From contig JAIXWM010000175.1 in NCBI GenBank assembly GCA_027491255.1, forward strand, positions 1 to 64,000: a stretch of 64,000 bases of DNA, given 5' to 3'. The translations under genes were made by a program, and so were the position numbers. This stretch comes from Rubrivivax sp. (GTDB taxonomy: Bacteria > Pseudomonadota > Gammaproteobacteria > Burkholderiales > Burkholderiaceae_C). Positions 1 to 64,000 of the stretch are shown here, piece by piece. Each line of letters opens with the position of its first letter. Within the stretch, counting starts at the first letter, position 1. The notes beneath the pieces were generated by a model, which was not told the DNA's origin, did not search any database, and saw only the letters and a list, made by a program, of their open reading frames with translations.

Positions 1-2682
1 CAGGCTGACGGCACCCGTGTCCGCAATCGCACTGCCACCGGCCAGCACCAAAGACCCGGCGCTGACGGTAGTGGCCCCGCTGTAGGTGTTCGTACCCGAC
101 AGCGTCACTGTCCCGCCACCCGTCTTGGTCAGCCCGAAGGCGCCACCGATCGCACCCGACAGCGCGAGGCTGCCGCTGCCACCCACCGTCGCGGCAGCGG
201 TCAGCGTGATGACGCCACTGCTGGCCGCGCCAGCGCCCGTGCCCACCAATGCACCCGCGCCGGCGATCCCAGCGCCGGCCAGGCTCAGGGCCTCGGCGCC
301 GATGTCGACGTTGTCGATTTCCAGCGCTGCACCGTTGGTCACCGTGGTGCCCGCCGCCGAGGTGCCCAGGGCAGCGGTGTTGGCCGCCACCAGGGTCCCG
401 GCGCCGACAGCGGTCACGCCGCTGTAGGTATTGGCCGCCGTCAGCACCGCAGTGCCGCTGCCGGTTTTTGTCAAGTCATGGCCAGTTCCGGAAACGATGC
501 CCGACACAGTCAGTTGAGTGCCACCTACATCGATCGTGCTGCTGGCGCCCATGACGACCGCACCCGCAAGGCTGCTGGTGCCGACCGAGGCGGCAAGCGT
601 TCCACCGTTGAGCGTGACGACCTCGGCGCCGACGGAAACACCTTGCAGATCCAGCGTCGCGCCGCTGGCCACGGTGACACCGCCGGCGGTAGTCCCCAAG
701 CCAGCCGCATTGGCGATGGCCAGCGTACCCGTGCTGACGGTCGTCGCGCCGGTGTAGGTGTTGGTACCCGAAAGCAGCAGCGTGCCGCTGCCGGTCTTGG
801 TCAAGCTGCCGCCCGAGCTGGTGAGCGCGGCAGCCCAGGTGATGTTCTGGCCGTTGGTGTCTATCTTGTAGGCCTGCGCGGCAGCGGTGCTGAAGCGACT
901 GGAATAGTCACTGGTGTTGCTGGCCGAGTGCTGCAGCGTACCCCCGTCAAAGCTGATGGTGCCGCTGCTGCCGATGGCATCTGATGAACCCAAGTTGAGC
1001 GTGCCTGCCGCCAGGAAAGTGCCGCCGGTGTAGGTGTTTGCACCGGTCAAGGTCACTGAACCGTTCCCGCTCTTCGTGAGGCTGCCGCCGCCGCTGAAGA
1101 CGCCCTCGAATTTGTACGCCCCGCTGCTGCCCGCAACGTTCAACTCCAAATGGAGGGCATTGCTGGTGCTGCCGATGGTCACGCCGGCATCGACCTGGAT
1201 TTCGCCGACGGCCTTCAGCGTCAGTGTGGCGTCTGCTCCTGCGTTCTTGACGATGTTGTCCTTGACACGGATATTGCCGCTCTGGTTGCCAGCAACATTT
1301 CCCGTGTCGATGGTGACATTGCTGCCAGACTCCAAGGACGCCACGATGCTGCTGGCGGGGATCACACTGCTGTCGCTGGACGGTACGTAGTTGTCGCTGT
1401 ATGCCGCACCGCTGGGCTGATCGCTGTCGCTGATCGTGATGTCGTAGGGGTCGATGAGCCAGGTCCCCGCATGCCCCTTGGGTGCCGCGGTGGAAACCTG
1501 AGCGGTCTTGGCAATCAGCAGCCTCGATGCCGAGGTGTCGATGAAGCCCCCATCGCCGCCGAGTTCGCCGCCTCTGGCGCTGAGACTGCCGCTGACCTCG
1601 ACGGTGCTCTGGGGGTTGCTCAGGTCCGCGATGACCGTGATCTCGCCGCCCTTGCCTGCGCTGCCCGGCGCGGCGTCGGCGCTGATGCGGCCACTGCTGC
1701 TGATGTTGCGGCTGGCACTCAGGCGGATCACGCCTCCGTGGTCGGTGATGCCGTCGGCCTGCAGGCTGCCGGTATTGCGCACCACGCCGCCCAGGACCTG
1801 GTTGGCCGCCTGAGCGGACAGGATGATCATGCCCCCAGGGGCCTGAACCGCCCTGCCGTTCTCAACCAGAGCGGCGACGGTGGCCGGTGTGACGATGACA
1901 TTGGCCAGGCCACCCTGGCCGTTGATCTGCATCTCAATGGCTTCGCCAGCCGCCAAGGCCACCGTGCCCATGCGGGCAATCACCACACCACTGTTGCGTA
2001 CTTCCGGCGCAAGCAATGCGATGTAGCCCCCCAGACCTGCCGTGAGCGTGCCTTCGTTGATCACCTGACCGGTCGCGCCCTGGCGGCTGAACTTCATCGA
2101 GCCGGCCATGAAGTCGGCATCGGCGATGCTGTGCGTGGTGGCCACCAAGGCCCCCACATCGACCCGCGCCGTCGGCGAGAAGTACACGCCCGCCGGGTTG
2201 CTCAGCACCACCTGGCCGTTCGCGTTGATCTGGCCAAAGATCTGGCTGGCCCGCTCGCCCTGGATGCGATTGAGCAGGACGCTGCTGGCCGAGGGCTGGG
2301 TGATGTTGACCCGTGCCTGCGAGCCGACGTCGAAACTTTGCCAGTTCAGCACTGCGCGCGAACTGGCCTGGTCGATCGTCATGAGCGCACCCGATTGGGC
2401 GATGCTCGCCTGCCCTGCGGCCAACTGGCCGCCGACCGGCAACTGAGATGCCGCCACCGTTTGCGCGAGCAGCACGTCCGGCCAAAACGGTGTCAGCAGA
2501 CCCGCCGCGACCAAGGCAGCGCGCAGGGGGCCGATGGACCAGGACGCCCCAAGGCCCGCGGCCCTCGGGCGTGACGTGCTGCCCACGAGCGCCGACGATC
2601 CGGAGCACGACTTCGCGATCTCGGGAACGACGACGAACGCCGAGATCCGCTTGCTCCAGAGGATGCGATAGATCTTGTTCAT
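1..2682 (-). CDS. Filamentous haemagglutinin-type adhesin with ESPR signal peptide and passenger-associated repeats (partial, runs off left edge)
   Basis: Minus-strand frame open from ATG at 2682 to base 1: MNKIYRILWSKRISAFVVVPEIAKSCSG (extended signal peptide), then a TPS/FHA N-terminal-like segment (ALMTIDQASSRAVLNWQSFDVGSQARVNITQPSASSVLLNRIQG...NPAGVYFSPTARVDVGALVATTHSI), then repeated LTKTGSGTLLLSGTNTYTGATTVSTGTL motifs. Confidence 0.93.
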   Translation of the reverse strand, partial: MNKIYRILWSKRISAFVVVPEIAKSCSGSSALVGSTSRPRAAGLGASWSIGPLRAALVAAGLLTPFWPDVLLAQTVAASQLPVGGQLAAGQASIAQSGALMTIDQASSRAVLNWQSFDVGSQARVNITQPSASSVLLNRIQGERASQIFGQINANGQVVLSNPAGVYFSPTARVDVGALVATTHSIADADFMAGSMKFSRQGATGQVINEGTLTAGLGGYIALLAPEVRNSGVVIARMGTVALAAGEAIEMQINGQGGLANVIVTPATVAALVENGRAVQAPGGMIILSAQAANQVLGGVVRNTGSLQADGITDHGGVIRLSASRNISSSGRISADAAPGSAGKGGEITVIADLSNPQSTVEVSGSLSARGGELGGDGGFIDTSASRLLIAKTAQVSTAAPKGHAGTWLIDPYDITISDSDQPSGAAYSDNYVPSSDSSVIPASSIVASLESGSNVTIDTGNVAGNQSGNIRVKDNIVKNAGADATLTLKAVGEIQVDAGVTIGSTSNALHLELNVAGSSGAYKFEGVFSGGGSLTKSGNGSVTLTGANTYTGGTFLAAGTLNLGSSDAIGSSGTISFDGGTLQHSASNTSDYSSRFSTAAAQAYKIDTNGQNITWAAALTSSGGSLTKTGSGTLLLSGTNTYTGATTVSTGTLAIANAAGLGTTAGGVTVASGATLDLQGVSVGAEVVTLNGGTLAASVGTSSLAGAVVMGASSTIDVGGTQLTVSGIVSGTGHDLTKTGSGTAVLTAANTYSGVTAVGAGTLVAANTAALGTSAAGTTVTNGAALEIDNVDIGAEALSLAGAGIAGAGALVGTGAGAASSGVITLTAAATVGGSGSLALSGAIGGAFGLTKTGGGTVTLSGTNTYSGATTVSAGSLVLAGGSAIADTGAVSL

Positions 2683-4144
2683 GAATCTGAAGCTAGAAGG
2701 AAGGGCACCGCGGCGGGCACACGTCCGGGATGTGGGATCCGCACGCGGCGGACCGATAGACGATTCCTGAGCGCTTCATCACGACGCTGGGGTCAAGTTC
2801 GAACGGTTGGCAAGCCGCTCGGCCGGACAAGCACAGACCAAAGCAGCAGCCCTGAGGCCCGGTGCCGGCACGACACGCCTGGCCCGTCCGCGACGAAGAG
2901 GCCAGGCTCGCGCCAGACCCTCACCCAGCATCGACCTGCGCCGAGCGCGATTCGGCTCGACTGGTGAAGGAACCGGGTTCCGTCGGCAGCGCGGCTCACA
3001 CCGCCGAGCGCGCAGACGACTCGGCCGACCAAGAGCAGCCAGACCGCACGGCAACGCCCGACGACGGCCGCTGCAGCCAGAAACGCAACGGCCTGAGGCT
3101 GCCGGCACCCGGTCCGGTGCGGCGCAGACCGCATAGACGCACCTCGCGGTTGAACCCGATATCGAGATGTGCAATCCGGATTCCACAGTTTTCAAAGCGG
3201 ATCAGTATGAAATAAATTATTCAACATCTCCATGCCAACAACTCAAAATGATACGAATTAGGGTCAAAAATGTTTTCTCAACTTATTCCCGACATATGTC
3301 GCAATGCCGACGAAAATCAGTCAGATATCGCCAGCATCAAGCTCGACATCGGTGCATATGCACATTTTTGGTGCGTTCTTTCGGCCATATCCCAACTGAT
3401 TCGACGGAACAGCCCGTGCGGCACAGGTCACTCCGTCGGGATCTGCCGGTACCACCGCAGGCGCAAGGCCTCAGGCAGACAAGCCGACGCCGGAAAGCCG
3501 CCACCCAGCGACGACTCGCCCCGCCGCCGGCGACGTGAGCGAGGCCCTTTTCGGCACGGGAACGTCCAGACCTGCGCCTGCGCCAGACCTTCTGTCAACG
3601 AGCCGACAGGATGCAGCCGCCCACGGCAGAAAATAGAACCTTTTTGGTGCATAAATTCCATATTGGTGCATTTTTGAGTGTGAACCTGACAATCCCAGAG
3701 GGCGCGCATGCATTTAGTGCATCTCCCTGTCATCGCGCGGTCATGAGACTGCAGGCCATCGTCACCATCGTCGGAATATCGTCAACCTGAGGCGCACGGA
3801 AATCGACATCGCTGCGCAGCCGGCGCCTCACCGCGCGGCACGGGATCGACCGACCACACGGGCGTCGCCGGCGCGAAGCCTTCGAGCCCCATCATCGCCA
3901 GCCGCGCTGGGCCGCAGGCCGAACGCACGGTGCGGATCTCCTCCACGCAGCAGCGTCACCCCCCGCGCTGAGGAAGTCACCCTCGGCGCGCGGGTACGCC
4001 GCAGGCGAGACAGTCACTGGCCGTCAAGGTGACGCAGGGCACGCCATAAGGCATCCCGATGCGTTATGGTTAACCTGCCGCCCTGCAGGAAGCCCGGGTC
4101 ACCAGCCCGACACGCCGCCCGATACCGGGGCACATCCGCACGCG

Positions 4145-7100
4145 ATGACCAACCAGCCACCGAACATCGCCACCAGCCAACCCGAGCGGCCGCGCTGGGG
4201 CCGGGCTGCGCGTGCGCTGGCCTGGGTGCTGGGGGCGGTACTGGCCGTGCTCGCCCTCCCACCCGCGCTGGTGGCGGTGGGCGTGACGGTGGACGCCAGT
4301 CCCTGGCGTGCCCAGGTGGCTGCCGCCCTCGGGCAGGCTCTGCAGCGCGAGGTCCACTTCGACGGGCCGGCGCGCATCACTTTCTCGCTGAACCCCGAAC
4401 TGCAGGTGGGCGGCATCCGCGTGCGCAACCCGGCTGGATTCAGCGAGCCCGATTTCGCCACTTTCGGCGAGGGCCGCTTCAAGCTCGAGTTGCTGCCCCT
4501 GCTGCGCTACGCGCTGCACGTGCGTGACTTCACCGCCCAAGACGTGCGTGTGCGCCTGGAATTGCGAGCCGACGGGCGCAACAACTGGCAGTTCGGCAGC
4601 CCTGCGGCAAGCGGGCAGGCCGGGGCCGCCGCGCCGCAGCAGCCCGTCCCGTCGTCCGAACCGGCGGCGTCATCGGCATCAGCGCCGGCACCCGGTGGCG
4701 CCGCCGCGCCGGCGCTGCGGCGTGAGGATGTCGGTGGTGTGGCCATCGACCGGGTGCAGCTCGAGCGCATCGCGCTGGAGTTCGTCTCGCCCGGCGCGCC
4801 AGTGCGCCGCTTCAGCCTGGACAGCCTGGAAGGCCAGGCGCCCGAAGGGCAAGCGCTGCGCATGCGCATGCGCGGCCAGGTGCAGAACAGCTTCCCCTAC
4901 ACGGTGCAGATCCAGGGCGGCTCGCTGTCGGCGCTGGTGGCCGGGCGTGAGGCCTGGCCGCTGAAACTGGATCTGTCTTTCGCCGGCACACAGCTCGGCC
5001 TGGACGGCAGCCTGCTCGGCCGCCATCCCGATGGACGGGCCGACTTCGGCTTCCAACTCAACACCGCCGACCTGTCGCAGCTCGAGCGCCTGCTGCAAGT
5101 GCGCCTGCCGCCGGTGGGCGAGGTCAGCCTGGCGGCGCGGGTCGGCTGGTCGCCAGGGCGGCTGAGCCTGCGGGATCTGGTCGGACGCGTCGGCCGCAGC
5201 ACGCTCGGCGGCTCGCTGGAGTTCGTCACCTCGGGCGCGGTGCCCCGGGTGTCGGGCGCCCTGATCATGCCGATGCTGGACCTGCAGCCCTTCCTGGCAT
5301 CGCCGGGCGAAGCCGCGCCCGCATCGGTCGAGCCGACGAGCCTGCTCGACACCTACCGCGACTTGCAGGCACAGACCTTCGACCTGCGGCGCCTGGCCGA
5401 CGCCGAGGCCGACCTGCAGCTCCAGGTCGTGCAGTGGCTGAACCTGCCCGGCGAGGTGCGCGACGCCACGCTGGCGATCAAACTCGAGGGGGGACGTCTG
5501 GTCGCGCCGATGAGCGTGCAGGCCGCCGGAGCCCGTCTGCAAGGGGTGGCGGCGGTCGACGCCCGCGCCCCCAGCCCGGTGTTCGCGTTGAGCTTGTCAA
5601 GCCGCGACACGTCGCTGGGCGGGCTGGCCCGGCTGCTGGCCAACCTGAAGGGGCTGGAAGGACAGGTCGATCATTTCTCCTTCGGCCTGAACGCGCGCGG
5701 CGCCACTGTCGGCGATCTCGCGCAAACGCTGGCCGTGGACGTGGCCATCGACCAGGGCCGGCTGTCCTACGGCAATGCGCCGGGCGCGCGACCGGTCCGT
5801 CTGCGCCTGGACGAACTGCGCCTGGGACTGCCGGGCAGCAAGCCGCTGCAGGGCCGGATGCGCGGCGCGCTCGTCGACGAGGCCCTCAGCGTCGACATCG
5901 GCGCCGGCAGCCTGCCAGCACTGGCGCGCGGCGAGCCCTGGCCCCTGACGCTCGACGCCCGCGCATCGGGAGCGCGGCTGCAGGCGCGCGGCCAGGTCGA
6001 GCCGTTGGCACAGGCGCCCCGGGGTGAGCTGCAGCTGAACCTGCAGGCCCCCCGCGCCGGCAGCCTGGCGCGCTGGCTCGGCCTGTCGCCGCAGGCGCAG
6101 GCCCCCTTCGACCTCGGCGCGACGCTGTCGGTGCGGCCCGATCGCGTGCAGTTGCGCGACCTGACTCTCACGCTCGGGCACACGCGCATCCGGGGCAATC
6201 TGGCGCTGGACGGGCTCGGCTCGCCCGGCAAGCGTCCGCTGGCGCGGCTGCAGCTCGACCTGCCCGAAGTCGACGTGGCCGAGTTGCAGACCTTCCTGCA
6301 AACGCCGCCGCCGGCCGCGGCCACATCGCCTTCGCCTTCGCCGCCCCGCGCCGCACCCCTCACACCGCCGGCCGTAACAGCACCCGGGGTGCCCCCGCCC
6401 GACGCACGCACCCGCACGATGCTGGAACTGCCCATCCTGCCGCGCGGCGTCGACCTCAGCGACACGGACTTCGTGTTGACGATGAAGCGCATGCGTCTGC
6501 CCACGACCGAGGTCACCGGCCTGCGCTTCGAGGGCCGGGTGCGCGACGGGCACATGCCGGCCGCGCCTTTCAGCGCCATCGTCGCCGGCACACCCTTCCG
6601 CGGCAGCGCCGCCGCGGACCTGCGCGGCACGCTGCCGCAGGTGGCGCTGGCGCTGCACGCCGATCGGGTGGACGTGGGCGAGTTGCTGCGGCGGCTCCAG
6701 GTGGCCGAGGGCGTCGACGCCCGGGTCGAGGCGCTGCAGGTCGCCGCCGTGCTGCGCGGCTCGAACCTGGGACAAGCACTGGAGCGCTCGCAACTCGAGG
6801 CCGATCTGCGCGGCGGCCGCTGGACGCTGCGCAACCCAGCCGGCCAGCCGCTGGTGGGTGTGGCGCTGGCGCAGGGCCGGCTCGAGGCGATGCCCGGCGC
6901 CCCCCTGGCGCTGCGCCTGGACGGCGCCATCGACGACACGCCGGTCGCCATCCGTCTGGGCAGCGGGCGCCTGGCCGACCTGGCGCGCCCCGGCACGCGC
7001 GTGCCCTTCAGCCTGGCCGCCGAGGCCGCCGGTACACGCCTGGAGGTCGACGGCAGCGTGGCCGTGCCGCTCACCCAGCGGGGCGGCGACTTGACGCTGC

Positions 7101-8329
7101 GCCTGGGCGGACCGCGGCTGGACAGCTTGAACCGGCTCGCCCATGCCGACCTGCCGCCCTGGGGCCCGTGGTCGATGACGGGTCGCTTCGCCGTCACCGG
7201 CCAGGCCTACGAGATGCCGGCGCTGGCGCTGCGCGTGGGCCAGAGCCGGCTCGAGGGGCGCGGCGCCCTGGCCTTCGACGCGCAGCGCCCACGTGCCACA
7301 CTGGCGCTGCGCGCGCCGACGGTGCAGCTCGACGACTTCCGCTTCGGCGACTGGTCACCCACGGGCGCCGGCGCGAAACAGGCAGGCGCGCCGCCGAGGG
7401 CTGCGGCGACGGCTGCAGCCTCGGCGTCGGGCGTGGAGGCGCTGCGGGAGCAGGCGCGCGACGCCGCGCGGCAGGGCCAGCGCCTGTTGTCTCGGCAGAC
7501 GCTGCTGCGCCAGGAATTCACGCTGGACGTCGAAGTCGCCCAGGTGCAGTCGGGACGTGACCTGCTCGGCAGCGGCCGGCTGCAACTGCAACTGAAGGAC
7601 GGACGGCTGACGCTCGCGCCAGCCGAGGTGCGGGTGCCCGGCGGCTCGGCCCGGATGGAGCTGTCCTACGAGCCGCTCCAGGGTGACCAGGCGGTGGCCT
7701 TGACGTCCCGGCTGCGGGTCGAGCGCTTCGACTACGGTGTGCTGGCACGCCGCATCAAGCCCGACAGCGACCTGCAGGGCCTGTTCGACCTGAGCTTCGA
7801 CCTGAAGGCGCAGGCACCGCTCGAGCAGTTGATGCAGCGCGGCAGCGGCCAACTGGATGTGGCCGTCTGGCCGGTCAACCTGAAGGCCGGCGTGTTCGAC
7901 CTCTGGGCGGTGAACCTGTTCGCGGCGCTGCTGCCCACGCTCGACCCATCGAAGGCGTCACGCGTGAACTGCGCGGTGGCGCGCTTCTCCCTGAACGAGG
8001 GCCGACTGCGCGAGGAAACGCTGGTTGTCGACACGACCCGGCTGCGGGCCGGCGGCACGGTGCGCGTGGACTTCCACGACGAGTCGATCGCCGTGAGGCT
8101 GCAGCCGCGGGCCAAGCAGGCGCAGTTCTTCTCGCTGCCGGTGCCCGTGGAGGTCGGCGGCCGGCTCACCGACCCGAAGATCAGCGTCAGCCCCGGCTCG
8201 GCGCTCGGCGCCGCAGCCGGCTTCATCGGCTCTCTCGTCACGACACCGATCCGGCGCATGACCGAGCAGCCGCTGCCGGCCGACGGCAGCGACATCTGCC
8301 GCACGCCGGTGGCGCCTGCCGCGCCCTGA
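4145..8329 (+). CDS. AsmA family protein
   Basis: 1394 aa ORF; N-terminal TM then LNPELQVGGIRVRNPAGFSEPDFATFGEGRFKLELLPLL, C-terminal AsmA-like region (LFDLSFDLKAQAPLEQLMQRGSGQLDVAVWPVNLKAGVFDLWAVNL). Confidence 0.9.
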   Translation: MTNQPPNIATSQPERPRWGRAARALAWVLGAVLAVLALPPALVAVGVTVDASPWRAQVAAALGQALQREVHFDGPARITFSLNPELQVGGIRVRNPAGFSEPDFATFGEGRFKLELLPLLRYALHVRDFTAQDVRVRLELRADGRNNWQFGSPAASGQAGAAAPQQPVPSSEPAASSASAPAPGGAAAPALRREDVGGVAIDRVQLERIALEFVSPGAPVRRFSLDSLEGQAPEGQALRMRMRGQVQNSFPYTVQIQGGSLSALVAGREAWPLKLDLSFAGTQLGLDGSLLGRHPDGRADFGFQLNTADLSQLERLLQVRLPPVGEVSLAARVGWSPGRLSLRDLVGRVGRSTLGGSLEFVTSGAVPRVSGALIMPMLDLQPFLASPGEAAPASVEPTSLLDTYRDLQAQTFDLRRLADAEADLQLQVVQWLNLPGEVRDATLAIKLEGGRLVAPMSVQAAGARLQGVAAVDARAPSPVFALSLSSRDTSLGGLARLLANLKGLEGQVDHFSFGLNARGATVGDLAQTLAVDVAIDQGRLSYGNAPGARPVRLRLDELRLGLPGSKPLQGRMRGALVDEALSVDIGAGSLPALARGEPWPLTLDARASGARLQARGQVEPLAQAPRGELQLNLQAPRAGSLARWLGLSPQAQAPFDLGATLSVRPDRVQLRDLTLTLGHTRIRGNLALDGLGSPGKRPLARLQLDLPEVDVAELQTFLQTPPPAAATSPSPSPPRAAPLTPPAVTAPGVPPPDARTRTMLELPILPRGVDLSDTDFVLTMKRMRLPTTEVTGLRFEGRVRDGHMPAAPFSAIVAGTPFRGSAAADLRGTLPQVALALHADRVDVGELLRRLQVAEGVDARVEALQVAAVLRGSNLGQALERSQLEADLRGGRWTLRNPAGQPLVGVALAQGRLEAMPGAPLALRLDGAIDDTPVAIRLGSGRLADLARPGTRVPFSLAAEAAGTRLEVDGSVAVPLTQRGGDLTLRLGGPRLDSLNRLAHADLPPWGPWSMTGRFAVTGQAYEMPALALRVGQSRLEGRGALAFDAQRPRATLALRAPTVQLDDFRFGDWSPTGAGAKQAGAPPRAAATAAASASGVEALREQARDAARQGQRLLSRQTLLRQEFTLDVEVAQVQSGRDLLGSGRLQLQLKDGRLTLAPAEVRVPGGSARMELSYEPLQGDQAVALTSRLRVERFDYGVLARRIKPDSDLQGLFDLSFDLKAQAPLEQLMQRGSGQLDVAVWPVNLKAGVFDLWAVNLFAALLPTLDPSKASRVNCAVARFSLNEGRLREETLVVDTTRLRAGGTVRVDFHDESIAVRLQPRAKQAQFFSLPVPVEVGGRLTDPKISVSPGSALGAAAGFIGSLVTTPIRRMTEQPLPADGSDICRTPVAPAAP

Positions 8330-8528
8330 ACGGGCCGCCCGCAGACGGCGCCGTCCTGCTGCGGGCGCGCAACTCACCTGCAGGCCGTCCACCGCGGTGC
8401 CCTTCGGGTCCTGCAGGCGGTGCCGTCCTGCTGCGGGCGCGAGACCGGATGCGCGCCGACCGGGCGGCCCTCAGGCGACTGCGCCGCGCCCAGCAGGCCC
8501 GCGGCCTGCGCCGCCGTGGCGCCCGTGT

Positions 8529-10685
8529 TCAGCCAGGACCGTCCAGTGCGTCGGCCATGGCCCGCCGGTTGCGTCGCGCGGCCACGTACTGTGGCTGCAG
8601 CGCCAGCGCGCGGTCGAAGCAGTCGCGCGCCGCGGCCACACGGCCCCGGGCATGGAGCGCGACCCCGAGGTTGTTGTGGAACTCGGCGTCGCCGGGTGCC
8701 AGCGCGACCGCGGCCCGAAGGCAGGCGATCGCGTCGTCGTGCCGGCCGAGCGCCAGCAGCGCGGCACCGAGACGGCTGCGCGCCCCTGCATGACCGGGCG
8801 CGCGACGCGTCGCAATCTCCAGCAAACCTGCGGCCCGGTCTGCGTGCCCGGCACGGTAGGACTGCGACGCCGCCGCGAGCAGGGGCTCGATGCCTTGGCC
8901 CGAATCGGCCTCGACGCTGCCGTAGGCGCGTGCGGCGGACGTCGCGGAAGCGGCTTCCGCCCACTCGACCACGTCCAGGTGCGCCGGCGCCAGCCCCCGC
9001 TGCTGGCGCTCGAACGTCGCGATGTAAGCCGCCTCGATTCGCCGCGCGTACAAGGCCGGGTCAAAGATGCCCGAGCGGGCAATGCCCTCGGTCAGGCGGC
9101 GCCTGATCGGCGCCAGCGCCCCCGGGCCCAGCGCCAAGGCGACGGCCTGGTCCTCGTAGTCCTGGGGCGTGGCCACGACGAGTTCGTCCAGCCCCACCGT
9201 CCGCAGCAGGCTCGCAGCCAGGCGGCTGGCGAAGGACAGGCCGGGACGCGTCAGCACCGGCACGCCCATGCGCAGTGCGTCGCTCGCGGTCGTGCCCGCG
9301 CCGTAGGGGTGGCAGTCCAGCATCAGGTCGGCCAGCCGCATGCGCTCCAGGTGCTGATCCACCGGGAGGCTGCGCGCGAAGACCAGACGGGAGGCCGGGA
9401 CGCCGCGCTGGCGCGCGCTTTCGCGCAGATGGCGCTCGGCACTGTCGTGGGCCACCAGCAGCCACAGCACGCTGCCGGGCACGCGCTGCAGGATGCGCAT
9501 CCAGCCGTCGTAGACCTCGGGGCTGATCTTGTAGTTGGCGTTGAAGGAGGCAAAGACGAAGCCCTGGGCCGGCAGCCCGTGGTCGGCGCGGCCGGTTCGG
9601 CGCTTGCAGGGCTCACGCCGGGCCAGGTTGGGCTGGTAGCAGCCCGGCAGGCGAACGATCTTCTCGACGTAGTGCTCCAGGCTCGCGTCGGGGATGATCA
9701 CGTGATCGGCGATGTGGTAGTCGATCAGCGGGCTGCCCGGCGTGCCCGGGTAGCCGAGGAAGTTCACCTGCAGCGGCGCGGTGCGGAAGGAGAAGATCCC
9801 GGCACGCGCATTGTTCGTGTGGCCCTTCAGGTCCACGCCGATGTCCACGCGCAACTGCCGCGCCATGGCTGCGATCTCGCGGTCGGTGCGCGCGTGGACG
9901 TCGATGAAGCGGTCGACGGCGCCCGCGGCGCGGGCGCGCCACTCGTCCGCACGCGCCGGCCCGAAGGAAAACGCCGTCAGCTCGAAGCGCGAGCGGTCGT
10001 GCTGCTCGAGCATCTCCAGCATCAGATGCAGCGTCGCGTGGCTGAAGAAGTCCGACGAGAAGTAGCCCACGTGGATGCGCTGCGATGGCGCGCGCGGCAA
10101 GCGCGGCGCGATCGGCCCGAGCGATTCATCCGGCGGGAATCGATCCTGCGTGTAGATCTGGCTGCAACGGCGGTGCAGTTCGGGGTCGTCCACCATCGAC
10201 AGGACCTCGAAGGGCATCGCGGCCTTGCCGCCGGAATGCAAGGCCCGGCGCAAGGCCTGCAAGCCTTCGCACCAGCCGTCCCACAGCGACAGGTGCTGCT
10301 GCACGCGCAGCACCATGCCCAGCAGGTAGTCCTGGTCCGGCGCCAGCGCGTAGGCACGGCGGAAGGCCTGCAAGGCCTCTTCGAGCCGGTGCAGGTCCTC
10401 CAGCGCATTGCCACGATTGGCCAGGATCGCGGGGTGGTCCGGGTCGAGTTCCAGGGCCCGGCCCATCAGTTCGGCGGCAGCCAGGGGGTTGCCGGTTTGC
10501 GCTGCGACAACGCCCAGCAGGTGCAGCGCATCGACGTGCCGCGGCTCGGCCTGCAACACCTGCCGGTACAGCGCGCCCGCCTGCGCCAGTTCGCCGCGCT
10601 GGTGCAGCGCCAGGCCCCGTGCAAAGAGCGCGGCGGCCGGCGCCACCGCACCGGCCTCAGCGCGCGCCCGTCCAGTCGGGTTCAC
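8529..10685 (-). CDS. TPR-containing O-GlcNAc-transferase-like (GT41/SPINDLY-type) glycosyltransferase
   Basis: 718 aa; N-terminal TPRs, RIHVGYFSSDFFSHATLHLMLEMLEQHD, VDIGVDLKGHTNNARAGIFSFRTAPLQVNFLGYPGTPGSPLIDYHIAD, LADLMLDCHPYGAGTTASDALRMGVPVLTRPG; additional TPRs at the C-terminus. Confidence 0.92.
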   Translation of the reverse strand: MNPTGRARAEAGAVAPAAALFARGLALHQRGELAQAGALYRQVLQAEPRHVDALHLLGVVAAQTGNPLAAAELMGRALELDPDHPAILANRGNALEDLHRLEEALQAFRRAYALAPDQDYLLGMVLRVQQHLSLWDGWCEGLQALRRALHSGGKAAMPFEVLSMVDDPELHRRCSQIYTQDRFPPDESLGPIAPRLPRAPSQRIHVGYFSSDFFSHATLHLMLEMLEQHDRSRFELTAFSFGPARADEWRARAAGAVDRFIDVHARTDREIAAMARQLRVDIGVDLKGHTNNARAGIFSFRTAPLQVNFLGYPGTPGSPLIDYHIADHVIIPDASLEHYVEKIVRLPGCYQPNLARREPCKRRTGRADHGLPAQGFVFASFNANYKISPEVYDGWMRILQRVPGSVLWLLVAHDSAERHLRESARQRGVPASRLVFARSLPVDQHLERMRLADLMLDCHPYGAGTTASDALRMGVPVLTRPGLSFASRLAASLLRTVGLDELVVATPQDYEDQAVALALGPGALAPIRRRLTEGIARSGIFDPALYARRIEAAYIATFERQQRGLAPAHLDVVEWAEAASATSAARAYGSVEADSGQGIEPLLAAASQSYRAGHADRAAGLLEIATRRAPGHAGARSRLGAALLALGRHDDAIACLRAAVALAPGDAEFHNNLGVALHARGRVAAARDCFDRALALQPQYVAARRNRRAMADALDGPG

Positions 10686-11478
10686 GCTTGTCGATGAAGG
10701 CCTGCACCCCCTCCAGAGCGGAGGGCTCCATCATGTTGCAGGCCATGGTCTCGCCGGCGTCGGCGTAGGCCTGCTCGATGCCCGTCTCGAGCTGCCGGTA
10801 GAACAGTCCCTTGCCCATGGCGATGGCCGCGCGCGGCTTGGCCACGATGCTGGCCACCAGCGCCTCCAACTCGGCGTCGAGATCGGCCGCATCGACGACG
10901 CGATTGACGAGGCCGCGAGCGCGCGCTTCCTCGGCGCCGATGAAGGCGCCGGTGACCAGCATCTCGAAGGCCTGCTTGCGCGGCAGGTTGCGGCTGAGCG
11001 CAACGCTCGGCGTGGAGCAGAACAAGCCGAGGTTGACGCCGCTGACGGCAAAGCGCGCCTCGCGGGCGGCCACGGCCAGATCGCACATCGCCACGAGCTG
11101 GCAGCCGGCGGCGGTGGCGATGCCGTGCACGCGCGCGATCACCGGCACAGGCAGGCGCTGGATCGTCATCATCATGCGCCCGCACTGGGCGAACAGCCGC
11201 TCGTAGTAGCCCTGCGACGGTTCGGCGCGCATCTCCTTCAGGTCATGTCCGGCGCAGAAGGCCTTGCCCGCGGCAGCGATCACGACCACGCGCGCACCGG
11301 CATCGGCGGCCACGCCGTCGAGCTCGGTCTGCAGCGCCTCGAGCATCGCCTCGGACAAGGCGTTGAAGGCCTGGGGCCGGCTCAGCGTCAGGCGCACGAC
11401 GCCGCGCGCGTCGCGCTCACGCAGCACGAGTGGGGGAGTCGTGGTCGGCTGTGGGGTGGGGGGCATTGGGGATGTCAG
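10657..11478 (-). CDS. Enoyl-CoA hydratase/isomerase family protein
   Basis: RLTLSRPQAFNALSEAMLEAL, VIAAAGKAFCAGHDLKEM, VARVHGIATAAGCQLVAMCDLAVA; ORF opens at 11550, start set near MDLTSP (approximate). Confidence 0.92.
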   Translation of the reverse strand: MTSPMPPTPQPTTTPPLVLRERDARGVVRLTLSRPQAFNALSEAMLEALQTELDGVAADAGARVVVIAAAGKAFCAGHDLKEMRAEPSQGYYERLFAQCGRMMMTIQRLPVPVIARVHGIATAAGCQLVAMCDLAVAAREARFAVSGVNLGLFCSTPSVALSRNLPRKQAFEMLVTGAFIGAEEARARGLVNRVVDAADLDAELEALVASIVAKPRAAIAMGKGLFYRQLETGIEQAYADAGETMACNMMEPSALEGVQAFIDKREPDWTGAR

Positions 11479-11552
11479 GTCCATCGTGGTCTCCTGCTCA
11501 GGACAGCGGCACGGGCCCACCGGCTGCAGGTGTGCCCGGTACATTCGCAAGC

Positions 11553-13202
11553 CTACTCGATCGCCGAGGCGCTCTTCGCGCGCTCGCGCAGTTGGAACTT
11601 CTGGATCTTGCCCGTGCTCGTCTTCGGGATGGGCTCGAAGCGGATCTCGCGCGGCACCTTGTAGCCCGCCAGCAGGCCGCGGCAGTGGGCGACCAGTTCC
11701 TCGGAAGTGACCTGCGAGTCGGGTTTGGTCTCCACATAGGCCACCGGCATCTCACCCCACTTCGGGTCGGGCCTGGCCACCACTGCGCAGGCCATCACGG
11801 CGGGGTGGCGGTACAGCGCGTCCTCGACCTCGATCGAGCTGATGTTCTCGCCGCCGGAAATGATGATGTCCTTGCTGCGGTCGCGGATCTTGACGTAGCG
11901 GTCGGCCTCGATCACCGCCAGGTCGCCGGTGTGGAACCAGCCACCGGCGAAGGACTTGAGCGTCGCCGCCGGGTTCTTCAGGTAGCCCTTCATGACGATG
12001 TTGCCGCGGAAGAAGATCTCGCCCATGGTCTGGCCGTCGGCCGGCGTGGGCTGCATCGATTCCGCGTCGAGCACGGTCATGCCCTCCTGCAGCGCATAGC
12101 GCACACCCTGGCGGCCGTTCAGCCGCGCCTGCTCGGACAGCGACTGCTGCGCCCAGCTCGGGCGCTTGACCGCCACAGCCGCCGGGCCGTAGACCTCGGT
12201 CAGGCCGTAGACGTGGGTGATGTCGAAGCCGATGCGCGCCATGCCTTCGATCATGGCCGCCGGCGGCGCCGCGCCCGCGACCATGCCGCGCACCCCGGGC
12301 GGGACACCGGCGCGCAGTTCCGCCGGGGCATTGATGATGAGGTTGTGCACGATCGGGGCGGCGCAATAGTGGGTGACGCCGTGTTCGCGCATCGCGTCCA
12401 GGATCGCCTTGGCCTCGACACGGCGCAGGCACACGTGCGTGCCGCCGAGCATGGCCACGGTCCAGGGGAAGCACCAGCCGTTGCAGTGGAACAGCGGCAG
12501 CGTCCACAGGTAGATCGGGAAGTGCGGCATCGTCCAGGTGGTCGCGTTGGACACCGCATTCAGGTAGGCGCCGCGGTGGTGCGTGACCACGCCCTTGGGG
12601 TCGCCGGTGGTGCCGCTGGTGTAGCTGACCGCGATCGCGTCCCACTCGTCGGCAGGCCCCTCCAGGCGCGCCAGCGGCGCGTGCGCGGCGAGCAGCGCCT
12701 CGTATTCATGCGTGCCCAGCCGCTCGCCGGGGCCGGTGTACTCGCTGTCGCAGACATCGACGACGACGATCTCCCGCCCGTGCTCGGCGCGCAGGATCTG
12801 CAGCGCCTGCGCAACGACCGGCGCGAACTCGCGGTCGGTCAGCAGCACGCGCGCTTCGCAGTGGTTCATCTGCCAGGCCAGCAGGCGCGCGTCCAGCCGC
12901 GTGTTGAGCGTGTTCAGCACCGCATTCAAGGCCGGGACGGCGTAGTGGGCCTCCACCATTTCCGGCGTGTTGGCGAGCATCGTGCTCACCGTACTGGAGC
13001 GGTCGACCCCGAGCGCGCGCAGCGCAGCGGCCAGGCGCGCCGAACGCTCGCGCGTCTGCGCCCAGGTGTGGCGACGCGCGCCGTGCACGACGGACGGCAG
13101 GTCGCCGAAGACCTCGGCGCTGCGCTCGACGAAGCTGACGGGAGACAGCGCGACGAAGTTGGCGGGGTTCTTGTCCAGGTCTCGGTCGTAGATGTTGCTC
13201 AT
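11553..13202 (-). CDS. Acyl-CoA synthetase (AMP-binding)
   Basis: Start at MSNIYDRDLDKNPANF; motifs VSYTSGTTGDPKGVVTHHRG, WFHTGDLAVIEADRYVKIRDRSKDIIISGGENISSIEVE. Confidence 0.94.
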   Translation of the reverse strand: MSNIYDRDLDKNPANFVALSPVSFVERSAEVFGDLPSVVHGARRHTWAQTRERSARLAAALRALGVDRSSTVSTMLANTPEMVEAHYAVPALNAVLNTLNTRLDARLLAWQMNHCEARVLLTDREFAPVVAQALQILRAEHGREIVVVDVCDSEYTGPGERLGTHEYEALLAAHAPLARLEGPADEWDAIAVSYTSGTTGDPKGVVTHHRGAYLNAVSNATTWTMPHFPIYLWTLPLFHCNGWCFPWTVAMLGGTHVCLRRVEAKAILDAMREHGVTHYCAAPIVHNLIINAPAELRAGVPPGVRGMVAGAAPPAAMIEGMARIGFDITHVYGLTEVYGPAAVAVKRPSWAQQSLSEQARLNGRQGVRYALQEGMTVLDAESMQPTPADGQTMGEIFFRGNIVMKGYLKNPAATLKSFAGGWFHTGDLAVIEADRYVKIRDRSKDIIISGGENISSIEVEDALYRHPAVMACAVVARPDPKWGEMPVAYVETKPDSQVTSEELVAHCRGLLAGYKVPREIRFEPIPKTSTGKIQKFQLRERAKSASAIE

Positions 13203-13472
13203 GGGCGGATCCTGTGGGTCGGGGCGGCCTGGCATTCGTGCCACGGCACATGCACGTATGGTAGGCGCACGTCACGGCCGCGCGCGCGGCAGAGCCGCAG
13301 AGCGCCCACGCGCGAGCGCACCGCCACGAGGCATCAACGCCCCAATACGACGCCACATCAGGGAAACCCCGGGGTCTGGATGCACCACGAACGGGCGCGC
13401 ACAGAGCCGAAACCGCGCACGCTCCTTGCACAATCCACCAACGCTTCTTCACTTTCCCCTGGAGTTCCCGCC

Positions 13473-14507
13473 ATGAAACCTGTTCACGTGACCCGCCGCA
13501 GCTTGCTGGCCGTCGCTTGCGCCACCACCGTCTTCAGCGGCGCGGCCCTTGCGCAGACGCCCGTCAAGTTCCAGTTGGACTGGCGCTTCGAGGGCCCGGC
13601 CGCGCTGTTCCTGGCCTCCACGGCCAAGGGCTACTACAAGGCCGCCGGCCTGGACGTGACCATCGACGCCGGCAACGGCTCGGGCGGCACGGTCACCCGC
13701 GTGGCCTCGGGCACCTACGACATGGGCTTCGCCGACCTGGCCGCGCTGATGGAGTTCCACGCCAACAACCCCGACGCGCCGAACAAGCCGGTGGCCATCA
13801 TGATGGTCTACAACAACACGCCGGCGGCGGTGCTGACGCTGAAGAAGAACAACATCACCAAGCCTTCGGACCTGGAAGGCAAGAAGCTCGGCGCCCCGGT
13901 CTTCGACGCGGGCCGTCGCGGCTTCCCGATCTTCGCCAAGGCCAACGGCATCAAGAACGTGCAGTGGACCAGCATGGATCCGCCACTGCGCGAGACCATG
14001 CTCGCGCGCGGTGACATCGACGCCATCACCGGTTTCTCGTTCACCTCGCTGCTGAACCTCGAGGCGCGCAACGTCAAGACCGAGGACATCGTCGTGATGC
14101 CCTATGCCGATTTCGGCGTCAAGCTCTACGGCAACGTGATCATCGCGAGCCCGAAGTTCCTGCAGGCCAACCCGGCGGCCGCCAAGGCCTTCCTCACCGC
14201 CTTCGCCAAGGGCGCCAAGGAAGTGATGGCCAACCCCGACCCGGCCATCGACTACATCAAGCAGCGTGACGGGATCATCGACGTCGCCCTCGAGCGCCGG
14301 CGCCTGCGCATGGCCATCGACGCCGTCGTCGCGAGCCCGGATGCGCGCAAGGAAGGCTTTGGCGTCGTCGTGCCGGCGCGCCTGAAGACCATGGCCGAGC
14401 AGGTTTCCGAGGCCTTCACCACCAAGACCCCGGTCAATGCGACGGCCGTCTGGACCGACGCCTACCTGCCTTCCAAGGCCGATCTGGACATCCTGCCCAG
14501 GAAGTGA
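13473..14507 (+). CDS. NMT1/THI5-like ABC transporter substrate-binding protein
   Basis: MKPVHVTRRSLLAVACATTVFSGAALAQTPVKFQLDWRFEGPAALFLASTAKGYYKAAGLDVTIDAGNGSGG: signal peptide and NMT1-like fold; start is internal to the longer track ORF 11430..14507. Confidence 0.93.
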   Translation: MKPVHVTRRSLLAVACATTVFSGAALAQTPVKFQLDWRFEGPAALFLASTAKGYYKAAGLDVTIDAGNGSGGTVTRVASGTYDMGFADLAALMEFHANNPDAPNKPVAIMMVYNNTPAAVLTLKKNNITKPSDLEGKKLGAPVFDAGRRGFPIFAKANGIKNVQWTSMDPPLRETMLARGDIDAITGFSFTSLLNLEARNVKTEDIVVMPYADFGVKLYGNVIIASPKFLQANPAAAKAFLTAFAKGAKEVMANPDPAIDYIKQRDGIIDVALERRRLRMAIDAVVASPDARKEGFGVVVPARLKTMAEQVSEAFTTKTPVNATAVWTDAYLPSKADLDILPRK

Positions 14508-14631
14508 GACTGCAGCGCCCGCGCGCCCTGCGCGTGCCAGCCGCGTCTGGCACCCGTGCATGCGCGGGGCGGATGGCTCCCTCCAGAGGCCCGGGCAATC
14601 CTCCCGGGCCTCTTTGCGCTGAAGGATCCCG

Positions 14632-15453
14632 ATGACGACTCCCTTCGTCGACTTCCAGAACGTCTGGCTCGCCTACAACGACGAGCTGCTGGCGCAGAAC
14701 CATTTCGCGGTCGAAGACATCTCGCTGCAGGTCCACGAGGGCGAGTTCATCGCCATCGTCGGCCCCTCGGGCTGCGGCAAGTCCACCTTCATGAAGCTGA
14801 CCACCGGCCTGAAGATGCCGAGCAAGGGCAGCATCCGCATCGGCGGCGAGCCGGTGACCGGCCCGCTCAAGATCAGCGGCATGGCCTTCCAGGCGCCGAG
14901 CCTGCTGCCCTGGCGCACGACGGTCGACAACGTGCTGCTGCCGCTGGAGATCGTCGAGCCCTACCGTTCCAGCTTCAAGGCCCGCCGCAAGGAATACGAG
15001 GAAAAGGCGCGCGCGCTGCTCAAGAGCGTGGGCCTGGGCGGCTACGAGGACAAGTTCCCCTGGCAGCTCTCGGGCGGCATGCAGCAGCGCGCCAGCATCT
15101 GCCGCGCGCTGGTGCACGAACCGAAGATGCTGCTGCTCGACGAGCCCTTCGGCGCGCTCGACGCCTTCACGCGCGAGGAGCTCTGGTGCGCGCTGCGCGA
15201 CCTGCACGCGGCCAAGAAGTTCAACGTGATCCTGGTCACGCACGACCTGCGCGAGAGCGTTTTCCTCGCCGACACGGTCTACGTGATGAGCCGCAGCCCG
15301 GGGCGCTTCGTCGTCAAGCGCGACATCGACCTGCCGCGCCCGCGCGACCTCGAGATCACCTACACGCCGAAGTTCACCGACCTCGTGCACGAGTTGCGCG
15401 GCCACATCGGCGCGATCCGCCAGCCGGTGGGCGGTGGCACGCTGCCGCAGTAG
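14632..15453 (+). CDS. ABC transporter ATP-binding protein (nitrate/sulfonate/taurine-type)
   Basis: Walker A GPSGCGKSTF, signature LSGGMQQRASICRAL, Walker B MLLLDEPFGALD. Confidence 0.95.
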   Translation: MTTPFVDFQNVWLAYNDELLAQNHFAVEDISLQVHEGEFIAIVGPSGCGKSTFMKLTTGLKMPSKGSIRIGGEPVTGPLKISGMAFQAPSLLPWRTTVDNVLLPLEIVEPYRSSFKARRKEYEEKARALLKSVGLGGYEDKFPWQLSGGMQQRASICRALVHEPKMLLLDEPFGALDAFTREELWCALRDLHAAKKFNVILVTHDLRESVFLADTVYVMSRSPGRFVVKRDIDLPRPRDLEITYTPKFTDLVHELRGHIGAIRQPVGGGTLPQ

Positions 15454-15523
15454 CCGCGCCTGCGCCGCCCCCTTCGCACGCCCTGCCCGCCGCCCCGACA
15501 CCCCGAACCCGCGAGCCCCGCCC

Positions 15524-16294
15524 ATGAAGATGTCGAAGTCGCTCGAACGCTGGTCACCACTGCTGCTGCTGGCGATCATCCTGTTCATCTGGGAACTGGG
15601 CGTGCGCCTGTTCAAGGTGCCCGACTTCATCTTCCCCGGGCCGGTGCAGATCACGCAGCAGTTCGGCCAGTTCACCGGCGCGCTGATGGATGCCGCCTGG
15701 AAGACCTTCTGGGTCACGATGGTGGGCTTCGGTCTGTCCATCGTGGTGGGCGTGCTGCTGGGCTTCCTGATCGGCAGCTCGCGCCTGGCCTACACGGCGA
15801 TCTACCCGTTGATGGTGGCGTTCAACGCGGTGCCCAAGGCCGCGGTCGTCCCCATCCTGGTGGTCTGGTTCGGCATCGGCCTCGGGCCCGGCATCCTGAC
15901 AGCCTTCCTGATCTCCTTCTTCCCGATCACGGTCAACATCGCCACCGGCCTGGCGACGCTCGAGCCCGAGCTCGAGGACGTGCTGCGCGTGCTGGGCGCA
16001 CGGCGCTGGGATGTGCTGATCAAGGTCGGCCTGCCGCGCTCGATGCCCTACTTCTACGGCTCGCTGAAGGTCTCGATCACGCTGGCCTTCGTCGGCACCG
16101 TGCTGGCCGAGATGACGGCCGGCGACTCGGGTATCGGCTACCTGATGCAGACGGCCGGCTCGCAGCAGCGACTGCCACTGGCCTTTGCCGGGCTGGTGGT
16201 CATCGGCGTGATGGCGATGTTGATGTACGAGCTGTTCTCGTGGATCGAGAAGCGCACGACCGGGTGGGCGCACCGCGGCTCGCAAGCCATCTGA
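15524..16294 (+). CDS. ABC transporter permease
   Basis: MKMSKSLERWSPLLLLAIILFIWELGVRLFKVPDF...; multi-TM BPD inner membrane component; start at 15524 after the ATPase. Confidence 0.94.
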   Translation: MKMSKSLERWSPLLLLAIILFIWELGVRLFKVPDFIFPGPVQITQQFGQFTGALMDAAWKTFWVTMVGFGLSIVVGVLLGFLIGSSRLAYTAIYPLMVAFNAVPKAAVVPILVVWFGIGLGPGILTAFLISFFPITVNIATGLATLEPELEDVLRVLGARRWDVLIKVGLPRSMPYFYGSLKVSITLAFVGTVLAEMTAGDSGIGYLMQTAGSQQRLPLAFAGLVVIGVMAMLMYELFSWIEKRTTGWAHRGSQAI

Positions 16295-16767
16295 TGAGCC
16301 CCGACCAGGCGGTGCACTGGCTGCGTCTCGCCAACGCGGTGGCGCGCGCCGCCGTGGATGCCGGCCACCACCCCTTCGGCGCGCTACTGGTGGGCCCCGA
16401 CGGGCAGACCGTGCTGCTGGAGCAGGGCAACGTCGACAGCGTCAACCACGCGGAGTCGGTACTCGCACGCGAGGCAGCACGCCGCTTCGACGCCGCCACG
16501 CTGTGGGCAAGCACACTCGTCACCACCGTCGAGCCCTGCGCGATGTGCGCCGGCACGCAGTACTGGGCCCACATCGGACGCCTGGTCTACGGCATGACCG
16601 AGCGCCGGCTGCTCGAACTGACCGGCAACCACACCGAGAACCCGACGCTGGACCTGCCCTGCCGCGAGGTCTTCGCGCGCGGCCAGAAGACGGTGCAGGT
16701 CATCGGGCCCGTGGCCGAGGTCGAGGAAGAGATCGCCGCGCTGCACCGCGGGTTCTGGCAGCGCTGA
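16294..16767 (+). CDS. Nucleoside/base deaminase (CMP/dCMP deaminase superfamily)
   Basis: HAE and PCAMC zinc motifs (NHAESVLAREA, TTVEPCAMCAGTQYW); ATG overlaps the permease stop codon (TGATG at 16292-16296). Confidence 0.9.
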   Translation: MSPDQAVHWLRLANAVARAAVDAGHHPFGALLVGPDGQTVLLEQGNVDSVNHAESVLAREAARRFDAATLWASTLVTTVEPCAMCAGTQYWAHIGRLVYGMTERRLLELTGNHTENPTLDLPCREVFARGQKTVQVIGPVAEVEEEIAALHRGFWQR

Positions 16768-16777
16768 CGAACCAGGC

Positions 16778-17725
16778 TCAGAAATCCAGCACGATCCGTC
16801 CCTCGCCCCGGGACACGCAGGTCATCATCGCGCGGCAGCGGCCCGCATCGTCCAGCACCACGTCGCGGTGCAGCACGGTGCCCGCTGCGACGGGCCGTTC
16901 GCAGGCCCCGCACACGCCGATCCGGCAGGCCGAGGCGACGATGAAGCCGGCCTCGCGCAGCACGTCCAAGGCCGAGTGGTGCGCCGGCACCGGCAGCACC
17001 TGGCCCGTGGACCGGATCTGCAGCTCGAAGGCCTGCGGCGGGGTGGCATCGGCAAGCGGCACGAAGGCTTCGGCATGCACCCGCGACGGTGCCCAGCCCG
17101 CGGTGGCCGCGCGCACCGCCGCCGCCAGCGTGGGCGGGCCGCAGACGTAGACGTGCGTGCCCTCGTCCCGGCCGGCCAGCACCCGCGCCGCATCGAATCG
17201 CCGGCCGCCGGACGCCTTGGACAGCCAGGGCTGCAGCCGGGGGCCGAGCAGCGCCTCCAACTCGGCCAGGAAGGGGGCCGCGGCGTGGTCAGGAGCGGCG
17301 TAGTGCATCTCGAGCGCCTCGCCAGCCTGCGCCAGATGCCTGGCCATCGCCACCAGCGGTGTCACCCCGATGCCGCCGGCCACCAGCACGTGGCAGCGCG
17401 CGCCCGCGGAAAGCCGGAAATGGTTGCGCGGCGCGCTGACATGCGCCTGCACGCCGGGCCGCAGGTGCTCGTGGATCCAGCGCGAGCCCCCGCGCCCCTG
17501 CGGCTCGAGCTTGACGGCGATGACGTAGCGCGTGGGGTCGGCCGGGTCGCCACACAGCGAATACTGCCGCACCTGCCCGTTGCCGAGGTGCACGTCGACA
17601 TGGCTGCCCGGCTCGGGCGCCGGCAGGGTCGGCCTGCGCGGATGGCGCAGCATGATGCGCCGCACCTGCGCGCCGAGGTCCTCGACCCCGACCACGTCGA
17701 GCTTCATGATCAGGCGCGCCGTCAC
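16778..17725 (-). CDS. PDR/VanB-type oxidoreductase: FAD/NAD reductase with C-terminal 2Fe-2S ferredoxin
   Basis: GSHVDVHLGNGQVRQYSLCGDP; C-terminal ACRIGVCGACERPVAAGTVLHRD...MMTCVSR. Confidence 0.93.
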   Translation of the reverse strand: MTARLIMKLDVVGVEDLGAQVRRIMLRHPRRPTLPAPEPGSHVDVHLGNGQVRQYSLCGDPADPTRYVIAVKLEPQGRGGSRWIHEHLRPGVQAHVSAPRNHFRLSAGARCHVLVAGGIGVTPLVAMARHLAQAGEALEMHYAAPDHAAAPFLAELEALLGPRLQPWLSKASGGRRFDAARVLAGRDEGTHVYVCGPPTLAAAVRAATAGWAPSRVHAEAFVPLADATPPQAFELQIRSTGQVLPVPAHHSALDVLREAGFIVASACRIGVCGACERPVAAGTVLHRDVVLDDAGRCRAMMTCVSRGEGRIVLDF

Positions 17726-17762
17726 GGGCGCTCCCGCAGCGCGTCCGGTCGGGCCGACCGCT

Positions 17763-18251
17763 TCACAGCGGCTCGATCGTGTCGCCGGGACGGATGACGC
17801 CGCCGGTCTCGATCGCGCAGTTCAACCCGGCGCGGTTGTACAGCGGCAGGTACAGCGGCCGACCCAGCAACTGCTCCAGGTACTTGCACGGAAAGTTGAT
17901 GCGCGCGCCGCGCAGCACCGCCGCCCCGACGCGAAAGCGCCGGCCCACCAGGTGGCCGAGCGGCACGCCGCGCACCGTCAGGTTGCGGCGGTGCTCGTGC
18001 GGGGACAGCACGATCGGGCCGTCCTGCAGCGGGGGGTCGTTGCGCGCCAGCGCGTCCAGCACCTCGGCCTCGATCAGCGTGATCTCGCGCATGGCCGGCA
18101 GCTGCGAGTAGGTGCCGTTGCCCAGGAAGTAGCGGTCGCCCTCGATACCACGCCCCGCCACCAGCGTCGCCTCGGCCTGCTCCTCCATCTCGTAGGAGGC
18201 GGCCGGGGCCGTGTGGATGTGCAGCAGCGTGCCGCGCCAGGGAGCCGACAT
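17763..18251 (-). CDS. MOSC domain-containing protein
   Basis: VAGRGIEGDRYFLGNGTYS...REITLIEAEVLDAL...RRNLTVRGVPLGHLVGRRFRVG. Confidence 0.9.
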   Translation of the reverse strand: MSAPWRGTLLHIHTAPAASYEMEEQAEATLVAGRGIEGDRYFLGNGTYSQLPAMREITLIEAEVLDALARNDPPLQDGPIVLSPHEHRRNLTVRGVPLGHLVGRRFRVGAAVLRGARINFPCKYLEQLLGRPLYLPLYNRAGLNCAIETGGVIRPGDTIEPL

Positions 18252-18254
18252 CGC

Positions 18255-19247
18255 TCAGTCGGCCTTGATGCCGGCGTCGCTGACGACCTTGCGGTAGATC
18301 GGCTCCTCGCGCGCCATGGTCTCGGCCAGGGTGCGCGGCAGGCCGTCCAGCGCATCCACGCCCAGGGCTGCGAAGCGCTGCAGCACCTCGGGGGACTTCA
18401 GCGCCGCGGCCAGCTCGCGGCTCAGGTAGTCCACCTGCGCCTGCGGCATCCGGGCCGGACCGAGCAGCGCGAACCACAGGCCCAGGTGCACCTTCGGGTA
18501 GCCGGCCTCGGCGAAGGTCGGCACCTCGGGCAATTCAGGGGCGCGCTTGTCGCCGGTGAAGGCCAGGCCGACGATCTCGCCCTTGCGGATGAAGGGCAGC
18601 GCGGTCGACTTGCCCATGATGTTGACCGGTATCCGCCCGGCCAGCGTGTCGGCCGTGCCCTGGCCCGCGTCCTTGTACGGGATGTGGTTCAGCGCGATGC
18701 CCGCCTCGCTGCGGAATAACTCGACCGTCAGGTGCGCGGCCGAGCCGATCAAGGGCGAGGTGTAGTCGGTGCCGGTGGGCGAGCGCTTCGTGGCCGCCAC
18801 CAGGTCGGCCACGTTGCGCCAGCCGGTCTTGGCCGAGGCCACGAGCAGGTTGTCCGCGCGCGCCACCAGGCCGATCGGCGTGAAGGCTTCGCTCACCTTG
18901 TAGGGAACCGAGCGGTACATCGCCGGCGAGATCAGCAGGTTGTTGGCCGACAACAGCAGCGTGTAGCCGTCGGGCGCGCTGCGCGCCACGACATCGCTGC
19001 CGATGATGCCGCCGGCCCCTGGCCGGTTGTCCACCGTCCAGGGCTGCCCGGTGCGCCGCTTCATCTCGTCGGCGATCACGCGCGCCACCGGATCGGTGAG
19101 GCTGCCCGGCGCCGCCGGCACGACGAGCCGCACGGGCTTGTCCGGATAGCCGGCCTGCGCGGCGGCCAGCGGGCACCAGGCCCCGAGCAAGAGCGCAACA
19201 GCCCCGGCCCCCAGGGTGGAACGACGAAGGAAGGACACCATGTTCAC
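18255..19247 (-). CDS. Bug-family tripartite tricarboxylate transporter substrate-binding protein
   Basis: GYPDKPVRLVVPAAPGSLTDPVARVIADEMKRRTGQPWTVDNRPGAGGIIGSDVVARSAPDGYTLLLSANN. Confidence 0.95.
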   Translation of the reverse strand: MNMVSFLRRSTLGAGAVALLLGAWCPLAAAQAGYPDKPVRLVVPAAPGSLTDPVARVIADEMKRRTGQPWTVDNRPGAGGIIGSDVVARSAPDGYTLLLSANNLLISPAMYRSVPYKVSEAFTPIGLVARADNLLVASAKTGWRNVADLVAATKRSPTGTDYTSPLIGSAAHLTVELFRSEAGIALNHIPYKDAGQGTADTLAGRIPVNIMGKSTALPFIRKGEIVGLAFTGDKRAPELPEVPTFAEAGYPKVHLGLWFALLGPARMPQAQVDYLSRELAAALKSPEVLQRFAALGVDALDGLPRTLAETMAREEPIYRKVVSDAGIKAD

Positions 19248-19440
19248 CTCGACGGAAGACGCGGCCGACGGGGCCGCACGCAGCCAATGCGGTGCAGTCT
19301 AGAGACGGCAGGCTGTTCGCGATAGCGTCATTTTTCGAGCGTGGTGGTGCAGCCGATGCAGCACGGCGCAGGCCATGGCGGGCCGCTGCGACGCAGAGCC
19401 GCCCGCGCCGGCGTGCACGCCGGGAGCGGGCGAAGAACTC

Positions 19441-20385
19441 TCAGGCTTCAGCCGCCTGCAGGCGCGCGATCTCCTCGGCCGCGACGCGGACGAAGGCGTC
19501 GAGTGCCGGTGGCAGCGTGCGCTCCACGCGCACGTAGATGCCCAGGTGGCTGGTGATCGCGGGCCGCAAGGGCAGGTGCACCAGTTCGCCGAGGCCGATC
19601 TCGCGTTCGATGCCGAAGCGGTTCAGGAAGGCCACGCCCAGGCCCCGTGCGGCCAGGCCCTTCATCAAGTCCAGCGAGGCGGTCTCGAGCCGGATGTCCA
19701 GCGGGCGCTTGCAGGCGCCCAGCAGCGGCGCGATGTCGGCGTGGAAGGACAGGTCTGGGCTCGGCAGCACCATCGGGTGGCGCACGCAGTCGGCAAAGCC
19801 CACCGTGCCCAGGCCGGTGAGCGGATGCCCCGTAGGCACCACGGCCCCGAGCGCGAAGGCCCCGACGGCCAGCTGACGCAAGCCCGGAACCTTGCGCGGC
19901 AGAAAAGCGAGCGCTGCATCGGCATCGCCCGCTTCGACCAGCCCGGCCGCCTCGGCCGAGGTGGCGACCCGCACCCGGATCTCGATGGCCGGGTAGCGCC
20001 GGGCCATCGTCTGCAGCACCTCGGGCAGGAAGGCCGCCGTCAGCGCGGCCACGGTCACGACCTCCAGCGTGCCACGTTGCAGACCCTGCAGCGCCGCGAG
20101 CTCGCCGTGCATGCGCTCGGCGTCGTGAAGCACGTGGATCACGTGCGCCGCGACGATCTCGCCGACCGGCGTCAGCCGCAGGCCGCGCGGCAGGCGCTCG
20201 AACAGGGGCGAGCCGATCTCGTCCTCCCACTGCAGCAGTTGCCGGTTCAGCGCCGACGACGAGATGTGCAGCCGGCGTGCCGCCTCACGGATCGATCCGC
20301 AGCGCCGGATGGTGTCGAAGTTGCGAAAGCTGCGCGCGTGCAGTGTCACGGGGGCCCCTCTGCGCTCCGAGGCAACCCGGAGCAA
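19441..20385 (-). CDS. LysR family transcriptional regulator
   Basis: FRNFDTIRRCGSIREAARRLHISSSALNRQLLQWEDEIGSPLFERLPRGLRLTPVGE (wHTH) plus LysR substrate-binding domain. Confidence 0.93.
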   Translation of the reverse strand: MLRVASERRGAPVTLHARSFRNFDTIRRCGSIREAARRLHISSSALNRQLLQWEDEIGSPLFERLPRGLRLTPVGEIVAAHVIHVLHDAERMHGELAALQGLQRGTLEVVTVAALTAAFLPEVLQTMARRYPAIEIRVRVATSAEAAGLVEAGDADAALAFLPRKVPGLRQLAVGAFALGAVVPTGHPLTGLGTVGFADCVRHPMVLPSPDLSFHADIAPLLGACKRPLDIRLETASLDLMKGLAARGLGVAFLNRFGIEREIGLGELVHLPLRPAITSHLGIYVRVERTLPPALDAFVRVAAEEIARLQAAEA

Positions 20386-20482
20386 CCATCATTGTGCGGG
20401 CGGCGCGCCGATTTCGGCCGGATCGCAGCTTCCCCGTCCGTCCACGTCCCGCACCGAACGCGCCTCCTCGAGGCCCGCAACC

Positions 20483-20835
20483 ATGAAGATCTCCACGTCC
20501 GTCGAACACAGATATCGGCTGATCTTGATGACCGTCATCCTGCGTGCGCGGGAACTCGGTGTGTGTCGGTCCAAGGAGTCTGGTTCGGCATCGGCCCCAG
20601 GCTCGGCATCCTCAGGGACTTCCTGATCGCCTTCTTCCCGGTCACGGTCCACAGCGCCACCAGCTTGTCCACGCTTGGGCCCGGGCTGACCGGCAACCAC
20701 ACCGAGAACGCGACGCAGGACCAGCACTGCCGCGAGGTCTTCGCGCGCGGGCAGAAGGCGTTGCAGGTCACCGGGCCCGTGGCCGAGGTCGAGGAAGAGA
20801 CCGCCGCGCTGCACCGCGGGTTGCGGCGGCGTTGA
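20483..20835 (+). pseudogene. Internally deleted and frameshifted remnant of a permease-deaminase gene pair (paralogue of 15524-16767)
   Basis: MKISTSVEHRYRLILMTVILRARELGV vs MKMSKSLERWSPLLLLAIILFIWELGV; then, in another frame, VWFGIGPRLGILRDFLIAFFPVTVHSATSLSTL vs VWFGIGLGPGILTAFLISFFPITVNIATGLATL joined to LTGNHTENATQDQHCREVFARGQKALQVTGPVAEVEEETAALHRG vs LTGNHTENPTLDLPCREVFARGQKTVQVIGPVAEVEEEIAALHRG. Confidence 0.9.
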
Positions 20836-20879
20836 GCGTCCTCGGATGTCAGGTGCGCCAGCGGGTCGGACCGCGAGCC

Positions 20880-22433
20880 TCAGCGCTGCGCTGCCGCGTC
20901 GATGATTTCCTGGGCATCCTCGGGCTCCAGCACACCGAGCTGGCGCGCCGAGGCTGCTGCGGCTGCAACGCGCTCCCGATAGACGAGGGGCGTGGGGTAC
21001 AGCGCTTTGAGCTTCTCCTGTGAAAACGGCGATTCGCTGCCCAGCAGGAAGCAGAAGTTCGCCCCCTGCCCGGCGAACTTGTTGGACCCCTGATACCCGG
21101 CCAGCGGAACCTCGATGGCCGGCAGGCGCACGCCGCCCACGGCATTGCCATGCCCGTCCCGCTGAATGCCGCCGTCGCGCAAGGCCATCCGCTCGACGGC
21201 GGCGGGGGCAGTGCCGTTGCGCACCCAGCGATCCAGCGCGCCATGCGCCGCATTGAGCGCATAGCGGTGCGGGAACGTGGTGATCTTGTTCACACAGGTG
21301 ATGGACAGGGCCGGAAAAGGCGTGTTGCGGAAATCGCGATCGGCGGTGGTGCGGCTTCGGCTGTCCTGGCTGGAATGACCTGCGCCGGCAACCTCCCACA
21401 GCCTGAAGCGTGTGTCGTCAGGTCGACGTGCCGCCACCGTACCCGGCACGTCGGTTTCCGTGTTGATGTTCAGCACCGGAACACCCGCGTCGCGCAGCGC
21501 CTGCTGCGGCGCATCGCGCGCAAACACCGGCGCGCACTGGTTGAGCGGCGTCCAATTCCCGGTCCGCGAGGCCACCAGATAGCCGTCAAAGGGCGGCGGC
21601 ACGTCGGCAGCACGCATCGCGGGCAGGACCGTGTTGATGTAGGTGACCAGGTAGTTGGCGGTCTGCGAGTACCCGGAGGCCAAGAGCCATTGAACCGGAT
21701 AGCCGGCCAGTGGGCCGGCGGGGCTTCGAAGCAGGGCCCCAGCCTGGCTGAGGATGTCCCACGCGAGACCATCCTCGCTGTCCTTGAACGACGTGACGCC
21801 ACTGCCCTGAGGCTCACATACCCCGGGCTGCGGGTTGGGGAAGGAAAGGTCCTGGTAGCGCTTGGGCGAGTTCTTGAGATCGAACTGCGATGCCATGGTC
21901 CGCGCGGCCACCGGCTTGACCGTCAGCCCGACATAGATGTCTCCGCGCCGCAGCAAGTGCTCGAGGGACAAGGCGCCCAGGACGTCCTGGTCATAGCGCG
22001 CCGTCGGATTGAGCAGTTCAAGCCACACCGTGCCGCTGAAACGTGCGGGGTCGGCCGGCTTGCGAACGATGAAGCGCGTCGTGTATTTCACCCCAGCCGA
22101 TGCGACCGTGGCCAGTCCGTCCGGGCCATGGGCGTACACATTCGCACGGCCTGACTGCAGGAACTCGCTCTCGATCTGACCGGCCGCGGCGATCTGGTCG
22201 GCCCGCGATCCGAAGGGCCGCGAGGTCGGCGACACGGGGATCTCGCTGAAAACCGGCAGCGGCAGCGCCTGCGCCGCGACGGGTGGTGCGAACCCGCACC
22301 ACACCGCGCCAACACAGACCGACGCCAGCCTCAAGATGCCGATCCGCCCCGTGGCGACGGTCGCAGAAAACGCAAGCGCTGCCCCGTTCGCAGGCTCTTG
22401 AATAGATGCAATAGCATCGACCATGCTTCTCAT
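20880..22433 (-). CDS. Secreted alpha/beta hydrolase domain-containing protein
   Basis: MRSMVDAIASIQE... with AGGAGG upstream; signal-like segment; GYSQTANYLVTYINTVLP nucleophile-elbow-like motif, EVAGAGHSSQDS His region. Confidence 0.75.
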   Translation of the reverse strand: MRSMVDAIASIQEPANGAALAFSATVATGRIGILRLASVCVGAVWCGFAPPVAAQALPLPVFSEIPVSPTSRPFGSRADQIAAAGQIESEFLQSGRANVYAHGPDGLATVASAGVKYTTRFIVRKPADPARFSGTVWLELLNPTARYDQDVLGALSLEHLLRRGDIYVGLTVKPVAARTMASQFDLKNSPKRYQDLSFPNPQPGVCEPQGSGVTSFKDSEDGLAWDILSQAGALLRSPAGPLAGYPVQWLLASGYSQTANYLVTYINTVLPAMRAADVPPPFDGYLVASRTGNWTPLNQCAPVFARDAPQQALRDAGVPVLNINTETDVPGTVAARRPDDTRFRLWEVAGAGHSSQDSRSRTTADRDFRNTPFPALSITCVNKITTFPHRYALNAAHGALDRWVRNGTAPAAVERMALRDGGIQRDGHGNAVGGVRLPAIEVPLAGYQGSNKFAGQGANFCFLLGSESPFSQEKLKALYPTPLVYRERVAAAAASARQLGVLEPEDAQEIIDAAAQR

Positions 22434-22702
22434 GATGCCCTCCTGCTGATCCGGCGCGAAGGCTCTCTCGCGCGCAAAGCCGTCTGCGCCACGAAGGCAC
22501 GAAGTCAGCCCATCGCAGGCCCGCAACATGATTCTTGGCGAAATACCGCCCAGGGGCAAGCTTACGGCGCCGGTGACCCACTCGCCAAACTGGCGGTGCA
22601 CACCTGGCACGAGCAGCTGCAAGACCTCGACGCGGGACCGCCCGCCGGACGGCCCCTGCCGCAGCACGAGCGTACGCCCGCCTGGGCGGCTGACTTCAAC
22701 GC

Positions 22703-23371
22703 TCAGCGCAAGGCCAGCCAGATCTCGTTGCGCCGCAGGAACCACGGCGTGAATGGCGCGTTGTAGCGCGCCAGCACCGGTTCGCCCTGCGTGGCCACCC
22801 CCTCCTGGGCCAGCGTCGCCCTGAGCAAGCCCAGGTGCTCGTCGTCGTTTTCTTGCGACCAGCGGCCCGAATAGCGGATCACCGCCCACTGCGTCGCGGG
22901 CACCAGACGCAGCCGAACCCGCGGGTCCAGCGGCTCGGGTGCCGACTCCAGGGTCACGCCCTTGGGCAGCACGAACTGGACGAGCGTGCCCCCATCGGCC
23001 GCGGCCGACTGCGTCACCGGTGCGGTCATCTCCATCGTCACCGGCGCGGCCGTCTGCGTCACCGGCGCGGTCATCTCGAACTTCTTCTGGCCCTTGTTCT
23101 TGCCGAAGATGTAGCCTGCCAGGATGGGGAATGCCTGGCCGCCGGCCTCCTGGGCGCTGACCTTCAACACCACTTCGGCCACCACGTAAGGCGCGTACTG
23201 GCGCAGTTCCGTCTTGCCGAAGGTGCGCAGCACGGTGTACTGCGGCTCTTCGGTGGCGTGGCTTGTGCGGGGCATGGTCGTCAGCGCGAACCACAGCAGC
23301 GCCAGCAGCAGCAGCAGGGGCGTTCGCACTCGGTGCAGGGGTGGAGCGATCATGACCACAGCGTAGTCCAT
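22703..23371 (-). CDS. SOUL family heme-binding protein
   Basis: EEPQYTVLRTFGKTELRQYAPYVVAEV...KFEMTAPVTQ...YNAPFTPWFLRRNEIWLAL. Confidence 0.92.
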   Translation of the reverse strand: MDYAVVMIAPPLHRVRTPLLLLLALLWFALTTMPRTSHATEEPQYTVLRTFGKTELRQYAPYVVAEVVLKVSAQEAGGQAFPILAGYIFGKNKGQKKFEMTAPVTQTAAPVTMEMTAPVTQSAAADGGTLVQFVLPKGVTLESAPEPLDPRVRLRLVPATQWAVIRYSGRWSQENDDEHLGLLRATLAQEGVATQGEPVLARYNAPFTPWFLRRNEIWLALR

Positions 23372-23772
23372 CTTCTCATCTGGGCGCGCGGCGCTGGCGC
23401 AATTCGACGCAGGCACGCGAGTTGTCGGCAGCCCCGCCTCGCCGCTCGGCATCGAGGGCAACGGCGCCTGCATGGGCGTGCGCATGAGCTCGCTGCGCGC
23501 CAGCCGGGCGGGTAGTCGCAGCGCCTGTCAAGGCACGGCTCCAGCATGCGCCCGCCGAGAGGCTGTCGGCCGGCCCGCTGCGAGCCTCGCCCTGGAGGGC
23601 CGCCCTTCGCGAGCTGGTTGGGAACCCATGCACCGCGGCATTCGCCGCGGATCCCGACGCCTGCGCAGGGAAAGTCCGGGGCGCGTGACAAGATCAAGGC
23701 GCCGGGCGCCGATACTTCGCAGCCTCTCCCTCCCCTGCTGTGGGCACTGCGCGTGCCTGCACGCCCGCCCGC

Positions 23773-24603
23773 ATGGCCTGGACCGGCAGACTCCAGCTCG
23801 ACTACCGCCTCGACGGCCAGCGCACCATCGCGCACGACCGGCACGAGGGCCCGCTGCGCGTGCTGCAGCGCCTGTACCCCGAGGGCGACTCGATCTGCCA
23901 CCACGTGCTGGTGCATCCGCCCGGCGGCATCGCCGGCGGCGACGTGCTCGACATCGACGCCACGCTCGCACCTGGCTCGCACGCCGTCGTCACGACGCCC
24001 GGGGCGACGCGCTTCTACCGCAGCGCCGGCGCGAGCGCGGTGCAACGCGCGCGGCTGCGCCTGCAGGCTGACGCGCGGCTCGAGTGGCTGCCGTTGGAAA
24101 CGCTGGCCTACGACGGCTGCATCGCCGAGAACCACCTGCGGCTCGAGCTCGAGCCCGGCGCCCAGGCCATGGGCTGGGACGTGCTGGCCCTGGGCCTGCC
24201 TGCAGCGAACGCACCGTTTGCGCGAGGCAGCTACCTGCAGCACCTGGAATGGCCCGGTCACTGGCTCGAGCGCGCGCGCATCGCCGCCGACGACGCGCTG
24301 CTGCTCGACTCGCCGCTGGGTTGGGCCGGCCGGCGTGTGCTCGGCACGCTGTGGTTCGCCGGCCTGCCCCCGCGCGACACGGCGCTGCGCGAGGCGCTGC
24401 TCGACGGTGCGCGCGCCGTCATCGACGCCACGCCGCCAGACACGCCCGCCGGGGCGACGGCCCCGCACCCTGGCCTGGTGCTCGTGCGCGTGCTGGCAAG
24501 CCGTGTCGAGCCCGCGATGCGGCTGCTGCTGGCCGTGCGTGCGGCCTGGCGCCAGGCCGGCTGGGCGCTGCAGTCGCACCCGCCACGGGTGTGGTCGACC
24601 TGA
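23773..24603 (+). CDS. ureD: Urease accessory protein UreD
   Basis: GPLRVLQRLYPEGDSICHHVLVHPPGGIAGGDVLDIDATLAPGSHAVVTTPGATRFYRS. Confidence 0.93.
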   Translation: MAWTGRLQLDYRLDGQRTIAHDRHEGPLRVLQRLYPEGDSICHHVLVHPPGGIAGGDVLDIDATLAPGSHAVVTTPGATRFYRSAGASAVQRARLRLQADARLEWLPLETLAYDGCIAENHLRLELEPGAQAMGWDVLALGLPAANAPFARGSYLQHLEWPGHWLERARIAADDALLLDSPLGWAGRRVLGTLWFAGLPPRDTALREALLDGARAVIDATPPDTPAGATAPHPGLVLVRVLASRVEPAMRLLLAVRAAWRQAGWALQSHPPRVWST

Positions 24604-24645
24604 GAACGCTTCAGGGCGCAGGCTGAGGTCTGTCGCCCGGAACGA

Positions 24646-25866
24646 TCAACCCGGCAAGGCCATGGCGCAGGCATGCGCGCTGGACCAGGCCCACTGGAAG
24701 TTGTAGCCGCCCAGCCACCCAGTGACGTCGACGACCTCGCCGATGAAGTACAGGCCGGGTTGCTTCGACTCCATCGTGCGCGAGGACAGGTCGCGCGTGT
24801 CCACGCCCCCCAGGGTCACCTCGGCCTTGCGGTAGCCCTCGGTGTCCACCGGCTGGAGTTCCCAGCGCTTCAGCCGATCGGCCAGCAGCGTCAGCGCCTT
24901 GTTGGACACCTCGGCCACCGGGCGCTGCCAGTCGGCCTGCGATTGCACCCAGGCGTCGGCCAGACGGCTGGGCATCAGCGTGGCGAGTTCGTTGGCGACC
25001 CGGCGGCGCGAGGTGGCCTTGGCGCGCAGCAGGGAAGCCGTCAGGTCGGTGCCGGGCGCCAGGTCCAGCTCGATGGTCGTGCCCGGCTGCCAGTAGCTGG
25101 AGATCTGCAGCACGGCCGGCCCCGACAGGCCGCGGTGGGTGAACAGCAGGTCCTCGACGAAGGCGCCACGCGCGGGCCCGGCGCCGGTGGCGATGCCCAC
25201 CGGCAAGGCCAGCCCCGCCAGGCCGGCATAGGGCGCCCAGCCCTGGCCGTCGAAGGTCAGCGGCACCAGGCCCGGGCGTGGCTCGACCACGCGCAGACCG
25301 AACTGCCGGGCCACGCGATGGCCGAAATCGGTGGCGCCGATCTTGGGGATGGACAGGCCGCCGGTGGCGATCACCAGCGCGCGTGTGCGCACGCTGCCGC
25401 GGTCGGTGTCGAGTGCGTAGAGCGCATCGCCCCCATGGAGGATGGCCGTCACCTTGCAGGGCTGCCAGCGCTCCACGCCTGCGGCCTCGGCCTCGCGCAG
25501 CAGCATCTGGATGAGGTCCTCGGCCGAGCGGTCGCAGAAGAGTTGGCCCTTGTGCTTCTCGTGGAAGGCAATGCCATGGCGGCGGACCAGGCCGATGAAA
25601 TCGGCTGGCGTGTAGCGCGACAGCGCAGAGCGGCAGAACTGCGGGTTGGCACTGAGGAAGTGCCGGTGCGGCGCCTGCGGGTCCATGTCCCGATTGGTGA
25701 AATTCGCGCGGCCGCCGCCCGAGATGCGGATCTTCTCGGCGACCTTCTCGCTGTGGTCCAGCAGCAGCACGCGCAGGCCACGCTGGCCGGCGATGCCGGC
25801 GCAGAACAGCCCTGCGGCGCCGGCGCCGACGACAACGACATCCCACGGGGTGTCGGGGCCGTTCAT
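24646..25866 (-). CDS. NAD(P)/FAD-dependent oxidoreductase, HI0933/YhiN (BaiN-like) family
   Basis: WDVVVVGAGAAGLFCAGIAGQRGLRVLLLDHSEKVAEKIRISGGGRANFTN; VTGWLGGYNFQWAWSSAHACAMAL. Confidence 0.93.
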   Translation of the reverse strand: MNGPDTPWDVVVVGAGAAGLFCAGIAGQRGLRVLLLDHSEKVAEKIRISGGGRANFTNRDMDPQAPHRHFLSANPQFCRSALSRYTPADFIGLVRRHGIAFHEKHKGQLFCDRSAEDLIQMLLREAEAAGVERWQPCKVTAILHGGDALYALDTDRGSVRTRALVIATGGLSIPKIGATDFGHRVARQFGLRVVEPRPGLVPLTFDGQGWAPYAGLAGLALPVGIATGAGPARGAFVEDLLFTHRGLSGPAVLQISSYWQPGTTIELDLAPGTDLTASLLRAKATSRRRVANELATLMPSRLADAWVQSQADWQRPVAEVSNKALTLLADRLKRWELQPVDTEGYRKAEVTLGGVDTRDLSSRTMESKQPGLYFIGEVVDVTGWLGGYNFQWAWSSAHACAMALPG

Positions 25867-26034
25867 CGCAGCGGCGAGTTGAATATGGTCATGATGCGAG
25901 TGTGCCCGGTCGCGCGACTTCACGAACCGTCATGGCAAGCGGTGGGGCCGGGAAGGCCGCGCGCGCTGGCGGTCCAGCCCGCAGGTTCGGCGCATCGCCG
26001 CAAGGTCACGACAGACCAGCCCTGCGGACCATCC

Positions 26035-27729
26035 TCACGCCGTCTTCTGCTCCGCCACGCCCAGTTCCTCCACCATCTGCTGGCGCATCAGGAACTTCTG
26101 GATCTTGCCGGTGATGGTCATCGGGAAGGCGTCGACGAACTTCACGTGGCGCGGGATCTTGTAGTGCGCGATCTGGCCCCGGCAGAACTCGCGGATCTCC
26201 TCGGCCGTGGCCTGCTGGCCGTCGCGCAGACGGATCCAGGCGCACACCTCCTCGCCGTACTTCGCGTCGGGCACGCCGATCACCTGCACGTCCTGCACCT
26301 TGGGGTGGCGGTAGAGGAACTCCTCGATCTCGCGCGGGTAGACGTTCTCGCCGCCGCGGATCACCATGTCCTTGAGGCGGCCGACGATGTTGACGTAGCC
26401 CGCCTCGTCCATCGTGGCGAGGTCACCGGTGTGCATCCAGCCCCCGGCGTCTATGGCCTCGCGGGTCTTGTCATCGTCGCCCCAGTAGCCGCGCATGACC
26501 GAGTAGCCGCGGGTGCAGAACTCGCCCGTCTGGCCGCGCGGCACCACCCGGCCCTGCGCATCGACGATCTTGACCTCGATGTGAGGCTGCACCCGCCCGA
26601 CGGTGGACACGCGTCGCTCCAGCGGGTCGTCCACCGAACTCTGCGTGGATACGGGCGAGGTCTCCGTCATGCCGTAGGCGATGGTGACCTCGCGCAGGTT
26701 CATCTGCGACTGCACCCGCTTCATCACCTCCACCGGGCAGGGCGAGCCGGCCATGATGCCGGTGCGCAGCGTGGCGAGATCGAACTCGGCGAAGCGCGGG
26801 TGGTCGAGCTCGGCGATGAACATCGTCGGCACGCCGTAGAGCGCGGTGCAGCGCTCCTCCTGCACCGCCTGCAGCACGGCCAGCGGGTCGAAGGCGTCGG
26901 CCGGGTAGACCATGGTCGCGCCGTGCGTCAGGCAGCCGAGGTTGCCCATGACCATGCCGAAGCAGTGGTACAGCGGCACGGGAATGCACAGGCGGTCCTC
27001 GTGCGTGAGGCGGATCGCCTCGCCGACGAAGTAGCCGTTGTTCAGGATGTTCTGGTGCGTCAGCGTTGCGCCCTTGGGGTAGCCCGTCGTGCCCGATGTG
27101 AACTGGATGTTGATCGGGTCGTCGAACTGCAGCGTCGCGGCCAGCTCGGCCAAGCGCGCATGCTCGGAGGCGCCGCCGCCGAGCGCGATGTCGTCGAAGT
27201 TCAGCATGCCGGCCGTTCGCTCGCCACCCAGGCGAACCACGGTGCGCAGGTGCGGCAGCGCGCGCGCGCTGAGCGCCCCGGGCGTGGCCGTGGCGAGCTC
27301 GGGCGCGAGGTCGTTGACGATCTCGAGGTAGTCGCTCGTCTTCAGCGCCGGCGCCAGCACCAGCGCCTTGCACTGCACCTTGTTCAGCGCGTACTCGAGC
27401 TCGGCGCGCCGGTAAGCCGGGTTGATGTTGACCAGGATGAGGCCGGCCTTGGCGCTGGCGAACTGCGTCAGCGTCCACTCCACGCAGTTGGGCGCCCAGA
27501 TGCCGATGCGATCCCCGGGCTCCAGCCCCAGCGCGAGCAGGCCGGCGGCGAGCGCGTCCACCCGCTGCCCGAGCTCGCGCCAGGTCCAACGCACACCCTG
27601 GTGGCGCACCACCAGGGCCTCGCGGTCGGGCCAGCGCTCGACGGTGCGGTCGAAACACTCACCAATGGTCTGGCCGAGCAGGCGCATCGGCGACGCGCCG
27701 TGGTCATAGGACGGGGCTGTGGAGGACAT
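26035..27729 (-). CDS. AMP-binding fatty-acyl-CoA ligase
   Basis: [66 protein letters not shown]. Confidence 0.95.
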
Positions 27730-27986
27730 CGTTGAGAACTCCTTTGCAACTGCGGGGCGTCGCATCCCCCAAGACCCACCTCACCGGCAGACGCCAGATC
27801 CATGGAGGGAGGCGCAAGACAAGCGGCATCGACTTCAACACGGGCGGCGAGACACCGGCGCGGTCAAGTGTCGCCCGACCAGGCTCGGTATTCGCACCAA
27901 GGGTGATGAACCCTGCCTCGACACGGCTCGCCAATCCGATGAACCGGTGCCCCGCGCATCGACGCGCTCAGCGGCAGGGCCCGGAT

Positions 27987-28403
27987 TCACGCGCCGAAGA
28001 CCGCACGGTTGTTCTTGACGACGATGGCCTGGAAGTAGGGCTGGAACTGGTCTTCGGACACGCCCATGGCGCTGAGCAGGCGACCGAACATCGCCTGCTC
28101 CTGCGGGGCGGCCACGCCATCGGCAAGCAGCGAGTCGCACGCATTGACGAGCAGGCACAGGCGCTGGCGGTCGTCGAGCACCCCGGGCGCGGCCTGGAGG
28201 AACTCGTCGAAGCTCGCTGCCCGCCAGTACTTCACCGCGGTGTCCAGCAGCGCGCGGTCGGCGCCGACGATGCCGCGCAACTGCCCGAGCTCCTCCTCGC
28301 CAATCTGTCCGTCGGCGGCCATCATGTAAAGCACACCCACCGCCAGGGCGACACGAGGCTGCAGTTTCGGGCGCTCGTTCTTGAACATGTCGAAAAGACC
28401 CAT
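27987..28403 (-). CDS. TerB family tellurite resistance-like protein
   Basis: ALAVGVLYMMAADGQIGEEELGQLRGIVG ... 138 aa alpha-helical TerB-like protein. Confidence 0.75.
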   Translation of the reverse strand: MGLFDMFKNERPKLQPRVALAVGVLYMMAADGQIGEEELGQLRGIVGADRALLDTAVKYWRAASFDEFLQAAPGVLDDRQRLCLLVNACDSLLADGVAAPQEQAMFGRLLSAMGVSEDQFQPYFQAIVVKNNRAVFGA

Positions 28404-28580
28404 GGACGACTCCTTTGAAAAACGGAAGATGGCCTGCGCGCGACCGGCTCACACGCCAGACGACGACAACCCACAATTGGATCACGCAGAGCGCCTGCAA
28501 GCTGGCGGCTCAGCTCATGCCCGCCTCACAGGCGGTGCCAGCAGGCTCAGGCCCCGACAAGACACGGGGCCGCGCCGCCA

Positions 28581-29648
28581 TCAGACGGCCTCGTACACCG
28601 CAAAGACCTTGTTCGAATTGAACACGTGCGTGCCGACGAAGCGGCTCCAGGCCAGGCGGGCGCCCAGGGCCTGCATCGCGCCCAGCAACGGGCACCAGTT
28701 CAGCAGTTCCTGCTGGCCGGCAGCCTCGAAGTCGGCGGTCGTGCTGCGGCGCCAGGCCGCGTAGTCGCCACGCTGCAGCGCCTGGTACAGCGCGCGGTCG
28801 GCTGTGGTGTCGGGAAACAGGCGCCAGGTGCGGTCGCACAGGAAGGCGTGTGACCAGCTCGACGACGCGACCAGCGCGACGCGCCAGGAGGAGTCGCGCA
28901 GGATGCGCGCGGTGGCCGCGCCCAGGTCCATGCAGCGCGCCGGGGAGGGGCCGGGCGGGTCGAAGTCCAGCGCCGCGCCGAAAGGGCTCATGAAGCCGCG
29001 GGCCGAGATCACGCGCCGCCCGTAGCAGTTGATCGGCACCGCGATCGTCGGGTAGGGCCAGCCTTGGCGGTCGTGGTCGAGGTAGAGGATGGCATTGGTG
29101 AAGGCATGCGCCAGACTCGGGTGGTGCAGCGGCTTGTAGGCGTAGGCGACGTCGAAGCCGCTGTCGATCAGCCCGGTCACGAGGTGCCGCGCCACGTCGC
29201 GCCGACCGCGCACACGGTAGTGCTTGTCGGGCCCCTCGCCCCAGGCGTTGGGCTTGCCGGCCATCATCGACGAGCCCTGGGCGTGGCGCCAGGGATGCAC
29301 GTCGATGTCGTCATAGGCGCAGACGGTGAAGGCGGGGATCACGTCCTCGCGGAAGTTCTCGTACTGGTCATCGCCCCAGATGAGCACGACGTCGGGCTGG
29401 AATTCGTCGAGGGCGCGGCGCACCTAGCGGAACTCGGCGACCAGGGCGGCGCGGTGCGCCGCGGCGGCCGCCGTGCCCTCGTCATCACCCCACTCGGCGC
29501 GCGCGGCCTCGGGCCAGACCCGCGGGTCCTTGACCCCCTCGGGGATGCCCTGATCGCGCAGGGTGACGCGCAGGATGGTCGCCATCTGCTCGTCCGGCAG
29601 CGACAGCGGCGGGTAGTGCGACAAGCCCAGTCCCAGCAGCTCGGCCAT
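28581..29648 (-). pseudogene. Class III (LigB-type) extradiol ring-cleavage dioxygenase interrupted by in-frame amber codon at 29424-29426
   Basis: MAELLGLGLSHYPPLSLPDEQ...AALVAEFR-[TAG]-VRRALDEFQPDVVLIWGDDQYENFRED...; both halves in the same frame with nothing else disrupted. Confidence 0.88.
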
Positions 29649-29708
29649 GGCCCTCTCCTCTCGGTCGAATCTTCGGGGGGACGCAGGCCGACGACCTGCC
29701 CCGCCACT

Positions 29709-31130
29709 TCAGCGCAGCTCCGCCAGACGCTGCCGGTAGGCGCGCGCCAGGCAGTCCCTGTCAGCGCAGGGCCGCATCGACTCACGCAACCAGCGCAGTT
29801 GCTCCTGGCGCAACTTGTCCTTGTCCGCGGCCGCGTCGCGCGCGCGCCGATAGGCCAGGCTGAGTTCCACGTCCAGACCGGCGAGTTCGCGGTCGGCACA
29901 GACCATCTTCTCGGTGGCGTGCGTCGCCTTGACGCAGTCGAAGCTCGGACCCGCCGGCGCCGCGGCGGGCGCCACCGCAGGCAAAGGCGCCGCAGGCACC
30001 TGGGCAGGCGCTGCCGCGGCCATCGGCGCGGGCGCGGGCACGGGAGCCTGGGGCGGCGCTGGCGCAAAGGGCGCCGCGGGCGCCGGTGCGGCAAGGGGCG
30101 CAGGCGCCAGGGCAGGCGCGGGTGCCGGCCGCGGGGCCGCGGCGGGTGCCGGCGCCAACGGCGGCAGCAGCGCGACCGGCAACGGCACCTTGCGCGTCAC
30201 CGCGAACGTCCAGTTCGACCGGTTCTCGGGCAGATAGACCGCCGTGCAGCGCTCGTTCTCGGCCTGGCCGGAGACATGGTCGTCGCGCACCTCGCGCTTC
30301 CACTGCTCGTCGCTCAGGCCACACAGGCCGTTGATCGCCTGGCGAATGCGTGCCACCGTGGTCGCCGTGCGGCTGGTGCTTCCAGCGAACTCCACGACGT
30401 TGCCGTCGCGGTCGTAGCGCAGTTCCACGCTGCGCAGTTCGATGCCGAACCAGCGGTCCTGCCGGTTCAGCCCGCCCGACTCCTGGAATGGTGCCCAGGC
30501 GCTCTTGCGCCCGCCGAAGGGCGAGGTCGCCGCCTCGAGCGCATTGGGCGCCCGCCCCGGTGCGGCAGACCCCGGGCGCGCTCCGGGCAGACCCACTGCG
30601 TCGAACTGGAAGATGAACTCGGGGCTGGCGACCTTCCCGCTCAGCGTCAGGCTGCTCTCGCGCAGGCAGTCGCCGTCGGAGCCCGGCAGGAACCGGCCGG
30701 AAAAGGCGACGGTCCGGCCCTTCTTCAACGCCGAGGCGGTCTGGAAAAGATCGCTCGCCGGGTCGATCAGCGTCTTGTCCAGCAGGTCGGAGAAGGCGTT
30801 GTTCCAGGTCTTGACCTGCACGTTCGGCGCAATCTCGATGCCCAGCACGCCCTTGCCGTCGCTGTTGGCGTCGATCGTGATGACCTTGCCGGTCCAGCCG
30901 CTGACCTCGCGATCGGGCAGCAGCTTGCACAGCGCACTCTCGCGCCGCTGCTTGGCGCCACCCTTCTGCATCGCGTTGTCGGCGCGCTTGAACTCCTGCT
31001 GCGCCTGCACGACGATCTCGACGAAGCGGCGCTGCTCGCCGGTCTGCGAAGGCAGGCTCTGGGCCTGGACTTGCAGCGCGGCAAGCCAAGCACAGGCCCA
31101 GGTCAGGCGCGACCAGGCGGCTGTCTTCAT
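29709..31130 (-). CDS. Secreted protein with Ala/Pro-rich linker and C-terminal LprI (DUF1311)-like domain
   Basis: Signal peptide MKTAAWSRLTWACAWLAALQVQAQ; C-terminus SFDCVKATHATEKMVCADRELAGLDVELSLAYRRARDAAADKDKLRQEQLRWLRES. Confidence 0.85.
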   Translation of the reverse strand: MKTAAWSRLTWACAWLAALQVQAQSLPSQTGEQRRFVEIVVQAQQEFKRADNAMQKGGAKQRRESALCKLLPDREVSGWTGKVITIDANSDGKGVLGIEIAPNVQVKTWNNAFSDLLDKTLIDPASDLFQTASALKKGRTVAFSGRFLPGSDGDCLRESSLTLSGKVASPEFIFQFDAVGLPGARPGSAAPGRAPNALEAATSPFGGRKSAWAPFQESGGLNRQDRWFGIELRSVELRYDRDGNVVEFAGSTSRTATTVARIRQAINGLCGLSDEQWKREVRDDHVSGQAENERCTAVYLPENRSNWTFAVTRKVPLPVALLPPLAPAPAAAPRPAPAPALAPAPLAAPAPAAPFAPAPPQAPVPAPAPMAAAAPAQVPAAPLPAVAPAAAPAGPSFDCVKATHATEKMVCADRELAGLDVELSLAYRRARDAAADKDKLRQEQLRWLRESMRPCADRDCLARAYRQRLAELR

Positions 31131-31705
31131 CGCTGGCTTTCATTCTCGGTCTGCTCACGGCGGACGGCGCCGGATTCGTCCGTGGCGCCGGCCGCCCTGC
31201 GCTGCTCGATCATCCCGCGCAGGGTCCGCTTCAAGGCCTCGGCCTGGTCCAGACCGAAAGGCTGGAGCACGCGGGCCTCGTGTTCGCGCGCGAGCGCGAT
31301 CAGCGCAGAGACGGTACGCTGTCCCTCGGGGGTGATGCGCACGCGCGTGATGCGGCGGTCTGCCGTGTCGGCCAGCCGCTCGACCTGGCCGCGGGATTCC
31401 ATGCGGTCGAGCATGCGGGTCGCCGTCGGCCCCTTGTTCAGGGAAATCTGCGCGAGCTTGCCCGTGGTGAGCGTGTGGCCTCCCGACAGCGTGGCCAGCA
31501 CGCGCCACTCCGCCACCGACAGCCCGTGCGCCCGCACGACGCGGTGGAACTCGCCCGAGATCAGCTCGCTGGCCTGTGCGAGCAGCGCCGCGAGGTAGGT
31601 GTCGACAAAGGGCCGCTGTGCGTCGCTCGGGGCCACACCGGCACCGGGCGCCGCCGCGACCCCGCCCTGGGGGCTCGAGACGTTCCCGGAGTCGTCCACC
31701 CGCAT
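31127..31705 (-). CDS. MarR family transcriptional regulator
   Basis: RAHGLSVAEWRVLATLSGGHTLTTGKLAQISLNKGPTATRMLDRMESRGQVERLADTADRRITRVRITPEG. Confidence 0.93.
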   Translation of the reverse strand: MRVDDSGNVSSPQGGVAAAPGAGVAPSDAQRPFVDTYLAALLAQASELISGEFHRVVRAHGLSVAEWRVLATLSGGHTLTTGKLAQISLNKGPTATRMLDRMESRGQVERLADTADRRITRVRITPEGQRTVSALIALAREHEARVLQPFGLDQAEALKRTLRGMIEQRRAAGATDESGAVRREQTENESQR

Positions 31706-31710
31706 TCGCC

Positions 31711-32481
31711 TCAGATGGTGAGCGTGCCCACGCTCGCGCCGCCGCAGACGTAGAGCACCTGGCCGGTGACGAAGCCGGCACCGGGGTCGGCGAAGAAGTC
31801 GACGGCGCGCGCCACGTCCTCGGGCGTGCCCAGGCGCTGCACCGGGATCGCCGCGGCCAGGCGCTGCTCGCGCTCGCTGTCAGCGGGCACGACGGCATGG
31901 AACATTTCGGTGCCGCGGATCGGCCCGGGCGCGACGACGTTGACGGTGATGCCCTCGGGTGCCAGTTCCAGCGCCCAGGTGCGCGCCAGGCCGATCATGC
32001 CGGCCTTGGTGGCCGCGTAGACGCTGCGCGTGGCCAGGCCGAGCGCGCCGCGCGAGGAGATCAGCACGATGCGGCCGAAGCCGCGCGCACGCATGCCCGG
32101 GCGCACGGCCTGCGCAATGGCGATCGCGCTGCCCAGGTGCAACTCGGTCAACGCGTCCAGATCCTCCAGTTGCACATCGGCCAGCAGCGCCGGGCGGATC
32201 ACGCCGGCGTTGTGAACGAAGGTGTCCACCCGGTGGCGCTGCGCCAGTGCGACGGCGACGGCTCGGGTGGCTTCCCGGTCGGTGAGATCGACCTCGACGC
32301 TGATCAGTCGCGGGTGGTCGATCGGCGTCGGACGCCGTGCCAGCGCCAGTACCGTCAGGCCGCGCGCGAGCAGGTGCTCGCAGATCGTCAGCCCGATCCC
32401 GGTGCTGGTGCCGGTGACGAGGGCGCAGGCGTCGGTGGCGGCAGGGGCTGGGTCACCCGCCAGGGGGACGGTGGGGTTCAT
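31711..32481 (-). CDS. SDR family oxidoreductase
   Basis: ALVTGTSTGIGLTICEHLLARG, NAG, YAATKAGMIGLARTWALELAPEGITVNVVAPGPI; start at MNPTVPLAG (32481). Confidence 0.94.
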   Translation of the reverse strand: MNPTVPLAGDPAPAATDACALVTGTSTGIGLTICEHLLARGLTVLALARRPTPIDHPRLISVEVDLTDREATRAVAVALAQRHRVDTFVHNAGVIRPALLADVQLEDLDALTELHLGSAIAIAQAVRPGMRARGFGRIVLISSRGALGLATRSVYAATKAGMIGLARTWALELAPEGITVNVVAPGPIRGTEMFHAVVPADSEREQRLAAAIPVQRLGTPEDVARAVDFFADPGAGFVTGQVLYVCGGASVGTLTI

Positions 32482-32513
32482 GCACTGGGGCTCCGTATGG
32501 CAGGGTTGACTCA

Positions 32514-32561
32514 GGCTTTCGGGCTTTCGGGCTTTCGGGCTCTCGGGCTCTCGGGCTCTCA
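32514..32561. repeat. 8-bp tandem repeat GGCTYTCR x6
   Basis: (GGCTTTCG)3(GGCTCTCG)2GGCTCTCA read directly from 32514 to 32561. Confidence 0.97.
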
Positions 32562-33380
32562 GGCCCCCGGCACCAGCGCCAGCACGCGCAGCGGGCTGCC
32601 GCTGCCCTGCTCGATCTTCAGCGGCGGGCAGATCAGCACGCTGCCGGTGGGGGGCAACTGGTCCAGGTTGCACAGGCACTGCAGCCCGTAGCGCCCGGCC
32701 CCGTGCATGAAATAGTGGCAGGGATAGGGTGGGCGCAGGTGGTAACCCTGGCCGGCATCGGTGCCGATGGCCTCGGAGCCGAAGCCCAGCACGTCGCGCT
32801 GCTCGACCAGGAACTGCACCGCCTCGCTCGACGGCCCGGGCGTGTGCTGGCCGGTCTCGTCGAAGTTCTGGTAGGCCTCGGGGTCGCGGCGGCGGCTCCA
32901 GTCTGTGCGCATCAGCACCCAGGCGCCGGCTGGGATGCGGCCGTGCGCGCGCTCGAAGGCGTCGATGTCTGCCACTGTCAGCAGGTAGTCGGGGTCGGCG
33001 GCGGCCTGCTCGTGGCAGTCGATCACGCAGGCCGGGGCGACGAAGTGCTGCACCGGGATCGTGTCGACGGCATTGTTCGCAAGGTGACGGCCGGAGATCC
33101 AGTGGATGGGCGCGTCGAAGTGCGTGCCGGTGTGTTCGCCGCAGGAGAAGTTGTTCCAGTACCAGCCGGGGCCGCGCTCGTCGTAGCGCGAGACCTCCTC
33201 GATACGAAACGGCCAGCACTGCCCCATCTCGGGGGGCAGCGCGATCTGTGGGAACCCCGGGCTCAGCGTCTGCGTCAGGTCGACGACGCGGATGCCACCG
33301 CGCCCCAGCGCGCCGGCCAGGGCCGCCAGCAGCTGCGCTGGTGAGAGCTGCGGCGCGGTCGCGTGTGCGGTCTCGGTCAT
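32559..33380 (-). CDS. Cyclase family protein (kynurenine formamidase / isatin hydrolase-like, PF04199-type)
   Basis: GIRVVDLTQTLSPGFPQIALP; GEHTGTHFDAPIHWISGRHLANNAVDTIPVQHFVAPACVIDCHEQA metal-binding HxGTHFDAPxHW motif. Confidence 0.9.
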   Translation of the reverse strand: MTETAHATAPQLSPAQLLAALAGALGRGGIRVVDLTQTLSPGFPQIALPPEMGQCWPFRIEEVSRYDERGPGWYWNNFSCGEHTGTHFDAPIHWISGRHLANNAVDTIPVQHFVAPACVIDCHEQAAADPDYLLTVADIDAFERAHGRIPAGAWVLMRTDWSRRRDPEAYQNFDETGQHTPGPSSEAVQFLVEQRDVLGFGSEAIGTDAGQGYHLRPPYPCHYFMHGAGRYGLQCLCNLDQLPPTGSVLICPPLKIEQGSGSPLRVLALVPGA

Positions 33381-33384
33381 GTCC

Positions 33385-34635
33385 TCAACCCCCTGCAGCG
33401 AGTTCGCGCTCGAGCACGCGCGGATCCTCGCGCCAGCGCTCCAGCCACTCCTGCGCCACGTCACCGGGGTAGACGTCCTCCACCCCGTCCTTCAGCGCCT
33501 GCACCACGGCCCGGGCCAATGCATCGGGCGCCAGCTTGGGCGGCGGCAGGTTCTGGTTCCACTCGTCGTCCACCGGCCCGGGGAAGACGTTGACGACCCG
33601 GATGCCCGCCGGCCGCATCTCGGCACGCAGGCACTGCGCCAGCGAGTGCGCCGCCGCCTTGCTGGCCGAGAACGTGCCGTGGGGTGGAAAGTTCGCCAGC
33701 GCGTAGATCGACAGCAGGTTGACCCAGGCCGTGGCGTGCGTCGTCCCGTCGGCCGAGCGCCCCTTGAGCGCCGGACCGAACTCCTGCGCCAGGCGCAGCA
33801 GGCCGAAGTAGTTGACGTCCATCTCGGCACGCGCGGCGTCGGTACCGCGGCGTGCGCCGATACCGTGCGCTCGGTGCACCTCGGCGTTGTTGACGACGAT
33901 GTCGACCTTGCCGCCGATCTCGCCGGCCAGTTCCACCACGCAGCGCCCGTCGGTCACGTCCAGCGGCACCAGCGTGACCTGCGGCAGCGCGCGCAGCGCA
34001 TCGAAGCCGGGCAGCTTCTTCCAGGGCTCGGCATGGCCGACCCAGACGATGTCGGCCCCGGCGGCGACGAAGGCACGCACCAGGGCCTGCCCGAGCGGCG
34101 TCTTGCCGTCGCTCACCAGCACCTTGCGGAACTTCGGGTCGCTGCCCATCTCGCGCAGCATCTTGTCGTCGGCCATGTGCGGGGTCTCCGGATCGGGAAG
34201 GGCGATGACGACGGCGCGACCGGCACGGTCCAGCCGGGCCGTCAGATGCACCGGCTGGCCCGCCGCGGCGACGTCGCCGTGCAGGTGGACGACCAGCGTC
34301 GGGCCGCTGTCCAGGCGCACCAGGCCCAGGCGCCAGGGCAGTCGCTCCCGGAAGAACAGGTCGTTGCTGTGATGCAGCGTCGTCGCCGCCAGCAGGCGCC
34401 CGGCACCGGACTGGACGCGCCAGCGCAGGCGCGCCGAAACGCAGGCATGGCAGGCGTCGCGCGGGGGGTACTGCACGGCGCCGCAGTCCTGGCACACCTG
34501 CAACTCGAGCCGGCCCTCGGCGGCGGCCGCCGTCAGGCCCAGGGCGACACGGCCGCGCGCCCACGGCGGCAGGTTCATCTGCGGCGTGCGCAGCACCGGG
34601 TTCTTGCGCGGCGGGCGCATCAGCGGCATCGTCAT
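33385..34635 (-). CDS. DUF35 (Zn-ribbon/OB-fold) - SDR fusion protein
   Basis: N-terminus LELQVCQDCGAVQYPPRDACHACVSARLRWRVQSGAGRLLAATTLHHS (Zn ribbon + OB); C-terminal half VLVSDGKTPLGQALVRAFVAAGADIVWVGH...VNNAEVHR...FSASKAAAHSLAQCLRAEM (SDR). Confidence 0.85.
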   Translation of the reverse strand: MTMPLMRPPRKNPVLRTPQMNLPPWARGRVALGLTAAAAEGRLELQVCQDCGAVQYPPRDACHACVSARLRWRVQSGAGRLLAATTLHHSNDLFFRERLPWRLGLVRLDSGPTLVVHLHGDVAAAGQPVHLTARLDRAGRAVVIALPDPETPHMADDKMLREMGSDPKFRKVLVSDGKTPLGQALVRAFVAAGADIVWVGHAEPWKKLPGFDALRALPQVTLVPLDVTDGRCVVELAGEIGGKVDIVVNNAEVHRAHGIGARRGTDAARAEMDVNYFGLLRLAQEFGPALKGRSADGTTHATAWVNLLSIYALANFPPHGTFSASKAAAHSLAQCLRAEMRPAGIRVVNVFPGPVDDEWNQNLPPPKLAPDALARAVVQALKDGVEDVYPGDVAQEWLERWREDPRVLERELAAGG

Positions 34636-35807
34636 GCGGGAGCCCCCAGGATGGCGGCGCCGGTGCACAGGCAGCGGTCGTAGGTGACCATGCCGTAGCC
34701 GCCGACCAGGCCCAGGCGCGCGCCGGCCACCTGCCGGCCTGCCGCCTGGCCGGTGAGCTGGCGCAGCGCCTCGTTGACGTTCATGAAGCCGCCCGCCGCC
34801 CCCGCCTGCCCCGACGACAGCTGCCCGCCCGAGGTGTTCAGCGGAAAGCTGCCATCGTGCGTGAAGCGGTGCGCGCGCACGAAGTCCGGGGCCTCGCCGA
34901 GCTCGCAGAACCCCAGGCCCTCGAGCTGCATCATCACGATGACCGGGTAGTCGTCGTAGGCCTGCACGAAGTCGATGTCAGCCGGCCGCGCGCCTGCCAT
35001 CGCGTACAGCTCGGGCAGGTCAACGCGCCAGCCGCCGCGCACCATCACCGGGTCGTCCTGGTAGGCGTTGTGGCGCTCGATCGTGCCGCGCAGGGTGACG
35101 TGGGCCAGGCCGAGGTCGCGCGCGCGCTGCTCGCTCATCACGAGGAAGGCCTCGGCGCCGGCGCAGGGCATCACGCAGTCGAACAGGTGGATGGGCTCGG
35201 CAATCGGGCGCGCGGCCAGGTACTCGTCCAGCGTCAGCGGCTTCCTGAAGAAGCGCGAGCCGTAGGCCAGCGCATTGGCGCGCTGGTCCACGCACAGGCG
35301 CCCGAAGTCCTCGCGGCGCGCGCCGCTGCTCGCCATGTAGTTTGCGGTGATGAAGGCAAACAGCGCGTTCGGCCCGCCCGAGCCGTAGGGGTAGGTCGCG
35401 TCGCGCGCGAACTGGCTGAACGAGCCCAGCATCAGGCGGAAGGAGTCGACGTGGTTGGTGTCGGCCGCCACGCAGGCGACGACGCTGGCGTCGCCGGCCT
35501 GCACCGCGCGCGCGGCGCGGCGCAGCGCCATCACGCCGCTGGCGCCGCCGTTGGGCAGGTGGTCGAGCCAGCGCGGGCTCAGGCCCAGGTGCTGCGTCAC
35601 GCCGACCGCGGTGTCGGGTCCGAGCGAGAAGCTGCTGACCGTCAGGCCGTCGATGTCGTCCTTGCGCAGGCCGCTCGCGTCCAGCAGCGAGCGCACCGCA
35701 CGGCCCAGGAACCAGTGCGCGCCGCGCGTCGAATAGCGCACATAGGGCACGGTCACCGGCACGCAGACGGCAACGCCCTCGTAACCGCGGCGGGACCCGC
35801 TTGCCAC
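34632..35807 (-). CDS. Thiolase family protein (SCP-x/lipid-transfer type)
   Basis: 391 aa; WLDHLPNGGASGVMALRRAARAVQAGDASVVACVAAD; NTSGGQLSSGQAGAAGGFMNVNEALRQLTGQA. Confidence 0.92.
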   Translation of the reverse strand: MASGSRRGYEGVAVCVPVTVPYVRYSTRGAHWFLGRAVRSLLDASGLRKDDIDGLTVSSFSLGPDTAVGVTQHLGLSPRWLDHLPNGGASGVMALRRAARAVQAGDASVVACVAADTNHVDSFRLMLGSFSQFARDATYPYGSGGPNALFAFITANYMASSGARREDFGRLCVDQRANALAYGSRFFRKPLTLDEYLAARPIAEPIHLFDCVMPCAGAEAFLVMSEQRARDLGLAHVTLRGTIERHNAYQDDPVMVRGGWRVDLPELYAMAGARPADIDFVQAYDDYPVIVMMQLEGLGFCELGEAPDFVRAHRFTHDGSFPLNTSGGQLSSGQAGAAGGFMNVNEALRQLTGQAAGRQVAGARLGLVGGYGMVTYDRCLCTGAAILGAPA

Positions 35808-35811
35808 CGCC

Positions 35812-37491
35812 CTACCCCACCCGCCGCTTCAGCGCGCGCGTGTCCACACAGTGCGCCTGCCCGGGCAGCGCCTGCGCCAGCGCCTTCAGCTCGCCGCGCT
35901 GGATCTTCTGCGACGCCGTCAGCGGCAGCGCCTCCACGAAAGCCACCCAGCCCGGGGCCTTGTAGTAGGCCAGCCGTTGCAGCGCGTGCTCCACCAGCGC
36001 CGCGGCCAGCGACGCCTGCGCCTGCGCATCGGCCGGCTCGTGCAGCACCACGCAGGCCAGCACCTCGTCGCCGCGCACCGCGTCAGGCGTGGCGGCCACG
36101 GCGCAGGCCTTGACGGCCGGGTGCTGGTTCAGCACGCCCTCGACCTCGACGGCCGAGATGTTCTCGCCGCTGCGGCGGATCACGTTCTTGCGCCGGTCGA
36201 TGAAGTGCAACTGTCCGTCGGTGTCGCGGCTGACGATGTCGCCGGTGTGGAACCAGCCGCCGGCCCAGGCCTCGGCCGTCGCCTCCGGGTCCTTGAGGTA
36301 AGCGCTGAAGAAGCCATCGCGAGGATCGGCCCCGGCATGCCTCACCCACAGCTCGCCGGGCTCGCCGCGGGCCGGATCGCTGCCGTCGTCGGCCACCAGC
36401 CGGACCTCGACGTCCGCGCCCTCGCGGCCGAAGCAGTTGGTGCCGACCTGGCGCGGCTCGCGATGCGCCATCACCACCGCGCCGGCGCCGGTCTCGGTCA
36501 TGGCCCAGGCCTCCAGCAGCGGAAAGCCGAAGCGTGCTTCGAAAGGCGCGTGCAGGGCGCGCTCGACGCCAGCGCCGAAACCGAAGCGCACCGCGTGCAC
36601 GCGGTCGTCGTCGCGCGCAGGCGCCTTCATCAGCAGGGCCGGCATCACGCCCAGGTAGTGAACGACGCTGGCGCGACTGGCGCGCACGCTGTCCCACCAC
36701 GTGCCGGGATGGAAGCGGTCGAGCAGGATCAGGCAGCCGCCGGTGAGCACCATCGCCATCACCGAGTAGGCCTTCGCGTTCATGTGGACCAGCGGCAGCG
36801 GCGTCAGCATCCGCTCCTCGGCCGGCCTCAGCGCCGCCATGCCGCCGACTGCGGCGTACCAGGCGCCGGCATGCAGGTAGTAGCGATTGGTCAGCACGCA
36901 GCCCTTGGGGCGGCCTGTCGTGCCGCTGGTGTACAGCAGCCCGCACTCCGTGTGCAGGCCGGGCACGGCATCGGTCTGCGGCGGCGGCAGCGGCGCCGGG
37001 GGTGGCGCATCGTCGTCGGTCGTCAGAGCCAGCGCGCGGCCCGCGGCGCGGGCTGCGGCGGCGAGGTCGGCATGGCGGTGCGGCAGCGCGACCGCGAGCA
37101 CGATCTCGGAGTGGCCGACCAGGTATTCGAGCTCGGCCGAGCGCAGCTCGGCATTGATCGGCACGACCGAGATGCCCAGGCCGTTCAGCGCGAACCAGTG
37201 CAGCAGGAAGGCCGGGCGGTTCTCCAGCAGCAGGCCGACGCGGTGGCCGGCCCCGTAGCCGGCGCCTGCGTAGGCAGCCCGCAGCGACTGCACACGGGCC
37301 AGCGCCTGCGCGTAGCTGAGCTCGCCGGCCTCGATGCCGTAGACGGCGGCGGTCTCGGGCAAGACCTGGACGAAGGGTCGGTCGCCCCAGCGCGCGGCGG
37401 CGGCTGCGAAGGCCGCGGCGACGCTCGGCTGGGCCGCGGGCTCGAGGCCCGAGGCGTCGCGGGCTGGAAGCGAATCTGAAGAAGGGATCAT
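35812..37491 (-). CDS. AMP-binding CoA ligase
   Basis: LLYTSGTTGRPKGCVLTNRYY; WFHTGDIVSRDTDGQLHFIDRRKNVIRRSGENISAVEVE. Confidence 0.94.
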   Translation of the reverse strand: MIPSSDSLPARDASGLEPAAQPSVAAAFAAAAARWGDRPFVQVLPETAAVYGIEAGELSYAQALARVQSLRAAYAGAGYGAGHRVGLLLENRPAFLLHWFALNGLGISVVPINAELRSAELEYLVGHSEIVLAVALPHRHADLAAAARAAGRALALTTDDDAPPPAPLPPPQTDAVPGLHTECGLLYTSGTTGRPKGCVLTNRYYLHAGAWYAAVGGMAALRPAEERMLTPLPLVHMNAKAYSVMAMVLTGGCLILLDRFHPGTWWDSVRASRASVVHYLGVMPALLMKAPARDDDRVHAVRFGFGAGVERALHAPFEARFGFPLLEAWAMTETGAGAVVMAHREPRQVGTNCFGREGADVEVRLVADDGSDPARGEPGELWVRHAGADPRDGFFSAYLKDPEATAEAWAGGWFHTGDIVSRDTDGQLHFIDRRKNVIRRSGENISAVEVEGVLNQHPAVKACAVAATPDAVRGDEVLACVVLHEPADAQAQASLAAALVEHALQRLAYYKAPGWVAFVEALPLTASQKIQRGELKALAQALPGQAHCVDTRALKRRVG

Positions 37492-37506
37492 CTCGACGGC
37501 TGCGAT

Positions 37507-37995
37507 CTACATGAAGAGCTGCATGTTGCCGAAGCTGGCATCGCAGTTGACCAGGTCCACGCGCTTGAGCCGGATGCGCAGCCCGGCCGGCGTGGCGGCC
37601 AAGGTGTGCGTGGCCCAGCCGGCGTACAGCTGCTGCTCGTCGCGCCGGGTCTCGACATAGTGGAAGGCGCAGCGCGTCACGTAGACGCCCGCCGCCTCGT
37701 CGCGCGACTCCACCGTCGGCGCCTGCAGCAGGTGGTGGCAGCGGCTGGCCGGCTGCTGCGAGTAGGTGCGCGCGCCGCGCAGGCGCTCCACCCGTACCTG
37801 GAGCAGCAACTTGTCCTCGTGCATCAGCGAGGCGTGCAGCCGTGCGTCCGTCTGGCCCGCAGCAAGCGGCATCCAATAGAAGCCGTCCTCGGCGAACAGC
37901 GCCAGCCAGTCCTCGAAGCGCAGTTCGTCGAGCAGGCGGGCCTCGGCGTAGACGAAGTCGGTCAGTTCGCGGTCGGTGGGGACAGGCGTGCTCAC
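37507..37995 (-). CDS. Aromatic-ring-hydroxylating dioxygenase beta subunit
   Basis: TDFVYAEARLLDELRFEDWLALFAEDGFYWMPLAAGQ...HLLQAPTVESRDEAAGVYVTRCAFHYVETRRDEQQLYAGWATHTL. Confidence 0.9.
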   Translation of the reverse strand: MSTPVPTDRELTDFVYAEARLLDELRFEDWLALFAEDGFYWMPLAAGQTDARLHASLMHEDKLLLQVRVERLRGARTYSQQPASRCHHLLQAPTVESRDEAAGVYVTRCAFHYVETRRDEQQLYAGWATHTLAATPAGLRIRLKRVDLVNCDASFGNMQLFM

Positions 37996-38056
37996 GGCAG
38001 GGGTCTCCGCTGGTCAGGGCGATGCGGTCGCGGGGCGAACCATGACGATGGCAAGG

Positions 38057-39430
38057 TCATGCCACCGCCCCGGCCGGCGGCGCCGATGCGGCTTCGGATG
38101 CGCCTGAACCCATGGTGGCCGTCATGTAGCGCACCCAGGCGCGCATCTGGTTGCGCATCTGCCATTCGTTCGTGCCGTTGGTCACGGCCGTGGCCTGGCC
38201 GCGCTCGGCCGGGTCGTACAGACGGCCGAGGTTGACCCAGTCGGCGCCACGGCTGCGCAAGCCCTCCTGGGAGCGCTCATAGACCTCCAGGTCGTCGTGG
38301 CCGACGACCGAGGTCGGCGCATTGATCAGGCGGTTGTACATCAGCGTGCGCTCGAACAGCAGGTCGGGCGCGCCCACGGGGCGGAAGGTCCAGGACTCCA
38401 CGAGCGTGCGGTCGGCCGCCAGGGGCTTGAACAGACGCAGCGTCTGGATCGGCCCCTTGACCATGATGTTCGGGAAGTAGATCGTGTTGTGGCGCACCTC
38501 ACCGAGGATGCGGCCGGCGCGCTCCTCGCCGTAGGCCGCGACCATGGCCTCCCAGTAGCCGGGAATGGGCGAGTAGCCGGCGTGCAGCGAGTCGGCCACG
38601 CCGGTGTGTCCGTGCCCGTGGTCCCAGACGCGAATACCCATCTTCTCGAAGAAGTCGTACGGGTTGACGAAGGGCGCGAACAGCTCCACGGCCATCGGCT
38701 TGGGCGTGCCCGGCGGCGCCGCCTGCCACACGCGCACGGCCGTGCCGGCCGAGGACTGGTGCGCCACCATCGGGTGGCAGGTGTCGGTCTGGTTGTCGAC
38801 CAGCATCTTCCAGTTGCAGCGGTGCAGGTAGCGGAAGACACCGCCCGCCACCTCGAGCCGCCCCTCTGGGGAACGGTCGACCATGTTGTCCAGCGTGCTC
38901 AGCGAGTCGCCGAAGTAGTCCTCGAAGCTCACGCCCACCGGGTTCAGGCGGCAGAAGACGAAGTCACGGTAGACATGCATCGCACCCACCGGCGCCAGGC
39001 CGCGGCGCGCCTCGGACTGCTGGAAGGCCGGGTTGGCGTAGCCCTCGCGCAGCGGCGTGGCCAGCAGCGAGCCGTCGGTACGGTAGGTCCAGGCGTGGTA
39101 AGGGCAGCGCAGGATGTTGCCCACATGCGCCGGCCCCTCGGGCACGAGCTGCACGCCCTTGTGCGCGCAGCGGTTGTGCAGCACACGCAGGCTGCCGTCG
39201 GCCTGGCGCACCATCACCACCGGCTGGTCGCCCACCGTCGTGGCATAGGCATCGCCGGGTTGCGGCGTCTGGCTGGCATGGCCCACATAGACCCAGGTGT
39301 TGGCGAACAAGTGCTCCATCTCGAGCGCGAAGATCTCGGGGTCGATGTAGCAGTCGCGGTGGACCTCGGTCTCGCGCACGAGCGCGGCGACGGCGTCGGG
39401 GCGGTCGCGGTAGCGGGAGGTTCTGGGCAT
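38057..39430 (-). CDS. Rieske 2Fe-2S aromatic-ring-hydroxylating dioxygenase alpha subunit
   Basis: HNRCAHKGVQL...LRCPYHAWTY Rieske ligands; DNQTDTCHPMVAH mononuclear iron region; start MPRTSRYRDRPD at 39430. Confidence 0.95.
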   Translation of the reverse strand: MPRTSRYRDRPDAVAALVRETEVHRDCYIDPEIFALEMEHLFANTWVYVGHASQTPQPGDAYATTVGDQPVVMVRQADGSLRVLHNRCAHKGVQLVPEGPAHVGNILRCPYHAWTYRTDGSLLATPLREGYANPAFQQSEARRGLAPVGAMHVYRDFVFCRLNPVGVSFEDYFGDSLSTLDNMVDRSPEGRLEVAGGVFRYLHRCNWKMLVDNQTDTCHPMVAHQSSAGTAVRVWQAAPPGTPKPMAVELFAPFVNPYDFFEKMGIRVWDHGHGHTGVADSLHAGYSPIPGYWEAMVAAYGEERAGRILGEVRHNTIYFPNIMVKGPIQTLRLFKPLAADRTLVESWTFRPVGAPDLLFERTLMYNRLINAPTSVVGHDDLEVYERSQEGLRSRGADWVNLGRLYDPAERGQATAVTNGTNEWQMRNQMRAWVRYMTATMGSGASEAASAPPAGAVA

Positions 39431-39474
39431 GGCGGGCTCCTGCAGGAAAGGGGCGGTCGGGTCGGCGCGTCCTC

Positions 39475-41091
39475 TCAGCCGGCCAGTCCGTGACGGCGCA
39501 GCGCCGCCTGCAGCGACCGCCCATGCTCGTCGGCCAGCGCCGCATCGCGCAGTTCGGCCAGCAGCGCTGGCGCCGGGCGGGCCGCGCCACGCCAGACGAG
39601 GCGCAAGGTCTCGAAATTGCGCCAGCCGCGCGCGTGCGTGTCGCCATAGCCCTTGACCAGGCGCTGGCAGCGCGCGATCTCGACGGCCAGCGCCGGGTCG
39701 GTGGCGACGACGGCGCGCAGATCGGTCAGCCAGTCCTCGATGCGCGCGTTCTCGACCGCGTAGCGCAGCGTGGAACGGCGCCAGCGCCGCAGCAAGGCGA
39801 CGCCGGTGAGCATCAGGTAGCCGCGCAGCGAGCTCGTCTCGACGACGCGTCCGCGCGCGAACAGGCGCTCGACCCAGCGCCGCGGCGCCCCGGAGGCGAG
39901 CAGCCATCGGCCCACGGGCGCGGGCAGCGTCTCGGCGATCTCCTGCAGGCGCGGGTGCAGGTACTCCTGGATCGCGAGCAACTGGTCGTCACCGGCGCGC
40001 ACCTCTCCACGCACGCGAGCGAAACGCGAGTCGCGCGTCTTCAGGTCGGCCACCCGGATCGTGTCCTCCCAGCTCATCCACAGCGCCAGATGGCGCGCCA
40101 CCTCGCGCAGCAGCGTCGTCGTCTGCGGCTGCGCCGCCGCCCCGCGCGCCGCGGCGCGCACCGTGTCCAGGCGGTCGAGGTAGAGGCTGGCGTAGGCCGG
40201 GTCCTGGTAATCGATGCAGCGGCGCAGACCCTCGAGCACCAGTTCGAGGGCCTGGGCGTCTTCGGCAAGGGCCCGCGCGGCGCGGTCGATCAGGGCCTGC
40301 ACCGCCGGCTCGGCCGCCCGCGGCAGCCGGGCCGGTGGGGTGCTGGCGACCTGCGACGAAGTGGTGCCCGCAGCGCCACCCGGGGCGGCTGCCGCAGGCT
40401 GCGGCCCGCCCGCGGCGGTGGCCCGGTCATAGGCCGCGGCAAACGCCCGCAGGCTGGCCGCCACGCCCACCCCACCCTGCTCGATCGTCACCTCGAACTG
40501 CGCGCGCGTGAAGGGCAACTCGCCAGTGGCGGCGAGCGCGCCGAACAACACCGCGCTGATCACGCTGCCCGACTCCTCGGCTGCCAGCGCCATGTCGAAG
40601 CCGACGAAGCGGCGCGCCGCGCCGCGCGCCAGGTCGAGCAGCGCCGCACTGTCGGCGCGGCCGTCGCCCATGGCCGTCTTCTCGGCGATGGCGTAGACGC
40701 GGTGGGTCGAGGTGACGAGCGTCGTGCGTTGCGGCGTCACCAGACCCCGTTGCACCGCGCGCCCGGCCTCCATCAGCTCGGAGGCCAGCACGACATCGAC
40801 ATCACCCGGCATCGGCATCAGCGCCATCACCGGGGCCTGCCCGGCCTGCTGCGCTGCCGCCGCCGGGAAAATCTCGACGTAATAGATCGTCGCCCCCGTG
40901 CGCTGCGCGACGCCCGGCACCGAAGTCGTCTGGGCGAGGTGGCCGTGCTGCTCGGCCAGGCTGACGAGCCAGTCGGCCAGCACGCCGCCGCCCTCCCCGC
41001 CCATCGCCAGGACGGCGATCTTGATCAGACGCGGCCCGTCCGTGTCGGGCAGGGCCTGCGCCGCGGGCGCGGCCGGGGCATCAGAACGCAT
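39475..41091 (-). CDS. iorB: Indolepyruvate oxidoreductase subunit beta (IorB-like, extended)
   Basis: IKIAVLAMGGEGGGVLADWLVSLAEQHGHLAQTTSVPGVAQRTGATIYYVEIFP plus DUF6537-like C-terminal extension. Confidence 0.88.
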   Translation of the reverse strand: MRSDAPAAPAAQALPDTDGPRLIKIAVLAMGGEGGGVLADWLVSLAEQHGHLAQTTSVPGVAQRTGATIYYVEIFPAAAAQQAGQAPVMALMPMPGDVDVVLASELMEAGRAVQRGLVTPQRTTLVTSTHRVYAIAEKTAMGDGRADSAALLDLARGAARRFVGFDMALAAEESGSVISAVLFGALAATGELPFTRAQFEVTIEQGGVGVAASLRAFAAAYDRATAAGGPQPAAAAPGGAAGTTSSQVASTPPARLPRAAEPAVQALIDRAARALAEDAQALELVLEGLRRCIDYQDPAYASLYLDRLDTVRAAARGAAAQPQTTTLLREVARHLALWMSWEDTIRVADLKTRDSRFARVRGEVRAGDDQLLAIQEYLHPRLQEIAETLPAPVGRWLLASGAPRRWVERLFARGRVVETSSLRGYLMLTGVALLRRWRRSTLRYAVENARIEDWLTDLRAVVATDPALAVEIARCQRLVKGYGDTHARGWRNFETLRLVWRGAARPAPALLAELRDAALADEHGRSLQAALRRHGLAG

Positions 41092-43225
41092 ACCGCGCCC
41101 GCCGTGCCGCCGCGCGCCGTTGCAGCCAGCCGATCACGCGAGCGCGCAGCGCCTCGCGCCAGCGGTCGGCCCGCGTGGGATTGCTGACGATGCGCGCCTT
41201 GTAGAACGAGGGGCAGAGCACCGCCGCATGCGAGACCTCGCCGCAAAGCCCGCAACCGACGCAGGAGTCGACCACCGCCGCCACCGGGTCGGTGCGCAGC
41301 GGATCAGGGTTGGGCTTGACCGTCAGCGAAGGACAGCCGGACAGGCGGATGCAGGAGTGGTCGCCGGTGCAGGTGTCCGGGTCGACGCCGAAACGCTCGC
41401 GCACGACGCGTTCACCCGCCGCCACGCGCTGGCGCTGCAGCGGCTTCTCGCGCCGCTGGCGGTTGAGCATGCATTCGCTTTGCGCCACGATGACCTTGGG
41501 GCCGCGCTCGCGCGTGGTCAGCGCCTCCTTCAAGGCCGCCTTCATCTGAGCCAGGTCGTAGGTGTGGGTGACCGTGCGCACCCACTTCACGCCCACCCCG
41601 CGCACCGCCGACTCGATGGCGTGGCCGGTGCTTCGCGTCGGGTTGACGGCCTTGGAAGACAGGATGTCCTGCCCGCCGGTGGCCGAGGTGTAGCTGTTGT
41701 CGACGACCACCGTCAGGTTGTCCGAACGGTTGAACACCGCGTTGGCAATGCCGCTGGTCAGGCCGTTGTGCCAGAAGCCGCCGTCTCCCATGACGCTGAT
41801 CGCGCGCTTGGCTGCGGGCACGTTCAGCGCCGCGGCGCCGGCCGTGCCCAGACCGTACCCCATCGTCGTGTTGCCCAGGTTGAAGGGCGGCAGGATGGAG
41901 AACAGGTGGCAGCCGATGTCGGCCGAGACATGGTGCTCGCCGAGCTCGCGTTCGACCAGCTTCATCGCGGTGAAGATCGGCCGCTCAGGGCAGCCGGTGC
42001 AAAAGCCGGGCGGACGCGCGTGGACGGTGGCGCCGGCCGGCAGCTCGATCGGGCCGGCGCGCGGCGCCGCCAAGGCCTGCGGCGGCAGTCGATCGTGGCG
42101 CTCGAGGAAGGCGCGAACGCCGGCCAGCACCTCGGCGGCCGTGTACTCGCCAGCCACCGGCAGCACGTCCTTGCCGTGCAGCGCGGTGTCACAGCCTGCG
42201 GCGCGCAGGATGGCCGCCACGTTCTGCTCGAGGTAGTTGGGCTGCCCTTCCTCGACCATCAGCACTGCGCGCTTGCCGCGGCAGAAGCGCACCACCTCAT
42301 CGTCCACCAGCGGGTAGGTGACGTTCATCACGTACAGCGGTACGCGGCTGCGCCCGAAGACATCGGCCAGCCCCACGCGCTCGAGCACGCGCAGCAGCGT
42401 GTTGTAGTGCCCGCCCTGGACGACGATGCCCACGTCGTCGAAGCCGCCGGGCGCGGCGTCGAAGAACTCGTTGAGCCCCCGCTCCTGGATGAAGCGCACC
42501 GCCGCGGGCCAGCGCTGCTGGATCTTCTCCTTCTCGTGCAGGAAGCTCGCGGGGGGCAGCACGATGCGGCTCGTGTCACGGCGCGGCTGCTCCATCGCCT
42601 CGCGCAGCGTGAAGGCCGGGCGCTGGTTGGCGCTGGCAACGAACTGCCCGTGCACGTGGCAGGCGCGGATGCGCAGCTGCAGCATCACCGGGGTATTGCT
42701 GGCCTCGCTGAGCTCGAAGCCGTCCTTCACCGCCTTGACGATGGACGGCAGGTTGGGCCGCGGATCGAGCAGCCAGATCTGCGACTTCATCGCGAAGGCG
42801 TGGCTGCGCTCCTGCATGATGGAGCTGCCCTCGCCGTAGTCCTCGCCGACGATGATGAGCGCCCCGCCGGTGACGCCGCCCGAGGCGAGGTTGGCCAGCG
42901 CATCGCTCGCGACGTTGGTGCCCACCGTGCTCTTGAAGGTGCAGGCCCCACGCAGCGGATAGTTCACGCTGGCCGCCAGCGTGGCTGCGGCCGTGGCCTC
43001 GCTGGCGCTGTGCTCGAAGTGGATGCCGTGCTCGGCCAGGATGTCCTGCGCGTCCGCCAGCACGTCCATCAGATGCGAGATCGGCGCGCCCTGGTAGCCC
43101 GAGACGTAGGACACGCCCGACTCCAGCAGCGCCTTCGTCACGGCCAGGATGCCCTCGCCGTGGAAGACCTCGCCCTCACCCAGGCGCAGCTTGCGAACTT
43201 CTTCGACGAAGGATCTTTCGGCCAT
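41081..43225 (-). CDS. iorA: Indolepyruvate ferredoxin oxidoreductase subunit alpha (IorA-like)
   Basis: SGYQGAPISHLMD; CTGCPERPIFTAMK; TPP-binding DIGCHLFSILPPFNLGNTTMGYGLG; C-terminal 4Fe-4S DSCVGCGLCGEVSHAAVLCPSF. Confidence 0.93.
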   Translation of the reverse strand: MAERSFVEEVRKLRLGEGEVFHGEGILAVTKALLESGVSYVSGYQGAPISHLMDVLADAQDILAEHGIHFEHSASEATAAATLAASVNYPLRGACTFKSTVGTNVASDALANLASGGVTGGALIIVGEDYGEGSSIMQERSHAFAMKSQIWLLDPRPNLPSIVKAVKDGFELSEASNTPVMLQLRIRACHVHGQFVASANQRPAFTLREAMEQPRRDTSRIVLPPASFLHEKEKIQQRWPAAVRFIQERGLNEFFDAAPGGFDDVGIVVQGGHYNTLLRVLERVGLADVFGRSRVPLYVMNVTYPLVDDEVVRFCRGKRAVLMVEEGQPNYLEQNVAAILRAAGCDTALHGKDVLPVAGEYTAAEVLAGVRAFLERHDRLPPQALAAPRAGPIELPAGATVHARPPGFCTGCPERPIFTAMKLVERELGEHHVSADIGCHLFSILPPFNLGNTTMGYGLGTAGAAALNVPAAKRAISVMGDGGFWHNGLTSGIANAVFNRSDNLTVVVDNSYTSATGGQDILSSKAVNPTRSTGHAIESAVRGVGVKWVRTVTHTYDLAQMKAALKEALTTRERGPKVIVAQSECMLNRQRREKPLQRQRVAAGERVVRERFGVDPDTCTGDHSCIRLSGCPSLTVKPNPDPLRTDPVAAVVDSCVGCGLCGEVSHAAVLCPSFYKARIVSNPTRADRWREALRARVIGWLQRRAAARRARYAF

Positions 43226-43500
43226 CGGCAGCGCTCCCTGCGCCGGGGCGCCCCGGAACAGGCGTCCTCAGACGATACGCAACGGTGCCGCCACCTGCGG
43301 CCTGCACCGACCTGCGAACACAGAGTGTAGGCAGCGATATTTCCAAAGTCAAATACTTCCGGACAGTGCGCGATCGGCACCGCGCCGCGCACGCCCCGCA
43401 CAGCGGCCGAGCGTTGTGGCGCTGGGCACGAAAGGCGCGTCCAAACGCCCCGGATCACGGCGCAAGCCACAGCCCTGGCCCGGGCTGTGGCGAGGGCTTT

Positions 43501-44643
43501 TCAAGGAAGGGTCAGCGGAACCGCCCAGGCGTCGTAGCCGTAGACCCAGTCGGCGTTGCCGGGCCCCTTCATCCACTCGTTGCCGCGCGAGGCGATCTGG
43601 ATGCGGGCGGTGCGCTCTCGGCGCGCCGCCTCGTAGGCCTGGAGCGCCCCCTCGATGCGCCCATGGTCCGCCACACCGGCCAGCGCGCGCCCCAGCACGA
43701 CGGCGTCCTCGATCGCCATACCGGCGCCCTGGGCCATGAAGGGCAGCATGGGGTGGCAGGCGTCACCGAGCAGCGTCACGGCCCCCACCGACCACGACGG
43801 CAGCGGATCGCGCTCGTACAGGGCACTCTTCAGCACGCGGTCGCAGGCGTCCAGCAGGCGCCGGGCGTCGGGGTGGAAGTCGCGGTAGACCTCGCGCAAC
43901 TCGTCGACGCTGCCCTCGGTCGTCCACGACTCCTCGGTCCAGCGCTCCTGGCCGGTGGTGGCGAAGACGAAGGTTTCGCGCCCTTGGTTGAGCGGGAAGG
44001 TGACGATCTGCGTCTGCGGGTTCGGGCCCCACCACTTGGTGAAAGCGTCGATCTCGGGCACCTCACGCACGCGCGGCGTGGGCACCACGGCACGAAAGGA
44101 GACCACGCCCGTGAAACGCGGGCTCTCGCGCCCGAAGAGCGCCGTGCGCACGCGCGAGTGAATACCGTCGGCGCCGATGACGACTCCGTGCCGAACCTGC
44201 GTGCCATCCTCGAAGGAGAGCACAACGCCGCCGTCGTCCTGCTCCAGGGTGGCCACGCGACGACCGAGCCGCACGTCGGACGCGGGAAACGCGGCGGCGA
44301 GCGCGGCCAGCAGGTCGGCACGGTGGATCGTGACCTGCGGCGCGCCGTAACGCTCCTCGGCCTGCCCACCCATGCCCAGGCGCGAGGTCTCGGCGCCGCT
44401 CAGGCCGTCTCGGCTGATGCGGAAGGTCGGCTGCGCGCCATCGCGACGGATGGACGCGCCGATCTCGCCACCCAGGCCATCCAGGGCCTTGACGACATTG
44501 GGGGTCAGGTTCACGTCGGCACCCACGCGGGCCCACTGCGAGGCCTGCTCGTGGACCGTGACGCGGTGCCCTGCGCGCCGCAGCGCGATCGCGGCCGTCA
44601 TACCGCCGATGCCGCCGCCGACGATGCCGATGTCCAGTGCCAT
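43501..44643 (-). CDS. FAD-dependent aromatic monooxygenase (salicylate/6-hydroxynicotinate hydroxylase-like)
   Basis: MALDIGIVGGGIGGMTAAIALRRAGHRVTVHE; VVIGADGIHSRVRTALFG; VTLLGDACHPMLPFMAQGAGMAIEDAVVL. Confidence 0.92.
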   Translation of the reverse strand: MALDIGIVGGGIGGMTAAIALRRAGHRVTVHEQASQWARVGADVNLTPNVVKALDGLGGEIGASIRRDGAQPTFRISRDGLSGAETSRLGMGGQAEERYGAPQVTIHRADLLAALAAAFPASDVRLGRRVATLEQDDGGVVLSFEDGTQVRHGVVIGADGIHSRVRTALFGRESPRFTGVVSFRAVVPTPRVREVPEIDAFTKWWGPNPQTQIVTFPLNQGRETFVFATTGQERWTEESWTTEGSVDELREVYRDFHPDARRLLDACDRVLKSALYERDPLPSWSVGAVTLLGDACHPMLPFMAQGAGMAIEDAVVLGRALAGVADHGRIEGALQAYEAARRERTARIQIASRGNEWMKGPGNADWVYGYDAWAVPLTLP

Positions 44644-44713
44644 GGTGTGTTGCTCCCGTACCGCCTTGGCCGCAGCCTGCGCCATCCGAGCGCGAGCCGC
44701 TCGAAGGCGGACT

Positions 44714-45520
44714 TTAGTGCTCGGGGGACGCTGCCAGCCCGCCCCGCCGCAGCGTCGGCAGGCCCACGCCGCTCGCGTCGAAGCCGCCGTCCACGGCCAG
44801 CGTCTGGCCGTTGATGTAGCTCGCCTGAGGACTGCACAGGAAGCCCACGCCCGCCGCGATCTCCTCGGGCGTGCCGTAGCGGTTCAGAGGGATCGTGTCG
44901 TGGTAGTCGCTGCGGATCGCCACGGTGTGCACGAGCTTGGCCATCTCGGTATCCACCGGGCCCGGGGCAATGCAGTTCGCGCGGATGCCGGCATTGCCCA
45001 GTTCGATGGCCTGCTGCTTGGTCAGGTGGATGATGGCGCCCTTGCTTGTTCCGTAGGCCACGCGCATGGTGCTGGCGCGCAGGCCCGAGATCGAGGCGAT
45101 GTTGACGATGGCGCCGCCGCCGCCGCGCTTCATCACCGGCGCGCAGGCCTGGGTGCACAGGAAGGCGCCGTCGAGGTTGGTACCCATGACATGGCGCCAA
45201 TCGTCCCAGGTCGTCTCCTCGATGCGCTTGAAGACGGCGACACCAGCGTTGTTGACAAGCGCGTCGATGCGGCCGAAGCGCGCGTCGACGGCGGCCACGG
45301 CCGCCTCGACCTGCCCGGGCTGCGAGACGTCGGCGCGGACCGTGAAGACGCGCTGCGCATCGGCCAGCGCGGCCTCGGTCGCCGCCAGGGTCACACCATC
45401 CACGTCGAGCAGCGCGACACGGTAGCCGTGCGCGAGGAACCAGCGCCCGCAGGCCAGGCCGATGCCGCGTGCGCCGCCCGTGACCAGGGCGACGGGAACA
45501 ACGATGTTCGAAGAACTCAT
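44714..45520 (-). CDS. SDR family oxidoreductase
   Basis: MSSSNIVVPVALVTGGARGIGLACGRWFLAHGYRVALLDVDG; YGTSKGAIIHLTKQQAIELGNAGIRANCIAPGPVDTEM. Confidence 0.94.
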   Translation of the reverse strand: MSSSNIVVPVALVTGGARGIGLACGRWFLAHGYRVALLDVDGVTLAATEAALADAQRVFTVRADVSQPGQVEAAVAAVDARFGRIDALVNNAGVAVFKRIEETTWDDWRHVMGTNLDGAFLCTQACAPVMKRGGGGAIVNIASISGLRASTMRVAYGTSKGAIIHLTKQQAIELGNAGIRANCIAPGPVDTEMAKLVHTVAIRSDYHDTIPLNRYGTPEEIAAGVGFLCSPQASYINGQTLAVDGGFDASGVGLPTLRRGGLAASPEH

Positions 45521-45602
45521 GGGCAATGTCCGTTCGAGCAGGCCGCGCGGCAGGCAGTGCCCGCCACTGCGCGGAAGTCGGCAAAGGCCCGTCGGGAGAC
45601 GC

Positions 45603-46448
45603 TCACGCCGCCGCGCGCGGTGCGGTGACGGGAGGCGCCAGTTCGGCATGCTCGGCGAGCCAGCGCTCGGCCATCGTGCCGTCGCCTTCGGACGGGTGAA
45701 AGTCTGCGTCCAGATAGCGGCGCCAGGTGCGCCAGTGGCAACTCACCAACCCGGCCGTGCCGAACAGCGTGGCCCAGGCGCTGCGCCACGTGCCGAGCCG
45801 CCAAAGCGCGCCGTCGCGCCACAGGTTGTGCAGGGTCTGACGCGTCAGGTCGGTGGTGAAGTGCCAGGTGACCATGTAGAACAGGCGTCGGCGCCATTTC
45901 TCGTTGCCGCCGAGCGCGCGGTACAGGTCGAAGGCCGTGCAGCGGTGCTCGCTCTCTTCGCTCGAGTGCCACAGCCACAGGTCGCGCAGACGCGGTTGCG
46001 CGCCTTCGAGCTGCTGCGGGTGCGTCAACAGGTGCTCGGCGAGGATGGCGGTCAGGTGCTCGGTGGCCGCGGTGACGGCCAGCCAGGCGCGCGGCTCCTG
46101 CCCCGCCATCTTCTCGAGCCGACGGATGCGCCTGTGGATGCGCGGCTCCCAGTGGTTGACGAAGCCCTGCTTTTCAAGGTGCTCGTTGAACAACTGGTGG
46201 ATGCGGCGGTGCGTGGCCTCCTGGCCGATGAAGCCACGGGCTTCGGCCTCGAAGCGCTCGCGCGCCGAGCCCTCGAGCCGGGCCAGGCCCTTGCGCACCG
46301 AGTCGATGAAGACCTGCTCGCCTGCAGGAAAGCTCATCGACAGCGCGTTGAACAGCGCACTGCGGAAGGCGTCGCCACCGTTCCAGCGCCGGGGCAGCGG
46401 CGTCTTCAGGTCGACGAGGAGTCGGCGGATTACCAATTCGGAAGACAT
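45603..46448 (-). CDS. Metal-dependent hydrolase (PF10118-type)
   Basis: ALSMSFPAGEQVFIDSVRKG...ARGFIGQEATHRRIHQLFNEHLEKQGF...LWHSSEESEHRCTAFDLYRAL. Confidence 0.88.
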   Translation of the reverse strand: MSSELVIRRLLVDLKTPLPRRWNGGDAFRSALFNALSMSFPAGEQVFIDSVRKGLARLEGSARERFEAEARGFIGQEATHRRIHQLFNEHLEKQGFVNHWEPRIHRRIRRLEKMAGQEPRAWLAVTAATEHLTAILAEHLLTHPQQLEGAQPRLRDLWLWHSSEESEHRCTAFDLYRALGGNEKWRRRLFYMVTWHFTTDLTRQTLHNLWRDGALWRLGTWRSAWATLFGTAGLVSCHWRTWRRYLDADFHPSEGDGTMAERWLAEHAELAPPVTAPRAAA

Positions 46449-46461
46449 GTGCCGGATTCTC

Positions 46462-49400
46462 TCATTGCACCCAGCGCCGCGCGTTGCGGAACATGCGCAT
46501 CCACGGGCTGGGCGCGGACTTGTCGCCGCCGCTCCAGCTCATCTGCACCTCGCGAAAGACGCGCTCGGGGTGCGGCATCATGGCCGTGAAGCGGCCGTCG
46601 GCCGTCGTCACGGCTGTCAGTCCGCCCGGGCTGCCGTTCGGGTTGAAGGGGTAGGCCTCGGTCGGACGGCCATGGTGGTCGACGAAGCGCATCGCTGCGC
46701 GCACTGCGGCGGCATCACCGCGCTGGGAGAAGTCGGCCCGACCTTCGCCGTGCGACACCGCGATCGGAATCCGGCTGCCCGCCATGCCGGCGAGGAAGAG
46801 GCTCGGGCTGTCCAGCACCTCCACCAGCGACAGTCGGGCCTCGAATTGCTCGCTGCGGTTGCGACGGAAGCGCGGCCAGTGCTGCGCGCCAGGAATCAGC
46901 TCCGCCAGTGCCGCCATCATCTGGCAGCCGTTGCACACGCCCAGCGCGAAGGTGTCGGCGCGCTCGAAGAAGGCGGCGAAGTCCGCACGCAACGCCGGGT
47001 TGAACAGGATGGAGCGGGCCCAGCCCTCTCCCGCCCCGAGGGTGTCGCCGTAACTGAAACCACCGCACGCAACCAGGCCCTGGAAGCCGTCCAGCCGCGC
47101 GCGGCCGGCCTGCAGGTCGCTCATGTGCACGTCCCAGGCCTCGAAGCCGACCTGGTCGAAGACCCACGCCATCTCCAGCTGCGAATTCACGCCCTGCTCG
47201 CGCAGGATGGCCACGCGGGGCCGCGCGGTGTGGACGAAGGGGGCGGCCACGTCCTCGGCGGCGTCGAAGGACAGGTGAACGTGCAAGCCCGGGTCGTCGT
47301 CGGCGGCGACGGCGGCGTGCTCGGCGTCGGCGCAGTCCGGATCGTCGCGCAGGCGCGCGATGCGCCAGCTCACCTCGTCCCAGGTCGACAGCAGCTGCGA
47401 CAGCGGCGCGCCGAACTGGAGCTTGGTGTCGCGCCAGACCTCGACGACGCCGCGGTCGTTGGGCTTGCCGATGTAGTGAGCGTGCCGGCTGAGCCCGTGC
47501 CGGCGCAGCACCGCCATGACCTCGTTGCGCGCCGCGGTCGGCACCTGCATCACGACGCCGAGCTCCTCGTTGAACAGCGCGCGCAGCGTCAGCTCCTTGC
47601 GTCGCTCGCCCACCTGGCTGGCCCAGTTCTTGGAGTCGCCGTACTCGGCCCGGCTGTCGCCGATGCCGTCACCCTCGGTGACGAGGATGTCGACGTTCAG
47701 GCTGACGCCCCGACGCCCGGCGAAGGCCATCTCGCACACCGCCGCCCACAGCCCGCCGTCGCTGCGGTCGTGGCAGGCCAGCAGCCAGCCGCGCGCGCGG
47801 ATGTCGGCCATGGCCGCGAACAGGGCCTTCAGCGCGGCCGGGTCGTCGAGGTCAGGCACCTCGTCGCCAAAGGCCCCGAGCACCTGCGCCAACATCGAGC
47901 CCCCCAGGCGCGCGCGGCCCTGCCCCAGGTCCACCAGCACGAGCGTGGTGTCGCCCGGCTGCAATTGCGGGGTGACGGTGTCGCGCACGTCGTCGAGCGT
48001 GGCGAAGGCGGTGACGATCAGCGACACCGGCGCCGTCACCTGCCGCGCCTGCCCGTCGTCAGCCGTCCAGCGCGTGCGCATCGACAGCGAATCCTTGCCC
48101 ACCGGGATGCCGATGCCCAGCGCCGGGCACAGCTCGAGGCCTACCGCGCGCACGGTGTCGTACAGGGCCGCGTCCTCGCCCGGCTCGCCACAGGCCGCCA
48201 TCCAATTCGCGCTGAGCTTGACGCGGTCGAGCGCGACCGGCGCCCCGAGCAGATTGGTCAGGGCCTCGCCCACCGCCATGCGGCCCGACGCCGGCGCGTC
48301 CAGTGCGGCCAGCGGCGTGCGCTCGCCCATCGCCATCGCCTCCCCGGCGAAACCTGCGTGGTCGGCCAGCGTGACGGCGCAGTCGGCCGTGGGTACCTGC
48401 CACGGGCCCACCATGGGGTCGCGATGGCTCAGGCCGCCGACGGTGCGGTCGCCGATCGTCACCAGAAAGCGCTTGCTCGCCACCGTCGGGTGGCGCAGCA
48501 CGTCCAGGGCCACCTGCTCCAGCGGCACACCGGTCAGCGCCAGCGCCTGGCCCTGGCGCGCCAGCCGCTGCACCTGGCGGTGCACCTTGGGCGGCTTGCC
48601 CAGCAGCACCTCCATCGGCATGTCGATGGCGCGCTCGCCCGCAGGGCCGTCCTCGAGCACCAGGGTGGCCTGCGCGCTCGCGGTGCCGACGACCGCGTGG
48701 GGACAGCGCTCGCGCACGCACAGGCGCTCGAACAAGGCGAGGCTGCCAGGGGCGATCGCCAGCACGTAGCGCTCCTGGCTCTCGTTGCACCAGATTTCCT
48801 TGGGCGCGAGGCCAGTCTCCTCGAGCGGGATGCGCCGCAGGTCGAAGACCGCGCCGAGACCGGCACCGTCGACCAACTCCGGGAAGGCGTTGCTCAGGCC
48901 GCCCGCGCCGACGTCGTGGATGGCCAGGATGGGGTTGTCGGCGCCGAGCGTCCAGCAGTGGTTGATGACCTCCTGGGCGCGGCGCTGGATCTCCGGGTTG
49001 CCGCGCTGGACCGAATCGAAGTCCAGCGCCGCGGTGTTGGTGCCGGCCGCCATCGAGCTCGCCGCCCCGCCGCCCATGCCGATGCGCATGCCCGGCCCGC
49101 CCAGTTGCACCAGCAGCGTGCCCGCGGGGAAGAGCACCTTGTGCGTCTGCGCGGCGTCGATCTGCCCCAGGCCGCCAGCGATCATGACGGGCTTGTGGTA
49201 GCCCCGCTGCACGCCCGCGACCTCCTGCTCGAAGGCGCGGAAGTAGCCGCCGAGATTGGGGCGCCCGAACTCGTTGTTGAATGCAGCGGCCCCCAGCGGG
49301 CCCTCGGTCATGATCTGCAGCGGGCTGGCAATGTGCGCCGGTCGGCCCACCCCGTCGCGCTCCCAGGGCTCGTCGGTGCCGGGCAGGCGCAGGTGGCTGG

Positions 49401-50472
49401 TCGAGAAGCCGCTCAGTCCCGCCTTGGGCCGCGCCCCACGCCCGGTCGCCCCCTCGTCGCGGATCTCGCCGCCTGCGCCGGTGGCCGCGCCCGGGAATGG
49501 CGAGATCGCGGTCGGGTGGTTGTGCGTCTCCACCTTCATCAACACGTGCGTCTCGCCGGCGAGCGCGCGGTAAGGCGCCGGGCCGTCGCCTACAGCCGGG
49601 CGCCATTGCACGGCCACACCCCCCTGCATCACTGCGGCGTTGTCGCTGTAGGCCACCACCGTGCGCTGCGGGGACATCGCCTCGGTGTGGCGGATCATCT
49701 GGAACATCGACAGCGGCTCGTCATGGCCGTCGATCGTGAAGCGGGCGTTGAAGATCTTGTGCCGGCAGTGCTCACTGTTGGCCTGGGCGAACATCATCAG
49801 CTCGACGTCGCCGGGGTTGCGGCCCAGTCGAGCGAAGGCCTGCGCCAGGTAGTCGATCTCGTCGTCCGACAGCGCGAGGCCGAAGTCGGCGTTGGCCTGT
49901 TCGAGCGCCGCGCGCCCGCGGCCGAGCACATCGACCTGCGCCATCGGCACACCCGGGCGGGCGTCGAACAGTGCGCGCGCAGCATCGCGCTCGAAGGCCA
50001 CGCTTTCCGTCATGCGGTCGTGCAGGACTTCGGCCAGGCGCGCGCGCACCGCCGCCTCGAGCGGTCGCGGCCCGCTGCCGAGCACCCCCTGCAGCACGCC
50101 CGCCTTGCGCTGGAGGCGGAACTCCGTCACGCGCTCGATGCGGCGCACCGGCAGCGCGCAGTTGCGGGCGATGTCGCTGGCCTTGCTGGCCCAGGGGGAC
50201 ACCGTGCCCAGGCGCGGCATCACGACGATCAAGTCACCCGCGCCACCACCCGCGGCGCCTGCCGCGGGGGTGCTGTCCAGCAGCGCGGCCAGACGCTGCT
50301 GCAGGCCCGCGTCCGGCGCCGCCTGCAGGGCCACCCAGTGCACGTGCCGAGCGTTCAGCGTCTGCAGCGAAGGCTCGACGGCCCGCAGCTGCTCGAGCAG
50401 GGTGCGGGCGCGCGCGCCGGACAAGGCGTCGCCGCCTTCGAAACAGGACAGATGCAGGGTGGTTTGGAGCAT
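46462..50472 (-). CDS. purL: Phosphoribosylformylglycinamidine synthase
   Basis: [18 protein letters not shown]...; [60 protein letters not shown]-terminal glutaminase [24 protein letters not shown]. Confidence 0.97.
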
Positions 50473-50507
50473 GGTCGGCAAGGCGGGGCCGCAATGCCCT
50501 CGGTGCG

Positions 50508-50545
50508 ATGACGATTCTAGGGACCGGGTGGGATAATCCGTCTCA
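50508..50545 (+). promoter_or_regulatory. Putative sigma70-type promoter immediately upstream of map (leaderless candidate)
   Basis: ATGACG/TGACGA near 50508-50514, GATAAT at 50532-50537, ATG at 50545. Confidence 0.5.
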
Positions 50546-51384
50546 TGCCGACCGCGTTGAAGACCACCGAAGAAATCGAGGGGATGCGCCTCGCCTGCCG
50601 CCTGGCCTCCGAAGTGCTGGACATGCTGAGCCCGCACGTGAAGCCGGGCGTCACCACGCGCGAGATCGATCGCCTCGCTCACGACTACATCACCCAGGTG
50701 CAGCGCGCCATCCCCGCGACGCTGGGCTACCAGCCGCAGGGCTACCCGGCCTACCCGGCGTCTCTGTGCACCTCGCCCAACGAGGTGGTCTGTCACGGAA
50801 TCCCCGACGACCGGCCGATGAAGAGCGGCGACATCGTCAACATCGACGTCACCGTCATCAAGAATGGCTGGCACGGCGACAACAGCCGCATGTACCTCGT
50901 CGGCGAGGCCTCGATCGCGGCGCGCCGGCTGTGCGCCGTCACCTACGAGGCGATGTGGAAGGGCATCGTGAAGGTGCGACCGGGCGCGCGCCTGGGCGAC
51001 GTGGGGCACGCGATCCAGACCCACGCCGAGCACCATGGCTACTCGATCGTGCGCGAGTTCTGCGGCCACGGCGTGGGGCGCAAGTTCCACGAGGAACCGC
51101 AGGTCCTGCACTATGGCCGACCTGGCACGCTGGAAGAGTTGGTGCCGGGCATGACATTCACGATCGAGCCGATGGTCAATGCCGGCCGGCGCGACATCAA
51201 GGAAGACCGCCGCGGCAACCGCCCCTACGACGGCTGGACGATCGTCACGCGCGACCGCTCGCTGTCGGCGCAGTGGGAGCACACCGTCCTCGTCACCGAG
51301 ACCGGCGTCGAGGTGCTGACGCTGTCGGCCGGCAGCCCGCCGCCGCCCGCCTTCGTGCAGGCGGCGGGCCTGGCGCTGGCCTGA
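50545..51384 (+). CDS. map: Methionine aminopeptidase type I
   Basis: [78 protein letters not shown]. Confidence 0.97.
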
Positions 51385-51443
51385 AGGCCCCGGCCCTGCC
51401 GGACGCCACGGTGGAACGGGCCCTGAATCCTGTGTCGGCGGCC

Positions 51444-54041
51444 ATGCCGGAGCCGAGCCCGGCACCGGCGAGCCCCGCCGAAGGGCTGGCACGCCTGCGC
51501 GCGGGGTTTCGCGACGGCAAGGCAGCGCTGCTGGGAGCGTTCCTGCGCTCGCCGCCGACGGCGGTGGCCGCGCAGCGCCTCGTGCGCGGCCTGTCGCGGC
51601 ACGTCGACACGACACTGCGCTCGCTGCTCGCGCTCAGCCCCCTGCCTGAGGGCGCAGCCCTGGTGGCCGTGGGCGGCTACGGCCGCGGCGAACTGTTCCC
51701 GCATTCCGACGTCGATGTGCTGGTTCTGCTGCCGCCGCAGGCCAGCACCGACGGCCTCGGTGACTTCATCACCGCGTGCTGGGACATCGGGCTGGAGATC
51801 GGCTCCTCGGTGCGAACCATCGAGGACTGCGTCGCCGAGGCGCAACGCGACATCACGGTGCAGACCTCGCTGGTCGAGTCGCGTCCGGTGGCCGGCCCGC
51901 GCCGCCTGTACGAGCGCATGATGGCCGACACGCGGGCCGTGCTCGACCCGCGCGCCTTCCTGCGTGCCAAGTTGCTGGAGATGCAGCAGCGGCACGTGAA
52001 ATACCAGAAGACGCCGTACTCGCTGGAGCCGAACTGCAAGGAAAGCCCGGGCGGCCTGCGCGACCTGCAGGTGCCGGCCTGGGTGGCCCGCGCGGCGGGC
52101 TTCGGGAAGTCGTGGAGCGAACTGGCAGCCAGCGGCCTGCTCACGCCTTTCGAGGTGGCCCAATTGCGGCGCCACGAAGGCACCTTGAAACTGATCCGCG
52201 CCCGGCTGCACGCCGTGGCCGGCCGGCGCGAGGACCGCCTGGTCTTCGACCTGCAGACCGCGGTGGCCGAAAGCTGCGGCTACACGGCCACCCGCACTCA
52301 GCGCGCCTCCGAAGTGCTGATGCACCGCTACTACTGGGCGGCCAAGGCGGTGACGCAGCTCAACCAGATCCTGCTGCTGAACATGGAGGAGCGCATCGCG
52401 GGCAGCGCCGACGCGCCCATGCGGCGCATCAACGAGCGCTTCTTCGACCGCGGCGGCATGCTCGAAGTTGCGCGCGACGATCTGTACCTGCAGGAGCCGC
52501 ACGCCATCCTCGAAACCTTCCTGCTGCGCGAGCGCACGCCCGGCATCCAGGGCCTGTCGGCGCGCACCCTGCGTGCGCTGTACAACGCACGCGGCAGGAT
52601 GAACGGCGAGTTCCGCCACGACCCGGCGAACCGCCGCATGTTCATGCGCATCCTGCGCCAGCGCAGTGGCGTCACGCGCGCCCTGCGGCTGATGAACGAG
52701 ACCTCGGTCCTCGGCCGCTACCTTTGGGTCTTCCGCCGCATCGTCGGCCGCATGCAGCATGACCTGTTCCACGTCTACACCGTGGACCAGCACATCCTGA
52801 TGGTGCTGCGCAACGTGCGCCGTTTCTTCATCCCCGAGCACGCGCACGAATACCCGTTCTGCTCGCAACTCGCTTCGCAGTGGGACGATCCGGCGCTGCT
52901 GTGCATCGCCGCGCTGTACCACGACGTGGCCAAGGGTCGGGGCGGCGACCACTCCGACCTCGGCGCGCGCGAGGTGCGGCGCTTCTGCCAGGACCACGGC
53001 GTCGCGCGTGAGGGCACGGCGCTGGTGGAGTTCCTGGTCCAGCACCACCTGACCATGAGCCGCATCGCGCAGAAGGAAGATCTGAGCGACCCCGAGGTCA
53101 TCGCGCGTTTCGCGCGCCTGGTTGGCAACGAGCGCCGCCTGACCGCGCTGTACCTGCTGACCGTGGCCGACATCCGAGGCACCAGCCCGAAGGTGTGGAA
53201 CGCCTGGAAGGGCAAGCTGCTCGAGGACCTGTACCGCCACACGCTGCGCGCGCTCGGCGGCGCTCGGCCGCACCTCGAAGCCGACATCGAGGCACGCAAG
53301 CTCGAGGCGCGCAACCTGCTGGCGCTGCACTCGGCACTGCCCGGCACCGAGGAGCCGCTGTGGAAGTCGCTCGACCTGAGCTACTTCGCACGCCACGACG
53401 CCGCGGAGCTGGCCTGGCATGCGCGCGCGCTGTGGCGACACCTGAAGACAGCCGCGCCGGTCGTGCAGGCGCGTGTGTCCTCCGCCGGCGAGGGCCTGCA
53501 GGTGCTGGTCTACTCACCCGACCGCCCCGACCTGTTCGCCCGCATCTGCGGCTATTTCGACAGCGCCGGGTTCAGCATCCAGGACGCGCGGATCCACACC
53601 ACGCGCGCCGGTTATGCGCTCGACACCTTCCAGGTCGTCTCCGCCGTGCACGCCCCGTCGTCGCCCGCCGACTACCGCGACCTGATCTCTCTCGTGGAGA
53701 CGCAGGCTGTCCAGGCCCTGTCCTCCACCGGGCCGCTGCCGGAGCCCGCGCGCAGCCGCGTCTCGCGCCGCGTCAAGTACTTCCCGGTCGTCCCTCGCGT
53801 CGCGCTCAACCCTGACGAGCGCGCGCAGCGCTGGATCCTGAGCGTCAGCGCGAGCGACCGCGCCGGCCTGCTGTACGCCATCTCGCGCGTGCTCGCGCGC
53901 CACGCCGTGAACCTGCAGCTTGCCAAGGTCAGCACCTTGGGCGAGCGGGTCGAGGACACCTTCCTCGTCGACGGACCCGCGCTTCAACAGACGCGGCTGC
54001 AACTGCAGATCGAGACCGAACTGCTCGATGCAGTGGCTTGA
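51444..54041 (+). CDS. glnD: [Protein-PII] uridylyltransferase
   Basis: [26 protein letters not shown] motif [20 protein letters not shown]-terminal ACT domains ([38 protein letters not shown]). Confidence 0.96.
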
Positions 54042-54074
54042 GGCCTGGCCTGTCCCGGCTCACCGCAGGTCACC

Positions 54075-55181
54075 ATGCCCCTGAACAGGATCGACGTCGA
54101 CGCCGCGCTGGCGCGACTGCAGGAGTTCGACGCCATCATCGACGCCCGCAGCCCGGGCGAGCATGCGCTCGACGCCCTGCCCGGCGCCGTCAACTGGCCC
54201 ACCCTGGACGACGCCGAACGCCACGAGGTGGGCACCGAGTACAAGCAGGTCTCCGCCTTCGAGGCGCGCAAGCGCGGTGCCATCCTCGCTGCGCGCAACA
54301 TCGCCCGCCACCTGGAGCGCGAGGCGATGGCGCTGCCGCGGCAGTGGAAGCCGCTCATCTACTGTTGGCGCGGCGGGCAGCGCTCGGGTGCGCTCGCGCT
54401 CGTGCTCGGCCAGATCGGGTTCGAGGTGTACGTGCTCGAGGGCGGCTACCGGGCCTTCCGGCGTCGCGTCGTGGCCGATCTCGAGTCCGCGGCACAGGGC
54501 CTGGCGCTGCGCGCGCTGTGCGGCCCGACCGGCTGCGGCAAAAGCCGGCTCCTGGGCGCCCTGCAGACCGCGGGCGCCCAGGTGCTCGACCTGGAGGCGC
54601 TGGCGCAGCACCGCGGCTCGGTGCTCGGCGCCCTGCCGAACGCGCCACAGCCTTCGCAAAAGTGCTTCGAGACGCGCCTGTGGCATGCGCTGCGCGCGTT
54701 CGACCCCGAGCGGCCGGTCTTCGTCGAGAGCGAGAGCCGCACGATCGGTCGCCTGCGCGTGCCCGAAGCCTTGCTGCAACGCATGCGCGCTGCGCCCTGC
54801 CTGCGGCTGTCCATGCCTGACACGGCCCGGGTAGACCTGCTGCTCGAGGACTACGCCCACTTCGCGGCCGATCCGGCGCTGCTGGCGCAGCGTCTGGACA
54901 CGCTGCGCGAAGCACGCGGTCATGCCGTGGTCGATGCCTGGCAGGCGGGGCTGGCCGCGGGACGCCTGCGCGAAATCGTCCAGGCGCTGCTCGTGGAGCA
55001 CTACGACCCGGTCTACCAGCGCTCGATGAGCCGCAACTTCATCGCCTTCGAGCACGCCCCCGCGATCGAGTTGCTTGACGGGTCCGAGCCCTCGATGCGG
55101 GCGGCGGTTGAGCAGGTGCAGCAAGTCGCGCAGGCGCTGGCGCCCGCCATCGCCCCAGCCGTCGGGCTCTCCGGCGCCTGA
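54075..55181 (+). CDS. mnmH: tRNA 2-selenouridine synthase
   Basis: Rhodanese domain with DARSPGEHALDALPGAVNWPTLDDAERHEVGTEYKQ...IYCWRGGQRSGALA; P-loop LCGPTGCGKSRLL; FVESESRTIGRLRVPEAL. Confidence 0.95.
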   Translation: MPLNRIDVDAALARLQEFDAIIDARSPGEHALDALPGAVNWPTLDDAERHEVGTEYKQVSAFEARKRGAILAARNIARHLEREAMALPRQWKPLIYCWRGGQRSGALALVLGQIGFEVYVLEGGYRAFRRRVVADLESAAQGLALRALCGPTGCGKSRLLGALQTAGAQVLDLEALAQHRGSVLGALPNAPQPSQKCFETRLWHALRAFDPERPVFVESESRTIGRLRVPEALLQRMRAAPCLRLSMPDTARVDLLLEDYAHFAADPALLAQRLDTLREARGHAVVDAWQAGLAAGRLREIVQALLVEHYDPVYQRSMSRNFIAFEHAPAIELLDGSEPSMRAAVEQVQQVAQALAPAIAPAVGLSGA

Positions 55182-55258
55182 ACGTCCGCGCTTGACGCAG
55201 ATCAGAAGCGACGTCGGCGCCACGCCGTGGCGCGCCGGCACCGCCTAGACTGCCCGTC

Positions 55259-56056
55259 ATGGAACGCATGCGCGCGGCGGTGGAGTCCGAGAGTTACGGG
55301 ATCCGGGAGGTCGCGCTGACCCAGCCGCTGACCTGGCTGGCACGCGGGGCGCGCGACCTGGCTCGCTGTCCTCTGCCGGGGCTGGTGCACGGGCTGGCGG
55401 CCGCGGCCTTCGCGGCGGTGCTGCTGGCCGTCGCGCACGACCAATTCTGGCTGCTCAGCGGGGCGTTCTCGGGCTTCCTGATCGTCGCCCCCGTCGTCGC
55501 CACAGCGCTGTACCGCATCAGCCGAAGCCTGCAGCGCGGCCAGCACACGACCCTGGCCCAGGCGGTGTCGGTGTGGTGGCCCGACGACGAGCGGCTCATC
55601 GTCTTCGGCGCCTTGCTGGCCTGCGCCGGCACCGGCTGGGTGCTGACGTCGGCGGCATTGATCACGGGCCATGCCCCGGCGCCCGTCGAGCAGCCCGCCG
55701 ACTTCGTCCGCCACGTCGTGCTGAACGAAGAGACGCTGCTGTTCGAGTTCTGGCTGCTGCTGGGCGGAATCATGGCGGCGCCGGTCTTCGCATCGTCGGT
55801 GATCGCGATCCCGATGCTGCTGGACCGCCCGGTGGGCGTGATGACGGCGGTCTTCACGAGCTGGCGCGCCGTGATGCACAACCCCGGCCCGCTGGCACTG
55901 TGGGCCGGACTGCTGCTGGCGCTGAGCGCCTTGGGCATGGTCACCGCGCTGGTGGGCCTGATCCCGGTCGTTCCCTGGCTGGCACACGCGAGCTGGCACG
56001 CATACCAGGATCTGGTGGACACCGACGACCTGCCACCGGCGCCACCCCGGCGCTGA
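55259..56056 (+). CDS. DUF2189 domain-containing membrane protein
   Basis: PLTWLARGARDLARCPLPGLVHGLAAAAFAAVLLAVAHDQFWLLSGAFSGFLIVAPVVATALYRISRSLQRG. Confidence 0.88.
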   Translation: MERMRAAVESESYGIREVALTQPLTWLARGARDLARCPLPGLVHGLAAAAFAAVLLAVAHDQFWLLSGAFSGFLIVAPVVATALYRISRSLQRGQHTTLAQAVSVWWPDDERLIVFGALLACAGTGWVLTSAALITGHAPAPVEQPADFVRHVVLNEETLLFEFWLLLGGIMAAPVFASSVIAIPMLLDRPVGVMTAVFTSWRAVMHNPGPLALWAGLLLALSALGMVTALVGLIPVVPWLAHASWHAYQDLVDTDDLPPAPPRR

Positions 56057-56085
56057 TCAGCGGACCGGCTCAGCCTTTTCCCACC

Positions 56086-56301
56086 ATGTTCGGCTTCAGC
56101 GAGGAAGACATCGCGCAGTTCGGCCTGACCTTCGGGGTCGGCGCCTTCATGCTCTACATGGTCTTCATCATCTTCCAGCTCGCGCGCGAGTCGAAGGCGG
56201 GCAGATTAGGGACCTTCGTGCTCTTCCTGGCGCTGGGGTTCGGCCTCGTGGGCTTCGCAGCCAAGGGCCTCATCAAATACTTCATCAGCGGATCGGACTG
56301 A
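56086..56301 (+). CDS. DUF2788 domain-containing small membrane protein
   Basis: MFGFSEEDIAQFGLTFGVGAFMLYMVFIIFQLARESKAGRLGTFVLFLALGFGLVGFAAKGLIKYFI. Confidence 0.87.
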   Translation: MFGFSEEDIAQFGLTFGVGAFMLYMVFIIFQLARESKAGRLGTFVLFLALGFGLVGFAAKGLIKYFISGSD

Positions 56302-56302
56302 G

Positions 56303-56453
56303 CGGGCTCGCAGAGCTCGCCCGGTTCGGCAGGCGCGCGACCGTCCGCAGGGACGGTCGCACATCCAGTCCTCTCCCCACGGGCTCGCAGAGCTCGCCCG
56401 GTTCGGCAGGCGTGCAACCGTCCGCAGGGACGGTTGCACATCCAGCCTCACCC
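56303..56453. repeat. Two tandem ~77-bp copies, each with a perfect hairpin (56337-56360 and 56412-56439)
   Basis: GGGCTCGCAGAGCTCGCCCGGTTCGGCAGGCG(C/T)GC(G/A)ACCGTCCGCAGGGACGGT(C/T)GCACATCCAG in both copies. Confidence 0.95.
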
Positions 56454-57185
56454 CATGTGCAGGCCGCCGTTGCAGCTGAAGTCGGCGCCGGTGGTGAAGC
56501 CGGAATCCTCGCCGGACAGCCACGCGACGATGGAGCCGATCTCGTCAGGAGAGCCCAGGCGCTTGACGGGGATCGTGGCGACGATCTTGTCCAGCACCTC
56601 GGGCTTGATCGCGCGCACCATGTCCGTGCCGATGTAGCCGGGGCTGACGGTGTTGACGGTCACACCCTTGCTGGCCATTTCCTGGGCCAGCGCCATCGTG
56701 AAGCCGTGCATGCCGGCCTTGGCGGCCGAGTAGTTGGTCTGGCCCGCCTGGCCCTTCTCGCCATTGACCGAGGAGATCTGGATGATGCGGCCCCAGCCGC
56801 GCTCGACCATGTCGGGCACGACTTGCTTGGTCACGTTGAACATGCTGTTCAGATTCGTGTCGATGACCGCATCCCAATCCTCGCGCGTCATCTTCATGAA
56901 CATGCGGTCGCGCGTGATGCCGGCGTTGTTGACCAGCACGTCGATCGGGCCGTGCTCGGCCTTGGCCTTGGCGAAGGCGTCGACCGTCGACTGCCAGTCG
57001 GCGACGTTGCCCACCGAGGCGTGGAAGGTGTAGCCGTCGGCCTTCTGTTCGTCCAGCCACTTGTTGAAGTCGCGCGTCGGCCCGCAGCCGGCGATGACCT
57101 TGAAGCCATCCTTGGCCAGGCGTCGGCAGATCGCGGTGCCGATGCCGCCCATGCCGCCGGTGACGTAAGCCACTTTTTGAGCCAT
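56448..57185 (-). CDS. phaB: Acetoacetyl-CoA reductase
   Basis: MAQKVAYVTGGMGGIGTAICRRLAKDGFKVIAGCGP...LVNNAGITRDRMFMKMTREDWDAVIDTNLNSMFNVTKQV. Confidence 0.96.
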   Translation of the reverse strand: MAQKVAYVTGGMGGIGTAICRRLAKDGFKVIAGCGPTRDFNKWLDEQKADGYTFHASVGNVADWQSTVDAFAKAKAEHGPIDVLVNNAGITRDRMFMKMTREDWDAVIDTNLNSMFNVTKQVVPDMVERGWGRIIQISSVNGEKGQAGQTNYSAAKAGMHGFTMALAQEMASKGVTVNTVSPGYIGTDMVRAIKPEVLDKIVATIPVKRLGSPDEIGSIVAWLSGEDSGFTTGADFSCNGGLHMG

Positions 57186-57268
57186 GTTCTCTCTCTCCTT
57201 GGGTTGAAGTTGCGAAATTTCGTCGGCAGGCAGCCTGCAGGGCGCACGGCCCGCAGGCGCGGAGCCGA

Positions 57269-58948
57269 TCAGGCCTTGGCCTTGACGTAGCGCCCGGGCG
57301 CCGGCTCGATGACCGGGTGGGCGCGGCTGCCGTAGCGCTTGGGCGCAGCCACCATGGCGCCGCCGTGCGCAACAAGCCAGCCCGACCAGTCCGGCCACCA
57401 ACTGCCCTGGTGCTCGGTGGCGCCGGCAAGCCAGGCCTGCGAGTCGGCCGGCAGGTCTTCGTTGGTCCAGTAGCTGCGCTTGCGCTGAGCCGGCGGGTTG
57501 ATGACGCCCGCGATATGGCCGGAGGCCCCGAGCACGAACCTGCGCCGGCCCTTCACCAGGGGCACCGAGCGGTAGGCTGCGGTCCAGGGCACGATGTGGT
57601 CTTCACGCGAGCCGTAGATGTAGAACGGCGCCTTGATCGCGCCCAGGTCCAGCTTCTGGCCGCACACCGTCAGCGCACCGGGCTTCTTCAATTCGTTCTG
57701 CAGGTACATGTGGCGCAGGTACCAGCAGTACATCGGCCCAGGCAGGTTGGTCGCGTCGCCGTTCCAGTACAGCAGGTCGAAGGGCGGCGGTGCCTCCCCC
57801 TTGAGGTAATTGCCCACGACATAGTTCCAGACCAGGTCGTTCGGGCGCAGGAAGCTGAAGGTCGTCGCCAGTTCCTGACCGCGCAACAGTCCCGGCCCCC
57901 CAGGCGCTTGCGCGCCGATGGTCATCTCGCGCATGCGCACCAGCGATTCATCGACGAAGATGTCAAGGATGCCGGTGTCGGAGAAGTCCAGCAAGGTCGT
58001 CAGCAGCGTCACCGACTGCGCCGGCTGCTCTGCGCGCGCCGCCAGCACGGCCAGCGCGGTGGCCAGGATCGTGCCGCCGACGCAGAAGCCGAGCGTGTTG
58101 AGCGTGGGCGACTTGGTGATCGCGCGCACGACCTCGATCGCGCGGATGGGGCCTTCGGCGATGTAGTCGTCCCAAGTCCTGCCCTTGAGAGACTCGTCCG
58201 GGTTGCGCCAGCTGAGCACGAACAGCCGATGCCCCTGCTCCACCGCATAGCGGATGAGCGAATTGGACGGCTGCAGGTCCATGATGTAGTACTTGTTGAT
58301 GCACGGCGGCACGAACAGCATCGGACGCTCATGCACCTGGGCCGTCAACGGCTTGTACTCGATCAGCTGGAAGAGTTCGTTCTCGAAGACCACCGCACCT
58401 TCGGTACTGGCAACATTGCGGCCGATCTCGAAGACGCTTTCATCGGTCTGGGAGACGTGACCCTTGCGCAGATCGCCCAGCAGTTGCTGCATGCCCTTGG
58501 TCAGGCTCTCGCCGCGGGTGCTCAGGGCACGTTGCAGGGCCTCGGGGTTCGTCGCCAGGTAGTTGCTGGGACTCGCGGCATCGACCCACTGCTGCACCGC
58601 AAAGCGGATGCGGTTCTTGGTCTTGGGCTCGGCCTGCACGCGGTCGGCCATCTCCATCAGCGTGCGCGCGTTCAGCAGGTACATCTGCGCGACGTAGGCA
58701 GCCAGCGGATTGGCGGCCCACTCGCCCGCGGCAAATCGCCGGTCCTTCAGGGCCGCCTGCGGCGCCGCACTGCCCGCCGTCGGGTTCAGGCGCGCCAGTG
58801 AATCGTTCCACAGCCGGGTCGCCTCGCTGAGGTATTGCGACTGCAGGTCGGCCAAGCCCTGGGATGAGACCGACAGGCCCTGCATGGATTTCCACATCTC
58901 GGACATCGCGGCACCCATGGCCTGGGCGCCCTGCAGGGGGTCATTCAT
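57269..58948 (-). CDS. phaC: Class I poly(R)-hydroxyalkanoic acid synthase
   Basis: Lipase-like box GFCVGGTIL; VPPCINKYYIMDLQPSNSLIRYAVEQGHRLFVLSWRNPDESLKGRTWDDYIAEG; GASGHIAGVINPP. Confidence 0.97.
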   Translation of the reverse strand: MNDPLQGAQAMGAAMSEMWKSMQGLSVSSQGLADLQSQYLSEATRLWNDSLARLNPTAGSAAPQAALKDRRFAAGEWAANPLAAYVAQMYLLNARTLMEMADRVQAEPKTKNRIRFAVQQWVDAASPSNYLATNPEALQRALSTRGESLTKGMQQLLGDLRKGHVSQTDESVFEIGRNVASTEGAVVFENELFQLIEYKPLTAQVHERPMLFVPPCINKYYIMDLQPSNSLIRYAVEQGHRLFVLSWRNPDESLKGRTWDDYIAEGPIRAIEVVRAITKSPTLNTLGFCVGGTILATALAVLAARAEQPAQSVTLLTTLLDFSDTGILDIFVDESLVRMREMTIGAQAPGGPGLLRGQELATTFSFLRPNDLVWNYVVGNYLKGEAPPPFDLLYWNGDATNLPGPMYCWYLRHMYLQNELKKPGALTVCGQKLDLGAIKAPFYIYGSREDHIVPWTAAYRSVPLVKGRRRFVLGASGHIAGVINPPAQRKRSYWTNEDLPADSQAWLAGATEHQGSWWPDWSGWLVAHGGAMVAAPKRYGSRAHPVIEPAPGRYVKAKA

Positions 58949-59122
58949 GGGGTGGGGGGTCTTCGCGCTCACACTCGCCTCGTCGCGTTCGGTTCGTGGG
59001 GGCTGCAAGTCGGGGGTGCGGTCATTGCCGTCGGCCTGAAACGCCTGCAACAGCCCCAATGTAGGATGCGAAGCTTACCACGATATGACATTTCATTCCA
59101 CATCGAGAAAGGTCATTTCACG

Positions 59123-59353
59123 ATGTACCTCGTTGCCATCGGCTGGATGTATGTGGTCCTGATGATGACGGTGGCTGAGGCCCTGTCTTCACAGGGAACG
59201 CTGCTCGGCGCCTTCTTCACCTTCGTTCTGTACGGCTGCCTGCCGCTGGCCGTCGTGCTGTACCTGCTCGGCACCCCAGCGCGCCGCCGTGCACGACGAG
59301 CCGCGGAACAACAGGAGGCCGCCGCAGCAGACACAGGCACGCCCCGCCCATGA
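59123..59353 (+). CDS. Small hypothetical membrane protein divergent to phaC
   Basis: MYLVAIGWMYVVLMMTVAEALSSQGTLLGAFFTFVLYGCLPLAVVLYLLGTPARRRARRAAEQQ; two predicted TM segments. Confidence 0.75.
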   Translation: MYLVAIGWMYVVLMMTVAEALSSQGTLLGAFFTFVLYGCLPLAVVLYLLGTPARRRARRAAEQQEAAAADTGTPRP

Positions 59354-59376
59354 GACCAGCCCCTGTGCATGACACA

Positions 59377-59410
59377 GGGCCGGCATCAGGCGGGACCTGC
59401 CGGCCCTTTC
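59377..59410. terminator. Hairpin terminator between convergent genes
   Basis: GGGCCGGCA-N12-TGCCGGCCC followed by TTTC; overlaps the 3' end of pgeF. Confidence 0.6.
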
Positions 59411-60176
59411 AGTCGCGCAGCCAGATGGCCGCAGCCATGCGGCCCGTCACGCCATCGCGGCGAAACGAATAGAAGCGGGCCACGTCCTCGACCGTGCACC
59501 ATGGCCCGCCCGACACCCGCGTGACGCCGATGCGCGCCAAGCGCGCGCGCGCCAGCGCAGGCAGATCGGCCAGCCAGCGCGGGCGGCCGTCGGGGTGCTG
59601 GCGGGGCACGAAAGCCGCGCCGCCGCCAAAGGCTTCGAACACATCGGCGCCGACCTCGAATTGGCCTGGGCCGATGCATGGGCCGAGCCATGCGTGCAGT
59701 TCCCGCGGCAAGCACCGGGCCGCGGCAGCCACCGCCTCGACGGCAGCCTCGACGACACCGCCGGCCAGGCCGCGCCAGCCGGCATGCGCCGCGCCCACGG
59801 CCCGTCCGTTGCCCGCGGCCAGCAGCACGGGCAGGCAGTCGGCCACCTGAACCGTACACGCCACACCCGCAACAGCCGTCCAGGCGGCATCGGCCTGCAC
59901 CGTGCCGGATTCAGGGATGGCCGCGGCGTCGACCGCGCGCGTGCCGTGCACCTGCCGCAGCCACACCGGGCGTGCCCCGATCGTCCGGCCGAAGACAGCC
60001 CGGTGCTCGGCCACCGTCCGTGCGTCGTCGCCGACGTGGTCACCCAGGTTCCAGCCTGCCCACGGGCCCGTGCTGCGACCGCCGGCGCGCGTGCTCATGA
60101 AAGCGCCCACCCGCGCAGGCGCCTCCCACTCCACCGCCAGGCCGGCGCCTGGCGCCCGGGCCGCCTCAGACGGCAT
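59409..60176 (-). CDS. pgeF: Peptidoglycan editing factor / polyphenol oxidase family protein
   Basis: WLRQVHGTRAVDAAAI; VQVADCLPVLLAAGNGRAVGAAHAGWRGLAGGVVEA; AWLGPCIGPGQFEVGADV. Confidence 0.95.
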   Translation of the reverse strand: MPSEAARAPGAGLAVEWEAPARVGAFMSTRAGGRSTGPWAGWNLGDHVGDDARTVAEHRAVFGRTIGARPVWLRQVHGTRAVDAAAIPESGTVQADAAWTAVAGVACTVQVADCLPVLLAAGNGRAVGAAHAGWRGLAGGVVEAAVEAVAAAARCLPRELHAWLGPCIGPGQFEVGADVFEAFGGGAAFVPRQHPDGRPRWLADLPALARARLARIGVTRVSGGPWCTVEDVARFYSFRRDGVTGRMAAAIWLRD

Positions 60177-60798
60177 CGGGGCAGGCTTCGGGCCGGGTCT
60201 TCTCGAAGGCGTCCAAGGACATGCAGGCGTCGAAGACGCGCATGACCTGCGGCACGTGGTCCAGTCGGCAGTCGAAACGCCGCGCGTTGAAGATCTGCGG
60301 CACGAGCACGCAGTCGGCCAGCGTCGGCGCATCGCCGTGGCAGAAGCGCGACGGCGATGCCAGAAGGCGCCGCTCGACGACCTCCAGCCCCGTTTCGACC
60401 CAGTGCCGGTACCAGCGGTCCTTTTCCTCTTCGGCCACCTTCAGCGACTGCACCAGGTAGCGAAGTACGCGCAGGTTGTTCAGCGGGTGGATCTCGCAGG
60501 CGATGTCGAGCGCGAGCGAGCGCACCCGCGCCCGGCCGGGCGCGTCCCGCGGCAGCAACGCCGGCTCGGGGTGGGTCTCGTCAAGATACTCGATGATGGC
60601 CAGAGACTGCGTCAGCACCTGATCGCCGTCGCGCAGCAGCGGCACCAGGCGCGCTGCCGACACCTCGGCATAGGACGGTGCCAACTGCTCGTTGCGCTGA
60701 AGGTGCACCGATCGGTAGTCGTAGTCCAGGCCCTTGAGCGCGAGCGCGATGCGCACGCGGTACGAGGCCGACGAGCGGAAGTAGTTGAAAAGCTCCAT
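60166..60798 (-). CDS. maiA: Maleylacetoacetate isomerase (GST zeta)
   Basis: MELFNYFRSSASYRVRIALALKGLDYDYRSVHLQRNEQL...SLAIIEYLDETHPEPALLP. Confidence 0.95.
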   Translation of the reverse strand: MELFNYFRSSASYRVRIALALKGLDYDYRSVHLQRNEQLAPSYAEVSAARLVPLLRDGDQVLTQSLAIIEYLDETHPEPALLPRDAPGRARVRSLALDIACEIHPLNNLRVLRYLVQSLKVAEEEKDRWYRHWVETGLEVVERRLLASPSRFCHGDAPTLADCVLVPQIFNARRFDCRLDHVPQVMRVFDACMSLDAFEKTRPEACPDAV

Positions 60799-60910
60799 GC
60801 GGGGCTCCGAAGTGGCAAGAAGCCGCCGGTCGGCGGCTGCCGGGGATGGGATTCGCGTTCATGATGCCATGCCCGTGCCGCGGTCCGCGCCTGCTCGCTA
60901 CACTGCGCCC

Positions 60911-61456
60911 ATGCTGACCCGTCCGCGCATCCGCCACTGCCGCGCCTGCGGTCATGAGGTGGCCTACCGGGTCCCGGCCGACGACAACCGGGAACGCGCC
61001 GTCTGCCTGAGCTGCCAGCATATCGACTACGAAAATCCGCTGAACGTCGTCGGCACCGTCCCGTTCTGGGAGGACCAGGTCCTGCTGTGCCGGCGCAACA
61101 TCGAGCCCCGGCACGGATTCTGGACACTGCCCGCGGGCTTCATGGAACTCGGCGAGTCCACCGAAGCCGGCGCGCTGCGGGAAACCGACGAGGAAGCGGG
61201 CGCGCGGATCGAATTGCTGGGTCTGTTCTCGGTGCTGAACGTGGTGCGCGTCGGCCAGGTTCACCTGTATTACCGGGCGCGCCTCGAGGACACGAACTTC
61301 GCCCCGGGTCCCGAGACCATCGAAGCCCGGCTCTTCCGGGAGGAAGAGATTCCCTGGGAGTCCCTGGCCTTCCGCACCGTGCGTGTCACCCTCGAGCGCT
61401 ACTTCTCCGACCGGCGTTCCGGTCATTTCGGCATCCACTGCGCCGACATCGGCTGA
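60911..61456 (+). CDS. NUDIX hydrolase with N-terminal zinc ribbon
   Basis: CRACGHEVAYRVPADDNRERAVCLSC; NUDIX box GFMELGESTEAGALRETDEEAGA. Confidence 0.94.
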   Translation: MLTRPRIRHCRACGHEVAYRVPADDNRERAVCLSCQHIDYENPLNVVGTVPFWEDQVLLCRRNIEPRHGFWTLPAGFMELGESTEAGALRETDEEAGARIELLGLFSVLNVVRVGQVHLYYRARLEDTNFAPGPETIEARLFREEEIPWESLAFRTVRVTLERYFSDRRSGHFGIHCADIG

Positions 61457-63147
61457 CCTGCCGTGGCGCTCTGGCGCCCGACAGTTCCGAAAGCATCACC
61501 GGACGCTGCCACTGCCTGACCGCTGACCGTGTCGAACCCCGCCTCACGAAGCCACGCAGTATCGGCAGGGTCTGTGACCTCCCGGGCATGCAGCCCGCAG
61601 CCAAGCGCCTTCGCCAACAGGGACAGTTGCCAGACCAATGCCAGGGCGCCGGCATCCGACCCGGCCTGACGCAGGAAGCGCACGTCCACGGACACCTGGC
61701 TCACCCCCAGATCGGCCAACGCGTGCAGCCAAGGCCAGGAACCGCCACGCAACAAGAGCGACACCGTGGCGCCCGCGGCAGCCCAAGGCAGCACCGCCGC
61801 GCGCAGCGCTGCCATCGTGAGCGGAGGGACGGCCTCGATTTCCAGCGTCAGCCCCGCTGCAGCCACCGGCATGGCGACCAGGCGGCGGGTCACGCTCGCC
61901 ACGAAGTCGGCGTCGACCGCCGAGGCTGCGGACAGCGGCACGATGAGCCGGCCCGCAGGCGAGACCTCGCCAAGCGCCAGCACGACGGTGGCGAGTTCGG
62001 CCTGCGCCAGCAAGCCTGCCGGGCCGAGCCGGGGGCGCCAGCGACGCGGCCCGAGCCAGGCCTCGCCCGCCGTACTGCGCAATCGCAGCGCGCACAAGCG
62101 CGCCACGGCTTGGCCCGCTGGGTCGACGACCGGCGCGAAGCCGAGAGCCAATTCGCCCGCCGGGCCGCAGGCCATTCGCCACAGCTCGCCGGCGTCGACG
62201 TCCTCGCCAGGCGCCGGACGGGATCCCATGCGGGCGCCGGATGCGCCTCGCACAGCCGGATTGAAGGCACCGGCCTCCACCTGCGCGAGCATCTCGTCGG
62301 CCTGGGCCAGTGCCTGGGACGCATCGCAGGCACGCAGCGCATCGACGCCCGCCACCAGCATCTCGGCGCCGCCGGAACTCGCTTTGGCAGCCGGTTCGAG
62401 CGCACTGTGCAGCGCAGCCGCCGTTTCCTCGGCCAGACCGGCGACAGGCAGCAGCAGGGCGAAGTCGCCGCCCGCCAGCCGGCCCGCGAGCGCGCCGGGC
62501 ACCCGGTCGTGGTAACTCCTCAGGGCGCCGCCGACAGCCGCCAGCAGCCCGTCGCCGGCCTCGCGCCCGGACCGCCGGTTGAGCCGATCGAGCCCCCGCA
62601 CGCGCAGAAGCAGCAAGGCGCCGGCAGGATCGGGCGAAAGGTCTGGACCCGCGAGCACCCCTGCGCCGAGGTGCACATCGAGACCCGCCACGAAGCCGCG
62701 TCGGCTCGGCAAGCCCGTCAGCGGGTCGGTGCGAACCTGACGCCACAGGCGTTCCAGCAAGTCCTGCTGGGCCCGAAGCCAGGCCCGGCGCTCGCCCTCG
62801 ATACGCGTCAGGCGATCCGGATCGCGCGCCCCTGGGCGGCGCAGCCTGTCCGGATGAATCAAGAGCGCATCACCGTCAACGTTGCGCTGCGGACGGCACG
62901 GTCCGTCATCTGCACGCCGAAGCCGATGTCGCTGCGGCCAAGAAAGCGCCGCCGCGCCGACGAGGCACCCGGCCAGGAAAGCCAGCAGCCACATTCCGGT
63001 GGTCCGCAGCGCGACGAGTTCCGCCGCAGAAGCTGCCAACGGCAGTGCCATACCACCGCTGACCAAGAAAGGCCGGACGGCGCGGCCGAAGGCAGCCGCC
63101 GTTACGCCACCGGCATCAACAAACTCAGGATCAGCCCTTCGATTCAT
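61423..63147 (-). CDS. Degenerate GGDEF-EAL domain protein
   Basis: RTDPLTGLPSRRGFVAGLDVHL; LAGGDFALLLP at GGDEF position; LALGFAPVVDPAGQAVARLCALRL at EAL position. Confidence 0.8.
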   Translation of the reverse strand: MNRRADPEFVDAGGVTAAAFGRAVRPFLVSGGMALPLAASAAELVALRTTGMWLLAFLAGCLVGAAALSWPQRHRLRRADDGPCRPQRNVDGDALLIHPDRLRRPGARDPDRLTRIEGERRAWLRAQQDLLERLWRQVRTDPLTGLPSRRGFVAGLDVHLGAGVLAGPDLSPDPAGALLLLRVRGLDRLNRRSGREAGDGLLAAVGGALRSYHDRVPGALAGRLAGGDFALLLPVAGLAEETAAALHSALEPAAKASSGGAEMLVAGVDALRACDASQALAQADEMLAQVEAGAFNPAVRGASGARMGSRPAPGEDVDAGELWRMACGPAGELALGFAPVVDPAGQAVARLCALRLRSTAGEAWLGPRRWRPRLGPAGLLAQAELATVVLALGEVSPAGRLIVPLSAASAVDADFVASVTRRLVAMPVAAAGLTLEIEAVPPLTMAALRAAVLPWAAAGATVSLLLRGGSWPWLHALADLGVSQVSVDVRFLRQAGSDAGALALVWQLSLLAKALGCGLHAREVTDPADTAWLREAGFDTVSGQAVAASGDAFGTVGRQSATAGQPMSAQWMPK

Positions 63148-63454
63148 CAGGAATGGGGCAGCAGCCGGTAGACCTGCGCGCAGGGGGCGACCAGGCAGCA
63201 TCGGTAAGGGGCAACAGCGCAGCACCCGGATCTTGCGGGCCCAAGCCGCGGCCCGCCTTGAGGAAACCGAGCCTGGCTGCAACTCTGGCGCAAGCGAGCG
63301 ACACGCTTGTCTACCAGGGCGCTCGGCTTTTCACTGCAGACCCGGTCCCCACTAGGTGCATACTTCGTCCGGTGTGCACATTCGACGTCGGCGCGCGCGC
63401 AGCGGCCGCAGCCGACGCCTGGGAAACCCGCCGCTGAAACCCGAGGACTCCGAC

Positions 63455-63760
63455 ATGCAAACCCGCCGCCAATTCATCCAGATCGTCCCCGTCGCCGGCG
63501 CGACGCTGATGGCCGGGCGCGAAGCTCTGGCCCAGGCCAAGCTCGAAGAGAACGACGCCCAGGCGAAGGCCCTGGGTTACGCGCACGACGCGACCAAGGT
63601 CGACGCAAAGAAGCAGCCCAAGTGGGCCAAGGGCCAGACCTGCGCCAACTGCCAGCTCTTCCAGGGCAAGGCGTCTGACGCCTGGGGCGGCTGCCCGCTC
63701 TTCGGCGGCAAGCAGGTCAATGCCAAGGGCTGGTGCAACGCCTGGGTCAAGAAGGCCTGA
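63455..63760 (+). CDS. High-potential iron-sulfur protein (HiPIP)
   Basis: Twin-arginine-like leader MQTRRQFIQIVPVAGATLMAGREALA; Cys pattern QTCANCQLFQGKASDAWGGCPLFGGKQVNAKGWCNAW. Confidence 0.94.
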   Translation: MQTRRQFIQIVPVAGATLMAGREALAQAKLEENDAQAKALGYAHDATKVDAKKQPKWAKGQTCANCQLFQGKASDAWGGCPLFGGKQVNAKGWCNAWVKKA

Positions 63761-63803
63761 GCGCGTGATTCAATGGTCGGCCCGCACGGGGTCGGCACGA
63801 CGA

Positions 63804-63830
63804 AAAGGGCCCCACGGGGCCCTTTCTCAT
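63804..63830. terminator. Rho-independent-like terminator downstream of HiPIP
   Basis: AAAGGGCCC-CACG-GGGCCCTTT followed by CTCATTT. Confidence 0.8.
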
Positions 63831-63885
63831 TTCCGACAGGCGCAGCAACCGCCGACGTCCGCCTGACAGCGACTCGAGATCTCGA

Positions 63886-64000
63886 TTACTTTCGCATCGG
63901 CGGCAAGTCGGTGCAAGAACCGTGCGCGGCCTCCGCCGCCAGGCCGATGCTCTCGCCCAGCGTCGGGTGCGGATGGATGGTCTTGCCGATGTCGACCTCG
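63886..64000 (-). CDS. lpdA: Dihydrolipoyl dehydrogenase, C-terminal end (partial, runs off right edge)
   Basis: Reverse translation EVDIGKTIHPHPTLGESIGLAAEAAHGSCTDLPPMRK*; matches the conserved HPTLSE-type C-terminus. Confidence 0.88.
   Translation of the reverse strand, partial: EVDIGKTIHPHPTLGESIGLAAEAAHGSCTDLPPMRK

Follow-up and report, generated by a model that had tools for sequence, protein, structure and literature searches.

Gene organization at the locus

The window, i.e. the whole stretch of 64,000 nucleotides of Rubrivivax sp. DNA analysed here, carries on its minus strand a gene for a LigB-type extradiol dioxygenase that is interrupted by one amber codon (Table 1). The minus strand from 29441 to 29409 reads GTC GCC GAG TTC CGC TAG GTG CGC CGC GCC CTC, and this TAG is the sole internal stop in the frame, whose translation is MAELLGLGLSHYPPL...VAEFR*VRRALDEFQPDVVLIWGDDQYENF...FAVYEAV*. 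Over its whole length, on either side of the TAG, the frame aligns to a single family of LigB-type extradiol dioxygenases, and since both flanks belong to the same family the continuity across the stop is far beyond chance. The closest relative, L023 (an uncultured beta proteobacterium, also reached as G061), is 90% identical and gapless over codons 1-355, while the remaining full-length homologues show about 54-79% identity. The sequence-only reading had described a single amber codon in an otherwise intact LigB-type gene; that description stands, and its coordinates are exact.

Table 1. Features of the dioxygenase locus (positions in the window)
Feature	Position	Strand	Details and basis
LigB-type (class III extradiol) dioxygenase gene, broken at codon 75	28581..29648	-	355 codons; Pfam, homologues, predicted fold
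Amber codon TAG that ends the frame early, at codon 75; L023 has Lys (AAG) here	29424..29426	-	sequence, homologue alignment
Codons 1-74, upstream of the stop; encode the invariant residues His11 (by motif a metal ligand) and His65	29427..29648	-	
Open frame of 280 codons that starts at the GTG next to the TAG and runs to the gene's own stop	28581..29423	-	
AMP-dependent acyl-CoA ligase gene, intact; downstream; same place in L023	26035..27765	-	
473-residue protein without Pfam match, intact; upstream neighbour; same place in L023	29709..31130	-	
MarR-family regulator of the cluster, intact	31127..31705	-	
Putative cyclase (PF04199) of the cluster, intact	32559..33464	-	

The dioxygenase belongs to a conserved betaproteobacterial gene cluster of degradation type. 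Gene order is the same in the window and in L023 on both sides of it: a thiolase-type protein, a fusion of a ChsH2-type OB-fold with a short-chain dehydrogenase, the cyclase, a short-chain dehydrogenase, the MarR regulator, the protein without Pfam match, the dioxygenase, the acyl-CoA ligase and an oxidoreductase that, judging by its sequence, is probably of FAD type. The 473-residue protein conserved beside the dioxygenase in L023 contains a long Pro/Ala-rich stretch. A TerB-like small gene lies between the dioxygenase and the CoA ligase (27987-28403, minus strand) and is absent from that place in L023. A promoter and terminator scan around the dioxygenase gene yielded nothing useful, and the only match among plasmid records was a short one of 81% in Streptomyces.

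Family assignment and predicted metal site

The Pfam model and the predicted fold both place the gene product in the LigB superfamily of class III extradiol dioxygenases, with a putative ring-cleaving activity. Residues 232-349 match Pfam LigB (PF02900) with 48.3 bits against a cut-off of 26.3. An AlphaFold2 model of the read-through protein, built with 26 homologues, has a pLDDT of 89.9 and a pTM of 0.91, and its nearest folds in the PDB are DesB, LigAB and MhpB. All 31 PDB matches with E <= 0.001 are class III extradiol or aminophenol dioxygenases, except for one unnamed protein, TK2203.

The predicted fold matches that of LigB, the protocatechuate 4,5-dioxygenase beta subunit (PF02900; 1b4u/1bou), with a Foldseek E of 8.8e-15, but identity is about 17% and only the C-terminal part of the window protein reaches the Pfam model. 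The iron ligands of LigB are His12, His61 and Glu242 (PMC11926856). Glu314 and His267 of the window protein align with Glu242 and His195 of LigB, and His11 closes strand 1, where the motif would place the counterpart of LigB His12. The second ligand, His61, in contrast corresponds to Gln95, so that the canonical ligand set is only partly present. By sequence profile the closest solved structure is MhpB (2,3-dihydroxyphenylpropionate 1,2-dioxygenase; 8k04; E 8.6e-5), which has DHYNGFF where the window protein has DQYENF, Gln95 aligning with the His of DHYNGFF. Ligand sets vary among superfamily members, BvDOD for example using three His (PMC11926856), and the glutamine therefore bears on the canonical site and not on kinship.

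Gln95 lies within the motif WGDDQYENF (29352-29378, minus strand) and is found in 80 of 80 homologues from Proteobacteria, Actinobacteria and other groups, a sample that leans somewhat towards Gln because one of the six search patterns held this residue. Sequence comparison thus marks it as a property of the whole family, independent of the stop. A literature search for a Gln-bearing LigB family gave no match. It is conceivable, though on balance doubtful, that the metal site of the intact enzymes is a non-canonical His/Gln/Glu one, or that these enzymes perform chemistry other than catechol cleavage; even then, the stop would be no more than an ordinary mutation.

The residue replaced by the stop

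A stop at codon 75 was found in none of about 80 homologues covering the codon, broken copies included. Among 80 unbroken homologues this column holds Arg in 47, Lys in 19 and His in six, followed by Glu, Thr and others; a single Gln comes from L067, a distant actinobacterial sequence. L023 has the Lys codon AAG. As this relative is syntenic and 90% identical, the simplest event is a change from AAG to TAG, i.e. one A-to-T change, and not from CAG to TAG. The sequence-only reading was right that a single base change explains the stop, but the C-to-T change that it proposed is not supported, and where it expected Gln almost every homologue carries Arg, Lys or His. Gln as the ancestral residue was rejected on the composition of the column together with the AAG of L023.

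Selection and the age of the break

The dN/dS of the dioxygenase against L023 is 0.20, and that of neighbouring genes ranges from 0.05 to 0.26. With sequences from related betaproteobacteria used to polarise the changes, 11 replacements (not counting the stop) and 20 synonymous changes fall on the window branch, against 20 and 27 on the L023 branch, which indicates that replacement changes have not accumulated since the stop arose. By these counts the gene appears to have been under selection until recently, and nothing points to a long period of neutral decay. Two changes in the window affect highly conserved prolines, P33Q (Pro in 73 of 79) and P254S (79 of 79), while L023 has one comparable private change. 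These two replacements are a weak hint of relaxation; apart from them, the dioxygenase is free of the decay that would prove a pseudogene.

No other in-frame stop or frame break was found in a conserved gene in the part of the window collinear with L023, about 36 kb, to which the count is confined. We read the remaining apparent stops in the collinear alignment as belonging to antisense or shadow frames that overlap conserved genes. Taken with the lack of a replacement excess, this points to a recent, isolated event.

A single, isolated change with no decay around it is also what an assembly (consensus) or sequencing error would look like, in which case the organism would have a sense codon and an intact enzyme. 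The sequence is a draft in 202 contigs, the analysis drew on one assembly of the species, and an error is the second-ranked explanation, unlikely but to be taken seriously. However, a random single-base change in the gene has only about a 3% chance of making a stop (96 of 3186), so that one stop made by error implies a fairly error-rich sequence, and the collinear part has no further break. Errors of indel type, which would appear as frame breaks, were not seen, whereas substitution errors that make no stop would escape notice. The low rate of stop creation and the lack of a nearby break modestly favour a real mutation.

Translation across or after the stop

The intact frame downstream of the TAG is compatible with amber readthrough or recoding by a suppressor tRNA or pyrrolysine, which would yield a full-length enzyme. 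Yet none of the 43 tRNAs found in the genome has a CUA anticodon (the list is incomplete, a few such as Ile and Asp not having been found), and PylS stayed below the cut-off, with only weak matches of the kind given by 13 of 14 control genomes. Furthermore, the gene at 37507-37995 naturally terminates with TAG, as it does at the same place in L023, and no homologue shares the stop at codon 75. The readthrough option of the sequence-only reading is thus unsupported and, as a source of the full-length enzyme, extremely improbable. A conserved readthrough device is excluded, and incidental low readthrough is possible.

The TAG and the GTG abut (TAGGTG), a geometry permitting coupled termination and reinitiation, and the frame that follows is open and conserved; ribosomes stopping at the TAG might restart at the GTG and make a 280-residue protein keeping some function. 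There is no clear Shine-Dalgarno sequence ahead of the GTG, however, and the restart product would be deprived of the invariant His11 and His65 and of strand 1 of the predicted fold. Homologues that naturally begin at the GTG, which had been put forward as an observation that would speak against a broken gene, were not found, every full-length homologue aligning from codon 1. The downstream conservation is equally explained by recency, and we regard a functional restart as very unlikely.

A probable recent null allele of a putatively dispensable gene

The best explanation, to which we assign a probability of about 0.7, is a recent nonsense mutation, an ordinary kind of event, that gave a null allele of the LigB-type dioxygenase. 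Of the options listed by the sequence-only reading, a pseudogene of very recent origin and an error in sequencing remain in front. A Lys codon AAG, judged by L023, would have become TAG at codon 75 by one recent base change. Ribosomes would then stop within the long helix formed by residues 59-83, past strand 1; the resulting fragment of 74 residues would be missing most of the active site, and any GTG-restarted product would lack His11. Judged by the fold and the invariant residues, the fragment and the 280-residue product should both be inactive. Two points in this reading are inferred, the correctness of the base call and the absence of a useful enzyme.

The locus resembles recent single-nonsense pseudogenes or null alleles of other bacterial genomes in having one stop, an intact frame, intact relatives and no conserved recoding signal, with no notable difference. 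The disabling change is absent from the orthologues, as is characteristic of a recent pseudogene or null allele.

Within the genus, a long DNA match to the dioxygenase gene was present in only five of 81 genomes, the gene's own genome among them, and from this patchy presence the gene looks dispensable. Relaxed selection due to a second intact copy was considered and rejected: matches within the same genome are partial and only about 29-42% identical, none being a close copy. Broken copies occur elsewhere in the family, with a TAG at codon 21 (L037:1485-2543), a frameshift near codon 290 (L054:5001-6043) and, in the same genus, a truncated copy with a TAG (L011:1504-1941; G009/L011). These breaks are independent and fit a dispensable gene, though they also come from draft assemblies.

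Automated gene callers would annotate a 280-residue "dioxygenase" from the GTG, without part of the active site, and this genome should be counted as having a broken or uncertain degradation pathway. Beyond annotation the stop matters little; the glutamine in place of a metal-ligand histidine across the family is the point that a dioxygenase specialist might follow.
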